A stretch of 64,000 nucleotides of DNA, from contig NZ_JHEH01000001.1 of assembly GCF_000715505.1 (NCBI RefSeq), forward strand, positions 124,001-188,000, read 5' to 3'. The translations under genes were made by a program, and so were the position numbers. Source of the stretch: Thioclava dalianensis (GTDB lineage Bacteria > Pseudomonadota > Alphaproteobacteria > Rhodobacterales > Rhodobacteraceae). The number at the start of each line of letters is the position of its first letter. The stretch's first letter is position 1. Below are positions 1-64,000 of the stretch, in pieces. The notes under the pieces are model-generated. The model saw nothing but the letters and a program-made list of their open reading frames with translations. It was not told the DNA's origin and did not search any database.

Positions 1-826
1 TGGCCTGACCGTTCTCGACGAGCAGATCCTCGCCTTCCAGCAGCGGCAGACCCAGATAGCGCGCGATATAGGTATGCTCGTAATAGCCATCGCTCGCCGG
101 GCCCGGCGTCAGGATCGCGGCGCGCGCGGGGCGCTCACGCCCCTGCCCGCTCAGGTCCTCAAGCGCGTTGCGGAATTCGGTGAAAAAGCCCGCCAGCTTG
201 TGGATACGGTCGCGCGGGAAGCGTTCGGGGAAGATCCGCCCCGTGGCCATCCGGTTTTCCAGCGCAAAGCCCGCGCCCGAAGGCGCCTGCGCCCGGTCGC
301 CAAGGACAAACCATGTGCCATCGGGCGAGCGTCCGATCTCGAAGGCGAGAAAATGCAGGTAATGCCCACCGCGCGGCGGCACGCCCACCATCGGACGCAG
401 CCAGTGGCGATTGCCCGCGATGAGTTCGGGCGGCAGATGCCCGTCCGAGACCAGACGCCCCGGCCCGTAGAGATCCGCCATCACCGCTTCAAGCAGATCG
501 GCGCGCTGCGCCAGCCCCTCGCAGATACCCGCCCATTCCCGCTCGTGCAGGATCACCGGGATATGGCTGAGCGGCCATTCGCGCTCGGCTAGCACATCAT
601 TGGAATAGCGCCGGTAATAGACGCCCGCATCGCGCAGATATTGATCGCCACGTTCGAACCGGCGCGGGATCTCCTCCGGCTCCAGCGACAAGAACCGCTC
701 GACGAAGGGCCGCCAGACGGGCCGCATATTGCCTTGCGCGTCAAACAGCTCATCGGCGACGCCGGGCGCTGGCTGGTAGCTCTCCAGCAGGCGGTGGCGC
801 GCGAAGGGGCTTGGCTTGGACAACAT
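1..826 (-). CDS. Circularly permuted type-2 ATP-grasp protein (DUF404/DUF407 family), 3' end outside window
   Basis: Reading leftward from the ATG at 826 gives an open frame of 275 codons that runs off the left edge. It begins MLSKPSPFARHRLLESYQ and contains PVILHEREWAGICEGLAQRA and, further on, ILTPGPASDGYYEH. These are typical of the circularly permuted ATP-grasp proteins found beside transglutaminase-like and alpha-E genes. The family is predicted to form an amide or peptide bond at the expense of ATP; the substrate is unknown. The gene starts 23 bp after the stop of the transglutaminase/amidoligase gene, so the two are very likely co-transcribed. The C-terminal part, with the rest of the ATP-binding residues, lies outside the window. 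Family assignment is by recognised motifs and context. Confidence 0.88.
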   Translation of the reverse strand, partial: MLSKPSPFARHRLLESYQPAPGVADELFDAQGNMRPVWRPFVERFLSLEPEEIPRRFERGDQYLRDAGVYYRRYSNDVLAEREWPLSHIPVILHEREWAGICEGLAQRADLLEAVMADLYGPGRLVSDGHLPPELIAGNRHWLRPMVGVPPRGGHYLHFLAFEIGRSPDGTWFVLGDRAQAPSGAGFALENRMATGRIFPERFPRDRIHKLAGFFTEFRNALEDLSGQGRERPARAAILTPGPASDGYYEHTYIARYLGLPLLEGEDLLVENGQA

Positions 827-849
827 GCGGGCTCCGGGATCTTCTTGGG

Positions 850-3800
850 TCAGCTCAGCCCGATTGGCCTACGCAGGTCAAGCGTATACGGGAATTCCGG
901 GTGTGTGCGCTCGGGTTCCGGGCGATAATTCCCCGGCGTATAGCCATGGCCCTCAAAGCGCGCAAGCCTGCGTGCCTCGGCCTCGTTGCCATTGATCGGG
1001 AAGGTGTCATAGCTGCGCCCGCCCGGATGGGCCACGTGATAGACACAGCCCGCAATCGCCCGCCCCGTCCAGCTGTCATAGATGTCGAAGGTGAGCGGCG
1101 CATTGACCGGCAAAGTGGGATGGAGCGCCTCAGCCGGCTGCCACGCCTTGTAGCGCACGCCCGCCACCGATTTGCCCGAGATGCTGGTTTTCGTCAGCGG
1201 CACGGGGCGGCGATTGCACATCACCTGATAGCGGTCTTGATGCAGCGAGGTCATTGTGACCTGCAACCGCTCGACCGAGCTGTCGGTATAGCGCACCGTG
1301 CCCCCGATCGCGCCGGTCTCGCCCAGCACATGCCACGGCTCCAACGCTTGACGGATCTCCAGATGGACGCCCTCGGCCTCGATCTGGCCGCAGAACGGGA
1401 AGCGGAACTCGGCCTGCGCCTCGAACCATTGCGGATCGAGGTCAAAGCCGTGATCGCGCAGATCGGCCAGCAAATCGAGAAGATCTTCCCACAGGAAATG
1501 CGGCAGCATGAAGCGGTCATGCAGCACCGTGCCCCAGCGCACCGGCTTGCCCGAAATCGGCGCATTCCAGCACCGCGCAATGATCGCACGCAGCAGCAAT
1601 TGCTGGGCCAGCGACATGCGCGGATCCGGCGGCATCTCGAAGCCGCGGAACTCCACCAGCCCCAGCCGACCCGTCGGGCCATCGGGCGAGAACATCTTGT
1701 CGATGCAGATCTCGGCACGGTGGGTGTTGCCCGTCACATCCGTGAGCATGTTGCGCAACAGCCGATCCACCAGCCATGCGGGCGGCACCGCGCCTTCGCT
1801 CGGCGGATTGATCTGGCTCAGCGCGATTTCCAGCTCATAGAGCGTGTCGTGGCGGGCCTCGTCGATGCGCGGCGCCTGCGAGGTCGGGCCGATGAACAGC
1901 CCCGAGAACAGGTAGCTCAGACAGGGATGGCGCTGCCATGTCAGGATCAATGATTTCAACAGATCGGGGCGGCGCAGGAACGGGCTGTCGAGCAATGTCT
2001 CGCCGCCCACGACCACATGGTTGCCGCCGCCGGTGCCGGTATGGCGACCGTCGATCATGAATTTATCCGCCCCCAGACGCGACTGGCGGGCCTCTTCGTA
2101 GATCGCCTCGGTGGTGGCCACGCATTCCTCCCAGCTATGGGCGGGATGGATATTCACCTCGATCACGCCGGGATCGGGGGCCACGCGGATCACGTTCATT
2201 CGCGGATCAGAGGGCGGCGCATAGCCCTCGATATGGATCGGCAAGCCCACGGCCTGCGCGCTGTGCTCGGCTGCGGCCAGAAGCTCCAGATAATCCTCCA
2301 GATCCTCGGTGGGCGGCATGAAGACACAGAGCCGTCCATCACGCGGCTCAACCGAGATCGCGGTGCGCACCACGCCATTGATCGCGTTGAGATCCTGCTC
2401 GACGATGGTTTGGCCGGGCTCTGCGCTTTGCGCCTCGGACACGGGCTGGCTGTGCTCGCGCGTGGGTGCTGCGACCAGATCAGCCTCTGGCTTTTGCTCG
2501 TGGAAGTCGGGCAGCTCGCCCTTGGGCAATGAGGTGTCGGTCTCAAAATGATAGGGGTATTGGCTGGGCGGCACATGCGGCAGCGCGCCCAGCGGCAAAC
2601 GGAACCCCGCCGGGCTGTCGCCGGGGATCAAAAACAGCTTACCGCGCCGGGTCGTCCATTTCTCGGAGCGCCAGCGGTTGCCGGGCTGCGCCTTGGATTG
2701 CCAGCGCTGGATCGGCAGGATGAAGCCCGTGGGCTTGTCCAACCCGCGCGCAAAGACCCGGGCGAACCGCGCGCGATCCTCGGGGTTTTTCAGCTTGCTG
2801 TCCTCGGGGGTGACATTTTCCGGCAGGTTGCCCTCTTTGAGCATCCATTCGGCGGGATCTTCATAGGCGGGCTGGGCGTGCTCTGGCTCAAGACCCAATT
2901 GCCGCGCGATGCCGCGCATCAACGCGCCGGCCTCATCAGGGCCAGCCCCGGTCTCGGTGCCTTCGCGCGCAATCAGCGCCTCGTCGCGCCAGACCGGCTT
3001 TTCGTCGCGCCGCCAATACAGCGAGAACGTCCAGCGCGGCAGGCTCTCGCCCGGATACCACTTGCCCTGTCCGTAATGCAAAAAGCCACCCGGCGCGAAG
3101 CGATCACGCAGACGCCGGATCAGCTCATCGGCCAGTTTGCGTTTTTGCGGGCCGACGGCGGCGGTGTTCCACTCTTCGCTTTCGAAATCATCAATGCTCA
3201 CAAAGGTCGGCTCGCCACCCATGGTGAGGCGCACATCGCCCGCAGCAAGACTCTCATCGACCTTGCGCCCCAGCGCATTGAGCCGTGCCCATGCCTCATC
3301 CGAGAAGGGTTTGGTGATGCGCGGATGCTCGGCCACACGGGTCACCGACATGTCGAAATCGAATGTGACCTCGGGCGTGCCGTTGGAGGAATAACCCCCT
3401 GAAATCGGGGCGGCATTGCGGTAATGCGGGGTGGCTGCCAGCGGAATATGGCTCTCGCCGGTCAGCAGGCCCGAGGTCGGATCAAAGCCGATCCAGCCCG
3501 CGCCCGGCAGAAACACCTCGCACCACGCATGCAGATCGGTGAAGTCGTGATCGGTACCCGATGGCCCGTCGAGCGCCTGCAGATCGGGCTTGAGCTGGAT
3601 CAGGTAGCCCGACACGAACCGCGCCGCAAAACCCAGATGCCGCAGCGCTTGCACCAGCAGCCATGCGCTGTCGCGACACGAGCCAGACCCGATCGCCAAA
3701 GTCTCTTCGGGGGTCTGCACCCCCGGCTCCAGCCGGATCGTGTAATTGACCGCGCGCGAGACCTGCGCATTCAGAGAGATCAGGAAATCGACCGTGCGCG

Positions 3801-4215
3801 AGGTGCTGCGGTCGATCTGCCCCATGAACTGCGCAAGCAACGGCCCCTCAGCCTCGGGCCTGCGATAGATCGACAGATCCTCGCGCAGATCCTCGGGGTA
3901 TTCAAAGGGCCACTCCTCTGCCCCTTCCTCGACGAAGAAATCGAACGGGTTATAAACCGTCATATCGGCGGTCAGATCGACCTCGATCTTGAACTCGCGG
4001 ACCGGCTCGGGAAAGACGAAACGCGCGAGCCAGTTGCCATAGGGGTCTTGCTGGTGGTTCACGAAATGCCCACCCGGGCTGACCTTGAGCGAGTGCGAAA
4101 TCACCCGTGTGCGCGAATGCGGCGCGGGCCGCAGACGGATCAGCTGCGGACCCAGCGTCACGGGCCGATCATAGATGTAATGGGTCAAGTGGTGAATGCT
4201 GGCATGAATCGCCAT
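850..4215 (-). CDS. Transglutaminase-like protease fused to DUF2126 putative amidoligase
   Basis: A 1121-residue protein with two parts. Residues about 1-300 are a bacterial transglutaminase-like module (N-terminal beta region, then the papain-like core). The triad is visible as Cys180 in [10 protein letters not shown], His229 in DLHAWCEV and Asp245 in [10 protein letters not shown]. Residues about 325-1110 match DUF2126, annotated in Pfam as a putative amidoligase, with MGGEPTFVS at the start and acidic or His motifs [19 protein letters not shown] and EFRGFEMPP. One chain therefore carries a predicted peptidase or transamidase and a predicted COOH-NH2 ligase. The next gene downstream is a permuted ATP-grasp protein. 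The combination was proposed in comparative genomics to make or modify peptides; no substrate is known. No signal peptide, so a cytoplasmic location is expected. Confidence 0.93.
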
Positions 4216-4393
4216 GAGTTTCGGCCCCGCTCGTTGTTCACATCAAGACTAGCGCCGATATGCACGGGAAAAACCCGCAAAACGTCGGTATGCGGGCAAT
4301 TGCTGTTCAACTGCAGGCAATTGCGCATAATTTAGGCATGGGCAGCGCGGGCGATCTGCTGGGATCGGACCGTGCCACGCGCTGTTTCAGGCT

Positions 4394-5614
4394 TTATCCC
4401 AGCAACTCATTGCACAGCTCAAGCGCTGAGACCAGCGCATCGGCCTCCGCACGGGTGTTATACATCGCAAATGAGGCCCGCGCGGGGGCCGACACGCCCA
4501 GCCACTCCATCAGCGGCCCCGCGCAGTGATGGCCCGCGCGTACGGCCACGCCGCGCTTGTCGAGAATCGTCGAGATATCATGCGGATGCGCCGGTCCGCC
4601 CAGCGTCATCGAGAAGATCGCGCCCTTGCCCGGCGCGGTGCCCTGCACGTTGAGCCAGTTCAGCCCCTGAAGCTTGCTGGCGGTATAGTCGCGCAGATCG
4701 GCCTCATGGGCTGCGATGTTGTCCATGCCGATGCCCATCAGATAGTCGAGTGCTACGCCCATCCCGATCTGCTGAGCAATCCCGGGTGTGCCTGCCTCGA
4801 ATTTCATCGGCGGCTTGTTATAGGTGACCGCATCGCGCGTGACCGTGTCGATCATATCGCCACCGCCCAAGAAGGGGCGCATCTCGGCCATCCGCTCGCG
4901 CCGGATATGGATCGCCCCCGACCCTGAGGGCCCGTAAAGCTTATGGCCGGTGATGGCGTAGAAATCCGCGCCGATCTCTTCGAGATCAACCGGGCCATGC
5001 ACCGCCGCCTGCGAGCCATCGACCAGCGTGGCAATGCCCTTTGCGCGCGCGGCATGGGCAATGGTTCGCACATCGACCTTGGTGCCCAGCACATTGGACA
5101 TATGGGTGATGGCGATCAGCCGGGTCTTGTCGGTGACGGCCTCCAGCACTTTCTCGGGCGGCAGCGAGCCGTCCACATCGGGCTCGACCCATTTGAGCAC
5201 AACCCCCTGACGTTCGCGCAGGAAATGCCACGGTACGATATTGGCATGGTGCTCCATCACGCTGAGCACAATCTCATCGCCCGGCTGAAAGCGCGGCGCG
5301 GCCCAAGCGTAGGAGACCAGATTGATCCCTTCGGTCGTGCCGGTGGTGAAGACGATCTCTTCTTCATCCTTCACGCCGAGGAAGCGCGCCACTTTCGCCC
5401 GCGTGCCCTCGTATTTCTCGGTCGCGATATTGGAGAGCGTATGCAGCCCGCGATGGACGTTGGCATAGTCATTCTCATAGAGGTCGCGCACCGCGTCGAT
5501 CACCACGCGCGGCTTTTGCGCCGAGGCTCCGCTATCGAGATAAACCAGCGGTTTGCCGTTGATCTGACGCTGCAGGATCGGGAAATCGGCGCGAATCTTT
5601 TCGATATCAAACAT
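4394..5614 (-). CDS. sufS: SufS-type cysteine desulfurase
   Basis: A 406-residue group II cysteine desulfurase. It takes sulfur from cysteine as a persulfide and passes it to the SufBCD scaffold. The PLP lysine is Lys225 in ITGHKLYGPSG and the persulfide cysteine is Cys364 in RAGHHCAGPLM. The short RxGHHC loop is typical of SufS rather than IscS. It is the last gene of the leftward suf cluster, 9 bp after a Yip1-like membrane gene. No sufE or sufU gene lies beside it, so its sulfur acceptor partner must be elsewhere or be replaced. Length and motifs are normal for the family. The cluster also contains an IscS-like desulfurase at 11541-12584, which gives two desulfurases in one operon. Confidence 0.97.
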   Translation of the reverse strand: MFDIEKIRADFPILQRQINGKPLVYLDSGASAQKPRVVIDAVRDLYENDYANVHRGLHTLSNIATEKYEGTRAKVARFLGVKDEEEIVFTTGTTEGINLVSYAWAAPRFQPGDEIVLSVMEHHANIVPWHFLRERQGVVLKWVEPDVDGSLPPEKVLEAVTDKTRLIAITHMSNVLGTKVDVRTIAHAARAKGIATLVDGSQAAVHGPVDLEEIGADFYAITGHKLYGPSGSGAIHIRRERMAEMRPFLGGGDMIDTVTRDAVTYNKPPMKFEAGTPGIAQQIGMGVALDYLMGIGMDNIAAHEADLRDYTASKLQGLNWLNVQGTAPGKGAIFSMTLGGPAHPHDISTILDKRGVAVRAGHHCAGPLMEWLGVSAPARASFAMYNTRAEADALVSALELCNELLG

Positions 5615-5623
5615 AGTCGCTCC

Positions 5624-6205
5624 TCACACGCCCGCAGGCATTTGCACAAGCCCGGTCGAGACCAGGATCAGCCCGGCGACAACCGCAGAGCCGATGAAGC
5701 CCAGCAATACGCCCACAGCCACAGCGAAGGGGTTTTCAAACCCGTGCAGCACCATCGTGAACTGCACCAGCAGGAAAAACAGCAAACCGATCAACAGCAC
5801 CGACATGATCGTCGCCGAGATCGGGAAAAACACCATCAACAGAACTTGGATCATCTGGCCGATCATCAGAACGAATTCTATCCAGCTGATCAGCACCACA
5901 GCATCGGAAAACCGCCCCGTCCCGCCAAAGCGCTGGCCGATAAAGCTCAGCACGGCTGCGCCGTAAAGGATCAGCGCGGCCTGAAGGCCGACCACGGCGA
6001 TCGGAGACGTGATCTCTCCCATATCGACCTTGGTGATCTGGGTGAACACGATCTGAGCGAGCGTGCCCAGAAGTGCGGTCAGGATCACCACGATCATCAT
6101 CGCCAGAAACCGCGCGCCCATCGGCAGGTTCAGCGCGAGAATGTCGCGCGCCACCGATTGCGGGTCCGAAAAGCTGCGCGCAAGCATATCCCTCAGCTCG
6201 GGCAT
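5624..6205 (-). CDS. Yip1-family-like integral membrane protein (second of a pair)
   Basis: A 193-residue protein, with the start chosen at the ATG at 6205 because it overlaps the stop of the upstream gene by one base (TGATG). After a short polar N-terminus (MPELRDMLARSFSDPQSVAR) there are about five hydrophobic segments, such as FLAMMIVVILTALLGTL and AVAVGVLLGFIGSAVVAG. The pattern fits the bacterial Yip1-like membrane family. Its role is not known. It sits between sufD and sufS with the preceding gene, an arrangement I recall from other Rhodobacterales suf clusters. This suggests a conserved but undefined link to Fe-S assembly or simple co-expression. An upstream in-frame start at 6373 would only add frame-shadow sequence lying over the previous gene. 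Confidence 0.8.
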   Translation of the reverse strand: MPELRDMLARSFSDPQSVARDILALNLPMGARFLAMMIVVILTALLGTLAQIVFTQITKVDMGEITSPIAVVGLQAALILYGAAVLSFIGQRFGGTGRFSDAVVLISWIEFVLMIGQMIQVLLMVFFPISATIMSVLLIGLLFFLLVQFTMVLHGFENPFAVAVGVLLGFIGSAVVAGLILVSTGLVQMPAGV

Positions 6206-6696
6206 CAGGCCGGCTCCCTCTCGAATTCGGCCACGCGAAGACCCGCGAACCAAAACACCACAAACCCCGCAAAAACGAGGATCGACACGACGCTCAGCTG
6301 AGTGCCCGGGCCGATCAGCCCCGCCACCAGCCCTTGCAGCAGCATCAAGGGCGCAATCGCCAGCATCGTCCAAAACAACGCGACACGCGCGCCGTACCAG
6401 TCACCCTGCCCGCCGACAAGCCGCGCGCCAAGGTGACCAAGCGCCGCAAGCAGGTAGAATAGCGGGACCGTTGCCAGCAGCGCCAGCATCGTGCCCATCA
6501 TCAGACCGACCATCGGCTGATCGGGATTGTCATGGGCCAGCCGCGACAGGCGCGGCCATTGGCCAATGAAAATCATTGCCAGCGCGATGAGCAAAAACAT
6601 CAGCGCACGCGCCTCCGAGCGCGGTCGCGCCAGATGCGCGCGCATCACCGCCCGAGGGCGGCGATAGCTGCGCAGGATGTCATCGGTGGCGGACAT
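6205..6696 (-). CDS. Yip1-family-like integral membrane protein (first of a pair)
   Basis: A 163-residue protein starting MSATDDILRSYRRPRAVMRA, a basic N-terminus followed by four likely membrane helices, for example ALMFLLIALAMIFIGQW and VVSILVFAGFVVFWFAG. It has the same overall shape as its downstream partner and is probably a diverged duplicate. It starts 3 bp after the sufD stop, and its own stop overlaps the next start by one base, so translation of the whole segment is likely coupled. No catalytic motif is visible. The Yip1 assignment rests on topology and context and is tentative. Confidence 0.75.
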   Translation of the reverse strand: MSATDDILRSYRRPRAVMRAHLARPRSEARALMFLLIALAMIFIGQWPRLSRLAHDNPDQPMVGLMMGTMLALLATVPLFYLLAALGHLGARLVGGQGDWYGARVALFWTMLAIAPLMLLQGLVAGLIGPGTQLSVVSILVFAGFVVFWFAGLRVAEFEREPA

Positions 6697-6699
6697 CGC

Positions 6700-7977
6700 T
6701 TAGCCGCGATGCCGCGCAAGCCAGCTTTCAAGCCGGGTGACGATCTCGTCGCGGAACTGCTCATCGGCGATCTCTTCGATCGCATCGGCCAAGAAGGACA
6801 GAACCAGAAGTGCGGTCGCCTCCTCATGCGGCACCCCGCGCGAGCGCAGATAGAACAGCGCCGTCTCGTCGATCGCACCGGTGGTCGAGCCGTGGCTGCA
6901 CACCACGTCATCGGCGTAGATCTCAAGCTCGGGCTTGGCCAGAAACTCGCTGTCTTCGTCAAGCAGCAGCGACTGGCTGATCTGATAGCCATCGGTCTTT
7001 TGCGCGCCGGGTTTCACCAGGATCTTGCCTTGGAAAATCCCCTCGGCGCCGTTCTTGAGCACCTTCTTGAAGACCTGACGGCTCTCGCCGCGCTCGGCCC
7101 CATGGGTGATGAAAACGGTGTCGTCATGGTGGAACGGATCGGATTTCGCGTCCCCAAGGGCCGCGCCTGCGACATGAGCATTGGCATCATCGCCCACGAT
7201 ATCGATCACGCATTCATTGCGGGTGAGCGCGCCGTTCGACGTCAGCGTAAAGCTCTTGAAGAGCCCGTGCTCGGCCACCCGGGTGAAGATCCCGGTCACG
7301 GCACGGCGCGCATGATCGCGGCCCTGCACGCGGATATGGTGGAACTGCGCGCCCTTGGCGACATCGACTTCCCAAAGCTGATTGGCCCGCGCGCCTGCCG
7401 TTCCGGTCTCCAGAACGGTGATCTCCGCGCCCTCTTCCAGCTTCACAAGGTGATGCAGGATCGGGTCGCAAACCTCTGAGCTGTAATCATAAATCACATT
7501 GACAGGCTTCGAGGCCCGTCCGGTGACGCGGATCAAGATCCCATCGGTTGCCGAGGCCGTGTTAAGCGTGGCGAAGGGGCGCGCAACGGGGGTTTGGCCC
7601 GCCGCCTCAAGCGTGCCGTAAAGCCCGCTCGCCCAGTTCACATCGCCCGCCTCTGCGAGCCGCAGGATCTCGATCCCCTCAAGGGCCAGATCATCGGAGG
7701 CTTCGGCGTCGAACACACCATCGCGAAACACGATCTTGAGCCGATCAATATCGCCAAACAGCTCGGGCTCGTCATCGACGAAGGGCGTGGCCGGAACCGG
7801 CTCGGGCGCGATCAGATCGGTCGGGTTGGTCCAGCGCCAATACTCGTCGCGCCGCCCCGGAAGCCCCATCGCGTTCAAGCGGTCGCGCGCGTCGCGGCGG
7901 GCGGGGCCAAACCCGTCTGGCAAGCTCACGCGGGCCAGCCGCGCCTCGGCGGGGGTCATTTTCTCGACTGCCGACAT
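6700..7977 (-). CDS. sufD: SufD, Fe-S scaffold complex subunit
   Basis: A 425-residue SufB/SufD-family protein and partner of SufB and SufC in the SufBC2D scaffold where [Fe-S] clusters are assembled. The C-terminal beta-helix core is clear, with KTDGYQISQSLLLDEDSEFL, EIYADDVVCSHGSTTGAID and EALFYLRSRG-like motifs. The conserved His of SufD is present in VVCSHGSTTG. Its ATG overlaps the sufC stop by one base (TAATG at 7975-7979), which points to translational coupling. Length is normal for SufD. It is followed after 3 bp by the Yip1-like pair. Confidence 0.97.
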   Translation of the reverse strand: MSAVEKMTPAEARLARVSLPDGFGPARRDARDRLNAMGLPGRRDEYWRWTNPTDLIAPEPVPATPFVDDEPELFGDIDRLKIVFRDGVFDAEASDDLALEGIEILRLAEAGDVNWASGLYGTLEAAGQTPVARPFATLNTASATDGILIRVTGRASKPVNVIYDYSSEVCDPILHHLVKLEEGAEITVLETGTAGARANQLWEVDVAKGAQFHHIRVQGRDHARRAVTGIFTRVAEHGLFKSFTLTSNGALTRNECVIDIVGDDANAHVAGAALGDAKSDPFHHDDTVFITHGAERGESRQVFKKVLKNGAEGIFQGKILVKPGAQKTDGYQISQSLLLDEDSEFLAKPELEIYADDVVCSHGSTTGAIDETALFYLRSRGVPHEEATALLVLSFLADAIEEIADEQFRDEIVTRLESWLARHRG

Positions 7978-8750
7978 TACGCCATCTCCTGCGCGATACC
8001 GTGCTTGGCGAGCAGATCAGCATAGCCGTTCTTCTCGACCTCCATCGCCAGATCCGGGCCGCCGGTTTCGATGATCCGGCCACCGGCCATGATATGCACC
8101 ACATCGGGTTTGATGTGATCGAGCAGGCGCTGGTAGTGCGTGATCACAAGGAAGGAGCGCCCCGCATCACGCAGCGCGTTCACACCATCGGCCACCAGAC
8201 GCATCGCATCGACATCAAGACCGGAATCGGTCTCGTCGAGGATGCACATCTTCGGCTCGAGGATCGCCATCTGCAGGATTTCGTTGCGCTTTTTCTCACC
8301 GCCCGAGAAGCCCACATTGACCGGGCGCTTGAGCATATCGGCATCGATCTTGAGCGATTTCGCCTTTTCGCGCACCAGCTTGAGGAAGTCGCCCGCCGAG
8401 ATCTCGGCCTCGCCGCGCGCTTTGCGCTGCGCGTTGAGCGCGGTGCGCAGGAAAGTCATATTGCCCACACCGGGGATCTCGACGGGATATTGGAAGGCCA
8501 GAAACAGACCGGCTGCGGCGCGCTCTTCAGGCTCGGCCTCCAGCAGATCCAAACCGTTGAGCGAGGCTTCGCCCTCGGTGACCTCATAGCCGTCACGACC
8601 CGAGAGCACATAGCTGAGCGTGGATTTACCCGAGCCATTCGGCCCCATGATCGCGTGAACCTTGCCAGCCTCGACGCTCAGATCGACGCCTTTGAGGATT
8701 TGCTTGTCCTCGTCTTCAAGTTTGACGTGCAGGTTTTTGATTTCCAACAT
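7977..8750 (-). CDS. sufC: SufC, ABC-type ATPase of the Fe-S scaffold
   Basis: A 257-residue ATPase that drives the SufBC2D complex. Walker A is GPNGSGKS in HAIMGPNGSGKSTLSYVLSG, the ABC signature is FSGGEKKRNE and Walker B is MCILDETDSGLD, with the H-loop His in FLVITHYQRLL. The FSGGEKKR signature and the DETDSGLD box are typical of SufC and separate it from transport ATPases. It lies 11 bp downstream of the YbjQ-like gene and overlaps sufD by one base. Confidence 0.98.
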   Translation of the reverse strand: MLEIKNLHVKLEDEDKQILKGVDLSVEAGKVHAIMGPNGSGKSTLSYVLSGRDGYEVTEGEASLNGLDLLEAEPEERAAAGLFLAFQYPVEIPGVGNMTFLRTALNAQRKARGEAEISAGDFLKLVREKAKSLKIDADMLKRPVNVGFSGGEKKRNEILQMAILEPKMCILDETDSGLDVDAMRLVADGVNALRDAGRSFLVITHYQRLLDHIKPDVVHIMAGGRIIETGGPDLAMEVEKNGYADLLAKHGIAQEMA

Positions 8751-8761
8751 GATTCGGTCCT

Positions 8762-9076
8762 TCAGGAAGCGGTGACAGCGGTGCCGGAGGCCGACACCAT
8801 CAACATGGATTGGCCGACGACTTCGTAATCGAGATCGACGCCGACAACGGCATTGGCGCCCAAGGCCCGGGCGCGCTCTTCAAGCTCGCGCAGCGCGGTG
8901 GCGCGCGCGTCTTGCAATTTGGATTCGTAAGCCCCCGAGCGACCACCGACGATATCGGTGACCTGCGCGAAGAGATCGCGCACGATATTGGCGCCCATGA
9001 TCGCCTCGCCCACAACGATGCCGTGATAGGCCGAGATCGGGCGCCCCTCAATGGTGGGCGTGGTGGTGATGATCAT
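8762..9076 (-). CDS. YbjQ/UPF0145 family small protein
   Basis: A 104-residue protein with the family hallmarks [20 protein letters not shown] near the start, [10 protein letters not shown], then [12 protein letters not shown], and the C-terminal [15 protein letters not shown]. YbjQ-type proteins form small pentameric beta barrels and have been called heavy-metal-binding domains, but no reaction is established. The start overlaps the stop of the pyruvyl-transferase-like gene by 4 bp (ATGA, 9073-9076), and sufC follows after 11 bp. It is thus built into the suf operon and may handle metal or respond to envelope or metal stress; that is inference from position. Confidence 0.9.
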
Positions 9077-9903
9077 CGCAAGGCTCCTTCACGCTCGGAC
9101 TGCTCGGCGGGCGCGGCGCGCAGCGCATCGGGGAAGGCTGCGACCAGATCGGCCTGCACCTGCGCCACCACGGCCGGATCGGCTGCGCGCAGCTGCCCGG
9201 CCTCGGCTTGAGCTACCGCCTCGGACAGGCTCAGCGGTGCGCGCAGGTTGCGCCCGACGGAATAGAAATAATCGTGGAACTTGAAGCGCCCCGCGCCCGC
9301 GATCCACGCATTCGGAATCCCATAGGCATCGGCCACGATCAGCCCGTGCAAACTGGTCGAAACCACGGCCTCGCACTCTGCGATGGCGCGCACGACCGCC
9401 CAAGGGTCGGGATCGCGTACGTCGATGATCCGGTGTCCGGTCGCTGCGAAGGCGCGCATCGTATCCGCGTCGTCCCATTGCTTGATATGCGGGATCAAGC
9501 CGATGCTCTTGCGCGTCGCGGGGCTGGGTTCTACCAGCGGTGCCAGCAGGCCGGGATCGCCGAAGACACCTTCGAAACCGGACAGATGCAACGCGGTCAG
9601 AGCGCCGCGCACGGCGCGAACCTTTGGCATGGCCTGCGCACTGATGCGACCCTCAGCGAGCCACCCCAGCCGATGATCGAGAATCCCCGAGCCCCAGACA
9701 TAGGGCGCCCCCTCGAACGGGCCGCTCAGCCGCTTGCCATTGGGCCGGAAGCCCAGAACCGAACCGATGCAGAGCAGATCGCACACAGCCATCGGCGCCC
9801 ATTCGACCGAACGGCCCGAGACATGCGCAACGATGCGCGCACCAATGGCATCGCCGAAATTCGGCGTGTCCTTCCACCAATAAGCGCGAAGCGGCGCAGT
9901 CAT
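9073..9903 (-). CDS. Polysaccharide pyruvyl transferase-like protein inside the suf operon
   Basis: A 276-residue protein. The start at 9903 ([12 protein letters not shown]) is preferred to an upstream ATG because the earlier residues are Arg/Gly/His-rich frame noise. The sequence [21 protein letters not shown] at the start and [21 protein letters not shown] near residue 210 are the two conserved ends of the polysaccharide pyruvyl transferase fold. These enzymes move a pyruvate ketal from phosphoenolpyruvate to a sugar. There is no glycan gene beside it; it sits between sufB and the YbjQ-like gene, so its link to Fe-S biogenesis is unclear. It may act on an envelope polymer or be a repurposed fold. 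Spacing (103 bp after sufB) allows an internal promoter. Confidence 0.85.
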
Positions 9904-10006
9904 GCCCGACCCTCCCGCGCAGTGGCGCAGCCCGCCATGCACCCGCCCGCCGCGCAAGGCGCGACGCTGCGGGCAGCATTCGGTAGGCAATGCGCGACCC
10001 GGCTCA

Positions 10007-11527
10007 TCAGCCGACCGAGCCTTCGAGCGAGATCGCCACGAGGCTTTGGGCCTCCATCGCGAATTCCATCGGCAGCGCTTGCAGCACCTCGCGGCAGAAC
10101 CCGTTCACGACAAGCGCCACGGCCTCTTCCTCATCCATCCCGCGGGCGCGGCAATAGAAGAGCTGGTCGTCATCCACCTTGGAGGTGGTGGCTTCGTGCT
10201 CCACCCGGCTCGAGTTGTTCTTCACCTCGATATAGGGAACCGTGTGCGCGCCGCATTCCGAGCCGATCAGAAGGCTGTCGCATTGCGTATAGTTGCGGCT
10301 CTCCTTGGCCTTGGGATGCATCGAGACCTGACCGCGATAGGTGTTTTGCGCATGCCCCGCCGAGATCCCCTTGGAGACGATCCGCGAGCGCGTGTCGCGG
10401 CCCAGATGGATCATCTTGGTGCCGGTATCGGCCTGCTGGTAGTTATTCGCAATCGCGATCGAGTAGAACTCGCCCTGGCTTTCATTGCCGCGCAGGATGC
10501 AGGACGGGTATTTCCACGTGATCGCGGAGCCGGTCTCGACCTGCGTCCACATCACCTTGGCCCGGTCGCCGCGGCAATCGGCGCGTTTGGTGACGAAGTT
10601 GTAGATCCCGCCTTTGCCGTTCTCATCGCCCGGATACCAGTTCTGCACCGTGGAATATTTCACCTCAGCGTCTTCCTCGACGATGATCTCGACCACGGCT
10701 GCGTGCAACTGCGCGATGTCGCGCTTGGGCGCGGTGCAGCCCTCAAGGTAGCTCACATGGCTGCCCTTGTCGGCGATGATCAGCGTGCGCTCGAACTGCC
10801 CGGTGTTTTCGGCATTGATGCGGAAATAGGTGCTCAGCTCCATCGGGCAGCGCACCCCCGGGGGCACGTAGACGAAAGAGCCATCTGAGAAGACCGCCGA
10901 GTTGAGCGCGGCGAAATAGTTATCCGCCTGCGGCACGACGCTTCCGAGATATTTCTTCACCAGCTCGGGATGGTCCTGAATGGCCTCCGAGATCGAGCAG
11001 AAGATCACGCCCGCCTCGGCCAGCTTGTCCTTGAAAGTGGTGCCCACCGAGACGGAATCGAAGACCGCGTCGACGGCGACCTGACGCTGGCTCGGGTCAT
11101 AGTCTTCCGCACCTTCAACACCGGCGAGAACCATCTGTTCTTTCAGCGGAATCCCGAGTTTCTCATAGGTGGCCAGCAGCTTGGGATCGACCTCGTCGAG
11201 CGATTTCGGCTTAACTTCCATGCTTTTGGGGCGGGCGTAGTAATACTGATCCTGAAAATCAATCTCAGGCACATCGAGCAACGCCCAATGCGGCATTTTC
11301 ATATCCTGCCAGCGCGCATAGGCCTGCAGACGCCATTCGGTCATCCATTCCGGCTCTTTGTTCTTGTCCGAGATCAGGCGCACGATATCGGTGTTCAGGC
11401 CCTTGGGGGCGTAGTCCATCTCGATTTCGGTGTTCCAGCCGTATTTGTAGGTGCCCATGTTCTGGACAGCTTCGACCGTTTCGCGGTCCACACCTTCACG
11501 TACTTCCATCTGATCCGTCTCGGCCAT
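10007..11527 (-). CDS. sufB: SufB, Fe-S scaffold core subunit
   Basis: A 506-residue protein, the main scaffold subunit on which the nascent Fe-S cluster is built. It shows the conserved stretches [52 protein letters not shown] and near the C-terminus [20 protein letters not shown], which contains the invariant cysteine region used for cluster binding. It is 13 bp downstream of the cysteine desulfurase gene. The length is usual for alphaproteobacterial SufB, slightly longer at the N-terminus than in Gram-positives. Confidence 0.98.
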
Positions 11528-11540
11528 CTGAGCCCCCTGT

Positions 11541-12584
11541 TCAACCGCGCCGCGCGCGGTGTTTCTCTTCGCATTTCAGCCAGTATTCGGCGAAACGCAT
11601 CACATCTTCTTCGCGCGTGTCGGGCCCCAGTGAGACCCGCAATGCACAGGCGCCCTCTTCGGCCCCATAGCCCATCGCGCGCAGCGCATCGCTGCTGCGG
11701 ACCTTGCCGCTGGAGCACGCAGAGCCCGCCGATACGGCAAACCCGCCCAGATCTATCTGCATCACCTGCGTCTCGCCCTTCCAGCCGGGCGTGATGAAAC
11801 AGGAGGTATTGGGTAGCCTGCGCGATTCATTCCCGACAAAAATAGTTGCTTTCGCCCGATCCGCAATGACCATTTCTAGAATGTTTCTAAGTTTTTCGAC
11901 TTCCTGCCAAATCCCGCCTTCAAGATCACGCGAGGCGGCCTCGGCGGCAGCACCGAACCCTGCGATGCCGATCAGGTTCTCGGTCCCGGCCCGGCGGCCC
12001 ATCTCTTGCCCCCCGCCGCGCAGCTGGGCTGCGATGTCGGTGCCCCGCCGCACGATCAGCGCGCCAATGCCCTTGGGCCCGCCCAGTTTATGGGCCGAGA
12101 CGATCCCGGCGGTCAGCTCCAGCCAGTTGAAAGCGAAGGGGATTTTGCCAAAACCTTGGGTGAGATCGCTCACCGCGAGCCCTGCGGGCAGCTCCTGCAC
12201 GACGCCGGTTTCGGAATTGGCGATCTGGACGGAGGACTGGCCCGGATCCTCCACCGTGATGCGGCCCGCCTGCGAGACCGAGAGATCCTCGCGGCACCAG
12301 CTTCGGATCGCGTCATGCTCGACGGCGGCGCAATGGAGATCGCGCCCGCCCAGCACCAGCGCTGCCGCCTCGGTGGCGCCTGAGGTAAAGATTACATCCT
12401 GCCCTTCGGCACCAAGCGCGCTGGCCACCTGCGCGCGGGCGCGCTCCAGCAGCGTCTTGGCGGCGCGCCCCTCGGAATGGACCGAAGACGGGTTGCCCAG
12501 CACATCCATCGCCGAGATCATCGCCGCGCGCGCCTCGGGGCGCAGCGGCGTGGTGGCGTTCCAGTCAAGATAACTGCGTGTCAT
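11541..12584 (-). CDS. IscS/NifS-type cysteine desulfurase in the suf operon
   Basis: A 347-residue class V aminotransferase-fold enzyme. The start at 12584 ([19 protein letters not shown]) fits the family N-terminus 'YLDxNATTP'. Lys166 in [10 protein letters not shown] should carry PLP, and Cys290 in [10 protein letters not shown] lies in the long catalytic loop typical of group I (IscS-like) desulfurases. It is shorter than IscS (about 400 aa). It would supply persulfide sulfur, complementing SufS at the other end of the cluster. It follows the Rrf2 regulator by 155 bp and precedes sufB by 13 bp. Rhodobacterales suf clusters commonly carry this second desulfurase. Confidence 0.93.
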
Positions 12585-12739
12585 GAAAAGGGCCTCGCAA
12601 TCAGGTCGCTCTAGATAGGTGACTTGGGACAAATCTCCCGCACCCCAAGCCAGATCGGGGCGCGCAGGCGGTCTAAACCGCCGCCGGGCCGTGCGGAACG
12701 CAACACGGCGCTGATCTTCAGATCTTCGGGTCGGCGTCC

Positions 12740-13198
12740 CTACTCATCGACCACCGAAAAGAGATGCGGGACTGCCGGACAGGGTTTGAGACCGTTTTGC
12801 ACGACATCTTCCAGCGAGGTCTGATGCAGGAAGACAAAGACCTGTGCGCTGAGGCTTTCCCAGAGGCGATTGGTCAGCGACTGCGCGCGTGAGCCCGAAA
12901 TACCGCCCGAGGCGCCCGCGCCCACATGCATCGCAGAGACCGTCTCATCGACCGCCTCGAAAATCTCCGACACCCGGATTTCGGAAGGCAGGCGCGCCAA
13001 TTTGTAGCCGCCGCCCGGACCGCGCACTGACGTGACCAGCCCCGCGCGGCGCAGCCGCACGAAGAGTTGCTCAAGATAGGGCAACGAAATGTCCTGACGC
13101 TCCGAGAGGGCGGCAAGAGAACTGCGCTCACCCGGACCGACCATCGCCAAATCGACCAACGCGACCATCGCATAGCGGCCTTTCGTCGAAAGTTTCAT
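12740..13198 (-). CDS. iscR: Rrf2-family regulator, IscR-like, with a single cysteine
   Basis: A 152-residue Rrf2-family DNA-binding protein: MKLSTKGRYAMVALVDLA winged helix, then SLPYLEQLFVRLRRAGLV and SVRGPGGGYKLAR. This is strongly IscR-like, and its place at the head of the suf cluster supports a role as Fe-S-dependent repressor of that cluster. In classical IscR, three cysteines between residues about 92 and 106 bind the cluster. Here that loop (HVGAGASGGISGSRAQS) has none, and the only cysteine is Cys140 near the C-terminus. A one-cysteine IscR has been reported for Rhodobacter sphaeroides as an unusual cluster-binding type, and this protein appears to be of that type. Confidence 0.92.
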   Translation of the reverse strand: MKLSTKGRYAMVALVDLAMVGPGERSSLAALSERQDISLPYLEQLFVRLRRAGLVTSVRGPGGGYKLARLPSEIRVSEIFEAVDETVSAMHVGAGASGGISGSRAQSLTNRLWESLSAQVFVFLHQTSLEDVVQNGLKPCPAVPHLFSVVDE

Positions 13199-13431
13199 GC
13201 GACTCTCCTGCTACAGCCCCAAAACCCGGGGCAAAAACGACCCAATGCCAAGCACAATGCCCGCTAAAGCATTGACGCAAGCCCTGGGGCCGATTACCTC
13301 CAGCTTTACCCGATCCCCCAGCATACCGCCGGGGGTGGCTTCCTCCTAGGGCAGCCGCGCGAATGCGTCAAGAAAGCCTGTACGCTTCGCGCCGCCCCGA
13401 AAGATAGCTGGCGCAACAAAAACGAGAGACA

Positions 13432-14109
13432 ATGCCCGAAGTCATTTTCCCCGGTCCCGAAGGTCGCCTTGAAGGGCGCTACCACCCCCAGCCCGCACCC
13501 GACGCTCCGATCGCCATCATCCTGCATCCCGATCCGCAATTCGGCGGCACGATGAACAATCGCGTCGTTTATAACCTGCATTATGCCTTTTACAAAATGG
13601 GCTTCACGGTGTTGCGCTTCAACTTCCGGGGCGTGGGCCGCTCGCAGGGCGAATATGATCAGGGGATCGGTGAGCTGAGCGATGCAGCCTCGGCGCTCGA
13701 TTATCTGCAAACGATGAACCCGAATTCCAAGCATTGCTGGGTCGCGGGTCACTCCTTTGGCGCGTGGATCGGCATGCAGCTTTTGATGCGCCGTCCCGAG
13801 ATCACCGGCTTCATCTCGGTGGCGCCTCCCGGCCCGTCTTCGCCCGGGCCCGGCAATTACGATTATTCTTTCCTCGCGCCCTGCCCGTCTTCGGGCCTGA
13901 TCATCAATGGCTCGCACGACCGGATCGCCCAGCCCAAAGAGACCGAACAACTGGTTTCCAAGCTCCATGAGCAAAAGGGTATCACGATCACCCATGATGT
14001 CGTCGAGGGGGCCGATCACTTCTTCAAAAATGAAGAAGAGCACATGAAACCGATGATCGAGACGGTGCAAACCTATGTGCGCCGGAGGCTTACAGAAGGC
14101 AGCCGCTAA
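13432..14109 (+). CDS. Alpha/beta hydrolase (KTN/dienelactone-hydrolase-like)
   Basis: A 225-residue cytoplasmic hydrolase-fold protein. Nucleophile elbow GHSFGAW (Ser at about residue 108), oxyanion region HPDPQFGGTMNN, acid in NGSHDRIAQ and His in EGADHFF complete the usual triad. The sequence resembles a conserved proteobacterial family of small uncharacterised hydrolases; the substrate is unknown. Divergent from iscR across 233 bp. A possible promoter for it has TTGACG at 13272 and a weak TACCTC 17 bp later. Its stop overlaps the start of the next small gene by one base pair set (TAATG), so the two are coupled. Confidence 0.88.
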   Translation: MPEVIFPGPEGRLEGRYHPQPAPDAPIAIILHPDPQFGGTMNNRVVYNLHYAFYKMGFTVLRFNFRGVGRSQGEYDQGIGELSDAASALDYLQTMNPNSKHCWVAGHSFGAWIGMQLLMRRPEITGFISVAPPGPSSPGPGNYDYSFLAPCPSSGLIINGSHDRIAQPKETEQLVSKLHEQKGITITHDVVEGADHFFKNEEEHMKPMIETVQTYVRRRLTEGSR

Positions 14110-14363
14110 TGGCGTTGATTGACGAGCTGGCCGAGAAACTGGCCCATGAGGTGATCGCCGCCCAGCAAGAGCTGGACGAGGATCGCCTGTTCATGGAGGT
14201 CGGCAACTATATCGGCACCTCGAGCCCGTCGCTGCAGGAGGCCTTCATGACCGCCTGCCGCCTGAAGATGGCCGAGATCCGTGGCCGCACATTCTTCGAG
14301 AAACGACTGGGCGAGCTGCGCAAGGCCAAGATAGACAATGCCGAGCACGGCACGCAGGACTAG
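14109..14363 (+). CDS. Conserved small protein of unknown function
   Basis: An 84-residue acidic, mainly helical protein beginning MALIDELAEKLAHEVIAAQQ. It has no signal peptide, no membrane helix, and one Cys (TACRLKMAE). Its ATG overlaps the stop of the hydrolase gene, and a rho-independent terminator follows 8 bp after its stop, so it is the last gene of a two-gene operon. The coding frame is supported by translational coupling and by the terminator position. No function is recognised; a role linked to the hydrolase is only inference. Confidence 0.8.
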   Translation: MALIDELAEKLAHEVIAAQQELDEDRLFMEVGNYIGTSSPSLQEAFMTACRLKMAEIRGRTFFEKRLGELRKAKIDNAEHGTQD

Positions 14364-14370
14364 ATGGACA

Positions 14371-14392
14371 GGGGCGCTTCGGCGCCCTTTTC
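14371..14392 (+). terminator. Rho-independent terminator after the hydrolase operon
   Basis: Stem GGGCGC / GCGCCC with a TTCG tetraloop, followed directly by TTTT. It sits 8 bp after the stop of the 84-residue gene. Confidence 0.85.
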
Positions 14393-14444
14393 CATGCCCA
14401 TATACCCGGAGGCCCCGCGCGTCCGGCCCAAGACGGAGAGCGCA

Positions 14445-15038
14445 ATGCCCCAGACCCTCGATCAGCAAATGGCCTTTCTCGCCGAGATCGAAAAGCTCAA
14501 ATCGGTCACGCGCGCCACGCCAATCCACGATGCCTCGCGCCCCGAAAACTCGGCCGAGCATAGCTGGACGCTGGCGCTTTATGCGGTGATCTTGGCCGAT
14601 CAGGCTCCTGCCGGGGTCGATATCTTCCGCGTCGTGCGGATGTTGCTGATCCATGATCTTGTCGAGATCGATGTCGGCGATGTGCCGATCCACAGCCAAA
14701 ACGGAACCGCGCATGACTCGACGGCCATTCAAGAGGCCGAGGCAGCAGCGGCGGCGCGGATATTCGGATTACTTCCCAAACCTTTGGGCGACGATCTTCA
14801 TGCACTGTGGACCGAGTTCGAGGCCCATGAAACCCCCGATGCGATCTATGCCAAATCGCTTGATCGCGCCCAGCCCGTGCTCCTCAACCTGCAAGCGGGC
14901 GGCGGCTCGTGGATCGACTATGACGTGACGCTCGCGCAGGTCGAAGAGCGGGTCGGCACCAAGGTCGCACGGGGCCTGCCCGCCTTGTGGGATTGGGTGC
15001 GCGCGCGCATCACCCCGTGGTTCGAGGCGCGGGGCTGA
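14445..15038 (+). CDS. HD-domain hydrolase (YfbR/5'-deoxynucleotidase-like)
   Basis: A 197-residue HD-superfamily phosphohydrolase. The start at 14445 ([19 protein letters not shown]) has a GGAG about 8 bp upstream; earlier in-frame ATGs overlap the terminator. Metal ligands are visible as His in [12 protein letters not shown], the HD pair in [13 protein letters not shown], and a distal Asp in [10 protein letters not shown]. The pattern EHSW...HDLVEID is characteristic of the 5'-nucleotidase/HD family that acts on deoxynucleoside monophosphates. Stand-alone gene ahead of icd. The precise substrate cannot be read from sequence. Confidence 0.9.
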
Positions 15039-15147
15039 GGCACCGCTCGGCACAGGCTTCGTATACAACGGCATACCGTCTAGCCAAACCCGCCGCTTTG
15101 GGCTAAAGAGGCGGCAATCCCGAGTCACCCAATCCAAGAGGGCCTTC

Positions 15148-16362
15148 ATGACCAAGATCAAGGTAGAGAATCCCGTCGTAGAACTCGACGGCGACGAGAT
15201 GACCCGCATCATCTGGGACTTCATCAAGCAAAAGCTGATCCTGCCCTATCTCGATATCGACCTGAAATATTACGATCTGGGCATCGAGTCCCGGGACGCG
15301 ACTGACGACCAGATCACGGTTGATGCAGCCGAGGCGATTAAGAAATACGGCGTCGGCGTCAAATGCGCGACCATCACCCCCGACGAGGCCCGTGTCGAGG
15401 AATTCGGCCTCAAGCGCATGTATCGCTCGCCCAATGGCACGATCCGCAACATTCTTGGCGGTGTGATCTTCCGCGAGCCGATCATCTGCAAGAACGTGCC
15501 GCGTCTTGTGCCGGGCTGGACCCAGCCGATCGTCGTCGGGCGTCACGCCTATGGCGACCAGTATCGCGCCACCGATTTCCGCTTCCCCGGCAAGGGCAAG
15601 CTGACGATCAAATTCGTCGGCGAAGACGGCGAAGTGATTGAAAAAGACGTGTTCGACGCACCCTCCGCGGGCGTCACCATGGCGATGTACAACCTTGATG
15701 ACTCGATCCGCGATTTCGCCCGCGCCTCGATGAATTACGGTCTCGTTAAGGGCTGGCCGGTTTACCTCTCGACCAAGAACACCATCCTCAAAGCCTATGA
15801 CGGGCGCTTCAAGGATCTGTTCCAAGAGGTGTTCGATCAGGAATTCGCCGACAAGTTCAAGGCCGCTGGCATCACCTATGAGCACCGTCTGATCGATGAC
15901 ATGGTGGCCTCGGCGCTGAAATGGTCGGGCGGCTATGTCTGGGCGTGCAAAAACTACGATGGCGATGTGCAGTCGGATACCGTCGCGCAGGGCTTCGGCT
16001 CGCTTGGCCTGATGACTTCCGTGCTGATGACGCCCGATGGCAAGACCGTCGAGGCCGAGGCCGCCCACGGCACCGTCACCCGGCATTACCGCCAGCATCA
16101 GGCGGGCAAACAAACCTCAACCAACTCGATTGCTTCGATCTTTGCGTGGTCGGGCGGGCTCAAGCACCGTGCGAAACTCGACGACAACGCCAAGCTCCTG
16201 GAATTCGCCGAAGCGCTCGAGAAGGTCTGCGTGCAGACGGTCGAAGATGGCCATATGACCAAGGATCTCGCCCTGCTCGTCGGACCCGACCAGAAATGGC
16301 TCACCACGATGGGCTATCTCGAGAAGGTCGACGAATATCTGAGCAAGGCCCTGCAGGGCTAA
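15148..16362 (+). CDS. icd: NADP-dependent isocitrate dehydrogenase (monomer-type II homodimer)
   Basis: A 404-residue protein of the eukaryote-like, alphaproteobacterial NADP-IDH subfamily that oxidises isocitrate to 2-oxoglutarate in the citric acid cycle and supplies NADPH. Conserved blocks include [18 protein letters not shown] at the N-terminus, [19 protein letters not shown] (substrate loop), the metal and substrate region [20 protein letters not shown], and [15 protein letters not shown]. The start has AGAGG 7 bp upstream. Length is normal. A strong hairpin lies 24 bp after the stop, where transcription meets a convergent small gene. Confidence 0.98.
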
Positions 16363-16386
16363 GCCACCGATTTTATTGGGTTGCAG

Positions 16387-16414
16387 CGGGCCGGGCGAGA
16401 GATCGCCCGGCCCG
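16387..16414. terminator. Bidirectional hairpin between icd and a convergent small gene
   Basis: A perfect 12-bp stem (16387-16398 with 16403-16414) with a GAGA loop, between the icd stop and the stop of the leftward gene at 16420. No clear T-run follows on either side, so it may act as a weak or bidirectional terminator or as an RNA 3'-end stabiliser. Confidence 0.6.
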
Positions 16415-16419
16415 TCGCA

Positions 16420-16635
16420 TTACCGGATCATGCTCCACGGTTTTGGCGGAGGCTCTGCGGGCCCCAGGCCGATATCTTTCCGCACATGGTCGCTGAGGGT
16501 ATCGATGCGCGCCGGGCGCGGCCCCTTCACAACCAGTGCGATCAGCGCGTGGCGCAGCATAGCTCCGGCCCCGAATTTTGCGATTGCGGCCTCGATGGTG
16601 AACCCGTCGGTTTCGTGTTTGACAACTTGGATCAT
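16420..16635 (-). CDS. Small DUF1127-like protein
   Basis: A 71-residue protein reading MIQVVKHETDGFTIEAAIAK at its start and ending with TLSDHVRKDIGLGPAEPPPK. The start at 16635 is chosen because GGAAG lies about 9 bp upstream; a longer frame (to 16716) adds only unlikely sequence. The C-terminal LSDHVRKDIGL motif resembles the core of DUF1127 proteins (such as 'LsDhlLrDIGl'), small basic proteins that in some alphaproteobacteria bind RNA or affect RNA turnover and phosphate metabolism. The N-terminal half is not typical. Function not known. Confidence 0.65.
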   Translation of the reverse strand: MIQVVKHETDGFTIEAAIAKFGAGAMLRHALIALVVKGPRPARIDTLSDHVRKDIGLGPAEPPPKPWSMIR

Positions 16636-16802
16636 AAGTATCTTCCGGCGCAGGACATCTGGGCCCGCAACCGGCCTTTCTTTGCTGTGAGTAAGACAGA
16701 GTCCTAGCCGACGCATAAGGCGCAGACGGCCCGAAAACGGGCGTCGACTTCAGATCTGAGGTTGCGGGAGGGGCAAAGGCCCCAAGAGGTCAGCGGGTGC
16801 TT

Positions 16803-16880
16803 TTAAATCTTCTGTCGAAGAGCATGTGCGGCGCTGGCCGGTACTTCACGACGCGTATAGAGAGCATAAGATGTTGTCAT
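16803..16880 (-). CDS. Candidate 25-residue small ORF with a perfect Shine-Dalgarno
   Basis: Leftward ATG at 16880 gives MTTSYALYTRREVPASAAHA plus LRQKI, then TAA. An AGGAGG lies six bases before the ATG, the strongest ribosome site in this otherwise empty 510-bp gap (16636-17145). Downstream (16802-16717) are three short palindromes, including GGGGC/GCCCC around 16776 and TCAGATCTGA near 16752. A small ORF followed by tandem hairpins recalls Rhodobacter loci in which a DUF1127 gene is followed by processed small RNAs. No homologue is recognised. The rest of the gap shows nothing else that I can support. Confidence 0.45.
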   Translation of the reverse strand: MTTSYALYTRREVPASAAHALRQKI

Positions 16881-17145
16881 AATCGCCCTCCTGTTTTCAT
16901 AGCGTTGCGAATGGCGCCATAAGGCCCGAGCGCCCCAGACCGTGCAACTCACGCGCGCGTGACCACACGCCCTGCGTCATAAACTGTTGCAAAAAAGAAC
17001 CAGCCACCTCCGCGCCTTACGCATCGGTATCATGGCACCTCGCCCGCAAGGCGCGCGCCCGGCCTCTTGCCCATGTCCAGACTGCATAGCGGATTTGCGC
17101 TGGGGCGGCTTTGCAGAGGCGCGAAAATGCCCCATTACTTAGGTC

Positions 17146-17766
17146 ATGAATATTGACCTTAAATCCGACCCTACCCCGCGCTATTCTCATTTCGAGGATC
17201 TGCAGGGCATCTTCGTGGCCGCCGCTCAGGCCGCCCTCGGTCTGCATTTGCTGCGTGCAGCCGGGCTTGTCACCGGCGGGACGGCAGGGGCTGCCCTGAT
17301 CCTGTCCTATCTCACAGGCTATAGTTTCGGCGTGGTGTTCTTCACGATCAACATCCCCTTCTACGCTTTCGCCTATTACGCCCGTGGAACGAGCTTTGCT
17401 CTCAAGAGCCTCGTCACCGTCACGCTGGTTTCTGCGATGGCAGAGGCGCTCAAGCCGCTTTTGCATGTCGATCAGATCAACCCGGCGGCGGCAGCGGTGC
17501 TGTTTGGCATTTCGGCGGGCGTGGGGCTGCTGGGGCTCTTCCGGCATCGCGGCTCGCTCGGCGGCGTCTCGATCGTGGCTTTGATCTTGCAGGATAAATT
17601 CGGGTTTCGCGCGGGTTGGACGCAGCTTATCCACGATCTGTGCCTCTTCGTGATCGCAAGCTTCATACTGGTCCCGGACCAAGTTCTCTGGTCGCTGCTG
17701 GGGGCATTGGTGCTAAATTTCGTCATCGCAATGAACCACCGGCGCGACTGGTATGTCGTCACCTGA
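17146..17766 (+). CDS. YitT family membrane protein
   Basis: A 206-residue polytopic membrane protein with five or six hydrophobic segments and the family pattern: GLHLLRAAGLVTGGTAGAAL (the conserved GLVTGGxxG), GVVFFTINIPFYAFAY, and GGVSIVALILQDKFGFRAGW. YitT proteins are widespread, and their transport role is undefined. It starts 20 bp before the SMR gene begins (counting from its stop), so both are probably expressed together. Confidence 0.9.
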   Translation: MNIDLKSDPTPRYSHFEDLQGIFVAAAQAALGLHLLRAAGLVTGGTAGAALILSYLTGYSFGVVFFTINIPFYAFAYYARGTSFALKSLVTVTLVSAMAEALKPLLHVDQINPAAAAVLFGISAGVGLLGLFRHRGSLGGVSIVALILQDKFGFRAGWTQLIHDLCLFVIASFILVPDQVLWSLLGALVLNFVIAMNHRRDWYVVT

Positions 17767-17786
17767 TCTGGCAAATTGCGCCCATG

Positions 17787-18119
17787 ATGAACACATATAT
17801 CTACCTCCTGATCGCCGTCGCCTTTGAGGCTTTTGGTTCGGCCTGCCTGCAGGCGAGCAATCAGTTCACCCGGCTCTGGCCAAGCATCGGTGTGTTCGTG
17901 GGCTTTGGGGCGGCGTTTTACTTCTTCACCCTCGTGCTCAAGGTGCTGCCGCTGGGCATCACCTATGCGCTTTGGTCGGGCATCGGGATGGTCATGATCG
18001 CCGGCGCGGGTTGGGTGCTTTTTGGGCAAAAGCTCGATTTTTGGGGCTTCATTGGGATCTCTCTGATCATCTGCGGCATTCTCGTCATCAACCTGTTGTC
18101 GAAATCCGCCACTCACTAG
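17787..18119 (+). CDS. Small multidrug resistance (SMR/EmrE-like) efflux protein
   Basis: A 110-residue, four-helix membrane protein. Starting at the second of two adjacent ATGs (17787 rather than 17784) gives MNTYIYLLIAVAFEAFGSAC, which places the essential proton- and drug-binding glutamate at residue 14, exactly as in EmrE, and yields the same 110-residue length. It would exchange protons for cationic drugs or quaternary amines as an antiparallel dimer. Other family signatures are ITYALWSGIGMVMIAGAGW. It follows the YitT gene after 20 bp. Native substrate is unknown; the guanidinium-exporting subtype cannot be excluded. Confidence 0.9.
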   Translation: MNTYIYLLIAVAFEAFGSACLQASNQFTRLWPSIGVFVGFGAAFYFFTLVLKVLPLGITYALWSGIGMVMIAGAGWVLFGQKLDFWGFIGISLIICGILVINLLSKSATH

Positions 18120-18140
18120 CCCCGCAGGGCTAGCCAAGCC
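18116..18140 (+). terminator. Hairpin overlapping the SMR stop codon
   Basis: CTAGCCC / GGGCTAG stem with a CGCA loop begins inside the SMR stop codon and is followed by a C/T-rich stretch ending in CTTTTC. It is a weak terminator candidate before typA. Confidence 0.4.
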
Positions 18141-18189
18141 TGCGCTTTTCCCTTATGGGCGGGGCAACTCTGAACATAGGCAGTTTCTC

Positions 18190-20010
18190 ATGGACCTTCG
18201 CAACATTGCGATCATCGCTCACGTGGACCACGGCAAGACGACTCTCGTGGACCAGCTCTTGCGCCAATCGGGCGCTTTTCGTGAAAATCAGGCCGTCGCG
18301 GAGCGCGCGATGGACAGCAACGATATCGAGCGCGAGCGCGGCATCACCATTCTCGCCAAGGCGACCAGCGTTGAGTGGAACGGCACTCGCATCAACATCG
18401 TCGACACCCCCGGCCACGCCGATTTCGGTGGCGAGGTTGAGCGCATCTTGTCGATGGTCGACGGGGTTTGCCTGCTGGTGGATGCGGCCGAAGGCCCGAT
18501 GCCGCAGACGAAATTCGTGACCTCCAAGGCGCTGGCGCTCGGGCTCAAGCCGATTGTCGTGCTCAACAAGGTCGACAAGCCCGCAGCCGAGCCCGACCGC
18601 GCGCTCGATGAAGTGTTCGACCTCTTTGCCAATCTTGGCGCCAGCGACGAGCAGCTTGATTTCCCGCATGTCTATGCCTCGGGTATCGGCGGCTGGGCAG
18701 ATAACGAGCTGGACGGTCCGCGTGAAAACCTCACCGCGCTGTTCGATCTGATCGTGAAACATGTCGAGGCACCCAAGCAGATTGCCAATGACGACAAACC
18801 CTTCCGCATGCTGGCCACCACGCTGGGCGCCGACCCGTTCATCGGGCGCATCCTGACGGGTCGCGTTGAGGCGGGCACGCTGAAAGTCGGCGACACGCTC
18901 AAGGCGCTAAGCCGCACCGGCGAGCGGATCGAGAGCTTCCGCGCCACCAAGATCCTTGCCTTCCGTGGCCTTGGTCAGCAGCCGATCGACGAGGCCCATG
19001 CGGGTGATATCGTCACCGTCGCTGGCATGTCAAAGGCGACCGTGGCCGACACGCTCTGCGCGCCCGAAGTGGAAGAGGCGATCCCGGCCCAGCCGATCGA
19101 TCCGCCGACGATCTCCGTCACCTTCGGCATCAATGACAGCCCGCTGGCTGGCAAGGACGGCAAGAAGGTGCAAAGCCGCGTGATCCGCGAGCGCCTGATG
19201 AAAGAGGCCGAAACCAACGTCGCAATCAAGGTCGAGGACACCCCCGGCGGCGAGGCGTTCGTGGTCTCGGGCCGCGGCGAATTGCAGATGGGCGTTTTGA
19301 TCGAGAACATGCGCCGCGAAGGATTCGAGCTGTCGATCTCGCGCCCGCGCGTCATCTTCCGCGAGGAGGACGGTGTGCGCGTCGAGCCGATGGAAGAGGT
19401 CATCGTCGATGTGGATGACGAATATTCCGGCGTCGTGATCGAGAAGCTGACTTCGACCCGCAAGGGCGAGCTGACCGAGATGCGCCCCGCAGGCGGCGGC
19501 AAGACGCGCGTTGTGGCCTTGGTGCCTTCGCGCGGGCTAATCGGCTATCAGGGCGAGTTCATGACCGACACGCGCGGCAATGGCGTGCTCAACCGGATCT
19601 TCCACAGCTGGGCCCCCTATAAGGGGCCGATCGACGGGCGTCGTCAGGGCGTGCTGATCTCGATGGATAACGGCGTGTCTGTGGCCTATGCGCTGTGGAA
19701 CCTCGAAGATCGCGGCAAGCTGTTCATCGGCGCGCAAGAGCAGGTCTATACCGGCATGATCATCGGCGAGCATTCGCGCGACAACGATCTTGAGGTCAAC
19801 CCGCTCAAGGGCAAGAAGCTGACCAACGTGCGCGCCTCGGGCACCGATGAGGCCGTGCGCCTCACGCCCCCGGTGCGGCTGAGCCTCGAAGAGGCCATTG
19901 CCTATATCAACGATGACGAGCTGGTCGAAGTGACGCCCAAGGCGATCCGCCTGCGCAAACAACATCTCGACCCCCATGAGCGCAAACGCGCCGCCCGCGC
20001 AGGCGACTGA
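18190..20010 (+). CDS. typA: Ribosome-associated GTPase TypA/BipA
   Basis: A 606-residue translational GTPase of the EF-G family involved in ribosome assembly and stress growth. G1 is [15 protein letters not shown], the switch region [14 protein letters not shown]3 [15 protein letters not shown]4 NKVDKP and the C-terminal TypA-specific domain contains [18 protein letters not shown] and [19 protein letters not shown]. The last stretch is the family's C-terminal signature. Length is standard. A strong terminator follows the stop at 20033-20058. Confidence 0.98.
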
Positions 20011-20032
20011 GGGAACTGAGACCGGATTATGA

Positions 20033-20058
20033 AAAGGGCGCCGCGAGGCGCCCTTTTT
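20033..20058 (+). terminator. Rho-independent terminator of typA
   Basis: AAAGGGCGCC / GGCGCCCTTT stem with a GCGA loop and a T5 run. It begins 22 bp after the typA stop. Confidence 0.9.
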
Positions 20059-20210
20059 CGTGACTGGGGATATTGACCATCTGGTAGCCCCAGCCAGAGC
20101 CGCTGATCTCGCTTGCATGTGGCGACTTCCCATCGAAGAAAGTGCTCGGCAAGAGGCACGCACCAAAGGTTTGAGGCCGCGACGGATACGACGTGTCAGG
20201 CACCGTGCCC

Positions 20211-21440
20211 TTAGTCCCGGTAATCCTCGGGCCGAAGACCGTGCCGGGTGAGTTTGTCGTAGAATGTCTTGCGGGGCAGTTTCAGCGCGACGGCGGCTTC
20301 GGTGGCGTTGCCACCTGCCCGGCTCAGCGCTTCGGCCAGAAGGGATTTCTCGACCGCCGCCATGCGCTCGGAGAGGCCCAGGCTTTCCGGCGGGGCCGTC
20401 CCCGCGCCCAGCCCCATCGCAAAGCGCATCGCCTCGGACATAAGCGCGCGCGAATTGCCCGGCCAGTCGCGCGCCATCAGCTCTGCGGTCAACTGCGGCG
20501 GGATCTGCGGCATCGGCAGGTTCGATTGCTCGCATGCGGTGGCGACGTAATGGCGGAAAAGATCGGGGATGTCCTCGGGGCGTTCAGACAGCGAGGGGAT
20601 GCGCAGCGAAAGCGCCTCAAGCCGCCAGTAGAGATCGGGATGAAACCCGCCCGCGCGCGACAGGGCCGCAAGGTCGCGATAGGTGCCCGCAATCGCGCGC
20701 GTCGCGGGCCGGGTCTCCAACAGCTCGATGAGCGCGAATTGCGCGGGCTGCGGCAAATCGGAGACCTCATCGAGATAGAGCGTGCCGCCCTCGGCCTGCG
20801 TGAACCCATCGGCCAGCGCAGAGGGCGTGAGCCCGGCTGCCGCAAGCTTGACGAAGGGACGACGCGCATTGGCCGATAGAAGGTGAATGACCTCGGCAAT
20901 CTTGGAATTGCCCGCCCCCGGCGCACCGGTGATCAGCACTTCGGCGCCCGAGCGCGCGGCCCGCCTTGCCCCTTCGCGCAGGGCCTCTGCCACAGGCGAA
21001 TGCCCCACCAGCATGCGCGCCGCCGCATCGCCGCGCTTACCCTCACGGCGAAACAGCCGGGTCTCCATGACGCGTGCTCGGGTCTCCAGCGCCTTCTCGA
21101 CCACAGCCAGCAACGCCTTGCCCGAACAGGGTTTTTCGAGAAAATCAAAAGCACCGCCCGCCATCGCGCGCACCGCCATCGGCACATCGCCCTCGCCCGT
21201 GAGCAAGATCACCGGCAGCTCGGAATCGGCGCTCTGGACCAGATCGAGCAGCGCAAAGCCGTCCTTGCCGGGCATCCGGATATCGGTCACCACGACCCCT
21301 TCAAAGCCCGGACCGATATGGTCCTTGGCCTCGATATAGCTGCCCGCGACCGTGGGGCTTAGCCCGGCCAGCTCGAGCGTCTGACCAAGCGCCTCGCGCA
21401 CCGCGCGGTCATCATCCACAAGCAGCACCCGCCGCATCAT
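20211..21440 (-). CDS. DctD/NtrC-like response regulator with degenerate AAA+ motifs
   Basis: A 409-residue regulator: receiver domain (Asp9-11, phospho-acceptor Asp53 in VVTDIRMPGKDG, Lys103 in FLEKPC), AAA+ domain about 140-370, and a Fis-type helix-turn-helix (ALSRAGGNATEAAVALKLPR). The Walker A reads GAPGAGNS: Asn178 replaces the lysine that holds ATP phosphates. The GAFTGA loop that contacts sigma-54 is missing from the segment before AEGGTLYLDEV, and the FR of the arginine-finger motif is FH (GGFHPDLYWRL). Receiver and DNA-binding parts look sound. It overlaps the kinase gene by 4 bp (ATGA). The closest named family is DctD, but sigma-54 activation is unlikely from these features. Confidence 0.85.
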   Translation of the reverse strand: MMRRVLLVDDDRAVREALGQTLELAGLSPTVAGSYIEAKDHIGPGFEGVVVTDIRMPGKDGFALLDLVQSADSELPVILLTGEGDVPMAVRAMAGGAFDFLEKPCSGKALLAVVEKALETRARVMETRLFRREGKRGDAAARMLVGHSPVAEALREGARRAARSGAEVLITGAPGAGNSKIAEVIHLLSANARRPFVKLAAAGLTPSALADGFTQAEGGTLYLDEVSDLPQPAQFALIELLETRPATRAIAGTYRDLAALSRAGGFHPDLYWRLEALSLRIPSLSERPEDIPDLFRHYVATACEQSNLPMPQIPPQLTAELMARDWPGNSRALMSEAMRFAMGLGAGTAPPESLGLSERMAAVEKSLLAEALSRAGGNATEAAVALKLPRKTFYDKLTRHGLRPEDYRD

Positions 21441-23176
21441 GCGCTATCCTCCCCGTCCGGTGCTGCGCGCAGCTCTATGGTGAATCGCGCCCCGCGCCCT
21501 TCGGGCAGGTTTTCCCCGCGCAAGGAGCCGCCGAAGCCCTGGATCAGACCATAGGAAATCGACAGGCCAAGGCCAATACCTTCCGCGGTGCCGACCTCTT
21601 TTGTCGAATAGAACGGATCAAAGATCCGCGAGGGATCGGCAATGCCGGGGCCGCTATCGGTAATCGACAGGCAGATCAACGTGTCAGCTGGGCGGATCAC
21701 GATCTCAATTTGCGGATCGGGGCGGCCCTCCATCGCATCGAGCGCGTTGGACAGCAGGTTGAGCACGACTTGGCTCAGCCGGACCTCACCGCCCAGCACC
21801 ACCGCCGCAGTTTCGGGACGCTGCCAGATCAGGCGCACACCGGCACGCTCGATCCGCGTCTCAAGCATCTCCAGCGCGCGGTCCACGACTGCGGCGAGTT
21901 CGACGGGCGTGGCAGGCGCGCTTTCCTGCCGGGCAAAGGCGCGCAGGTTGCGGATGATACGGCCCATACGATGGGCCATCTCGGCGATCCGGGTCAGGCT
22001 CGCGCCCGCCTCTTGCGCGCGCCCGCGCTCCAGCAGCAACTCGGCATTCTCGGCATATGAGCTGATCGCCATCAAAGGCTGGTTCAGCTCATGACTGATC
22101 CCCGCCGACATCTGCCCCAGCGCCGAGAGCTTGCCCGCCTGCACCAGTTCGGCCTGTGTGCGATGCAGCTCGGCATTGGTATCGCGCAGCTCGGCGGTGC
22201 GCTCGGTCACCCGAGCCTCAAGCGCGGCATTGGCCTCGGCCAGCGCCCGCCTGCGCTCCCAAAGCGCAAACAGCACGGCCCCCACCGCGAGAAAACCCGC
22301 AGCGGTCGAGAGTGCCGCCAAGCGCGCCGCACGCGTCACAGAGCCCGTGACAGCCAACGCATGACCGGTCATCTCGATCACCGGAAGATGGCGCGAAATC
22401 TCCAGCCCCGGCCCGCGCAGCGAACCCTCCCCCGAGACCAGCACGCGCCCAAGAAGCTCGCGGCGGGTGAAAGGCTCGTAGGGGGTGGTCGAGCCGGGCG
22501 GGTAATGCGCAGGATCGGGGGTGACGCCCTGCGGCGCCAGCAGCACGAGATCGGTACGATTGGTCAGAAAGCTGACCCCATCGGCATCGGTGAACCAGAC
22601 CGGCACCGGATTGCCGCGTCCCTCCGCCTCGACATTGCGCGCATTCAGACGCAGCTGGACAATGCCGATCACACCGCCCTGCGGGGCAAACACCGGGGTG
22701 GCAAAAGTGAAAATCCGCTGGCCATTGGCCGGATCGATGCGGTGATCGAACCCCGTGGCCCCTTGCTCTGCCCGCGCCAAGGCGCGGGTGATCGCGACCT
22801 TCTGGGGACCGTCGGGCGGCCCCGCCAACACCGTGCCATCCGTTCCGATCAGGCGGATATCGCGCGCGCCCGCATGATCGGCCAGACGCTGCAATGTCAG
22901 GCTGACCTTTGCGTCGCGCCGCGTGTTGGTGCCCGCGTCTTTGTGCCGGTATTTCCGCGCCAACGCGACCACTTCGGGATGACCGGCGGCCAGCACAGCG
23001 ACCTCGCGAAACTGCAAAAGCGAGCCGACCACGCGATCCGAGGCCAGTCGCAGATCCGAGACGCCCTGCGCCTCGACCCGGGCCAACCCATCGCGCGCCG
23101 AGATCCGCCATGCCGTCACCGATGCCGTAAGCGTCAGCGCGATCCAGACCAGCAAAAGCGCAACCCTTAACGCCAT
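21437..23176 (-). CDS. DctB-like sensor histidine kinase
   Basis: A 579-residue membrane sensor kinase. An N-terminal helix (ALRVALLLVWIALTLTASVT), a periplasmic PAS-like sensor region of about 270 residues, a second helix (AALSTAAGFLAVGAVLFALW), a coiled coil, the H-box ISHELNQPLMAISSYAENAE, N-box LLSNALDAM, and G boxes DSGPGIAD and GIGLGLSIS. This order matches DctB, which senses C4-dicarboxylates. No C4-dicarboxylate transporter is nearby, so the ligand is unproven. The start at 23176 is 1 bp after the stop of the GNAT gene; an in-frame ATG at 23230 would overlap it. Confidence 0.88.
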   Translation of the reverse strand: MALRVALLLVWIALTLTASVTAWRISARDGLARVEAQGVSDLRLASDRVVGSLLQFREVAVLAAGHPEVVALARKYRHKDAGTNTRRDAKVSLTLQRLADHAGARDIRLIGTDGTVLAGPPDGPQKVAITRALARAEQGATGFDHRIDPANGQRIFTFATPVFAPQGGVIGIVQLRLNARNVEAEGRGNPVPVWFTDADGVSFLTNRTDLVLLAPQGVTPDPAHYPPGSTTPYEPFTRRELLGRVLVSGEGSLRGPGLEISRHLPVIEMTGHALAVTGSVTRAARLAALSTAAGFLAVGAVLFALWERRRALAEANAALEARVTERTAELRDTNAELHRTQAELVQAGKLSALGQMSAGISHELNQPLMAISSYAENAELLLERGRAQEAGASLTRIAEMAHRMGRIIRNLRAFARQESAPATPVELAAVVDRALEMLETRIERAGVRLIWQRPETAAVVLGGEVRLSQVVLNLLSNALDAMEGRPDPQIEIVIRPADTLICLSITDSGPGIADPSRIFDPFYSTKEVGTAEGIGLGLSISYGLIQGFGGSLRGENLPEGRGARFTIELRAAPDGEDSA

Positions 23177-23177
23177 G

Positions 23178-23618
23178 CTATGTCGGGAAAGTGTAGAGGA
23201 TAAAATCGGATGCCGGGGCAAACTGGTCATAAAGCCTGCGTGCAGTGGCATTGCCCTCTTGAGTGGCCAGCCGCACGGCCCCGGCCCCGGCTTCACGCGC
23301 GGCGCCTTGCACATGTTCGATCAGCGCCCGGCCCGCGCCTGTTCCGCGCGCCTCCGGATCGACGAAGAGATCATGGATATAGCAGATCGTCTCACCCTTG
23401 AGCGGGCGCAGGATCACCTCCCAATGCACAAGTCCCAAGGCCCGGCCCGACGCATCGCGGGCAAGCGCGGCGCGCAACCCGCTTTGCGGATCGCAAATCC
23501 AGCTCCAGACAGGCGCGATCGCGGGCTCCGGATCGCTCTTGTAAAAGGCACAGTAGCCCCGAAACAATGGCTCCCACGCAGCGCGGTCTGTCTGTGTGAT
23601 GGGTGTGATCTTGAGCAT
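23178..23618 (-). CDS. GNAT family N-acetyltransferase
   Basis: A 146-residue acetyltransferase of the Gcn5 fold, starting MLKITPITQTDRAAWEPLF with GGGAGA about 8 bp upstream. The acetyl-CoA loop is seen in YIHDLFVDPEARGTGAGRAL and the C-terminal beta-strand region in GNATARRLYDQF. The substrate is unknown; the N-terminal WxxLFxGYCxFYK pattern is common in acetyltransferases acting on small amines or amino acids. It lies directly upstream of the kinase gene and probably shares its transcript. Confidence 0.88.
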   Translation of the reverse strand: MLKITPITQTDRAAWEPLFRGYCAFYKSDPEPAIAPVWSWICDPQSGLRAALARDASGRALGLVHWEVILRPLKGETICYIHDLFVDPEARGTGAGRALIEHVQGAAREAGAGAVRLATQEGNATARRLYDQFAPASDFILYTFPT

Positions 23619-23733
23619 GCGCAGTTCTCCCTTGCGCATAGTCGTGACCCGAGCCGCGCAAAAGTGCAAGCGCGCGGCTTGCGCGCGCCCCCCCGATCGG
23701 TCCAATTTGCGGATCAGACCAACCGGAGCGCCT

Positions 23734-24915
23734 ATGCAGACCCTGACCCAATCCCCGCTCGATCCGGGCTTCGTGCAAAATCCCTACCCGTTTTACGACC
23801 GGGTGCGGCAGGGCGGCCCTTTCGTGATGTGGCACGAATACAAGATGCCCGTGAGCGCGCGGGCCGCGGTCGTCACGATGGCGCTGCGCGACCGGCGTCT
23901 GGGACGCGAGGCCCCGCCCGAGATGGCGCGCCCGGCCCCTGCACATCTTGAGGCCTTCTACGCGGTTGAGCGTCATTCCATGCTGGAGCTGGAGGCGCCG
24001 CGCCACACCCGTCTGCGCAAGCTGGTCGCGAAAGCCTTCACGAGCGCGCGGATTGCAGCCCTCGCCCCCGAGATCGCAGCGCTGACCCACCGGCTGATCG
24101 ACGCGATGCCCGAGGGCGGCGGCGATCTGCTGGAACATGTCGCAAAGCCTCTGCCGGTGATCGTGATCGCGCGGCTGCTGGGTGTGCCCGAGAGCGATGC
24201 CCCACAGCTTTTGGCATGGTCCAATGCGATGGTGCAGATGTATCAGGCGCGGCGCGAGGACAGCCATGAGCGCGAGGCGGCGAATGCCGCGCAGGAGTTC
24301 ACCGATTATCTCGATGCGCTGATCGCGCGCAGGCGCAAGGCGCCGGGCGAGGATCTGCTGTCGGTGCTGATCGCCGCCGAGGAAGATGGCAGCCATCTGA
24401 GCCGCGACGAGCTGATCTCGACGGTGATCTTGCTGCTCAATGCGGGTCACGAGGCCACCGTGCACAGCCTTGGCAACGGGGTGAAGACGCTGATCGAGCA
24501 GGACATCTCGCCAATCTGGCTGACGCCTGAGCGCATTGACGGCACGCTCGAAGAGATCCTGCGCTTCGATCCGCCGCTGCATCTGTTCACGCGCTGGCTC
24601 TATGAGGATGTGGAGTTTCAAGGACAGGTGATGCGGGCGGGCTCTCAGGTAGGTTTGCTGCTTGCGGGTGCCAATCGCGATCCGGCGGGATGGGTTGAGC
24701 CGGAGGTCTTTGACCCCGCCCGCCCGATCCGCACCAATTTCGCCTTTGGCGCGGGGGCGCATTTCTGCATTGGCGCGCCGCTGGCCCGGCTTGAGATGCG
24801 CATCGCGCTGCCGATCCTGTTCGAGCGCCTGCCCGCGCTGAGCCTGACGCGCAAACCGCGCTATGCCGATCTCTATCACTTCCACGGGCTGGAGCGGCTC
24901 GATCTGCGCTATTGA
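23734..24915 (+). CDS. Cytochrome P450
   Basis: A 393-residue soluble bacterial P450. Start at 23734 (MQTLTQSPLDPGFVQNPYPF). The oxygen-activation I-helix motif is AGHEAT at residues 237-242, the ExxR is EILR at 274-277 and the haem-binding loop FAFGAGAHFCIGAPLA places the proximal thiolate at Cys345. The substrate cannot be read. Note that the usual acid before the I-helix threonine is present (HEAT). A ferredoxin-NADP reductase gene lies 146 bp downstream in the same direction, so a redox partner may be close, but no ferredoxin gene is present between them. Confidence 0.95.
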   Translation: MQTLTQSPLDPGFVQNPYPFYDRVRQGGPFVMWHEYKMPVSARAAVVTMALRDRRLGREAPPEMARPAPAHLEAFYAVERHSMLELEAPRHTRLRKLVAKAFTSARIAALAPEIAALTHRLIDAMPEGGGDLLEHVAKPLPVIVIARLLGVPESDAPQLLAWSNAMVQMYQARREDSHEREAANAAQEFTDYLDALIARRRKAPGEDLLSVLIAAEEDGSHLSRDELISTVILLLNAGHEATVHSLGNGVKTLIEQDISPIWLTPERIDGTLEEILRFDPPLHLFTRWLYEDVEFQGQVMRAGSQVGLLLAGANRDPAGWVEPEVFDPARPIRTNFAFGAGAHFCIGAPLARLEMRIALPILFERLPALSLTRKPRYADLYHFHGLERLDLRY

Positions 24916-25061
24916 TGCGCCAGATGGGTTTTCTTGCGAGATTTTCTTGGGTATGACGCGGCCAAGCCGCGTCTGCCTCCGCTCAAGCCCCCGGTCACTG
25001 GCCTCTCGCCTGTTGGCCAATTGACCGGAACGCGACGCCCAATTCAACGAGAGACGCCCCC

Positions 25062-25865
25062 GTGACCGATATCCCCAAGCTCAAGACCCTGCCCGACGCG
25101 CAGAGCGTGACCGCCGTCACCCATTGGACCGATACGCTGTTTTCCTTCCGCGTCTCGCGCCCGCAAAGCCTGCGCTTCCGCTCGGGCGAATTTGTGATGA
25201 TCGGGCTGATGGGCGATAACGGCAAGCCGCTTTTGCGCGCCTATTCGATCGCCTCGCCGAATTGGGACGAAGAGCTGGAATTCTACTCGATCAAAGTGCC
25301 CGACGGGCCGCTGACCTCCAAATTGCAGCATATCCAGCCCGGCGATGAGATCATCTTGCGCCCCAAACCCGTGGGCACTTTGGTGATCGATGCGCTGCTG
25401 CCGGGCAAGCGGGTGTGGTTTCTCGCCACCGGCACCGGGATTGCGCCCTTCGCCTCGCTGATGCGCGATCCCGAGACCTACGAGAAATTCGACGAGGTCG
25501 TGATGATGCATACCTGCCGCACGGTGGCGGAGCTGGATTACGGCCGCGAACTGGTCGAGGGGCTGATCAACGATCCGCTGATCGGCGAGATGGTCGAGGG
25601 CAAGCTGAAATACTACCCCACCACGACGCGCGAAGAGAGCCCGCATATGGGGCGGATCACCGACAACCTCGCCAATGGCAAAGTGTTCAAGGATCTCGAT
25701 CTGGCGCCAATGGACCCGACCACCGACCGCGCGATGGTCTGCGGCAGCCTTGCGTTCAACAAGGACGTGATGGCGGTGCTCGAGGGGTTTGGGCTGCATG
25801 AGGGCGCAAATTCCGAGCCGCGCGAATATGTGGTGGAAAAGGCCTTTGTCGGCGACGGCGTGTGA
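25062..25865 (+). CDS. fpr: Ferredoxin/flavodoxin-NADP(+) reductase
   Basis: A 267-residue FAD enzyme that moves electrons between NADPH and ferredoxin or flavodoxin. The start codon is GTG (25062), followed by VTDIPKLKTL. The FAD motif is LLRAYSIASPNWDEEL and the NADP motif LATGTGIAPFASLMRDP; the C-terminus ends EYVVEKAFVGDGV as in the alphaproteobacterial/Azotobacter FPR subclass. The product may supply the P450 just upstream as well as Fe-S biosynthesis. The intervening 146 bp contain no clear terminator. Confidence 0.96.
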   Translation: MTDIPKLKTLPDAQSVTAVTHWTDTLFSFRVSRPQSLRFRSGEFVMIGLMGDNGKPLLRAYSIASPNWDEELEFYSIKVPDGPLTSKLQHIQPGDEIILRPKPVGTLVIDALLPGKRVWFLATGTGIAPFASLMRDPETYEKFDEVVMMHTCRTVAELDYGRELVEGLINDPLIGEMVEGKLKYYPTTTREESPHMGRITDNLANGKVFKDLDLAPMDPTTDRAMVCGSLAFNKDVMAVLEGFGLHEGANSEPREYVVEKAFVGDGV

Positions 25866-25922
25866 ACGCCGCCGCATAACGCTCTGAGATCGTAAAGCTT
25901 ATTGCCCTTACGAGTTACGTCC

Positions 25923-26366
25923 CTAGTGGATGACCTGCGGTGTGTCGCAGCTCCCAAAGGCAATCTCTGAGCGATAGCCCTCCGGGCGCATCGACAGCGT
26001 CGCATCGCGCGAGCCCTTTACCAGCGTCAACCGCATCGCGATCAGCGGCGCGAAGTGGTTGATATTGGACGTCATATTAGTGAATTTCCAACCAAAGGTG
26101 ATCCGCTTTGGGTCATCGGTCGTGACACGCGCGTGATCGGCAGTGTGGTGAATGCGATAGGTCATCGTATCGAGCGCCAGCCACTTGCCATTCGGTAGAT
26201 GCGCCATCTGCACCTTCTCGGGCAAAATATAATCATGCGCGGCCTTGTGGAAACGACAGGCAAACCACTTAGTGCCAATTGGTACGTTTACCGTCTCTCC
26301 GGCCCACGCATGCGCAGGCAGGCCAAGCGCCAAGGCGAGCCCAAGCGTCTTCACCACTCTATACAT
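25923..26366 (-). CDS. Secreted protein of unknown function
   Basis: A 147-residue exported protein beginning MYRVVKTLGLALALGLPAHA with a clear signal peptide and cleavage expected near AHAWA. The start at 26366 is chosen over 26372 because the GGGGGG tract has normal spacing only for the former. Two cysteines remain after cleavage (FACRFH and FGSCDTP) and could form a disulfide. No motif of a known enzyme is visible. It lies between two reductase genes, without evident operon partners. Confidence 0.72.
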   Translation of the reverse strand: MYRVVKTLGLALALGLPAHAWAGETVNVPIGTKWFACRFHKAAHDYILPEKVQMAHLPNGKWLALDTMTYRIHHTADHARVTTDDPKRITFGWKFTNMTSNINHFAPLIAMRLTLVKGSRDATLSMRPEGYRSEIAFGSCDTPQVIH

Positions 26367-26534
26367 TTTCATCCCCCCGAATATCCCTATGAAAGCAGCG
26401 GCCCGCAAAACTGTGCAGCTGTTGCAAGAGGTTAGCCGTGATCGGGGAACACGCGAAGACAACTCGTCGTGTCGGGGGCGTGATGCGGCAAGGCCGGACT
26501 CGCGCCCGCGCCGTGACTGAATTTTGAGAGGATC

Positions 26535-27215
26535 TTAGTCGAACTCTTCGCGGATGATCTGCGCGTTGCTGATCCCAAAGGAGACGAGTTCCTTTTCCAC
26601 GTCATCCACCATCTCGTCGGGACCACAGATATAGAACGGTGCGGCCTCTGCGGTGGCGTATTGGCGCAGGAACCCGTGATCGAGGCGCCCCGCATGAACG
26701 CCCTCTCCCGGTGCGTCCTGATCGGTCACGAGAAAGACCGTCTTCAGCCCCTCCATCGCTTCGAACTCCTCGCGCAGAATGATGTCTTCGGCGCGTTTGT
26801 TGGAGAATATCAGCGTCGTGCCCTCAAGCGTGCCTTCGCGCTCAAGCCGGGCGCGCAGGATCGCGATGAAGGGCGTGATGCCCGCCCCTCCTGCGATGAA
26901 CGTGCCAGGTCCTGCATCGTGGATCGCGCCCCATGGCTCGGATATCTGGATCTGCTCGCCCGGCTCCAGCGTCGCGATCTGGCGCGTCACACCGTCATGA
27001 TCCGGGTAGCTCTTGATGATGAAATCAAGCGTGCTCGCCTCGTGGCTGTTGACGAAGGTGAAAGGGCGCGCCTCGTCCCGCCAGCCCTCGCGCAGAAGCG
27101 TCACATCCACGGCCTGACCGGGGGTGTAGCGAAAGCCCTCCGGGCGCGGAAAGCTCAGATGATAGGTGTCGTGGGTGACGGGGTGGATCGATTGCAGGGT
27201 GAGATCATGGGTCAC
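26535..27215 (-). CDS. Ferredoxin-reductase-type FAD/NAD(P) oxidoreductase without a ferredoxin domain
   Basis: A 226-residue protein starting at a GTG (27215) with AAGGAG 8 bp upstream: VTHDLTLQSIHPVTHDTYHL. The FAD-binding motif is ARPFTFVNS, followed by the NAD-binding domain with FIAGGAGITPFIAILRARLE and YICGPDEMVDDVEKEL. It lacks the C-terminal 2Fe-2S domain of hybrid reductases, so it needs a separate electron acceptor. Bacterial relatives are annotated as flavodoxin reductases. Function is not known. Different from the FPR at 25062, which has other FAD motifs. Confidence 0.85.
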   Translation of the reverse strand: MTHDLTLQSIHPVTHDTYHLSFPRPEGFRYTPGQAVDVTLLREGWRDEARPFTFVNSHEASTLDFIIKSYPDHDGVTRQIATLEPGEQIQISEPWGAIHDAGPGTFIAGGAGITPFIAILRARLEREGTLEGTTLIFSNKRAEDIILREEFEAMEGLKTVFLVTDQDAPGEGVHAGRLDHGFLRQYATAEAAPFYICGPDEMVDDVEKELVSFGISNAQIIREEFD

Positions 27216-27304
27216 GGCAGCGCTCCTTGGATCGTAAATCTCTTTGGGTTCTGTGACAGAACGCGCGCGCTGCAACCTGCGTTCCAAAGCCCCAGGGTGT
27301 GAAG

Positions 27305-27334
27305 ACGCGCCCGCCCTGAACCGGACGGGCGCGC
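27305..27334 (-). terminator. GC-rich hairpin after the Ala-rich gene
   Basis: An 8-bp stem (CGCGCCCG with CGGGCGCG) about 23 bp beyond the stop of the leftward Ala-rich gene. There is no T-run, so this is only a possible terminator. Confidence 0.35.
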
Positions 27335-27356
27335 CTCAGGCTTACTCCCGCACTAC

Positions 27357-28319
27357 TTACATCCCAAGTGCCGCACGGACCTGATCGACAACCCCGGATA
27401 CAAGCTTGGGATTGGTGCGCGCGCTCTCGACGGCGGTCTGAAGCTGGGTCTTGGTTGCATCGGGCAAAGCTGAGTTGTCGATCATCGTCTCCAGCTCATC
27501 CGCGTTGAACCCTTGAACGGTGAGCGCGCTGGCCGCCTCGCTCGCGCCCGGCTCGCTACCCTGCCCGGTGATCTGCGCATTGGCCTGGGCATTGGCCTCG
27601 GTGCTTTGCGCGGTCTGATTGGTCGTTTGTGCGGCGTTGGTCGCAGCCGATGCCGCATCAGAGGCCGCATCCGCCGCCTGTGTCGCGGCCTGAGCGGCCG
27701 ATTGCGCGGCACTCGCAGCCCCTTGGGTCGTGCTGTTATCGGCATTGTTGGTCGCCTGAGCGGCGGCATCTGCAGCGGCATTGGCGGCATCAGTTGCCGA
27801 TTGCGCGGCTTTGGTGGCGGCGGCGGCGGCCTCAGATGCAGCCTGCGTGGCCTTGTCGCTCGCCATATCGGTGGTCGCCTGCGCCGCCTCGCTGGCTGCG
27901 CGCTGGGCGTCATTTGCCGCGGTGCCGGCCGCCTCTGCCGCCGTCTTGGCCTCCGAGACCGATTTGTTGTCCGAGGCCTGTACGGAATCGCTGGCCGCGG
28001 CTTCGGCATCCGTCGCCTGCGCTACCGCGTTGTCGGAGTCGCTGGTGTCGGTGCTCGCGGCGGTGGTGCTGGCGGTATCGGAGCCGCTCGCCGCCGCTTC
28101 TTTTGCCTTGCTGGCCGCATCGTCAGCCGCAGCACTCATGGAACTCGCATCGCTGGAGGCGGCGGTCGCATCATTGCCCGAAGAGGCCGCTTGCGTCTGC
28201 TCCGAGCTGGATTGTTCCGCTGGGGCCGTGTTGGTCAACGGGTCCTTCGATGTCGTCAGATAAATCGCGCTTGCTGCGACAAGGGCGAGGACGACCGCGA
28301 GAGCTGCATTCTTGTTCAT
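27357..28319 (-). CDS. Ala/Ser/Thr/Gln-rich membrane-anchored low-complexity protein
   Basis: A 320-residue protein from the ATG at 28319 (AAGGAG 9 bp upstream). MNKNAALAVVLALVAASAIY is a membrane anchor or signal-anchor. Residues about 30-260 are almost all Ala, Ser, Thr, Gln, Asp and Asn, such as KAAQSATDAANAAADAAAQA, with no cysteine or aromatic residue. The pattern predicts a long hydrophilic helix or coiled coil reaching into the periplasm. The last about 55 residues form a different, balanced domain (FNADELETMIDNSALPDAT). It resembles stress or LEA-like proteins in composition only. No family is recognised. A GGAAC-N17-CGTT element 150 bp upstream may be a stress promoter. Confidence 0.78.
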   Translation of the reverse strand: MNKNAALAVVLALVAASAIYLTTSKDPLTNTAPAEQSSSEQTQAASSGNDATAASSDASSMSAAADDAASKAKEAAASGSDTASTTAASTDTSDSDNAVAQATDAEAAASDSVQASDNKSVSEAKTAAEAAGTAANDAQRAASEAAQATTDMASDKATQAASEAAAAATKAAQSATDAANAAADAAAQATNNADNSTTQGAASAAQSAAQAATQAADAASDAASAATNAAQTTNQTAQSTEANAQANAQITGQGSEPGASEAASALTVQGFNADELETMIDNSALPDATKTQLQTAVESARTNPKLVSGVVDQVRAALGM

Positions 28320-28467
28320 GGCTGATATCTCCTTCATGAAACGCGCGCGGACCGTTGCCAGACCGATCTGCACCTCTTTAATTCTCCGCGCCAAAACGCA
28401 GCGTCTGCGGTCCTTTGACAACGCGCGCTAAAGAGCGCGATTTTCGATAAATGAACCTGCGGGTTGG

Positions 28468-28493
28468 AACGCGCGGCGCCGTATCTCGGTTCC
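28468..28493 (-). promoter_or_regulatory. GGAAC-N17-CGTT element (EcfG-like -35/-10) upstream of the Ala-rich gene
   Basis: On the minus strand GGAAC (28493-28489) is followed after 17 bases by CGTT (28471-28468). This is the consensus of the alphaproteobacterial general-stress sigma factor EcfG. The element also forms an imperfect inverted repeat (GGAAC/GTTCC). It points toward the Ala-rich gene, with a leader of about 140 nt. Most Rhodobacterales lack EcfG, so this could be chance. Confidence 0.3.
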
Positions 28494-28576
28494 ACGCGCT
28501 TTGCGGTTGAAAGCGCGCCCGTGCAGGCTTATGTTTCGCGCCAGAAATATCGTTTGGCTACATAAGGATTCCCACC

Positions 28577-29119
28577 ATAGCCCGCAGACCTCATAACGCC
28601 CCGCCGACCCGTGATACCGGACCCCGAGTCAACGGTCGAATCCGCGCTAACGAAATCCGCCTGATTGGGGCGGAGGGCGAAAATGTCGGCGTCGTGACGC
28701 CGCAAGAAGCCATGGGCATGGCCGAGGAAGCCGGGCTGGACCTGGTGGAAATCTCGCCCAATGCCAATCCGCCGGTCTGTAAGATCATGGATTTCGGCAA
28801 GTTCAAATATGAACAGCAGAAACGCGAAGCTGAAGCGCGCAAGAAGCAAAAGATCATCGAAATCAAAGAGGTCAAGTTCCGGCCCGGCACCGATGTGCAT
28901 GATTACGAAGTGAAAATGCGCAACGTCATCAAATTCCTCGAAAATGGCGACAAGGTGAAGGTCACCCTGCGCTTCCGTGGTCGTGAGATGGCGCACCAGA
29001 ATCTGGGCCTCGAACTGCTCAACCGCGTCCGCGACGATGTGGGCGAATTGGGTAAGGTCGAAAGCATGCCCCGGCTGGAAGGCCGCCAGATGGTGATGAT
29101 GATCGGCCCGACCCGCTAG
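28577..29119 (+). CDS. infC: Translation initiation factor IF-3 with an ATA start codon
   Basis: The full frame gives 180 residues only if translation begins at ATA (28577): [20 protein letters not shown] follows, the usual N-terminus of IF-3 in this group. An AAGGA lies 8 bp upstream. The first GTG in frame (28694) would delete 39 residues of the N-domain. IF-3 binds the 30S subunit and discriminates against non-AUG starts, so a rare start on its own gene (AUU in E. coli) is a known autoregulation device. Core motifs: [51 protein letters not shown] possible promoter has TTGACA at 28415. A terminator follows. Confidence 0.96.
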
Positions 29120-29145
29120 GCGTCTCGCATCTTGAGACCAGATCG

Positions 29146-29173
29146 AACCCTCCCTGACTGGGGAGGGTTTTTT
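29146..29173 (+). terminator. Rho-independent terminator of infC
   Basis: AACCCTCCC / GGGAGGGTT stem with a six-base loop, then a T6 run. It begins 26 bp after the infC stop. Confidence 0.92.
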
Positions 29174-29260
29174 CATGCCCGCCGCATGAGCCTGGTCCGG
29201 ACATGGCCGAGCGGACACCTGCTGCGCCGAATCGCTCGCATCAAAAAGCTCGGGCGCCAT

Positions 29261-29376
29261 ATAAAAGCGCCGCAGGTGGGAGACCTGCGGCGCATTGGGG
29301 AGAGACGAGGGAGATCGTCAATCCTCGGTCGGGTTCGCTTGGCAATAGCCACGATTGGGAGATCTCGAACCCGCTG
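29261..29376 (-). ncRNA. Candidate FNR-controlled small RNA with four UCUCCC motifs
   Basis: The gap 29174-29528 has no convincing gene, but on the minus strand it has the parts of a small RNA unit. An FNR box is centred at 29417.5; a class II geometry (-41.5) puts the start near 29376, and exactly at -12 to -7 lies TATCAA. The predicted RNA of about 115 nt ends with an 11-bp stem (29267-29277 with 29283-29293) followed by UUUUAU. UCUCCC occurs four times (plus-strand GGGAGA at 29357, 29309, 29298, 29278), the last forming the terminator loop. UCUCCC can pair with GGGAGA-type Shine-Dalgarno sites. No ORF starts inside. It could instead be a 3' UTR of the leftward gene ending at 29529. Confidence 0.6.
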
Positions 29377-29410
29377 CACGTTTTGATATGGGAGTATCTT
29401 TGTGCTGCCC

Positions 29411-29424
29411 TTGATGTAGGTCAA
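29411..29424 (-). promoter_or_regulatory. FNR/FnrL-type box TTGAT-N4-GTCAA
   Basis: TTGATGTAGGTCAA matches TTGAT-N4-ATCAA at nine of ten positions. It is the only box of this quality I saw in the window. It is placed at -41.5 relative to a fitting -10 for the leftward small RNA; there is no rightward gene to drive, since the next gene is convergent. Confidence 0.65.
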
Positions 29425-29528
29425 AATTCGAACCGAGGAAACTGCGACAGACTGTCCTCGGGGTCACGTTTCTGGCAGCGTTTGGTGAGACCGGCGTGAG
29501 GCGCTGCGGCGCGGCATTGGCGGTGCGC

Positions 29529-31754
29529 TCAGTCCAGATCGCGCATCGCAAGACGGATCGCACGATTTTCGCCCTGCGCCAGCACCGCCGCCCCCATCCG
29601 CCGCGCAAGTCTCTTATGCCCGGCCTTCACGGCGCGCTGGAACAGCTCGCGCTGGTAGCGCGGAAATGTCCGGCGCGCGCGCAGGGCACGGTGAAAGCTT
29701 GCCTCGCTCAGCGTGCCCTCCAGCGCGCTCAGAAGGATCGGCGTGAGAATACCCATCTGGTGTAGCGACGAGCCGAGCCTGTGGCCCAGAAGCGGCGTGC
29801 GCAGCTTCATCACATTGGCCCCGTCGAACCGCGCGACATGGCCCGCATCAAGCGGCTCATAGGGATCGAACAGGATCGTCACCCGTCGCGCCGCGAGCGA
29901 GGCCTGCGCCGCATCGCCATATTTGCCCGAAAAGTCACGATCCCATGCCACCTTGTAGCGGGTCTCCCAAGGCACAACCGATTTATCGAGCGTGGATTGC
30001 GGCGAAATCGCCACCACATCGGCCCCCGGACAGGCCGCCGAGAAGGCCGCCGCCGCATAGCCGCCCATCGAGGCGCCATAGAACACCACGCGTTTGAACT
30101 GCGCGAAGAAGCCCTCCTGCGCCAGACGGTCAAATTGCGCGCCAACCCAATCGTCGCGATACCATGTCCAGCCGCCCGCCATCGCGCCCAGCATCGACCA
30201 GCCCTGTTTCTCGATGAACTCGAAGCCCCAAGGCCTGCGCGTGTCGCGCTTGTTCATCGCGATATCGAGATTGTCGAAGGTCACCACCAGCGTGTCGCGC
30301 GAGCGCGGCATGTAGAGAAAACTATGCGCCCCGTTGTCGATATAAAAGCCGTCCGGCCCGGCCAGCTTTGTGGCCAGCACCGCCCAATCCGGGTCGCTCA
30401 CCTGCTCGGCGGGCGGTGTGGGCGTAAAGACGATCCGCGTGGTCTTGCCACCGCCGCCATCAGAGCTTTCCTCCAGCGGCTCATTGGTGCCAAACTCCTT
30501 GAGGAAGGGAAATGCCCCCGAGCCTTTGCGAATATCCATCAGCATGTGGCTATCCGAATGAAGCGATTCTTGAAGAATGGGCCTCAAGTGCTTGACCTTG
30601 TTCACATCTCCAAAGCCTGCAATATTGAGCAACAGATCCACTGGCCGCAAATCGCCCGGCGCTCCGACCCGTTTGATCCGCGCAGGATCGACGCCGTGCT
30701 CCTCCAGATAGGCGCGGTATTGCGCCACCCAATCCGAGGGCTGCTCGGGCCATGTGCCATCGCCCAAAAGATCGATCAATGTGATGTCGCAATCCCAACG
30801 GTCATGCGCCCCAAGCACCAGCCCCGGTGCCGTCCCCCCCAGATCGGCAATCGATGACAACGTGGAGATGCCCGCGCTCTCAAGCAGCGACAGATCCGGG
30901 CCTTTCTGATCGAAAACCAGTCTCGCACGCCCCTTGATCGGCGCAAAATCGGGTCGAATGGCGTGTTTTTTCAAAAGCTTGTCGAGGAAACTTCCCGCAG
31001 GCGGAATGCCGTCATAACGCAAGCCCAACTCGCGTTTGTTAGAGGCCCAAAGATGCAGCGCGGTGGTCTGATCGGTGATCGCCCCTTCGACCTTAGAGGC
31101 CTCGCGGATCATCATCGTGCGCTCGCGAAAGGTGACCGGGTAGAACGCCTCAAGCGGCTGCACCCGGTCATGCAGGCTAAGTTCTTCAACGAAATGCGAG
31201 AGCATCATCGGCCCCCAAACACCCCAAGGCTGCTGGCTGACATGGACCGGATTTCCGGCGCTGGCCGCGGCCTCGTATTCGGCGCGGTGCTTTTTCTTCA
31301 AGAACGACGGGATCGCGTAACGATCAGACATAAAATCAATCATTTGCGAGACGATCTTCGAGTCATGCGGCAGCCCCAGAACCGCGTTATTCACCCGTGA
31401 CTCACCCGGCAGTTCATAGCCCAGAACATAATCGCTCTCATAGGTCATCGGCGCCCAGCAATAGACATCGGTATCGACCCAGATCATCCCCGGTATCTGC
31501 GCGATCATGTGGATGCGGAAATAATCGGCAAAGAGCGCGAAACTGTCCTTCTTCTCATATTTGATGAAGTCATCCGTATCGAGGATCTCGCGCCCGTCGC
31601 GCCGAATGACACCCTCGGGGACATTGGGGATATCTTCGTAGGAAAACAACGTGATGCGTTGCCCGGCATCAACAAAACTTTTCAGACAGAGCTGCTCCAT
31701 CCAGCTCAGGGCACCGCCGATCCAAAGCGTCCCGACTTCCCGTTCGCGTGCCAT
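29529..31754 (-). CDS. Three-domain glycosyltransferase / methyltransferase-like / hydrolase-like fusion
   Basis: A 741-residue protein (start 31754, MAREREVGTLWIGG). Residues about 5-260: GT-A sugar-transferase fold, with FALFADYFRIHMIAQIPGMI followed by the metal-binding DTD (94-96), as in DXD-containing capsule transferases. Residues about 290-430: methyltransferase-like region with IADLGGTAPG (resembling SAM motif I) and ITLID, then VDLLLNIAGFGD. Residues about 470-700: alpha/beta-hydrolase-like domain with YGASMGGYAAAAF (nucleophile Ser562). The last part is paralogous to the protein at 35633-36571. Divergent from the large GT gene at 31922 (167-bp promoter region). Domain calls 2 and 3 are by motif only; the role in surface glycan assembly is inference. 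Confidence 0.78.
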   Translation of the reverse strand: MAREREVGTLWIGGALSWMEQLCLKSFVDAGQRITLFSYEDIPNVPEGVIRRDGREILDTDDFIKYEKKDSFALFADYFRIHMIAQIPGMIWVDTDVYCWAPMTYESDYVLGYELPGESRVNNAVLGLPHDSKIVSQMIDFMSDRYAIPSFLKKKHRAEYEAAASAGNPVHVSQQPWGVWGPMMLSHFVEELSLHDRVQPLEAFYPVTFRERTMMIREASKVEGAITDQTTALHLWASNKRELGLRYDGIPPAGSFLDKLLKKHAIRPDFAPIKGRARLVFDQKGPDLSLLESAGISTLSSIADLGGTAPGLVLGAHDRWDCDITLIDLLGDGTWPEQPSDWVAQYRAYLEEHGVDPARIKRVGAPGDLRPVDLLLNIAGFGDVNKVKHLRPILQESLHSDSHMLMDIRKGSGAFPFLKEFGTNEPLEESSDGGGGKTTRIVFTPTPPAEQVSDPDWAVLATKLAGPDGFYIDNGAHSFLYMPRSRDTLVVTFDNLDIAMNKRDTRRPWGFEFIEKQGWSMLGAMAGGWTWYRDDWVGAQFDRLAQEGFFAQFKRVVFYGASMGGYAAAAFSAACPGADVVAISPQSTLDKSVVPWETRYKVAWDRDFSGKYGDAAQASLAARRVTILFDPYEPLDAGHVARFDGANVMKLRTPLLGHRLGSSLHQMGILTPILLSALEGTLSEASFHRALRARRTFPRYQRELFQRAVKAGHKRLARRMGAAVLAQGENRAIRLAMRDLD

Positions 31755-31921
31755 TCCTGCCCCCGGCTGAGCGGCCTTGCGCCGCATTTCCATGATTTCG
31801 CCGCATCCTGCCCGAGCCTTTGCCATTTTCCAATGGAAATCAGGGACAAACCGAACGGGATCGTTTCCCGGGCGTGCACAGCCGTGCTAGAACGCCCCCG
31901 AGGCAGCAGGAGAGCGAACCA

Positions 31922-34231
31922 ATGGCCAAGCAAACGGTAATCCGGCGGCAGATGAAAGCCAGCCAAGCGCAGGCGCCCGGACAGCTTGATGCCTTGGGCT
32001 GGAGCGCCGAGGGCCGTCATCATCTCCGGGTTTTTCTGTCCAATCCCGGACAGGCCGCGCAATTCGCAACCCCCTCGCCAGAGGGGGCCGCTCGGTTGAT
32101 CGAGGCGCGCGATGTGGCCGGTGGCGCAATGGGGGTATTCGAGACCGACAGCCCCGGCCCCGCCCAGATCGCGCTACTCGATGCCTCGGGAACGCAATCG
32201 CTGCGCGCCGTGTATCCCGACGCCCCCGATTGGGATCTCTTTGCCGGGCGGCATTGCCTCTTTGGCCAGCGCCTTGAGGAAAGCGTCGAGACCGTGCTCG
32301 ATTGGCTGAGCTGGCACCACGATCACCACGGCGCGGATGGCGCGGTGATCCTCAACCGTGCCCCGCCCGACAGCCCGAGCGGCACCGCAGAGGCCTTCGC
32401 CCAAGCGCTCGATGCGGGCATGGCGCTGCGCGAATTGGACCTTCCCGTCATCCTGCTCGAATGCCCGATCCCGATGGGCAAGCCCGATCTTGGACCCGAG
32501 AGCCATATCTACCTTGCGCCCGATGCGCCGGGCAAAGACCGGATGACACCGCCCGCGCCCGATCCGTGGCGCGCGCCGCAGGGTCAGGGGCTGATCTTCG
32601 AGCTGGTAAAATGGCGCTTCTTCGTGAAGGCCGCCTCAGTGCTGGTGCTGGATGTGACCGATCTGCTGACCCCGGTCGAACCCGGCACCCCCACCGCCTT
32701 TGAGGCCGCAGCGGCAGCCGAGACAGGCGTGATCTTGCTGGTCGGCCATCGGATCTATCCGTGGCGGATCCGCGAGGGCCATCCCGAGCGCTTCCCCGAT
32801 CACATCTGCCGCCCCTTCGATATCCGCCGTGGCATCGCCCGCTGGGGCTGTGCGCCTGCGCGCGCGGGGCTGGAGAACACATGGCGGATGCTGCGCGTGA
32901 GCTATGCCAAGCCCGACCAGCGCCATCCCTACACGTTCTGGCGCGCGATGGCGCTGCGGGTGCCCGGAACCTCGGCGGCAGAGCTTGCGCCAAAAACCTC
33001 GCTGATTGAGGATCCGGCGCTGTTGAAGCTTTCGCGCAAGGTCTGGGGCTATAAGCCGATCCGCCCGCCGGTCTCCAAGCTCAAGGCCGCACCGAAAAAG
33101 GCGATCCATGCCGGGCGCACCGCAATTGTAACCACGATGAAGAACGAAGGCCCGTTCATTCTGGAATGGCTGGCCTATCACCGTGCCATCGGGGTCGATG
33201 ATTTTCTCGTCTATACCAATGATTGCACCGACGGCACCGATACGATGCTGGATCTGTTGCAGTCCAAGGGGATCGTCCAGCATCGCGAGAACCCGTTCCG
33301 CTCGATGGTGGATATGAAGCCCCAACATGCAGCACTCGCTGCCGCCGAGAACGAACCCGTGATCCGCGATGCGGGCTGGTCGATCTGCATGGATGTGGAC
33401 GAGTTCATCAATATCAAGATCGGCGATGGCACCCTGCCCGCACTCTATAAGGCGATGGGCGAGGCGAATATGATCTCGCTGACATGGCGGCTCTTTGGCA
33501 ATAATGATGTACATGCTTTTGAAGATCGCTTCATCACAGAACAATTCACCCGCTCCGCCCCCGAGATCGTGCGCAAACCCCATCAGGCCTGGGGCTTTAA
33601 GACGCTGTTTCGCAATATTGCGCTCTACAAAAAGCTGGGCGTACATCGTCCCAAAGGGCTGGTGCCCGACCTCTGGGATCAGGTGCGCTGGCTCAACGGC
33701 TCGGGCCAACCGATGCCGCGCGAGATGTTTCGCAATGGCTGGCGCTCGACGCTTGAGACCTATGGCTATGACTGGGTCCAGCTCAACCATTACGCGGTGC
33801 GCTCGGCGGAGAGCTTCCTCGTCAAGCGCGACCGCGGCCGCGTCAATCACACCGACCGCGATCAGGGGCTCAACTACTGGTTTCGGATGAACCACAATGC
33901 CGAGGAAGATACCTCGATCCTGCCGCGCCTGCCCGCCGCGCGCGCAGAATATGAGGCGCTGATGGCCGATCCGGAGATCGCCTCCGCCCATGCCCATGCG
34001 CTCGCGTGCCACCGCGCCAAGATCACCGAGTTGATGGCGCGGCCCGATCAGCTGGAATTCTACCAGACCCTGACCTCGGCCCGCTTTGAGGCGCTTTCGC
34101 GGATGCTATCGCATTTCGGCTCGGCCGTGTTCAACTCCGGCCCGCATGTGATCCCTGAGGATCTGCACACCCGCACGCTGCCCGAAAATTTCTTCTTTAC
34201 CGTCGAGCAACCCGACGCCGCAGAGCATTGA
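31922..34231 (+). CDS. GT2-type glycosyltransferase with degenerate N-terminal repeat domain
   Basis: A 769-residue protein from the ATG at 31922 (AGGAG 10 bp upstream). The C-terminal half from about residue 400 is a glycosyltransferase family 2/92-like domain: TTMKNEGPFILEWLAYHRAI, YTNDCTDGTD, metal site MDVDEFINIKIGDG, and NHYAVRSAESFLVKRDRG. The N-terminal half (to about 395) has the same order in worn form: TVLDWLSWHHDHHGADGAVI, then VLVLDVTDLL and PYTFWRAMALR, without the DXD. This suggests a tandem duplication with one decayed copy. Its likely job is extending a surface polysaccharide; donor and acceptor are unknown. It is followed by a dispersed repeat and a related GT gene. Confidence 0.85.
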   Translation: MAKQTVIRRQMKASQAQAPGQLDALGWSAEGRHHLRVFLSNPGQAAQFATPSPEGAARLIEARDVAGGAMGVFETDSPGPAQIALLDASGTQSLRAVYPDAPDWDLFAGRHCLFGQRLEESVETVLDWLSWHHDHHGADGAVILNRAPPDSPSGTAEAFAQALDAGMALRELDLPVILLECPIPMGKPDLGPESHIYLAPDAPGKDRMTPPAPDPWRAPQGQGLIFELVKWRFFVKAASVLVLDVTDLLTPVEPGTPTAFEAAAAAETGVILLVGHRIYPWRIREGHPERFPDHICRPFDIRRGIARWGCAPARAGLENTWRMLRVSYAKPDQRHPYTFWRAMALRVPGTSAAELAPKTSLIEDPALLKLSRKVWGYKPIRPPVSKLKAAPKKAIHAGRTAIVTTMKNEGPFILEWLAYHRAIGVDDFLVYTNDCTDGTDTMLDLLQSKGIVQHRENPFRSMVDMKPQHAALAAAENEPVIRDAGWSICMDVDEFINIKIGDGTLPALYKAMGEANMISLTWRLFGNNDVHAFEDRFITEQFTRSAPEIVRKPHQAWGFKTLFRNIALYKKLGVHRPKGLVPDLWDQVRWLNGSGQPMPREMFRNGWRSTLETYGYDWVQLNHYAVRSAESFLVKRDRGRVNHTDRDQGLNYWFRMNHNAEEDTSILPRLPAARAEYEALMADPEIASAHAHALACHRAKITELMARPDQLEFYQTLTSARFEALSRMLSHFGSAVFNSGPHVIPEDLHTRTLPENFFFTVEQPDAAEH

Positions 34232-34260
34232 ACGACTGGCGTGCCGCGCTGCAGACGTCG

Positions 34261-34344
34261 GATGCCTCCGGCGGGGATATTTAGATCAAAAGAAGGCAAA
34301 GTTCCTCGCTTCCTCTTGACTTAAATATCCCCCGCGGAGCGTCC
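34261..34344. repeat. Dispersed intergenic palindrome, copy 1
   Basis: Arms GCCTCCGGCGGGGATATTTA (34264-34283) and TAAATATCCCCCGCGGAGCG (34322-34341) are imperfect inverted repeats. The same two arms occur at 38119-38177 and one arm pair at 58545-58584. Located between two same-direction glycosyltransferase genes. May act as a terminator or mRNA stabiliser. Confidence 0.8.
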
Positions 34345-34417
34345 CCACTCCGCCACATGCGCGTCGATGCGGCCTTTCGCGCTTGCCTGCGGGGATGGCT
34401 CGGGCCAGAGTGCCCCC

Positions 34418-35488
34418 ATGCGAGCGCTGGCGATTACATCGGTCAAGAACGAGGGGCCCTTCCTGCTGGAATGGCTCGCCCATCATCGCGCGGTGGGCTT
34501 TACGGATTTCCTCGTCTTCTCAAATGATTGCGATGACGGCACGGATGCGATGCTGGACCGTCTGGCCGAGCTTGGCTGGCTCACGCATCTGCCCAATCCC
34601 GGTCCGTGGAAAGAGGGGCCGCAATGGGCGGCGCTCAAGCGGGCTGATGCCCATCAATTGGTCGCGCAGGCCGATTGGATCGCGGTGATTGATGTCGACG
34701 AATTCGTCACGGTCAAAACCGGCGATGGCAGTTTGAGCGCCCTGATCGCGGCCTGTGCGCCAGCAGGCGCGATTGCGATGACATGGCGGTTGTTTGGCAA
34801 TGCCGGACGGGTCGCGTTCGAAGACCGGCCTATATCCGAGCAATTCACCCGCTGCGCGCCCCCAGGCATGATCTGGCCGTGGCGCGCCTCGATGTTCAAG
34901 ACGCTGTTTGCCAATCGCGGCGCCTATGCCAAGCTCGGCGTGCACAGGCCACGCGCGCCGGTGGCCGAGCGCATGGGCGAGATGCTTTGGGTGGACGGCT
35001 CGGGGCGCAAACTGCCGCGGATCTATCAGCGCCAGAAGCTATTCTCGCCGCTGGGTCAAGACCCCTATGGCTTGGTGCAGCTCAATCACTATGCGCTTGG
35101 GTCGATGGAATCCTATGTCGTGAAATGTGACCGGGGCCGCTCAAACCGGCAAGCGGGGCCGTTCGACATGTCCTATTGGGTCGAGCGCAATTTCAGCACG
35201 CAGGAAGATCGCTCGATTGCGCGCTACACGGATCAGGTCGCAGCCAGCACCGCCTCCCTACGCGCAGATCCGGTGCTGGCCCGCCTTCATGCCCGCGCAG
35301 TGGCCTGGCGCAAGGCGCGCTTCGCGACGCTGATGCTAAGCGAGGAGTACCGCGCCCTCTTCGGCAGATTGCTGCTGAGCCCGCCCAGCCATCCCTTGTC
35401 GCCGGAGGCCACGCAGCACATGATTGCGTTGGGATTGCGGGCCAATGCAGCGGCGCAGGAAACAATCGCAGATGGGGCGCGGGATTAG
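34418..35488 (+). CDS. GT2-type glycosyltransferase
   Basis: A 356-residue protein from the ATG at 34418 (MRALAITSVKNEGPFLLEWL). It is clearly related to the C-terminal half of the preceding protein: FSNDCDDGTDAMLDRL, IDVDEFVTVKTGDGSLSALI (metal-binding DVD), AMTWRLFGNAG, SEQFTRCAPPG and VQLNHYALGSMESYVVKCDR. This is the GT2 subfamily common in Rhodobacterales. No membrane segments, so a cytoplasmic or peripheral enzyme is expected. The repeat element before it may separate its transcript from the 769-residue protein's gene. Sugar specificity is unknown. Confidence 0.88.
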   Translation: MRALAITSVKNEGPFLLEWLAHHRAVGFTDFLVFSNDCDDGTDAMLDRLAELGWLTHLPNPGPWKEGPQWAALKRADAHQLVAQADWIAVIDVDEFVTVKTGDGSLSALIAACAPAGAIAMTWRLFGNAGRVAFEDRPISEQFTRCAPPGMIWPWRASMFKTLFANRGAYAKLGVHRPRAPVAERMGEMLWVDGSGRKLPRIYQRQKLFSPLGQDPYGLVQLNHYALGSMESYVVKCDRGRSNRQAGPFDMSYWVERNFSTQEDRSIARYTDQVAASTASLRADPVLARLHARAVAWRKARFATLMLSEEYRALFGRLLLSPPSHPLSPEATQHMIALGLRANAAAQETIADGARD

Positions 35489-35632
35489 GCCGCCTCCTTG
35501 AACAAACCGCGACATTTCCCTGCTTCCCCCTCATTTCTGACACGGTGAGGTTATGTTAACGTTACAGGCAAACGCCCCGCTTCCGACCCTCGGGAGCGCG
35601 GCAGGCACATCGACCGAAACGGGCAGGCGATC

Positions 35633-36571
35633 ATGGCACATTTGAACGAAACCGACTGGGCCAAAGGGCTTGCGCAAACGGTCGAGGAAACCGGGTATTT
35701 CGAGCCGCTGGGCCCCTCCCATTGCGCGGCGTTTCACGACGATTCGCCGGTGCTTCTTGTCAGCTTCGAATCGCAGCAGATCATCGAGGCCAGCGGCGAT
35801 GGTGCGCTCCCGCGCGGGCTCCGGATCGCGCAGGAGAACGGTTGGTCCTCGCTCTCGCTGATTTGCGAGCGCGACACATGGTTTCGCGACCCGACCGTCT
35901 TTGCCTATTTCGACCGTCTGGTTGATGAGGCGTTTTTCGAGGATTTCGACCGCGTGGTCTTCTACGGCGCTGGCCCCTGCGGCTATGCAGCGGCGGCCTT
36001 TTCGGTCACCGCGCCCGGTGCCACGGTCATCGCAGTTCAGCCACAGGCCACGCTCGACCCCACGATCACGGGCTGGGATGAGCGGTTCCGTGCGATGCGG
36101 CGTATCTCCTTCACCGATCGCTACGGTTTTGCGCCAGAGATGCTGGATGGCGTGGGCGCCGCGTTCATCCTCTACGACCCGTTCCAGCCACATGACGCGA
36201 TGCACGCGGCGCTTTTTGCGCGCCCGGCCGTCACCTTGCTGGGCTGTCGCAATCTGGGCGACAATATCGAGCGGATGTTGCGCGACATGGATGTGCTCGA
36301 CGAGATCCTGATCGGCGCCTGCAAAGGCGCCTTCACGCCCGCGATGTTCTGGGCGCTCTATCGCAGCCGCCGCAATCTGCCGCGCTTCATGCGCCAGATC
36401 AATGCCCGGCTCGCAAACAAAAAGCGCCCCTATCTGGAGGCGCTGGTGTGTCGCAACGTCGCTCTGCGTCTGAACGGGCCACGGTTTAGGGCCCGCTACG
36501 AGGCGCTGGAAACGCAACTTGCCGAAGAAGGCATTCAGCTGCCCCAGCCGCTTGAGATGGGCACCGCCTGA
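35633..36571 (+). CDS. Hydrolase-like paralogue lacking the nucleophile
   Basis: A 312-residue protein (MAHLNETDWAKGLAQTVEET). Over its length it matches the C-terminal domain of the fusion protein at 29529-31754: RVVFYGAGPCGYAAAAF against RVVFYGASMGGYAAAAF, AVQPQATLDPTITGW against AISPQSTLDKSVVPW, then TDRYG and YDPFQPHDAMH against GKYG and FDPYEPLDAGH. In this copy the nucleophile serine of the elbow is replaced (Gly114-Pro115-Cys116). Cys116 lies two positions further, so it is not an obvious replacement. Binding without catalysis is a likely reading; catalysis by Cys116 is a less likely alternative. The start has no strong ribosome site. Confidence 0.75.
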   Translation: MAHLNETDWAKGLAQTVEETGYFEPLGPSHCAAFHDDSPVLLVSFESQQIIEASGDGALPRGLRIAQENGWSSLSLICERDTWFRDPTVFAYFDRLVDEAFFEDFDRVVFYGAGPCGYAAAAFSVTAPGATVIAVQPQATLDPTITGWDERFRAMRRISFTDRYGFAPEMLDGVGAAFILYDPFQPHDAMHAALFARPAVTLLGCRNLGDNIERMLRDMDVLDEILIGACKGAFTPAMFWALYRSRRNLPRFMRQINARLANKKRPYLEALVCRNVALRLNGPRFRARYEALETQLAEEGIQLPQPLEMGTA

Positions 36572-36625
36572 GCGGGGCGGCGCGGCTGATATGCATATGC
36601 ACATCGCCGCCGCGCCGAATGCCGC

Positions 36626-36847
36626 TTAGATGTAGAAGCGGTCGCGGAACACGTGATGGATGATGCGGTCGCGCGTGATGCCCATCTGGGCCAGCTCTGC
36701 ATCGGATTTTGCGTGGAGACGCTCGATTTCCGACTGACGCGACTGGCGCTCCATATAGGTTGTCAAACCGTCGAGAACGGCAGCGCCGAGACGTGCGAAT
36801 ACGGATTTTTCAGCGCGCTGTGCGTGAGCGGTGGTGATGTAAGCCAT
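36626..36847 (-). CDS. DUF1127 (YjiS-like) small protein
   Basis: A 73-residue basic protein beginning MAYITTAHAQRAEKSVFARL with a perfect AGGAGG 7 bp before the ATG. The C-terminal part holds the DUF1127 core IERLHAKSDAELAQMGITRD. In alphaproteobacteria these proteins have been linked to RNA turnover, phosphate and stress physiology; none is assigned here. A single-gene unit upstream of pyrC, transcribed away from it. Confidence 0.88.
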   Translation of the reverse strand: MAYITTAHAQRAEKSVFARLGAAVLDGLTTYMERQSRQSEIERLHAKSDAELAQMGITRDRIIHHVFRDRFYI

Positions 36848-37063
36848 TGGAAACCTCCTGAGGGTCCGTGATCTGGTCAGGTCGTTTCCTCCCTTGGGTC
36901 AGAACATAGGGGAGGCTTGCTGCCCTAACCACAGCCATTCCCTCAAACCCGGCATGCGTTTATTGCAGTGCAGCATCGAAGAGCCATGCGGCAGGGCCGC
37001 TTTGGCACCGGCCCTGCGCCAAAGCTCTGGATTTGCCCCCCGCGCCGCGCTATTGGCTGTGAC

Positions 37064-38104
37064 ATGAGCACGATCACCATCCCCCGCCCCGACGATTGGC
37101 ACCTGCATCTGCGCGACGGCGCCATGATGCACGCAGTGCTGCCCGAAACCGCCCGCGACTTCGCGCGCGCCATCATTATGCCCAATCTGGTGCCGCCGGT
37201 GACGCGCGGATCCGATGCGGCTGCCTATCGCGACCGCATTCTGGCAGCCCTGCCCGAGGGCGCGCGGTTCACGCCGCTGATGACGCTCTATCTGACCGAA
37301 GAGACCGACCCCGATGATCTGGCCACCGCCGCGCAATCGGGACTGATCACAGCCGTTAAGCTCTACCCTGCAGGGGCGACCACCAATTCAGCCTCTGGCG
37401 TGCGCGATTTCGACAAGATGCGCCCGGTCTTTGAGCGGATGGCCGAGATCGGCCTGCCGCTTTGCGTGCATGGCGAGGTCACCAGTCCCGAGGTCGACAT
37501 CTTTGACCGCGAGGCCGTGTTCATCGACACCGTGCTCGATCCGATCCGCCGCGCGACCCCCGGCCTGCGCGTGGTGATGGAGCATGTGACCACGAAAGAC
37601 GGCGTCGACTATGTCGCAGCCCAAGGCGATGATATGGGGGCCACGATCACCACCCATCACCTGATCATCAACCGCAACCATATCCTCGTGGGCGGGATCA
37701 AACCGCATTACTACTGCCTGCCCGTGGCCAAGCGCGAAAGCCACAGGCGCGCGCTGGTCGAGACCGCAACCTCGGGCAATCCGCATTTCTTCTTGGGCAC
37801 GGACAGCGCGCCGCATGCAGATCCCGCCAAGGAAAGCGCCTGCGGCTGTGCGGGCGTGTTCTCGGCCACCAATACGATGCCGCTTCTGGCGCATGTGTTC
37901 GAGGCCGAAGGGCGGCTCGACGCGCTGCGCAGCTTTGCCTGCGAAAACGGCCCGCGGTTCTACGGCCTGCCCGTCAATTCCGAGACCCTGACGCTTGAGA
38001 AAACCGACACCCCCACCCAATGGCCCGAAAAGCTGCAAACCGGCGCAGGCCCGGTCACTCTTTTCGATCCGGGCTTCCCGGTCTATTGGGCTGTAAAGAA
38101 ATGA
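37064..38104 (+). CDS. pyrC: Dihydroorotase, class II
   Basis: A 346-residue Zn enzyme that cyclises carbamoyl aspartate to dihydroorotate in pyrimidine synthesis. The start at 37064 gives [20 protein letters not shown], with the HxH metal pair. The carboxylated lysine sits in [17 protein letters not shown], later metal ligands are in [18 protein letters not shown] and the catalytic Asp in FLGTDSAPH. The size and motifs match the short E. coli class rather than the longer class I. pyrE follows after a dispersed repeat. Confidence 0.97.
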
Positions 38105-38117
38105 GCTTCGAGTTCGT

Positions 38118-38177
38118 GTAAATATCCCCGCCGGAGGCACCTGCCTTCTGCGTTGGACGCTCCGCGGGGGATATTTG
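38118..38177. repeat. Dispersed intergenic palindrome, copy 2
   Basis: Same arms as copy 1: TAAATATCCCCGCCGGAGGC (38119-38138) facing CGCTCCGCGGGGGATATTT (38158-38176). It lies between pyrC and pyrE, 14 bp after the pyrC stop, so it could reduce read-through or protect the pyrC transcript. Confidence 0.8.
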
Positions 38178-38212
38178 AGCGAAATCGAAACCCTGCGCAA
38201 AAGGACAAAATC

Positions 38213-38890
38213 ATGATCCCCAGCTCTTACCCCGCAAAAGAAGAAATGGCACGGCTTACCGCGCGGATGCTCTTGGAAATCGAGGCGGTGCATTTCAACG
38301 CCGAGACGCCCTTCACGCTGGCCTCTGGCCTGCCCTCGCCGACCTATATCGATTGCCGCAAACTGATTTCCTATCCGCGCATCCGCGCGACCTTGATGGA
38401 TTTCATGGCCGTGACCGTGATGCGCGAGGCTGGGTTTGAGGCGTTCGACAATATCGCGGGCGGAGAGACGGCGGGCATTCCCTTTGCGGCGATGGTGGCC
38501 GAGCGGCTGGCGCTGCCGATGACCTATGTGCGCAAGAAGCCCAAAGGCTACGGGCGCAATGCGCGGATCGAGGGGGTGATGACCGAGGGCCAGCGCGTGC
38601 TCTTGGTTGAGGATCTGACCACCGATGGCGGCTCCAAGCTGAGCTTTGTCGATGCGATCCGCGAGACCGGGGCAACATGCGGCCATACGGCGGTGATCTT
38701 CTATTACGGCATCTTCCCCGAGACCGTGCCCAATCTGCGCGAACATGGCGTGGAGTTGCATGCGCTTTGCACCTGGTGGGACGTGCTGGCCGAGGCCCGC
38801 GCGCAGGAGAGCTTTAGCCGCGAGACTCTCAATGAGGTCGAAGCCTTCCTGACCGCGCCGCGCGCTTGGCAAGATGCTCGCAAACCCTGA
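38213..38890 (+). CDS. pyrE: Orotate phosphoribosyltransferase
   Basis: A 225-residue enzyme that joins orotate and PRPP to make orotidine monophosphate. Start at 38213 with AAGGAC 7 bp upstream. The PRPP-binding motif is [14 protein letters not shown] and the flexible catalytic loop is [17 protein letters not shown]. Other family blocks: [20 protein letters not shown] and [14 protein letters not shown]. It follows pyrC, so two pyrimidine steps are grouped. Confidence 0.96.
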
Positions 38891-38916
38891 GTGACGCAGC
38901 GACAGCGCGTTTTTCT

Positions 38917-39059
38917 TGTGGGTAACTCTGTGGATGGGGTGGGGGTAAAAGCCCCGCCCTGCGCGCAACCCTCGCGCGTCCACCCAAAATGTGGTAGCCT
39001 GCTCACTAGAGATACCTCTATCTAGCGAATTTTGACGCGCAAACGCCGTCTTATCCACA
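38917..39059. promoter_or_regulatory. DnaA boxes upstream of dnaB
   Basis: A perfect DnaA box TTATCCACA at 39051-39059, a one-mismatch box on the other strand (TGTGGGTAA, 38917-38925) and a two-mismatch copy (TGTGGATGG, 38929-38937), in the 254-bp pyrE-dnaB gap. Also GATATCCAGATATCCA, a direct repeat, at about 39062-39077. DnaA may regulate dnaB here. Confidence 0.5.
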
Positions 39060-39144
39060 GAGATATCCAGATATCCAATTCGAATGCCACTCGCTACAAG
39101 ACGCGCAGAGATCAACCGTCATGATCCGGGGAGAGACAGGCTAT

Positions 39145-40641
39145 ATGAACGACCAGACCAACCGCCCCGACGAGCGCGCGCCCGGCAATGAGGCAGCTCC
39201 CGCCCTGCCCCATAATATCGAGGCCGAACAACAGCTTCTCGGCGCGATCCTGACCAATAACGATATCTTCGACCGGGTCGCCTCGGTCATCAAACCCGAG
39301 CATTTCTACGAGCCGGTCCACCAGCGAATCTACGAAGTGGCCGCCGCCAAGATCCAGAAGAACGCGCTGGCCTCGCCGGTGACGCTCAAAGCCTATCTGG
39401 AGGACGATACAGGTCTCAAGGAACTGGGCGGGCCTGCCTATCTCGCCCGTCTGGCAGGCGCTGCAATCTCGGCCCATGCGGCGCGCGACTACGCGGTGAT
39501 GATCTATGAGATGGCGGTGCGGCGCGGCTTGATTGAGCTGGGATCGGATATCTCGGCCCGGGCCGCACGCCCGACAATCGATGATGACGATCCCAAGATC
39601 CAGATCTCCGAGGCCGAACAGCGGCTCTATACGCTGGCCGAAGAAGGTCAGGCGCAAAAGGGCTGGACCTCGTTCCTCTCGGCGGTGACCGGCGCCGTGC
39701 AATCGGCCAACGCCGCCTATCAGCGCGATGGCGGTCTGGCGGGCGTCTCGACCGGGCTTGTCGATCTCGACAAGAAACTGGGCGGGCTGCACGCATCGGA
39801 TTTGCTGATCCTCGCGGGGCGTCCCTCGATGGGCAAGACCTCGCTTGCGACCAACATCGCCTTCAACATTGCCAAGGCATATAAGCGCGGTCGCCGGCAT
39901 GATGGGACGGAGGGCGCGGTCGAAGGCGGCGTCGTGGGGTTCTTCTCACTCGAGATGAGCTCGGAACAGCTCGCAGCCCGTATTCTGTCGGAAGCCTCCG
40001 AGGTTCCCTCCGAGCGGATCCGCCGCGGTGACATGACCGAAGAGGAATTCCGCCGTTTCGTCGAGGCCGCGAAATCGCTTGAAACCTGCCCGCTCTATGT
40101 CGATGACACGCCCGCCCTGCCCATCGGTCAGGTCGCCGCGCGCTGCCGCAGGCTCAAGCGGACGGCCGGGCTCGACGTCGTGATCGTCGACTACCTGCAG
40201 CTTCTGCGCGGCACCGGACGCGGCGATAACCGGGTGCAGGAAATCGGCGAAATCTCGATGGGCCTCAAAGCCATCGCGAAAGAGCTCAACATTCCCGTGG
40301 TGGCCCTTTCACAGCTCTCGCGGACGGTGGAGAGCCGCGAAGACAAGCGCCCGCAACTCTCGGATCTGCGCGAATCCGGCTCGATCGAGCAGGATGCCGA
40401 TGTGGTGATGTTCGTCTATCGCGACGAATATTATCACGAGCGCCTGAAACCGCAGGAAGACGATCCGAAATTCGCCGAATGGATCCAGAAGGCCGAGCGC
40501 GTGCATGGCCGCGCCGAGGTCATCTTGGGCAAGCAGCGTCACGGCCCCATCGGGACGGTCGAGCTGTCCTTCGAGAGCCAGTTCACCCGCTTTGGCAATC
40601 TCGCGCGCGCTTATCAGGGCGAAGGCGAAGACGCTTTCTAA
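39145..40641 (+). CDS. dnaB: Replicative DNA helicase DnaB
   Basis: A 498-residue hexameric helicase. Start at 39145 (MNDQTNRPDERAPGNEAAPA); an in-frame ATG at 39121 has no ribosome site. N-terminal domain LPHNIEAEQQLLGAILTNN, then the RecA-like domain with Walker A AGRPSMGKTSLATNIAFN, Walker B region DVVIVDYLQLLRG and motif LSQLSRTVESREDKRPQLSD. The insertion GRRHDGTEGAVEGGVVGF is a variable loop before H2. No intein. Confidence 0.97.
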   Translation: MNDQTNRPDERAPGNEAAPALPHNIEAEQQLLGAILTNNDIFDRVASVIKPEHFYEPVHQRIYEVAAAKIQKNALASPVTLKAYLEDDTGLKELGGPAYLARLAGAAISAHAARDYAVMIYEMAVRRGLIELGSDISARAARPTIDDDDPKIQISEAEQRLYTLAEEGQAQKGWTSFLSAVTGAVQSANAAYQRDGGLAGVSTGLVDLDKKLGGLHASDLLILAGRPSMGKTSLATNIAFNIAKAYKRGRRHDGTEGAVEGGVVGFFSLEMSSEQLAARILSEASEVPSERIRRGDMTEEEFRRFVEAAKSLETCPLYVDDTPALPIGQVAARCRRLKRTAGLDVVIVDYLQLLRGTGRGDNRVQEIGEISMGLKAIAKELNIPVVALSQLSRTVESREDKRPQLSDLRESGSIEQDADVVMFVYRDEYYHERLKPQEDDPKFAEWIQKAERVHGRAEVILGKQRHGPIGTVELSFESQFTRFGNLARAYQGEGEDAF

Positions 40642-40747
40642 AGCGTCTGGCCAATAGCTTGAGACAGCCGACTATCACGTTTCGGGTTCGACCGAAGAGA
40701 GGCTGCGAACGCGTGATCCGGGTATTTGGCTGGACGCTTTGGCAAAA

Positions 40748-40888
40748 AGGGGGGCTCTGCCCCCCGTCCTGCGGACTCCCCCCGGGATATTTTCGCGAAT
40801 TCGAAGGCCGGTGTCTGGCTTCCTCTGGATCGAAATATCCCGGGGGGAATTTGGCGTCAGGCGAACGGGGGGCCGCGCCCCCGCTCAC
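40748..40888. repeat. Long intergenic palindrome, copy 3 (divergent, GC-rich form)
   Basis: Arms GGACTCCCCCCGGGATATTT (about 40773-40792) and AAATATCCCGGGGGGAATTT (40833-40852) with outer hairpins GGGGGGCTCTGCCCCCC (40749-40765) and GGGGGGCCGCGCCCCC (40867-40882). It fills the 257 bp between dnaB and the convergent BASS gene and probably ends both transcripts. The ATATCCC core is shared with the other copies. Confidence 0.75.
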
Positions 40889-40898
40889 GCCGTTTTTG

Positions 40899-41861
40899 TT
40901 ATTTGGCCGAGACGGTCTCGCGCATCGTGCTCTCGTCGTCGCGCATCCGGGCAAAGACATTCGCCAAAATCGCGCCCGAAATGTTGTGCCATACCGAGAA
41001 AATCGCGCTCGGAACTGCGGCCAGCGGCGAGAAATAGGTGGTGGCGAGCGCAGCCCCCAGACCCGAGTTCTGCATGCCGACCTCGATCGCGATGGCCTTG
41101 CGCTTGGCGAGGCTCAGGCCGAAGGCCCGCGCGGCGCCAAAGCCGATCAGGTAGCCAAGTCCGTTATGCAAGATCACCACGGCGAAGATCATCAGCCCGG
41201 TCGTTGCGATCTTGGCCTGGCTTGCACCGACGACGGCCGCCACGATCAACACGATGCCTACCACCGAGACCAGCGGCAGCACCGGCACGGTGCGCGCCAC
41301 GACCTTGGGCAGCAGCTTTTGTGCGATGATCCCGAGCGCCAGCGGCAGCAGAACGATCTTGAGGATCGAGATCACCATCGCGCTTGCATCGACGGGCAGA
41401 TATTGGCTGGCCAGCATCCAGACCAGCCACGGGGTCACCAGAGGCGCCAGCAGCGTTGTCACCGAGGTACAGGCCACCGAGAGCGCGAGATCGCCCTTGG
41501 AAAGATAGGTCATCACATTGCTCGACGTACCACCCGGGCAGCAGCCGACCAAAATCACACCGGCGGCCACTTCCGGCGACATCGGGATCACGCGAGTCAG
41601 CGCGAAGGCCAGCCCCGGCATCACCACGAATTGCGAGATCACGCCGATGGCCACCTCATAGGGGCGTTTGGCAACCTCTTGAAAATCCGCGAGTTTCACG
41701 GTCAGGCCCATGCCGAACATGATCAGACCCAGAAGCGGGACGATCCACGGCACGAGCTGTTTGAATGTTGCGGGAAAAAAGAACCCGAGCACGGCGAAAA
41801 GCAGCACCCAGATGGCGAATGTCTTGCCGACGAATTGTGACAAGTTTGTCAGAGCTTTCAT
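40899..41861 (-). CDS. Bile acid:sodium symporter (BASS) family transporter
   Basis: A 320-residue membrane protein with about nine or ten helices. Family markers: VGCCPGGTSSNVMTYLSKGD (discontinuous helix crossing), and EVGMQNSGLGAALATTYF, where sodium-site residues lie. Bacterial BASS proteins move small organic acids (such as pantoate, pyruvate or bile acids) with sodium; the substrate here is unknown. Single-gene unit; convergent with dnaB. Confidence 0.93.
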   Translation of the reverse strand: MKALTNLSQFVGKTFAIWVLLFAVLGFFFPATFKQLVPWIVPLLGLIMFGMGLTVKLADFQEVAKRPYEVAIGVISQFVVMPGLAFALTRVIPMSPEVAAGVILVGCCPGGTSSNVMTYLSKGDLALSVACTSVTTLLAPLVTPWLVWMLASQYLPVDASAMVISILKIVLLPLALGIIAQKLLPKVVARTVPVLPLVSVVGIVLIVAAVVGASQAKIATTGLMIFAVVILHNGLGYLIGFGAARAFGLSLAKRKAIAIEVGMQNSGLGAALATTYFSPLAAVPSAIFSVWHNISGAILANVFARMRDDESTMRETVSAK

Positions 41862-41971
41862 TGTCCCCCCCTTGAACTGGAATTATGTTGCGTCAAACGA
41901 ACTACGCCCGCACTGCCGCAGGGGCAATGCTGTGCACACGCGCCATCACGAAGTTGTGCAAGGGGTTTGGT

Positions 41972-43363
41972 TTAGCGCTCGGTGAGTTTCAGCTCGATCC
42001 GGCGGTTCTGAGCGCGGGCTTCGGGCGTGTCGGCGGTGTTGACCGGGTCGAATTGGGCAAAGCCTGCGGCCGCCAGTCGTTGCGGCGGGAAGCCCAGGCT
42101 GTCGACCATATATTTGACCACCGAGAGCGCGCGGGCCTGACTGAGTTCCCAGTTATCCTTGAACTGGCCGGTCCCCGAGAGCGGCGTATCATCGGTGTGC
42201 CCGTCCACCCGGATGATCCACGGGATATCGGAGGGAATTTCCGAGCGCAGATTGTTGAGCAGCGAAGTGACCTGTTCAATCTGCGCCTTGCCCGCATCCG
42301 ACAGCGTGGCAGAGCCGGGCGGGAACAGCACTTCGGAAGAGAAGACGAAGCGATCGCCCTCGACCTTCACGCCAGACTTGCCGCGCAGCAGTGTGGAAAG
42401 CTTGCCGAAGAATTCCGAGCGGTAATTCTGCAGATCCTTCGCCTCGGCCTCGGCCTTTTTGCGCGCGGCCTCTTCCAGATCGGCGCGCTTCTTTTCTTCC
42501 GAGGCGGCACGGGCCAAAGCGGCGTTCAGCTGCTGTCCGAGATTGTCGATCTGCACCTTGGATTGTGAGTCTTTCTGCTTTGCGTCATCGAGCACGTTTT
42601 GCAACTGGCCAAGCTGCGTGCGCAGCGCTGCGACCTGCTGGTTGAGCAGCGCCACCTTCTTCGCCGCATCGTCGGAAATCTGGGTCTGTTCGGCCAGCGC
42701 CTTTTGCGCCGTGGCTTTGAGAGCGGCCTGTTTCTCGGCCTCGGAGAGTTTTTGGTCGAGCTGAGCCTGCAGGTCTTTCTTGTCGGTCTGGGCGGCGGCC
42801 AGCAGGGTCAGCGTGTCCTCGGCCTTCTTGCGCGCCTCTTCCAGTTGAAGCGTCATGGCCGCAACCGCATCGCCCGATTTGCTCAGCTTGTCACGCAGAT
42901 CGGCGATGGTCTCTTTGCTCAGGCGAATTTCATCGGCCTTGGCGCTCGCATCCGATTGCGCGGCATCGCGCGCCCCGATCAGTTGCGCCACGCGCGCCTC
43001 AAATTCAGTGATCTTCTGGCGCGCGCCCGCAAGGTCGGCCTTGCGGTCCGCCAGTTGAGAGGTCAGCGTCGCGATCAGCGAGCTTTGCTGATCGGCCTGA
43101 TCTTTGGCATCTTCAAGCTGCCCGGTCAGTTGCTGGGTCCGGGTCTGTTGCAGCGACAGGGCTTGGGCCAGATTGGCCACCTGTGCATTGAGCTGAACCA
43201 GCTCGCCCTCTTTCGTGGTCAACTGATCGCGCAGCACCGATTGCACGATCATGAAGATCGACAGCACGAACATCAGCACCAGCAACAGCGCCGTCATCGC
43301 ATCGACGAAGCCCGGCCAGATATTGGCCGAAAAACGGTTCGAGTTGCGGCGGGCGAGCGCCAT
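41972..43363 (-). CDS. MotB/OmpA-like protein with a long coiled coil
   Basis: A 463-residue protein with one N-terminal membrane helix (AMTALLLVLMFVLSIFMIVQ) preceded by Asp21, in the position of the proton-carrying Asp of MotB. Residues about 50-325 form an unusually long heptad coiled coil (such as LTTKEGELVQLNAQVANLAQ). The C-terminal OmpA-type peptidoglycan-binding domain runs from about 335 to 460: FVFSSEVLFPPGSATLSDAG, DGHTDDTPLSG, NWELSQARALSVVKYM and RRIELKL. It is coupled to a MotA/TolQ-like gene (2-bp gap). Flagellar MotB lacks this coiled coil, so it is a proton-driven envelope machine rather than the flagellar stator. Confidence 0.92.
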   Translation of the reverse strand: MALARRNSNRFSANIWPGFVDAMTALLLVLMFVLSIFMIVQSVLRDQLTTKEGELVQLNAQVANLAQALSLQQTRTQQLTGQLEDAKDQADQQSSLIATLTSQLADRKADLAGARQKITEFEARVAQLIGARDAAQSDASAKADEIRLSKETIADLRDKLSKSGDAVAAMTLQLEEARKKAEDTLTLLAAAQTDKKDLQAQLDQKLSEAEKQAALKATAQKALAEQTQISDDAAKKVALLNQQVAALRTQLGQLQNVLDDAKQKDSQSKVQIDNLGQQLNAALARAASEEKKRADLEEAARKKAEAEAKDLQNYRSEFFGKLSTLLRGKSGVKVEGDRFVFSSEVLFPPGSATLSDAGKAQIEQVTSLLNNLRSEIPSDIPWIIRVDGHTDDTPLSGTGQFKDNWELSQARALSVVKYMVDSLGFPPQRLAAAGFAQFDPVNTADTPEARAQNRRIELKLTER

Positions 43364-43365
43364 GA

Positions 43366-44562
43366 TCAGTCCTCGCGATGCGGTTTATAGCCAAGAATGG
43401 CGCGCGTAAGCCCTGCGAAATCGTGGCGCAGCTCGGCCATGCTTTCCTGCCGGCCCACCGACACCTCTTCGAGCATCCGCATCATCTGCTGATCAATCGA
43501 GCGCAGGCGCATCCGGGTTTCGGCCATCGATTCCGCCTCGGGCGTGCCCTCGGCGGTGCGCGCCGAAAGCTGATCGAGCGCATAGATCAGCCGCTCTTGC
43601 CCATCGGCCATCTGTTGCAAGGCGCGGGCCTGCACGGCGCGGGCGTCGATCTCGGCCCCCATGCGCTCGGTCAAATCATGGATCGCGTTAGACAGATGCG
43701 CGAGGCGCGCCTCAGTCTGGACCCGCCCCGCGTCAGAGCGCACGAAGAGGGTCTGGATCCCCTCCATCTGCTCGGACATGTGATCGAGCACCCCCGCCAC
43801 CATCGAGCCTTCGCCGTCTCCCCCTTCAAGGGCGGTGAAGGACAAGCGGGTGATCGAGGAAATCCACTCTTCCAACTCGCGGTAGAAGCGGTTCTGGCCA
43901 TGGCTGGCAAAGAGTTCCAACAGCCCCACCACCAGCGAGCCCGCAAGCCCCAGAAGCGAGGAGGAGAACGCCGTGCCCATGCCGCCAAGCTGCGATTCGA
44001 GCCCTTTCATCAGGTTGTCGAACACACCGACCGCGCTTTCGCCCTCTTTGGGGGCCAGCGCGCGGATCGTCTCGACCACCGCAGGCACGGTCGTGGCAAG
44101 CCCGTAGAACGTCCCCAACAGACCGAGGAAGATCAAAAGCCCCGCGATATAGCGCGTGATGTCGCGCGCCTCGTCGATCCGGGTTGCGACGGATTCGAGG
44201 ATCGAGCGGCCCGAGCTGGAAGACACCGCGCGGCGTGCCTCGCGCGAGCCCAGAAGCGAGGCCAGCGGTGCCAGCATCGAGGGCGCTGTTACCTCGGGAC
44301 GGCCCGGACGGTCAGCGGCAAAGCTCTCGATCCAGTTGACCGCTTTGACAAGCTGCACGACCTGCCAGAAACAGGCCAGAATGCCAAAGACGAAGACACC
44401 CGCGATCACCCCGTTGAGCCACGGATTGGCAAGGAAAATCGGGAAGATACGGGAATAGGCGAAATATCCGCCAATGCCCACCAGAACCAAGACCAGTACC
44501 ATCAGGATCACCTGACGGACGGGTTGTGAAAATTGCGGATCCAACCGCACCGGCTCGTGCAT
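43366..44562 (-). CDS. MotA/TolQ/ExbB-like proton channel protein
   Basis: A 398-residue membrane protein starting MHEPVRLDPQFSQPVRQVIL. Hydrophobic segments: VILMVLVLVLVGIGGYF, LNGVIAGVFVFGILACFWQV, ITRYIAGLLIFLGLLGTFYG and SSSLLGLAGSLVVGLLELFA. The LLGTFYGL and GTAFSSSLLGLAGSLV motifs are the MotA/TolQ/ExbB channel signature. A C-terminal cytoplasmic tail of about 150 residues is predicted helical. It forms a stator-like pair with the OmpA-domain gene 2 bp downstream. Partner domains resemble Zorya ZorA/ZorB, but no other Zorya gene is near. Confidence 0.9.
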   Translation of the reverse strand: MHEPVRLDPQFSQPVRQVILMVLVLVLVGIGGYFAYSRIFPIFLANPWLNGVIAGVFVFGILACFWQVVQLVKAVNWIESFAADRPGRPEVTAPSMLAPLASLLGSREARRAVSSSSGRSILESVATRIDEARDITRYIAGLLIFLGLLGTFYGLATTVPAVVETIRALAPKEGESAVGVFDNLMKGLESQLGGMGTAFSSSLLGLAGSLVVGLLELFASHGQNRFYRELEEWISSITRLSFTALEGGDGEGSMVAGVLDHMSEQMEGIQTLFVRSDAGRVQTEARLAHLSNAIHDLTERMGAEIDARAVQARALQQMADGQERLIYALDQLSARTAEGTPEAESMAETRMRLRSIDQQMMRMLEEVSVGRQESMAELRHDFAGLTRAILGYKPHRED

Positions 44563-44623
44563 GCCCTGCCTCTTTTGCCTGTTCGTGCTCAGCCTAGCGA
44601 GGCGCGCGGCCTGCGCCAAGGGC

Positions 44624-45172
44624 TTAAGACGTTAATTCGCGTACCCGTGCCGCAAGTGCATCAAGCGCGGAGTCCGGGATGCCCAATTCGCCTAAATGCG
44701 CGGATGTATTGTAAAGATAGTCCCGGTTCGGGCCGCGCCCGCCGGTCGATTGCGCGATGATCGCGGCCTGTTCCTCGGCGGTCAGCCCGCCGCAATATTG
44801 ATCGTGATGACGGTCAATCACATAGGTGACAGCCGTAACACGCCGCCCGTCTTCGAGATCAACCGGCACCCAGCGTTCGAGATAGGCCGATGTGACCAGC
44901 TCGCGCGCGCGCAGATACGCCATGACGTCGTCTTCCTGCCCCTTGCGCACCGAATAGGCCACGCCCGAGCATCCGCCCGGCCCCGCATCAAGCGCCAGCA
45001 CCAGACCCGGTGCTTCAGGCGTGCCGCGATGCACCAGCGAGCGCAGGCAGAAAGAGCGTTCATAATCGGGCAGTCGCGCCAAGGCGCGCTCGGCCGGATC
45101 AAAGCCCGGGTCCCAGATCAGCGAGCCGTAGCCGAAGATCCAGATCGTGTCAGTGTCAGACTGGTCGTTCAT
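44624..45172 (-). CDS. Gamma-glutamylcyclotransferase (ChaC-like)
   Basis: A 182-residue enzyme of the ChaC family that splits glutathione into 5-oxoproline and Cys-Gly. Nucleotide- or substrate-loop motif IWIFGYGSLIWDPGFD is at the start and the catalytic Glu is expected in YLRARELVTSAYLERWV. Length matches bacterial ChaC. Start chosen at 45172 (MNDQSDTDT); the much longer open frame upstream is antisense to the DUF2125 gene. Confidence 0.9.
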   Translation of the reverse strand: MNDQSDTDTIWIFGYGSLIWDPGFDPAERALARLPDYERSFCLRSLVHRGTPEAPGLVLALDAGPGGCSGVAYSVRKGQEDDVMAYLRARELVTSAYLERWVPVDLEDGRRVTAVTYVIDRHHDQYCGGLTAEEQAAIIAQSTGGRGPNRDYLYNTSAHLGELGIPDSALDALAARVRELTS

Positions 45173-45223
45173 GATCCAAGGGATTACATGGGGAGGAATG
45201 TGAATGCAAAGAGGCTTTTGGCG

Positions 45224-46282
45224 ATGCGCAAACTGATCGGTCTCGTGGTGGTTCTTGTGCTCGCCTATTCGGGCTATTGGTTTTATGGCTCGCGTCAGAT
45301 TTTGCACACGGCCAAAAGCGTCGTCCAGCAGGCCCGGCTTGAGGGCTGGGGCGATGCGCAGGATGTCACCATCGCGGGCTTTCCCTCGCGCTTCGATCTG
45401 ACCCTCGATCATCCGAGCCTGCGCAGCCCCGATGGGCTCTGGTCGTGGACGGCACCGCTCGCGCAGCTCTTTGCGCTGGGATATGCGCCCAATAAGCTGA
45501 TCGCCTATGTGCCCTCGGGCCAGACTGTTACGCTGGGGCGCACTGCCTATCGCCTCGATCAGCAGGATATGCGCGCCTCGCTCAGCGTGGGCTATGCGAG
45601 CGATCTGCCGCTGAAAGACGCGGTGGCGGTGCTCAAAGATCCGGTGCTCACGCCCGAGCAAGGAAGCGCGTCCGCGCTCAAGGCCGATCAGATCCGTCTG
45701 GCTGTCGCGCAGGAGGACAAAGCGCAAGGCGCGCTGCCCGATCCGGCGCTCAAGGGCCAGCTTATCATGCCGGGGGCGACCTATCGGCTGGGGGCCGAGG
45801 CCGTGAACCTGACCCTGCCCCATGCGCTGGTCGAGAAAATCGCCCCCGGCGCGGATCTGCCGCCGACGGTCGCGCGGCTGCATTTCGACGCGCTGGCGGG
45901 TCTGAGCGGTCCGGTGGCACTGAGCGCATCTCAGGCCGCACCGCCGCAGCTGATGACATTCGCGCTGTCGGATCTTTCGCTGAGCTGGGGCGGCAATGAC
46001 CTCTCGGCCAAGGGCAACCTGCGGATCGATGCCAATGGCCAGCCCGAGGGCACGCTGAAGATCCGCTCGGCCACATGGCGCAACTGGATCTCGGTGGCGC
46101 AAGGCATGGGGCTGATCGGCGGGCGCGAGGTGAGCCTGATCACGGGCGTGGCGCAAATGCTGGCTGCAAACGATCCGCAAGGCGCGCTGGAGGTGCCGCT
46201 GGAATTCAAAGATGGCCAGATGCGGCTTGGACCGATCCCGCTCGGCCCTGCGCCCAGCCTAAGCGCATTGCGGCAGGGCTAG
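45224..46282 (+). CDS. DUF2125 domain-containing envelope protein
   Basis: A 352-residue protein with an N-terminal membrane anchor (KLIGLVVVLVLAYSGYWFYG) and a large periplasmic beta-rich region, such as VTIAGFPSRFDLTLDHPSLR and LSLSWGGNDLSAKGNLRIDA, as in DUF2125. The family is common in alphaproteobacteria and its role is undefined. Start at 45224 (AGAGG 9 bp upstream); GTG at 45200 is an alternative. Divergent from chaC-like gene across 51 bp. Confidence 0.85.
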   Translation: MRKLIGLVVVLVLAYSGYWFYGSRQILHTAKSVVQQARLEGWGDAQDVTIAGFPSRFDLTLDHPSLRSPDGLWSWTAPLAQLFALGYAPNKLIAYVPSGQTVTLGRTAYRLDQQDMRASLSVGYASDLPLKDAVAVLKDPVLTPEQGSASALKADQIRLAVAQEDKAQGALPDPALKGQLIMPGATYRLGAEAVNLTLPHALVEKIAPGADLPPTVARLHFDALAGLSGPVALSASQAAPPQLMTFALSDLSLSWGGNDLSAKGNLRIDANGQPEGTLKIRSATWRNWISVAQGMGLIGGREVSLITGVAQMLAANDPQGALEVPLEFKDGQMRLGPIPLGPAPSLSALRQG

Positions 46283-46286
46283 GCGT

Positions 46287-46886
46287 TTAGCGGCAATAGG
46301 GACCGCTGCGATAGCGGGCCGTGTCGACATGGATATGGTCTTGGTGGAAGCGGTCCGATTTCGGTCCAAGCACCGTGCCAAACGTGCCGCAGGCAGAGGC
46401 ATGCATCTTCTTCATCACCCGGCCCCGACGCCAATCGTCTTTCACCGTCAAGACCTTACCATTGCGCAGCTCAATCCCCGACACGTCAATCGCATGGCCC
46501 AAAGCATGCTCGCTCAGCTTGGCGCCCGATTGCGAATTGCGCGGACGGCAGGCATAGGAGGCCGCAATCTGGATCGTCTTGACGCGCCCACGCCAGCGCG
46601 CCGCAGGCTTGATCCCGTGATCAACCCAGTTCTTGAAGGCAATCGCGGTAGGACAATCGACGCGCACAGGCGTGCTCAACGCAATCCCCGACACCGAGGT
46701 GATCTGCACCGGATCGGCAATCCCGCAGGCGCCCGGCCCGTCAATCGGCGCAATCACGCGCCCCTCGATGCCGCGCACGCCGCAAAGCGCATTCGATGAG
46801 GAAAAGCGCGCCTTTGGCTCTTGCGACCGGCCGCAGGACCCAAGGGCGATCAGCGCGACCAGCCCGATCAGGCCCGTGCGCTTCAT
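46287..46886 (-). CDS. Extensin-like C-domain lipoprotein
   Basis: A 199-residue protein with a lipoprotein-type signal ([20 protein letters not shown], lipobox LGSC). The mature part is an extensin-like C-terminal domain: NWVDHGIKPAARWRG, SEHALGHAIDVSGIEL (zinc-peptidase-like HxLGxxxD) and FHQDHIHVDTARY. The pattern of His/Asp resembles LAS/DacB-type metallopeptidases, which suggests a cell-wall peptidase role. Its ATG overlaps the tyrC stop by 4 bp. Confidence 0.88.
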   Translation of the reverse strand: MKRTGLIGLVALIALGSCGRSQEPKARFSSSNALCGVRGIEGRVIAPIDGPGACGIADPVQITSVSGIALSTPVRVDCPTAIAFKNWVDHGIKPAARWRGRVKTIQIAASYACRPRNSQSGAKLSEHALGHAIDVSGIELRNGKVLTVKDDWRRGRVMKKMHASACGTFGTVLGPKSDRFHQDHIHVDTARYRSGPYCR

Positions 46887-47806
46887 GGCTCTTTCTTCGC
46901 TGCGCGTCCGAAATCGGGCGCGTCGGTATCCTGCCCGGCCTCCACGATGCCGCGCCGGATCGCGCGGGTGCGGGTGAAATAGTCGTGCAGCATGTCGCCA
47001 TCGCCCATCCGGATTGCGCGCTGAAGAGTCAGCAACTCTTCGGTGAAGCGGCCCAGGATGTCGAGCGTGGCATCCTTGTTGGTCAGGAACACATCGCGCC
47101 ACATTACCGGATCAGAGGCCGCGATCCGAGTGAAATCGCGAAAGCCGGAAGCGGAATATTTGATGACTTCCTCGTGGGTTACGCGGCGAATGTGATCTGC
47201 CACACCCACCATCGTATAGGCGATCAAATGCGGCGTATGCGACACGACCGAGAGCACCAGATCGTGGTGATCGACCGCCATCTCATCGGCATTCGCGCCA
47301 AAGCCCGTGACAAGGTTCTTGAGCCGCTCCAGCGCCACCGGATCGGTGCCCTCAAGCGGCGTGAACAGCCACCAACGGTTGTCAAACAGAGAGGCAAAGC
47401 CCGCGCGCGGACCCGATTGCTCGGTGCCGGCCACCGGGTGGCCGGGAATGAACTGCACGCCCTTGGGCATATGCGGGGCGACCGCGTCGACCACCGCGCG
47501 CTTGACCGAGCCAACATCGGTGACGGTGGTGCCAAATTCCAGATGCGGGCCGATTTCCTTGGCGACAGCCTCCATCGCGCCCACCGGCACGCAAAGCACA
47601 ACCAGATCGGCCTCGGCCACGGCTTCGGCGGCGGTCTCGAACATCTCATCGACCAGACCCAGCTCAAGCGCCGTGGCGCGTGTCTCGGCCGAGCGCGCAG
47701 TGCCCACGATCTCATGGGCCAAGCCCTTTTCGCGGATCGCCAGCGCCATCGACGAGGCGATCAGCCCCATGCCGATCAGCGCGACCCGTTCATACAGCTC
47801 GCTCAT
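46883..47806 (-). CDS. tyrC: Prephenate/arogenate dehydrogenase
   Basis: A 307-residue NAD(P)-dependent enzyme of tyrosine synthesis. Rossmann fold at start ([20 protein letters not shown]), [15 protein letters not shown], the His-containing [18 protein letters not shown], and [17 protein letters not shown]. It starts inside the hisC stop (ATGA). The hisC-tyrC order is widespread in alphaproteobacteria, where HisC also transaminates aromatic precursors. Substrate choice (prephenate or arogenate) is not readable. Confidence 0.95.
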
Positions 47807-48903
47807 ACACCCGCCCCGGCCTGGCTGGCCTTGAACACACCGATCAAATGGGCGACCCGGCGGCACGAGGGTTCATCGCCCACGGTGATGCGCAGGCAGT
47901 TGGGCAGGTTGTATCCGCCCACCAAGCGCACGATCACGCCTTCGGATTTCAAAAACGCGTCGCAGGCGGAAGCCTCTTCCTCGGATGCCATCCGCGCGAG
48001 GATGAAGTTCGCGGTGGAAGTATCTGACGGAACACCCTTTTCAGCCAAAGCCTCGGCAAGCCACGCACGCAGGCGCGTATTGTCATCGCGGCATTTGGTG
48101 ACCCAATCCTGATCGCGCACGGCGGCCTCTGCGGTCTCAAGCTGCGCTGTCGACATGTTGAATGGCCCGCGCACCCGGTTGAGCACATCGATCACTTCGC
48201 GCGACCCGTAGCCCCAGCCGATGCGCAGCCCACCCAAGCCGTAGATCTTCGAGAAGGTCCGCGTCATGAAGACATTGGGCAGGCGCGTGGCCAACTCGGC
48301 CCCGCCATCATAGCCCTCGACATATTCGGCATAGGCCCCGTCGATGACCAGCAACACCCCTTTGGGCAGACCACCCGCCAGCCGCTCCAATTCGGCCAGC
48401 CCGATCATCGTGCCGGTCGGGTTATTGGGATTGGCGAGAAAGACCAGTTTGGTCTTTTTGGTGCAGGCCGCCAGGATCGCATCGACATCGGTCGTGCGCT
48501 CGCGCTCGCGCACCTGCACGGGCGTGCCACCCGCCGCTTGGGTCGCGATGCGATACATCAGGAAGCCATGTTCGGTGAAGATCACCTCATCGCGCGCTCC
48601 GACATAGGATTGGCATAGCAGGTGAATGATCTCATCCGAGCCCACGCCGCAGATGATCCGGTCAGGCTCCAGCCCGTGGACATCCCCGATCGCCTGACGC
48701 AGCCGCACGTGATCCGTCGAGGGATAGCGGTGCATCGTATGCGCGCATTTGGCAAACGCATCCTTAGCCTTGTCCGACGGCCCGAACGGGTTCTCGTTCG
48801 AGCTGAGCTTGATCGCATCGGTGCGACCGGCGACATGGGAGGCCCCGCCCTGATAGAGAGCGATCTCCATGATACCGGGTTGCGGGCGAATGTGACTCGT
48901 CAT
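47803..48903 (-). CDS. hisC: Histidinol-phosphate/aromatic aminotransferase
   Basis: A 366-residue class I/II PLP enzyme. PLP lysine in [20 protein letters not shown], plus [13 protein letters not shown] and [17 protein letters not shown] at the start. It belongs to the HisC2 branch that sits with tyrC, so it may serve both histidine and phenylalanine/tyrosine synthesis. First gene of the hisC-tyrC-extensin operon, each pair overlapping by 4 bp. Confidence 0.95.
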
Positions 48904-49038
48904 GGTGTCTTCCTCGAATTGCCCCCGAGTTCTAACGGGGCGCGACGCGCAGGGCTAGGGGCAAGATCACCCGGGCCTGCGCGCAAGAGGCCCGGCGCGG
49001 CGACTATGCAACGCTGCGCATTGCACACCATCCGGACA

Positions 49039-49071
49039 TGAAAAAGGCCGCACCCAACGGGCGCGGCCTTT
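49039..49071 (-). terminator. Rho-independent terminator of rpsD
   Basis: AAAGGCCGC / GCGGCCTTT stem with a loop of about 11 bases and a T-run on the minus strand, about 27 bp after the rpsD stop. Confidence 0.9.
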
Positions 49072-49097
49072 CGTAAATCGCGGCGAAGACTGAAAGA

Positions 49098-49718
49098 TCA
49101 GTTCTTCGCGTAGAATTCGACCACGAGGTTGGGTTCCATCTGAACCGCGTAGGGCACGTCACCCAGAGCCGGGGTGCGCACGAAGGTCGCGGTCAGTTTG
49201 TTATGGTCAACGTCGAGATAGTCGGGCACGTCGCGCTCGGGCGATTGCACGGCTTCCAGCACCAGAGCCATCTGACGCGACTTCTCGCGCACTTCGATGA
49301 CGTCGCCTTCTTTGACGCGGTACGAAGGGATGTTGACCTTCTTGCCGTTCACCAGCACGTGGCCGTGGTTCACGAATTGACGGGCCGCAAAGACGGTCGG
49401 CACGAATTTCGCGCGGTAGACCAGCGCGTCGAGGCGGCGCTCCAGCAGACCCACCAGGTTCTCACCGGTGTCGCCCTTCACACGCTCGGCTTCGGCGTAG
49501 ATGCGGCGGAATTGTTTCTCGGTCAGATCGCCGTAATAGCCCTTGAGCTTTTGCTTGGCGCGCAGCTGGGTGCCGAAATCGGACATTTTGCCCTTGCGGC
49601 GCTGGCCGTGCTGGCCGGGGCCGTATTCGCGGCGGTTGACCGGCGATTTTGCGCGGCCCCAGATGTTCTCGCCCATGCGGCGGTCGATCTTGTACTTGGC
49701 AGAGGTGCGTTTGGTCAT
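49098..49718 (-). CDS. rpsD: 30S ribosomal protein S4
   Basis: A 206-residue primary 16S rRNA-binding protein. Start at 49718 ([20 protein letters not shown]) with AAGGAG 8 bp upstream. The S4 RNA-binding domain is [20 protein letters not shown] and [20 protein letters not shown]. The N-terminus lacks the zinc-binding cysteines (C-minus form). The 5' leader to about 49850 contains a hairpin around CCGGGC/CACCCGG near 49768-49785, which could take part in control. Confidence 0.98.
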
Positions 49719-49876
49719 CTCTGATCTCCTTCTTTCGTGTTTCGAAGGGCGTTGTCCTCCTCCGGGTGATAAGCCCGGCGACAGGTTTCCTCTTGCGAGG
49801 TCCACCAACACCAATAAAGCACCCGGCAGCTTGGGCTACCGGGATGGCGGGCTTATAGGAGGCGGATCGAGGCGTG

Positions 49877-50731
49877 TCAACGCGCCCCGGCACGGTTTTT
49901 GTGCAGGCTGATCGCGATCCCGCCCAAGACCAGCAGGCAGGCCCACCAGAACCGCCCGGCCGGGATCTCTCCCAGCAGCAGCGCCCCGCCAAGTGCGGCC
50001 AGAAGCGGCACGCTGAGCTGCGCGATTGCGGCTTGTGCTGCAGGGATTTGCGGCAAGACGCGATACCACAGCGCATAGCCCAGCCCGCTGGTGATCGCTC
50101 CCGAGGCCAGCGCCGGTCCCCAACCCCAAGACGCGCCCTGCCCCCAGTCCTGCGCCAGCACCAGCCACAGCAGCGCCAAGGGTGTGGTCACCGCGAAATT
50201 GAGCGCGCTTACCACCAGCGGATCGCGCGCCTTCGCGCCCGCCAGCGAATAGAGGCCCCAGCCGATCCCCGCCAGCGCCATCAGCGCAAATCCGGTCGGG
50301 TCGATCCGCGTGGGCGTGCCGGGTGCCAGCAGCACGACAAGCCCGGCAAAGGCCAGCCCCGCCCCGATCCAGCGCCAGCGCGAAATCGGCTCGCGCTGAA
50401 CAACTGCACCTGCAAACATCGTAATCTGGACCATGCCAAAAAGCGTGAGCGCCCCGATCCCCGCATCGATCCGGCCACTGGCAATCGAGAAACCGTACAT
50501 ATAAAGCGCAAGCGTCGCGACGCCCATGACAAGATGCGCCGGCTTCACGCGCAGCCCCGACCATCCGCGAGCGCGCAGGGCAAGGATCACCAGCACCAGC
50601 GCGCCCGATCCCAGCCGCACGAACCCGGTCGCAGCCGGCCCCCAGCCCGCCCCATGCACCGCCATCCGGTTGAGTACGGAATTGGCGGCAAAGGCGATCA
50701 TGACGAGGGCTGTGAGACTTAGGAGGCGCAT
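49877..50731 (-). CDS. EamA/DMT family transporter
   Basis: A 284-residue protein with ten predicted helices in two EamA repeats (LTALVMIAFAANSVLNRMAV at the start and WACLLVLGGIAISLHKNRAG at the end). Family members export amino acids and metabolites; the substrate is unknown. A single-gene unit upstream of rpsD. Confidence 0.92.
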   Translation of the reverse strand: MRLLSLTALVMIAFAANSVLNRMAVHGAGWGPAATGFVRLGSGALVLVILALRARGWSGLRVKPAHLVMGVATLALYMYGFSIASGRIDAGIGALTLFGMVQITMFAGAVVQREPISRWRWIGAGLAFAGLVVLLAPGTPTRIDPTGFALMALAGIGWGLYSLAGAKARDPLVVSALNFAVTTPLALLWLVLAQDWGQGASWGWGPALASGAITSGLGYALWYRVLPQIPAAQAAIAQLSVPLLAALGGALLLGEIPAGRFWWACLLVLGGIAISLHKNRAGAR

Positions 50732-50899
50732 CGCTCATGGGTGACCTCAAAGCCGCGCCATGTCCAGAGCGATGCGCAACGGCGCTCCAGCAGCGCCTGT
50801 GGGGCCGCGCCAATCGCCGAGAGCGCGCGGCGCGCGCTGAGCACTGCGCGACCTCTCAAAACGGGCCGCGCAGCGGGTCTTTATCGGCCAGCGCAGGTC

Positions 50900-51745
50900 T
50901 CAGCCAATCGCGCGCGCCACTGCAATATCGAGCGGCGTCGTTGAGCGGCCCAAAAGCTGTGACAACTGCTTGCCATCATCGAACAGCACGTCTTTCGCGG
51001 CTTCCACGTCGCATTGCGCCAAGAATCCCGCCAGCCCCTCGGGAAGCCCCGCTTGAACCAAGGCAGCCGCATACTCTGCCGGGGGCATGTCGACATAGGG
51101 CACCTCGACGCCTGCCTGGTGCGACAAGAGCGCCGCCAGATCGCTCAGCGTGTAGCTGTCATCCCCGGCCAGTTCATAGGTCCGGCCCTGAAGCGTTTTA
51201 TCCGTAACAACTCTCGCTGCCGCTTCGGCGAAATCCTCGCGGGTGGCCGAGGAAATCCGGCCCGTGCCTGCCGAGCCGATCAGCGCCTTATGCTCCAGCG
51301 CGGCGGGCAGGCCCATTGTGTAATTCTCGGTATACCAGCCATTGCGCAACAGCGTATGCGCAAGCCCAGAGGCGCGTAGCACCTCTTCGGTTGCGAGATG
51401 CTCGGGCGCGAGGCCCAACGTGCTGGTATCGGCATGCAGCAGGCTCGTATAAACGATATGGCCCACGCCTGCGGTCTTGGCGGCGGCGATCACGGCCTCA
51501 TGCTGGGGCACGCGCCGCCCAACCTCGCTGCCAGAGATCAAAAGCAGGGTTTCCACGCCGTCCAGCGCAGGGGCCAGCGTGTCGGGTTGGTCATAGTCAA
51601 AGGGCCGGACCTCCACGCCAAGTTCGCGCGCTTTCTCCGGGCTGCGCGCCAGTGCGACAACGGGCTGTGCGGGATTGAGCGCTGTGAGTTTCTCGATGAC
51701 GAGCCGTCCGAGCTGCCCAGTCGCGCCTGTGAGTGCAAGTGTCAT
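50900..51745 (-). CDS. qorB: NAD(P)H:quinone oxidoreductase QorB-like (NmrA/SDR family)
   Basis: A 281-residue atypical SDR. NADP motif TGATGQLGRLVIEKL, then LLLISGSEVGRRVPQHEAVI and YTSLLHADTSTLGLAPEHL and LLRNGWYTENYTMG, nearly colinear with E. coli QorB (YtfG), including the two-residue pattern ELAGDDSYTLSDLA. It reduces quinones with NADPH. It is divergent from an HxlR-type regulator, the arrangement of qorB/qorR in other bacteria. Confidence 0.93.
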   Translation of the reverse strand: MTLALTGATGQLGRLVIEKLTALNPAQPVVALARSPEKARELGVEVRPFDYDQPDTLAPALDGVETLLLISGSEVGRRVPQHEAVIAAAKTAGVGHIVYTSLLHADTSTLGLAPEHLATEEVLRASGLAHTLLRNGWYTENYTMGLPAALEHKALIGSAGTGRISSATREDFAEAAARVVTDKTLQGRTYELAGDDSYTLSDLAALLSHQAGVEVPYVDMPPAEYAAALVQAGLPEGLAGFLAQCDVEAAKDVLFDDGKQLSQLLGRSTTPLDIAVARAIG

Positions 51746-51797
51746 GTGTGCCGTCTCCTATGCTGAATGTCAGACATAGATTTGGCGCTTGCAAAAA

Positions 51798-51828
51798 GTA
51801 AGTACGTACATAAATGTAAGTGTAAGCT
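51798..51828. promoter_or_regulatory. Operator candidate between qorB and its HxlR regulator
   Basis: The 114-bp divergent gap contains the palindrome GTACGTAC at 51802-51809 inside a run of GTAAG/GTAC half-sites (GTAAGTACGTAC, then GTAAGTGTAAGC). This is consistent with a symmetric HxlR-family site controlling both genes. Confidence 0.45.
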
Positions 51829-51859
51829 TTTTTCCTAAGCCCCTAGTTTTGGAGATTCC

Positions 51860-52267
51860 ATGCCCAAACTCAGTGACGCGGTGCGCTCGGGGGCGTTGAC
51901 CGGCAATGTGCTGGCGCAAGACTGCCCCTCGCGCAACATCTTGAAACATGTGACGAGCCGCTGGGCCGTGCTGACGCTGATCGCGCTTCAGGGCCGGACG
52001 ATCCGGTTTGCAGCGCTGCGGCGGATGATCGGCGGGGTGAGCGACCGGATGCTGACGCAAACGCTCCAGACGTTAGAGGCCGATGGCTTCGTGCATCGCC
52101 GCGCCTTTGATGTCGTGCCACCGCATGTCGAATATTGCCTCACGCCGCTGGGCCAAGACGTGGCCCAGCATGTGCGCGGATTGGCGGATTGGATCGAGGA
52201 TAATCTGCACCAGATCCTTGTTGCGCGCCCAGAAGAGACGCTTCAAAGCGCGGACCGCGAGGCGTGA
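51860..52267 (+). CDS. HxlR-family regulator (QorR-like)
   Basis: A 135-residue winged-helix protein, MPKLSDAVRSGALTGNVLAQ then DCPSRNILKHVTSRWAVLTL, ending with the typical HVEYCLTPLGQ wing. The cysteine in AQDCPSRNIL is at the place where HxlR-type redox sensors carry their reactive Cys. It is divergent from qorB, so it likely represses it and is released by quinones or oxidants. Confidence 0.9.
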   Translation: MPKLSDAVRSGALTGNVLAQDCPSRNILKHVTSRWAVLTLIALQGRTIRFAALRRMIGGVSDRMLTQTLQTLEADGFVHRRAFDVVPPHVEYCLTPLGQDVAQHVRGLADWIEDNLHQILVARPEETLQSADREA

Positions 52268-52342
52268 GGATGTAGTGAAATCGGCCGCGCGTCCCTCCCC
52301 CCCGCAACTCGCGCTTTGGGGGTTCGGGTGCGCGTCTAAACC

Positions 52343-53362
52343 TCAGTCTTGGCTGTACATGCCTTCGTAGATCGGCGTCAGCGTCTCGGTCTCGAAGAGC
52401 GAGCTGACCGAGGTGCCCGACCACGTGTTGAGGATAGCTTGGGCAAACATCGGCGCGGTGGGCACGATGCGGATATTGGCGCAGCCTTTGACCGCATCCG
52501 TGGGCTGGATCGAGTCGGTGATCACCAGCGACTTCATCACCGATTTGCTCACCCGCTCAACCGCAGGCCCCGACAGGACACCGTGGGTGATATAGGCGTG
52601 AACCTCGGTCGCGCCGGCCTCCAGCAGCACCTCGGCGGCTTTGCACAGCGTACCCGCCGTGTCGCAGATATCGTCGACGATGATACATTTCTTGCCGGTG
52701 ACATCCCCGATCACCGTCATGCCCGCGACCTCGCCCGCCTTCTCGCGGCGCTTGTCCACGATGGCGAGCGGGGCCTGAATGCGCTTGGCCAGCTCACGGG
52801 CACGCGCCACGCCGCCGACATCGGGCGAGACCACCATCACATCGTCCAGCTGGCCCTTGAAGTGATGCAGGATATCAAGCGCGAAGACCGGCGAAGCGTA
52901 GAGGTTGTCCACGGGGATATCGAAGAAGCCCTGAATCTGCGCTGCGTGCAGATCGAGCGTGAGGATGCGCTCAATCCCGGCCTCGGTGAGCAGGTTCGCC
53001 ACCAGCTTGGCCGAAATCGGCGTGCGCGCCTTGGAGCGGCGATCCTGACGGGCATAGCCGAAATAGGGGATCACGGCGGTGATGCGGGCTGCCGAGGACC
53101 GGCGCAGCGCGTCGGCCATGATCAACAGCTCCATCAGATTGTCATTGGCCGGGTTCGAGGTCGGCTGGATGATAAACATATCCTCGCCGCGCACATTCTC
53201 GAAGACCTCGACGAAGATCTCGCCATCGTTGAAGCGCTCGACGCGGGCATCGACAAGCCCCACCGACATGCCGCGATGCATCGACATGCGCCGCGCGATG
53301 GATTGCGCCAGCGGCCGATTGGCATTGCCGGAAATGAGTTTGGGTTCGGTGACGACGGACAT
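52343..53362 (-). CDS. prs: Ribose-phosphate pyrophosphokinase
   Basis: A 339-residue enzyme that makes PRPP from ribose-5-phosphate and ATP. It has the flag and catalytic motifs [38 protein letters not shown] and the PRPP-binding [19 protein letters not shown]. The N-terminal extension (about 20 residues over E. coli Prs) is normal for this group. Divergent from the isomerase gene at 53477. PRPP feeds pyrE and purF in this window. Confidence 0.97.
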
Positions 53363-53476
53363 CTGGCCAATTCCTCGAGAGATGTGCCGGGTCCCCCCGA
53401 CAAGATTCGGTTGATTGCGCCTGCCTTAGCACCGGGGTAGCGTGGCGGCAATTTCCACGGTCAAGAAAGTGTTTCA

Positions 53477-54076
53477 ATGGCGCGGATCGACTACTTTTTC
53501 AGCGTGTTCAGCCCATGGTCCTATCTCGCGGGCCTGCGGCTTGAGGAAATCGCGGCGCGCCATGGTGCGTCCATCACCTATAAACCGGTCGATCTTCTGG
53601 CGATGTTCGCGGCCACGGGCGGCACCGCGCCCGCGCAGCGCCCGGCCTGCCGGATGGAATATCGCATGCAAGAGCTCAAGCGCTGGTCCGACCGGCTCGG
53701 GATGGAGATGGTGTTTCAGCCCGCCAATTATCCGCCCAACCCCGCGCCCGCCTCCTATGCCGTGATCGCGGCGCAAAAGGCAGGCGGCGGCGATATCGGC
53801 GGTCTGGTCCATGCGATCTTGCGCGCGGTCTGGGTCGAGCAGCGCGATATCGCGAGCGACGAGGTGTTGCGCGAGAAACTCGAGGCAAACGGGTTTGACG
53901 GCAATCTGGTCACAACGGGCCTCTTTGACGGCGCGATCACCTATGAGCGCAATCTCGAAGAGGCCAAGGAGCGCGGCGCCTTCGGCTCGCCCTTCTATAT
54001 CGTGGCTGAGACGGATGAGCGGTTCTTCGGTCAGGACCGGCTGGAGTTTCTCGACGCGCATCTGGGGACGCTTTGA
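53477..54076 (+). CDS. 2-hydroxychromene-2-carboxylate isomerase-like (GST kappa/DsbA fold)
   Basis: A 199-residue thioredoxin-fold protein. The FFSVFSPWSYLAGLRLEEIA start has the serine (Ser12, in FSPW) used for glutathione activation in place of the DsbA CxxC. ITYKPVDLLAMFAATGG and the C-terminal GAFGSPFYIVAETDERFFGQ are family blocks. It isomerises aromatic ring-cleavage products in naphthalene pathways, but no such pathway is near; a general GSH-dependent role is likely. The next ATG follows the stop directly (TGAATG). Confidence 0.9.
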   Translation: MARIDYFFSVFSPWSYLAGLRLEEIAARHGASITYKPVDLLAMFAATGGTAPAQRPACRMEYRMQELKRWSDRLGMEMVFQPANYPPNPAPASYAVIAAQKAGGGDIGGLVHAILRAVWVEQRDIASDEVLREKLEANGFDGNLVTTGLFDGAITYERNLEEAKERGAFGSPFYIVAETDERFFGQDRLEFLDAHLGTL

Positions 54077-54892
54077 ATGCCGCGCGATATCCGACAAGGC
54101 GCAGAGGTGGCATGGCAGAGCTTTGGTGCGGGCGCGCGGCCCGCGCTTGCGATCCATTGCACGCTGGGCTCGGCCAAGCTGTGGACCGAGGCCTTGCACC
54201 CGCTGGCAGACCAGCTCTCGACGGTGGCGTTCGATCAACCCGGTCACGGGCTCTCAGCCCCGTGGCGCGGCGATCCTGCGGAGCCGGGCGCGTTCCAGAC
54301 CCTCGTCACGCGGATCGCTGCAAGCTTCATTGAGCGCCCCGTCGATCTGATCGGGCACAGCTTTGGCGCATCGGTGGCGCTTCGCATCGCCGTCGGCGCG
54401 CCCGAGGCCGTGCGCTCGCTCACGCTGATTGAGCCGGTGCTGTTTGCGGCCCTGCCCGAGACAGATCCCGAGCTGACAGCCCTGCGCGACAAGCAAGAGC
54501 ATTTTCAGCAGATGATGGCTGAGGGCGATTACGCATCGGCGGCGCGCGGGTTCTTGCGCGAATGGGGCACCAGCCAGCCATGGGAGACCTATACCGAGGC
54601 ACAGCGCGCCCGCTTCATCGACGCGATGCCGATGGTCGAGAATATCTCGCGCGCGAATTTCGCGGACCCCGCCGGGATCGCCCGGCCGGATGGAATCGAG
54701 CAGATCGACGCGCCTGCGATGATCATCCACGGGGATCGCTCGCCGCCCACCATGCCGCGCGTGGCCGAGGCGATCGCGGCGCGGCTGTCGGATGTGGGCG
54801 TGGCCTGCATCAAAGGCGCGGGCCACATGATCCCGGCCACGCACCCTGCGCAATGTGCCGATTTGATCGCAGCCAATCTGGAGCGGAGCTGA
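54077..54892 (+). CDS. Alpha/beta hydrolase
   Basis: A 271-residue hydrolase with nucleophile GHSFGAS (VDLIGHSFGASVAL), the oxyanion HCTLGSAKLW region, acid in MIIHGDRSPP and His in KGAGHMIPAT. The substrate is unknown; the form is like haloperoxidase/esterase members of the family. It begins at the base after the stop of the isomerase gene and ends 44 bp before radA. Confidence 0.9.
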   Translation: MPRDIRQGAEVAWQSFGAGARPALAIHCTLGSAKLWTEALHPLADQLSTVAFDQPGHGLSAPWRGDPAEPGAFQTLVTRIAASFIERPVDLIGHSFGASVALRIAVGAPEAVRSLTLIEPVLFAALPETDPELTALRDKQEHFQQMMAEGDYASAARGFLREWGTSQPWETYTEAQRARFIDAMPMVENISRANFADPAGIARPDGIEQIDAPAMIIHGDRSPPTMPRVAEAIAARLSDVGVACIKGAGHMIPATHPAQCADLIAANLERS

Positions 54893-54936
54893 GCCCCGCA
54901 GCACCCCCGCTCTCACCTCTCTGACAAGAAAGCATC

Positions 54937-56301
54937 ATGGCCAAGAACGCACCCTCCTTCCGTTGCTCCGATTGCGGCGCGCTGCACTCCAAATGGTCGG
55001 GGCGCTGCGATGCCTGCGGCCAGTGGAACACGATCGTCGAGGAAAGCCCGCTGTCGAAGACGCCGGGCTCGGGGATGGGCGGGGCGAAGGGCAAGCTGAT
55101 CCAGCTCTCTGCGCTCGACACCCAAGAAGCCGCCCCCAAGCGGGCACTCGCGGGGATGCCCGAACTGGACCGGGTTCTGGGCGGCGGGCTGGTGCAGGCC
55201 AGCGCAATCCTTGTAGGCGGCGATCCGGGCATCGGCAAATCGACGCTCTTGCTGCAAGCAACAGCCGCCTTCGCGCGCAAAGGTCTCAAGACGCTCTATA
55301 TTTCGGGCGAGGAAGCGGCCAGTCAGGTGCGGATGCGCGCCGCCCGGCTGGGGCTGACCGATGCGCCTGTGGGCTTGGGCGCCGAGACCAGCCTGCGCGA
55401 CATCCTGACCACGATGGAGGCCGAGCGTCCCGATCTGGTGGTGATCGACTCGATCCAGACGATGTGGTCGGACCGGGTGGAGAGCGCGCCGGGCTCGGTC
55501 AGCCAGCTGCGCGCCGCCGCCCATGAGCTGGTAAGTTTCGCCAAGCGGCGCGGCACGGCGGTGATCCTTGTGGGCCATGTCACCAAGGAGGGCCAGATCG
55601 CAGGTCCGCGCGTGATCGAGCACATGGTCGACACCGTGCTGTATTTCGAAGGCGAGCGCGGCCATCAGTTCCGCATCCTGCGCGCGGTCAAGAACCGGTT
55701 CGGCCCGGCCTCGGAGATCGGCGTGTTCGAGATGACAGGCACGGGGCTCGCCGAGGTCGCCAACCCGTCTGCGCTGTTTTTATCGGAGCGCGGTCAGCCC
55801 AATCCCGGCTCTGCGGTCTTTGCAGGCATCGAGGGGACGCGCCCGGTGCTCACCGAGATCCAGGCACTCGTTGCCCCCTCGACGCTGGCCTCGCCCCGGC
55901 GCACGGTGGTGGGGCTCGACTCGGGGCGGATCTCGACGATTCTGGCGGTGCTGGAATCACGCTGCGGCATTCCCTTTGCCGGGCTCGATGTGTTTTTAAA
56001 TGTCGCAGGCGGCATGAAAGTGATCGAACCGGCCGCCGATCTGGCCGCAGCCGCCGCATTATTGAGTGCCCGAGAAGACACAGCTTTGCCCGCAGATATG
56101 GTGATTTTCGGGGAAATCAGCCTATCTGGTGCGCTCCGGCCCGTGGGTCAGGCGGAAAACAGGTTGAAAGAAGCGGCAAAACTTGGTTTTTCACAGGCAA
56201 TCGCGCCGGCGGGAACAAAAGCCCAAGGCGCAACCGGGATGGCTTTGCGCAAGCTGGGTGATCTCGTGACTTTCACAGGCGAGATGTTCGGCGCGGGATA
56301 G
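54937..56301 (+). CDS. radA: DNA repair protein RadA
   Basis: A 454-residue recombination helper that promotes branch migration. N-terminal zinc finger Cys10-x2-Cys13 and Cys24-x2-Cys27 (FRCSDCGALHSKWSGRCDAC), RecA-like core with Walker A GGDPGIGKSTLLLQA, and the RadA-specific KNRFGPASEIGVFEM motif, then the Lon-protease-like domain. Standard length. Confidence 0.97.
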   Translation: MAKNAPSFRCSDCGALHSKWSGRCDACGQWNTIVEESPLSKTPGSGMGGAKGKLIQLSALDTQEAAPKRALAGMPELDRVLGGGLVQASAILVGGDPGIGKSTLLLQATAAFARKGLKTLYISGEEAASQVRMRAARLGLTDAPVGLGAETSLRDILTTMEAERPDLVVIDSIQTMWSDRVESAPGSVSQLRAAAHELVSFAKRRGTAVILVGHVTKEGQIAGPRVIEHMVDTVLYFEGERGHQFRILRAVKNRFGPASEIGVFEMTGTGLAEVANPSALFLSERGQPNPGSAVFAGIEGTRPVLTEIQALVAPSTLASPRRTVVGLDSGRISTILAVLESRCGIPFAGLDVFLNVAGGMKVIEPAADLAAAAALLSAREDTALPADMVIFGEISLSGALRPVGQAENRLKEAAKLGFSQAIAPAGTKAQGATGMALRKLGDLVTFTGEMFGAG

Positions 56302-56324
56302 CGCGGACCACTTGAGGAGCGCAA

Positions 56325-56939
56325 ATGGACGGGTTCACCATCGTTGATGCCATCGTGGCGATTGTCATCATTCTCTCGGCGATCCTCGCCTATTCGCGCG
56401 GCTTCGTGCGCGAGGGGCTTGCCATCATCGGCTGGATCGCCGCGGCCATCGTGGCCTATATGTTCGCCAATCAGGCCCGCCCGATGGTGCAGCAGATCCC
56501 CGGTCTCGACCGGTTCATCGGCAATAGCTGCGAGCTGGGCATGATCGGCGGCTTTGCCGTGATCTTCGCCATCGCGCTGGTGATCTTCTCGATCCTGACG
56601 CCGCTCTTTGCGACCGCCGTTCAGCGCTCTGCGCTCGGCGGGCTCGATCAGGGTCTGGGCTTTCTCTTTGGCGTGCTGCGCGGTGTTATCCTCGTGGCCG
56701 TGGCCTTCGTGGTCTATGACCGCGTGATGGGCAATGACCCGGTGCCGATGGTCGACAATTCGCGCTCAGCCACCGTGTTTGCCCGGATGTCGGGGCAGAT
56801 GGACGAATCGATGCCCGCCGATGCGCCGGGCTGGATCGTTGCGCGCTACGAAGAGCTGGTTTCGAGCTGCCCGGCCACGCCTGCCGAAACGCCTGTACCG
56901 GCGCGGACCGATGAATTGACGCCCGATACCGCGAATTGA
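56325..56939 (+). CDS. cvpA: CvpA family membrane protein
   Basis: A 204-residue protein with four predicted helices: FTIVDAIVAIVIILSAILAY, GLAIIGWIAAAIVAYMFA, GFAVIFAIALVIFSILTPLF and GVLRGVILVAVAFVVYD. It is the standard CvpA layout, and its place directly before purF is a conserved pairing (cvpA-purF). CvpA is tied to colicin V export and to purine biosynthesis context; its biochemical role is uncertain. Confidence 0.92.
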   Translation: MDGFTIVDAIVAIVIILSAILAYSRGFVREGLAIIGWIAAAIVAYMFANQARPMVQQIPGLDRFIGNSCELGMIGGFAVIFAIALVIFSILTPLFATAVQRSALGGLDQGLGFLFGVLRGVILVAVAFVVYDRVMGNDPVPMVDNSRSATVFARMSGQMDESMPADAPGWIVARYEELVSSCPATPAETPVPARTDELTPDTAN

Positions 56940-56965
56940 TGTCAGCCATATGACTGTTTTACAGG

Positions 56966-56998
56966 CGCGAGGGGTTAACACCTCTCGCGTTTGTCTTT
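56966..56998 (+). terminator. Hairpin between cvpA and purF
   Basis: A 10-bp stem with one G-U pair (56966-56975 with 56980-56989) and a TAAC loop, then TTTGTCTTT. It likely ends or attenuates the radA-cvpA transcript before purF. Confidence 0.7.
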
Positions 56999-57049
56999 AA
57001 ATGGGCGCCAACGCCCCTCTCTTTTCCGCGTTCATCGGAGCTGCCAGCC

Positions 57050-58528
57050 ATGTCCTGCCCCGCCCCCTCCAAGACTCATTTCGCCCACCCGTTCGACGAT
57101 GACAAACTGCGAGAAGAATGCGGTGTCTTCGGCGTGGTGGGTGTGACCGATGCCGCGAATTTCGTAGCCCTCGGTCTGCACGCCTTGCAGCATCGCGGCC
57201 AAGAGGCGGGCGGCATCGTCGCCCATGATGCGGAATACGGGTTCAACTCGGCGCATCGTTTTGGCTATGTGCGCGACAACTTCACCAAATCGAGCCTGAT
57301 GGAGACCCTGCCCGGCGATGTCGCCATCGGCCATGTGCGCTACTCCACCGCCGGGTCGAAAGGCGCTGTGATCCGCGATATCCAGCCCTTCTTCGGCGAG
57401 TTCTCCATGGGCGGCTGTGCGGTCGCGCATAACGGCAACCTGACCAATGCCGATGCGCTGCGCCGCGAGCTGATCGAACGGGGCGCGATCTTCCAATCCT
57501 CCTCGGATAGCGAATGCATCATCCACCTGATGGCGCGCTCCATCCAGCGCAAACATGCCGACCGGATCGCCGATGCGCTGCGCCGGGTCGAGGGCGCGTT
57601 CTCCATCGTGGCAATGACGCGCACCAAGCTGATCGGCGTGCGCGACCCGCTGGGCGTGCGTCCGCTGGTGCTGGGCCGGATCGGCGAGAAAGGCTATGTG
57701 CTCAGCTCCGAGACCTGCGCGCTCGACATCATCGGCGCGGAGTTCGTGCGCGAGATCGACCCGGGCGAGATGGTCGTGATTCAGGACGGCAAGATCGACA
57801 GCTCGCGCCCCTTCGGCCCCTCCAAAGGCCGGTTCTGCATCTTCGAGCATGTCTATTTCTCGCGCCCCGACAGCGCCATCGGAGGCCGCTCGATCTACGA
57901 GACCCGCCATGCGATCGGGGTCGAGCTGGCCCGCGAAGCGCCTGTCGACGCCGATCTCGTCTGCCCGGTGCCCGATAGCGGCACGCCCGCAGCCATCGGG
58001 TTCAGCCAGGAAAGCGGCATCCCCTTCGCGCTTGGCATCACGCGCAACCAATATATGGGCCGGACCTTCATCGAGCCGACCGAGCAGATCCGCAACATGG
58101 GCGTGCGCCTCAAGCTCAACGTCAACCGCTCGCTCATTCGCGGCAAGCGGGTGATCTTGGTCGATGACTCGGTCGTGCGCGGCACCACCTCACGCAAGAT
58201 CAAGGATATGATCCTCGATGCGGGCGCCAAGGAGGTCCATTTCCGGATCGCAAGTCCGCCCACCGCTTGGCCGTGCTTCTATGGCGTCGACACGCCCAAT
58301 CGCGACAAGCTGCTGGCCGCGCAGATGTCCGAGGACGAGATGCGCGACTGGGTGGGCGTGGACAGCCTGAAATTCATCTCGCTGAACGGGCTTTATCGGG
58401 CCGTGGGCGAGGCGGATGGGCGCGACAATGCCTGCCCTCAATATTGCGACGCCTGTTTCTCGGGCGAATATCCCATCGCGCCCTCGGATCAGATCGAGAA
58501 GGGCTTTGAGATGAAGGCGGCTGAGTAA
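57050..58528 (+). CDS. purF: Amidophosphoribosyltransferase
   Basis: A 492-residue enzyme for the first step of purine synthesis (PRPP plus glutamine). After a 23-residue propeptide, processing before Cys24 (REECGVFGVVG) would release the N-terminal nucleophile. The PRPP site is VILVDDSVVRGTTSRKI. The C-terminal cysteines (CPQYCDACFSGEYP and CFYGVDTP) match the Bacillus-type enzymes that carry a structural 4Fe-4S cluster, so this one depends on Fe-S assembly. GGAG 10 bp upstream of the ATG. Confidence 0.97.
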   Translation: MSCPAPSKTHFAHPFDDDKLREECGVFGVVGVTDAANFVALGLHALQHRGQEAGGIVAHDAEYGFNSAHRFGYVRDNFTKSSLMETLPGDVAIGHVRYSTAGSKGAVIRDIQPFFGEFSMGGCAVAHNGNLTNADALRRELIERGAIFQSSSDSECIIHLMARSIQRKHADRIADALRRVEGAFSIVAMTRTKLIGVRDPLGVRPLVLGRIGEKGYVLSSETCALDIIGAEFVREIDPGEMVVIQDGKIDSSRPFGPSKGRFCIFEHVYFSRPDSAIGGRSIYETRHAIGVELAREAPVDADLVCPVPDSGTPAAIGFSQESGIPFALGITRNQYMGRTFIEPTEQIRNMGVRLKLNVNRSLIRGKRVILVDDSVVRGTTSRKIKDMILDAGAKEVHFRIASPPTAWPCFYGVDTPNRDKLLAAQMSEDEMRDWVGVDSLKFISLNGLYRAVGEADGRDNACPQYCDACFSGEYPIAPSDQIEKGFEMKAAE

Positions 58529-58544
58529 TCATCTGATTTAAAAC

Positions 58545-58586
58545 AAATATCCCCGCCGGAGGCATCCTCGCGGCGGGGATATTTTT
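58545..58586. terminator. Dispersed palindrome copy 4, bidirectional terminator between purF and the convergent MliC-like gene
   Basis: A 14-bp perfect stem AAATATCCCCGCCG / CGGCGGGGATATTT with an inner GAGG/CCTC, and T-runs on both strands. It shares its arm with the repeats at 34261 and 38118, so the family can work as a terminator. Confidence 0.88.
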
Positions 58587-58630
58587 GACGGTCAAGACGA
58601 CGCAGCCACGACCGCATCTCTCACAGCGGG

Positions 58631-59011
58631 TTAGTCATCCTCAGTATGACAGGCCGAGAGGATCGAGATCACCTCGCCATCCTCGGAGCGCCATTCAAGC
58701 ATTGCGTCAGCCCCCTTGGTCCACCAGATGTAACCCGCCTCACCCTCGCCGTCTTCAGCATAGCGCGCACCATCGGCCGAGCGCACATGATCGAGGACAA
58801 CCATCCGTCCGCCAGAGAAGATGATCGCACGCTGGGGTTTGGAATCATTGATATAAACCGCCGGAATACGCACGCCACGTTCGCATAGATAGTGATATTG
58901 CACAAAGCCAGTATCGGGCATATCGGCCTGCGCGCCGGAGGCGGCCACGACCGGCCCGGCCATGCCAAGGCATCCCGCCAGCGCGGCCCCATAGATCAAA
59001 GCGTGTCGCAT
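58631..59011 (-). CDS. MliC-like lysozyme-inhibitor-type exported protein
   Basis: A 126-residue exported protein. The signal contains a LAGC sequence at residues 11-14 ([14 protein letters not shown]), a fair lipobox, though a normal cleavage after GPVVAA is also possible. The mature part reads YHYLCERGVRIPAVYIN, then RSADGARYAEDGEGEAGYIW and WTKGADAMLEW, matching the pattern of MliC/PliC inhibitors of C-type lysozyme (SxxGARY then WxKGxxAxL). Two cysteines (YLCER and LSACHT) may form the family's disulfide. Start overlaps the zapA stop (TGATG). Confidence 0.75.
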   Translation of the reverse strand: MRHALIYGAALAGCLGMAGPVVAASGAQADMPDTGFVQYHYLCERGVRIPAVYINDSKPQRAIIFSGGRMVVLDHVRSADGARYAEDGEGEAGYIWWTKGADAMLEWRSEDGEVISILSACHTEDD

Positions 59012-59388
59012 CAGGCTTGCTCCTCTACCCGGTCGGCCAACGCCTCGGTGCGCGCGGCGATCTCGGCCAGACTTTCGGCAACCTCGACGGGCACCACCGG
59101 CACTTCGACCCTGGCGGGATTGGATTGCAGATCGTCGAGCTGGGCTTGAAGCTCGCCGGCGCGGTCTTGCGCGGCGCGCAGCTGATCCTCAAGCCCTGCG
59201 GCTTTATCGGCCAGCATCAGGCCCGACATCAGCAACATGCGCGCCTCCGGCAGCCGCCCGATCTGGCCGAGCAGCACCTGCGCCTCGCTATCGAGCATCG
59301 CCGCTGCGGTGCGCAGGAAATGCTCTTCGCCCTCTTGGCAGGCGACCTGAAAATCGCGCTGGCCAATCGTGATCGTTACTTCAGGCAT
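59011..59388 (-). CDS. zapA: Cell division protein ZapA
   Basis: A 125-residue protein: [20 protein letters not shown], then [12 protein letters not shown] and a coiled-coil tail. It supports FtsZ ring bundling. The start at 59388 lies 8 bp inside the stop region of the upstream coiled-coil gene, so they are translationally coupled. The C-terminal extension is longer than in E. coli ZapA. Confidence 0.88.
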
Positions 59389-59974
59389 CCTGTGCCTCCT
59401 CGTCCATCTTCTCAAGCAGCGGCGCGATCCCGTCGAGGATCTGGTGCAGCTCGGCGGCCTCGCTCGCCCGTTCAGCGCGCAGCGCGACCAGTTCGGCCAT
59501 CAGCGCCTCGTCGGAGAAGGCCACGCCCTCATCCATCAGCTTGCGATTGGAGGCGATCAGCCCGGCATTGGCCTGTTTGAGGGCAGCGACCTCTTTGAAC
59601 GCGGCTTCCTGCGCGCGCACAGCGGCACCGTATTTGCGCTCCATCGCGCCCAGCGTGCCGTCTTGCTTTTCGCGGATCGCGCGGACCCGTTCGGACAGCT
59701 GCGCATTGGCCTCACGCTCGGCGTCAAGGGCGGCGCGCAGCTGCGCGATCTCTTCGGCGGCCCCGGCATCGGGCATTGGCTGGGCCGGGGTCAGGTCCGG
59801 CGCGGGTGCAGCCTCTGCCTCGGGACGCTCCGCAAGCGCGTCGCTGATAGGCGCATCGGTCTGGTCGGGCGCCGCCTCGGGGGCGGGCCTGCGGTTGGCC
59901 AGCAACTCCACGCCGCGCCCGATCCGTTCGAGCGCAAAAGAGATGCGGCGTTCGTATTCGGCAATCTCGCTCAT
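59381..59974 (-). CDS. Coiled-coil protein upstream of zapA
   Basis: A 197-residue acidic protein with an N-terminal helical segment ([20 protein letters not shown]), a Pro/Ala-rich linker (residues about 30-70) and a long coiled coil from about 72 on ([20 protein letters not shown]). No membrane segment. The overlap with zapA suggests a division role, possibly as a ZapB-like partner; this is inference. I cannot assign a named family. Confidence 0.78.
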
Positions 59975-60185
59975 ACACGCCTCCTCAACTTATCAATATC
60001 TTATCTATCCCTGCCTTACCCCGGCGCGAATCGCACCGAAGGGCAGGATTTCGCGCAGTTTAACCCCGAGCGCCCCGTCAAGCCCACCCTTTTACCCCAA
60101 GTGCTTGGGAGCCGCGCTTGATCTCGCCCCGATCCCTGTTATCAGAGACAGCGACCCTATTTGCGCTGACCATCAGGAGACCGCC

Positions 60186-62201
60186 ATGGAGATCGAAGAG
60201 ATCCGCAAATCCCACCCCGAGCACTGGAAGCTTGCCTCTGCCATCCGCGCCCTGAGCATGGACGCCGTGCAGGCCGCCAATTCGGGCCATCCGGGCGCCC
60301 CAATGGGGCTTGCCGATATGGCGACCGTGCTGTTCTCCAAACATATGAAATTCGATGTGAAGGCCCCGAAATGGGCCGATCGCGACCGCTTTATCCTCTC
60401 GGCCGGTCACGGTTCGATGCTGATCTATTCGCTGCTCTATCTGATGGGCGATGAGCAGGTAACGCTCGAGCAGATCAAGAATTTCCGGCAGATGGGCGCG
60501 CTGACTGCCGGTCACCCCGAGAACTTCCTGATCGATGCGGTCGAGACCACCACCGGCCCGCTGGGTCAGGGGATCGCCACCTCGGTCGGCTTCGCGCTGG
60601 CCGAAGAGGCGCTGCGCGCGCAATGGGGCAAGAAGCTCGTCGATCACCGCACTTGGGTGATCGCAGGCGACGGCTGCCTCATGGAAGGTATCAGCCACGA
60701 GGCCATCGGCTTGGCCGGGATGCAAGAGCTGAGCAAGCTCGTCGTGATCTGGGACAATAACGACATCACCATCGACGGGCGTGTCTCGATGTCGGACAAG
60801 ACCGATCAGCGCGCGCGGTTTGCCGCAGCGGGCTGGAGCGTGCTGCATTGCGACGGCCACGATCCCGAAGATATCGACCGCGTGCTGACCGAAGCCAAGA
60901 CGCTCAAAGGTCCGGTTCTGATCGATTGCAAAACGATCATCGGCTTTGGCGCGCCCAATAAGGCCGACAGCTATCAGGCCCATGGCTCGGCGCTTGGCGA
61001 TGAGGAAATCGCACGCACCAAGGCGATCTACGGCTGGGATCACGGTCCCTTCGAGATCCCGGCGGATGTGAAATCCGCATGGGAGGCCATCGGCACGCGC
61101 GGCGCCGCTGAGCGCGACGAATGGCAGGCCCGATTCGACAAGCTCTCGGACAACAAAAAGGGTGAGTTCACCCGGATCATGGACGGCGGCGTCTCGAAAA
61201 AGCTGACCGGCGCGATCCGCAGGTTCAAGAAAGAGCAGGCCGAGGCCCAGCCCAAGGTCGCGACCCGCAAAGCCTCCGAAATGGTACTCGATGCGGTCAA
61301 CCCGGTCGTGCCCGAAACCATCGGTGGCTCGGCGGACCTGACCGGCTCGAACCTGACCAAGGGTGCGCTTGAGGTGTTCAACCCCGCCAATCGCAAGGGC
61401 CGTTACATTCACTATGGCATCCGCGAACACGGGATGGCGGCTGCGATGAACGGGCTTTACCTGCATGGCGGCGTGCGCCCCTATGGCGGGACGTTCTTCT
61501 GCTTCACCGACTATGCGCGCGGCGCGATGCGCCTGTCCTCGCTGATGGGTGTGCCCACCGTCTATGTCATGACCCATGACAGCATCGGTCTGGGCGAGGA
61601 TGGCCCGACCCACCAACCAGTCGAGCATCTCGCGATCTGCCGTGCCACGCCCAACACGCTGACCTTCCGGCCCGCCGATGTGGTGGAGACCGCCGAGGCG
61701 TGGGAACTGGCGCTGAGCCAAGAGCACACGCCCTCCGTGCTTGCTTTGTCGCGTCAGAACCTGCCGACGCTGCGCACGGAGTACAAACCGCAGAACCTCA
61801 CCGCGCGGGGCGCCTATGTCATCGCCGAGGCCGAAGGCAAGCGTCAGGCGATCCTGATGGCCACCGGCTCCGAGGTTGAGATCGCGATGAAGGCGCGCGA
61901 TCTGCTTCAGGCCAAGGCGATTGGCACGCGGGTCGTCTCGATGCCCTGCATGGAGCTGTTTGCCCAGCAAGACGAGGCCTATCGCAAACGCATCCTGCCG
62001 CCCAATTCGGTGCGCGTGGCGGTCGAAGCCGCCGTGCGCCAGCCCTGGGATCGCTGGTTGCTGGGCGAGCGTGGCCGCGAGGCCAAGGCGGGCTTTGTCG
62101 GTATGGAGGGCTTTGGCGCCTCCGCCCCGGCGCCCGAGCTGTACGAGAAGTTCGGCATCACGCCGCAGGCCGTGGCCGACAAGGTCGCATCCCTGCTCTG
62201 A
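60186..62201 (+). CDS. tkt: Transketolase
   Basis: A 671-residue TPP enzyme of the pentose phosphate pathway. Start [20 protein letters not shown] (60186). Catalytic and cofactor motifs: [15 protein letters not shown], the TPP motif [18 protein letters not shown] with DNNDITIDG, and [16 protein letters not shown] and the C-terminal [12 protein letters not shown]. Standard length. Divergent from the coiled-coil/zapA operon across 211 bp. Confidence 0.97.
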
Positions 62202-63157
62202 TGGCCCTGCGCGCCCGGAAACGTATTGCGAAGGGGCCCCTCGGGGCCCCTTCGTCGCTTTTGCCTCCGGTCACGCCGGAGGCCAGCGATACCGCACGCG
62301 CCATGCTGTTTGCGCTGGGGGCGTTCTTCTTTCTGACCTTGATGGATGCTTTCGCCAAGGCGCTTGGGCATCGCGGCTATGATCCGATGCAATCGGTCTG
62401 GATGCGCTACGCGGTTAATGCAGCGATCCTCACGCTGATCTATGCGCGCCACCTGCCCCGCCATTTCAAATCCCGCCATCCGGGTCTGCAACTCGCACGC
62501 GCGAGCGCGCAGATGGTGGCGGCGACCTGCTTTTTCTTTGCAATCCGCGAGATCGGGCTGGCTGAGGCCACGGCGCTGGCCGATCTCAACCCGGTCATCG
62601 TAAGCCTTGGCGCAGGGTTGTTTCTGGGGGAGCGGCTTGGCCCCCACCGGATTTTCGGCATCGCCTTGGCCTTTGCGGGCGCGATGATCATCCTGCGTCC
62701 CGGAACCGGCGTGATCGCACCGGGCGCGATCCTTGCCCTTGTCACCGCCGTCTCCTTTGCGACCGGCATGCTGATCACGCGCAAGGTGCGCGGCGATTCC
62801 ACCGCGACCTCGCTGCTCTGGGCCAGCTATATCGGACTTGCAATTGCCAGCCTCGCCCAACCCTTCGTCTGGCGCACGCCTGCGCCTGCGGATCTGTGGC
62901 TGTTTCTTGCCATTGGGCTTGCGGGCACGATGGGCCAATTCCTGATGATCCGCGCCTTCACGATGGCCGAGGCCAGCACGCTTGCCCCCTTCGGCTATAC
63001 CGGGCTGATTTTCGCCTCGCTCTGGGGGTTTATGTTCTTCGGATCGCTGCCCGATGGATTCACGATCCTCGGCGCGCTTGTGATCATCGGTGCGGGGCTC
63101 TATGTTTGGTGGCGTGAGCGCCGCGCGGCGCAATCCCTACATAAAAGCCCGCGATGA
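62201..63157 (+). CDS. EamA/DMT family transporter
   Basis: Up to 318 residues, with ten predicted helices beginning MLFALGAFFFLTLMDAFAKA and ending ALVIIGAGLYVWWRERRAA. It is of the DMT exporter family (two EamA domains; AEATALADLNPVIVSLGAGL). The longest start (62201) overlaps the tkt stop (TGATG) but includes a terminator-like hairpin; ATG at 62303, directly before the first helix, is the alternative. Its stop overlaps the next ATG (ATGA at 63154). Substrate unknown. Confidence 0.8.
   Translation: MALRARKRIAKGPLGAPSSLLPPVTPEASDTARAMLFALGAFFFLTLMDAFAKALGHRGYDPMQSVWMRYAVNAAILTLIYARHLPRHFKSRHPGLQLARASAQMVAATCFFFAIREIGLAEATALADLNPVIVSLGAGLFLGERLGPHRIFGIALAFAGAMIILRPGTGVIAPGAILALVTAVSFATGMLITRKVRGDSTATSLLWASYIGLAIASLAQPFVWRTPAPADLWLFLAIGLAGTMGQFLMIRAFTMAEASTLAPFGYTGLIFASLWGFMFFGSLPDGFTILGALVIIGAGLYVWWRERRAAQSLHKSPR
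62231..62260 (+). terminator. Hairpin after tkt
   Basis: AAGGGGCCC / GGGCCCCTT stem with a CTCG loop, followed six bases later by CTTTTG. It lies inside the longest reading of the next gene; either that gene starts later (62303) or the hairpin is only a weak terminator. Confidence 0.5.
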
Positions 63158-64000
63158 AGCACGACACACCTTCCCTGCCCGACCGTCTCTCCAACATGGC
63201 CTTCCTTGTTGCGATGAAGCTGGTGCAGATGCTGCCCTATGAGCGCCGCGTGCCGCTCGCGGGGAGGTTGGTGGCGCGTGTGGCGCCGGTTCTGGGCTTT
63301 ACCCGCCGGGTGCGCGAGAACCTTGCGCTGACTTGTCCCGAGCTGCCCGAAGATGAAGTGCGGCGGCTGGAGCGCGCGGTGCCTGACAATCTGGGCCGGA
63401 TGCTAGCGGAGATCTATTCGGGCGACGAATTTCTGGCCCGCGTGCGCGATCTGCCCATCGAGGGACCGGGGGCCGAGGCCTTGGCGTGCGCCCATGACGA
63501 GGGCCGTCCGGTTGTGCTCGCAGCCGGGCATTTCGGCAATTACGACGCGTGGCGCGGGGCGCTTTCGGCACGGGGCTACCGGGTCGGCGCGATCTATCGC
63601 CCGATGAACAACCAAGCCTTCAACGCGCAATATGTTGCCACCATCTCGGCGATTGCGCAGCCTTTGTTTTCGCGCTCGCGCCGGGGGCTCGCCGATATGA
63701 TGCGCTTCTTGCGCGATGGGGGCATGGTGGCCTTTGGCTTCGATCAATATTTCGGGCAAGGCGCGGATCTGACGTTTTTCGGCCAGACCGCGCGCACGCC
63801 GCTTTCGGCGGCCGAAATGGCGCTCAAGATGGAGGCCGATCTGATCCCGGTCTATGCGATCCGCCAGCCTGACGGGCTGAATTTCCGGATCGTGGTCGAG
63901 CCGCCGGTGCCCCATAGTGACGCCGAGACGATGACGCAGGCGCTCAACGACGCGCTGGAAGCGCGCGTGCGCGATCACATGGAACAATGGCTCTGGATTC
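63154..64000 (+). CDS. LpxL/HtrB-family acyltransferase, 3' end outside window
   Basis: An open frame from ATG 63154 runs off the right edge (282 codons seen). It begins MKHDTPSLPDRLSNMAFLVA. The acyltransferase HX4D motif is HFGNYD in LAAGHFGNYDAWR, followed by AIYRPMNNQAFNA and DGGMVAFGFDQYFGQGADL. This is the Bacterial lipid A biosynthesis acyltransferase family, which adds late acyl chains to lipid A or related lipids. Coupled to the DMT gene by a 4-bp overlap. Confidence 0.9.
   Translation, partial: MKHDTPSLPDRLSNMAFLVAMKLVQMLPYERRVPLAGRLVARVAPVLGFTRRVRENLALTCPELPEDEVRRLERAVPDNLGRMLAEIYSGDEFLARVRDLPIEGPGAEALACAHDEGRPVVLAAGHFGNYDAWRGALSARGYRVGAIYRPMNNQAFNAQYVATISAIAQPLFSRSRRGLADMMRFLRDGGMVAFGFDQYFGQGADLTFFGQTARTPLSAAEMALKMEADLIPVYAIRQPDGLNFRIVVEPPVPHSDAETMTQALNDALEARVRDHMEQWLWI

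Follow-up and report, generated by a model that had tools for sequence, protein, structure and literature searches.

The 64-kb window analysed here, a 64,000-nucleotide stretch of Thioclava dalianensis DNA, contains between infC and a gene for a 765-aa protein an intergenic region that raises the question of whether an oxygen-controlled small RNA (sRNA) is encoded there and how it would act. An earlier note on this DNA had predicted on the minus strand an FNR-switched sRNA with four anti-Shine-Dalgarno motifs. The features assigned to the region are given in Table 1. That a real sRNA gene is present we consider close to certain; the whole reading, by which the gene would specify a free-standing sRNA that is activated by FnrL, acts in trans, carries three conserved anti-Shine-Dalgarno motifs and works in the manner of sX13 of Xanthomonas, is judged probable with appreciable room for doubt.

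Table 1. Predicted features of the sRNA locus and its neighbours (positions in the window)
Feature	Position	Strand	Basis or remark
FNR/FnrL box TTGAC-N4-ATCAA, class II position	29411..29424	-	sequence, conservation in Thioclava
-10 element TATCAA	29383..29388	-	sequence; 22-nt spacer to box
Predicted sRNA, about 115 nt	29262..29376	-	fold, covariation, covariance-model match 29257-29378
SL1, long stem with unpaired UCUCCC (29357-29362) and small inner hairpin	29330..29373	-	fold; stem covariation
SL2, stem-loop, loop is UCUCCC (29309-29314)	29299..29324	-	fold; loop UCUCCCU conserved
Fourth UCUCCC, in linker; not kept as such in relatives	29298..29303	-	
SL3/intrinsic terminator, 11-bp stem; UCUCCC (29278-29283) in and beside loop	29267..29293	-	
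T-rich tail TTTTAT	29261..29266	-	
infC (translation initiation factor IF-3), convergent neighbour; ORF as listed, true start possibly upstream	28694..29119	+	
765-aa protein, co-directional upstream neighbour	29529..31826	-	

Of the five window ORFs around the predicted sRNA, Pfam recognised an IF-3, a glycosyltransferase and an oxidoreductase, and two had no match; the 765-aa protein was without a match in Pfam or NCBIfam. At many of the examined loci, the gene for this protein lies next to the sRNA. The sRNA itself is overlapped solely by mechanically listed ORFs, and the same stretch in 14 Thioclava RNAs measures 122, 123, 125, 126, 127 or 128 nt, so that its insertions and deletions do not come in threes; the earlier remark that no ORF lies inside is fair on both counts. 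A simple scan of positions 28500-30000 found three terminator-like sites, of which 29293-29267 has the longest stem, and the terminator proposed earlier was confirmed in stem and tail. A likely infC terminator, absent from the output of the terminator scan, was seen by eye at 29150-29176 (+), where a CCCTCCC...GGGAGGG hairpin convergent with the sRNA is followed by a T run.

The predicted sRNA folds with -52.2 kcal/mol (z = -5.1), and none of 200 shuffles folded as well. An alignment of 31 distinct homologs (A4) has both-side changes in 15 of 26 stem pairs, versus 9.6 in shuffles and at most 8 with slid partners, and in 83 cells, versus 24.4 (sd 4.3) and at most 15, counts that lean towards the model because A4 was fitted to it. 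The unfitted alignment A2 gave 9 pairs and 17 cells versus 3.5 and 5.9; for further pair types in A2, the measure was equalled by 35 of 500 shuffles. Apart from the terminator stem, the loops are the most constant part of the RNA, with UCUCCCU of SL2 and CUCCCUCCC of SL3 kept at each position in at least 28 of the 31 homologs and, for SL1, GAUCUCCCU in at least 22. CUCCC is present in the inner hairpin as well in Phaeovulum, Frigidibacter and some further genera. For the copy in the window, the fold prediction leaves the UCUCCC of SL1 unpaired within the stem-loop and not apical. The C-rich loops of the earlier note are well supported by comparative evidence as regards the motifs of SL1, SL2 and the terminator loop, whereas relatives do not have UCUCCC at the linker position. 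The window contains 13 copies of UCUCCC, versus 34 expected by shuffling, and 4 of the 13 lie within 85 bases on the sRNA strand.

The FNR box had been placed correctly in the earlier note, but the letters quoted for it were those of the plus strand; the minus strand reads TTGACCTACATCAA. The -10 element stands as called, at class II spacing from the box. Class II FNR promoters have the box centred at -41.5, and TATCAA together with a box centre at this distance puts the predicted +1 at 29376, the start that had been proposed. The sequence TTGAYN4RTCAA is found once in the window, as the box of the sRNA (shuffles average 0.10), and a box followed by TA at the -10 spacing was also found once, versus 0.02 expected. 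All 14 Thioclava homologs found by BLAST have an FNR box at the same position, 13 of them fitting TTGAYN4RTCAA and one (G005) having one mismatch; in a 15th Thioclava copy (G004) the box, equally spaced, likewise has one mismatch, and the 22-nt spacer is preserved across the Thioclava copies. The divergent copies in G011 and G008 retain the box, the -10 position and the loops, and both of their upper stems are altered on both sides.

A covariance model (R1), built from the 14 Thioclava RNAs with box and -10 excluded, was searched against 394 genomes of the family with an E cutoff of 0.001 and with stricter filters, under which weak matches are lost, and the 200 nt upstream of the matches were then inspected. 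There were 29 matches. Each of the 10 that exceed 50 bits (2 from Thioclava, 8 from other genera) is preceded by a perfect FNR box whose centre lies 38-39 nt upstream of the model start, and one fixed distance in 10 of 10 cases is not accidental, because chance supplies about 0.1 box per 64 kb. Among the 19 weaker matches (29-44 bits), the box sits at -39/-40 in five, in one case with 9 of 10 letters, and four have one elsewhere within 200 nt (-11, -86, -95 and -141); 10 (10 of all 29) have no box within 200 nt upstream. The same genome as the window encodes FnrL (NF045989, E 2.1e-136), so the switch itself is present; cysteines and recognition helix were seen by eye in this protein, whose gene lies beside a divergent gene resembling hemN. 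The proposed FNR switch is well supported by this comparative evidence, and the sRNA is very likely activated by FnrL at low oxygen.

Above the box (29425-29520, minus strand), compared at the same place in L010-L020, the main-clade Thioclava share the blocks TCAC, ACGTGACC and TGTCGCAGTT, which are missing from G011 and G008. As a guess, these blocks could possibly be the site of a second activator such as RegA/PrrA.

BLAST homologs were found in 14 of 16 Thioclava genomes, and a second covariance model (R2) matched 15 of the 16 at E < 1e-12; G012 is counted as lacking the sRNA because its R2 match has E 0.065, no CUCCC and no box. The window copy appears in the R1 and R2 searches as G000:C1:153257-153378. 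Across the family, R2 reached at least 79 bits in 10 of 394 genomes and 9 of 393 genera, a patchy presence, and at E up to 0.01 it matched 33 of the 394 genomes, some of these matches not being credible. The genome collection was also scanned for a box together with the terminator loop, so that the box is present by construction, and at least 118 loci were returned; among the 80 listed, 22 exceed 50 bits with R1, and chance matches account for many of the others. These 22, among the loci listed, belong to Thioclava (5), Rhodobacter (5), Sinirhodobacter (3), Defluviimonas (1), Phaeovulum (2), Frigidibacter (2) and others (4, mostly metagenome entries), the Rhodobacter carriers among the loci listed being capsulatus, viridis, maris, aestuarii and TJ_12. 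The earlier note had looked to conservation beside infC for support: box, loops and terminator do recur, and IF-3 is encoded at 22 of 32 loci examined, several of the misses being short loci. Five loci, from Frigidibacter (two), Solirhodobacter (one) and Rhodovulum (two), had no match to any of the five neighbour proteins in the stretch examined. The predicted sRNA family is present in several genera of Rhodobacteraceae, mostly near infC. In R. sphaeroides (G082, which we infer to be strain 2.4.1), no credible homolog was found, R1 giving a partial match only (E 6.9). Six published ChIP intervals of this genome, chosen from a table of CrpK sites among those not marked as unbound by FnrL, were inspected; a perfect FNR box is present in all six, and no C-rich array was seen by eye within 170 nt of the boxes.

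At six Rhodovulum loci (L107, L126, L143, L158, L176 and L178), the centre of the FNR box lies 90-96 nt above the model start, the hairpin array is longer and has CCUCCC-type loops, and the -10 departs from the spacing seen in Thioclava; these forms look like a longer relative of the same RNA. Weak matches with a box at about the same distance were found in G055, G135, G262 and G250, in G213 (R1 only), and in G329 and G351 (R2). A larger superfamily is pointed to because of the weak boxed matches and the longer Rhodovulum forms, and we put forward tentatively, at somewhat less than even chances, that FnrL-switched arrays of three to four hairpins with CUCCC/CCUCCC loops occur across Rhodobacteraceae and compete, under oxygen control, for a class of Shine-Dalgarno sequences. 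Other C-rich three-hairpin RNAs with weak model matches were noted at L033 (G237), L034/L234 (G380) and L166, with no FNR box in the 130-260 nt inspected; further out, about 480 nt upstream, L034 does have a box, and other C-rich hairpin loops lie in between.

No Rfam family matched at its gathering score anywhere in the 64-kb window, and 13 sub-threshold matches in 29230-29450 include none to FnrS, of which the library presumably contains a model. The earlier opinion that no described RNA matches this one holds for Rfam, and nothing in the literature searched was recognised as a description of it; an unnamed entry in the R. capsulatus sRNA catalogue may possibly correspond to it (Grull et al. 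2017). sX13 of Xanthomonas has three stable stems and C-rich loops and represses mRNAs via G-rich motifs near translation starts (PMC3771888). The three stems with C-rich loops in the predicted sRNA are a likeness that supports a similar way of working, not membership; sX13 differs in its CCCC/CCCCC loops, compared with UCUCCC here, and in its position at the polA locus (PMC3771888). The sX13 model RF02232 scores 20.1 bits, against a gathering score of 50. We know of no FNR control of sX13. FnrS, to our knowledge not an array of C-rich loops, gave no Rfam match to the sRNA of the window, which resembles it in having a predicted FNR box at class II distance from the -10. E. coli FnrS is an FNR-activated free-standing sRNA that turns down genes once oxygen is gone (PMC8139620). 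Membership among the CcsR/CIN1 RNAs was rejected, since no DUF1127 was found by Pfam among the five neighbouring ORFs and there is no second copy, the second R2 match in the same genome (E 0.027) being without CUCCC and box. RNAs of CcsR/CIN1 type in Rhodobacteraceae have a C-rich loop motif; unlike them, the window sRNA is single-copy beside infC and has its own FNR box. CcsR1-4 are four RNAs co-transcribed with a DUF1127 gene (PMC10253847). As judged from sequence comparison, the conserved RNA of the window represents a kind of FNR-induced sRNA with an sX13-like body, very probably activated by FnrL, of which the literature searched holds no description.

If the sRNA works as proposed, [4Fe-4S] FnrL would bind the box when oxygen falls and recruit RNA polymerase, the sRNA would accumulate, and the presented (U)CUCCC(U) motifs would pair with Shine-Dalgarno sequences of GGGAG type in a limited number of mRNAs, whose translation would be repressed. 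The search for targets covered 2.4 Mb (60% of a 4.0-Mb contig) of the Thioclava genome G007, where a home-made script based on codon usage called 1798 genes with approximate starts. Of the 1798 predicted ribosome-site regions, 69 contain GGGAGA, versus 7 for interior windows of the same genes, and the loop complements belong to the Shine-Dalgarno variants of this genome. Pairing of loop segments with the ribosome-site region fell below -16 kcal/mol for 284 of 1797 genes, with 115 for gene-interior windows and 194-307 for five shuffled loop sets; the loops fit ribosome sites no better than shuffled C-rich segments, because 284 lies within the latter range. This lack of a duplex excess fits a small number of specific targets, yet gives no support to pairing. 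Two of the top candidate targets were rejected: secF, whose complement GGGAGATC is kept in 6 of 21 genomes inspected (28 have the gene), and a CRP/FNR-type regulator, whose gene is present in 2 of 28 genomes. Further candidates of the scan, named by eye from sequence, are cytochrome b, coaD, a carboxynorspermidine-decarboxylase-like gene, the RuBisCO large chain and nuoK. The earlier suggestion that the RNA blocks many GGGAGA-type sites gained no support, duplexes not being above those of shuffled loops and two candidate targets being poorly conserved.

The same results bear on whether the sRNA would instead be an FnrL-induced sponge or decoy, whose C-rich loops sequester a G-rich sRNA or dock an RNA-binding protein or chaperone. 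Threefold repetition of similar short loops is how a sponge would be expected to look, and no conserved mRNA target was found in the G007 scan or in the comparison of secF and the CRP/FNR-type gene; against this, sX13, which is alike in architecture, represses mRNAs with G-rich motifs near their start codons (PMC3771888). We regard a sponge as unlikely, though deserving attention, and somewhat favour the view that the sRNA acts mainly by pairing with ribosome-binding sites.

The earlier note had itself considered that the signal might be the 3' UTR of the gene at 29529, or a processed 3' fragment of it. This gene is on the same strand as the sRNA, with 104 nt from its stop-codon end to the FNR box, but the conserved box and -10 separate gene and RNA, and the upstream gene (picked by eye among listed ORFs) is divergent in R. 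capsulatus (L159), as is the nearest recognised upstream gene at no fewer than three further loci (L179, L136 and L171), while the two Frigidibacter loci that lack all five neighbour proteins have no such gene in the stretch examined; a 3' UTR origin is accordingly disfavoured and seems very improbable. The L159 locus of R. capsulatus lies between an L,D-transpeptidase gene and this divergent gene. The stretch examined in T. sediminum (L123) likewise did not reveal the 765-aa gene, though an uncharacterised 109-aa ORF in the direction of the RNA overlaps the gap there.

GGA in loops is a CsrA signature, and the functional transcript could on that ground be the opposite strand, with GGGAGA hairpins forming a sponge for a CsrA/Rsm-type protein, all the more as a palindromic FNR box by itself gives no direction. 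The simple scan, however, found a terminator with a T tail on the minus strand only, the -10 is on the minus strand, and the stems contain G-U pairs 24 times versus 10 for A-C, which favours the minus strand as the RNA; we give the opposite strand scarcely any credence.

That the free-standing sRNA is the Thioclava counterpart of PcrZ, a PrrA/FnrL-dependent sRNA of R. sphaeroides induced at low oxygen (PMC8139620, PMC6238624) and published as 136 nt at position 2,565,820 (PMC6238624), can be practically dismissed despite the shared link to FnrL and low oxygen (PMC8139620), because PcrZ as compared by eye in G082 differs in sequence, contains no CUCCC and lacks an FNR box within 520 bases upstream, and R1 gives in that genome only the partial match elsewhere. 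An FNR box lies 51 bases beyond the end of PcrZ in G082. The sequences already contradict this identity, and at most a shared origin too remote to detect would be left.

An FNR-controlled sRNA of the kind predicted here would explain effects of FnrL on genes that FnrL does not bind, and would also explain the action of FnrL at sites without an obvious gene. In R. capsulatus, according to one study, ChIP-seq called 34 FnrL peaks without a neighbouring expression change, and an fnrL deletion strain exists (PMC4634722); since R. capsulatus also has a copy of the sRNA, the idea is testable at once. Among the scattered sRNAs with C-rich loops, it would moreover be a further case, one that responds to oxygen.
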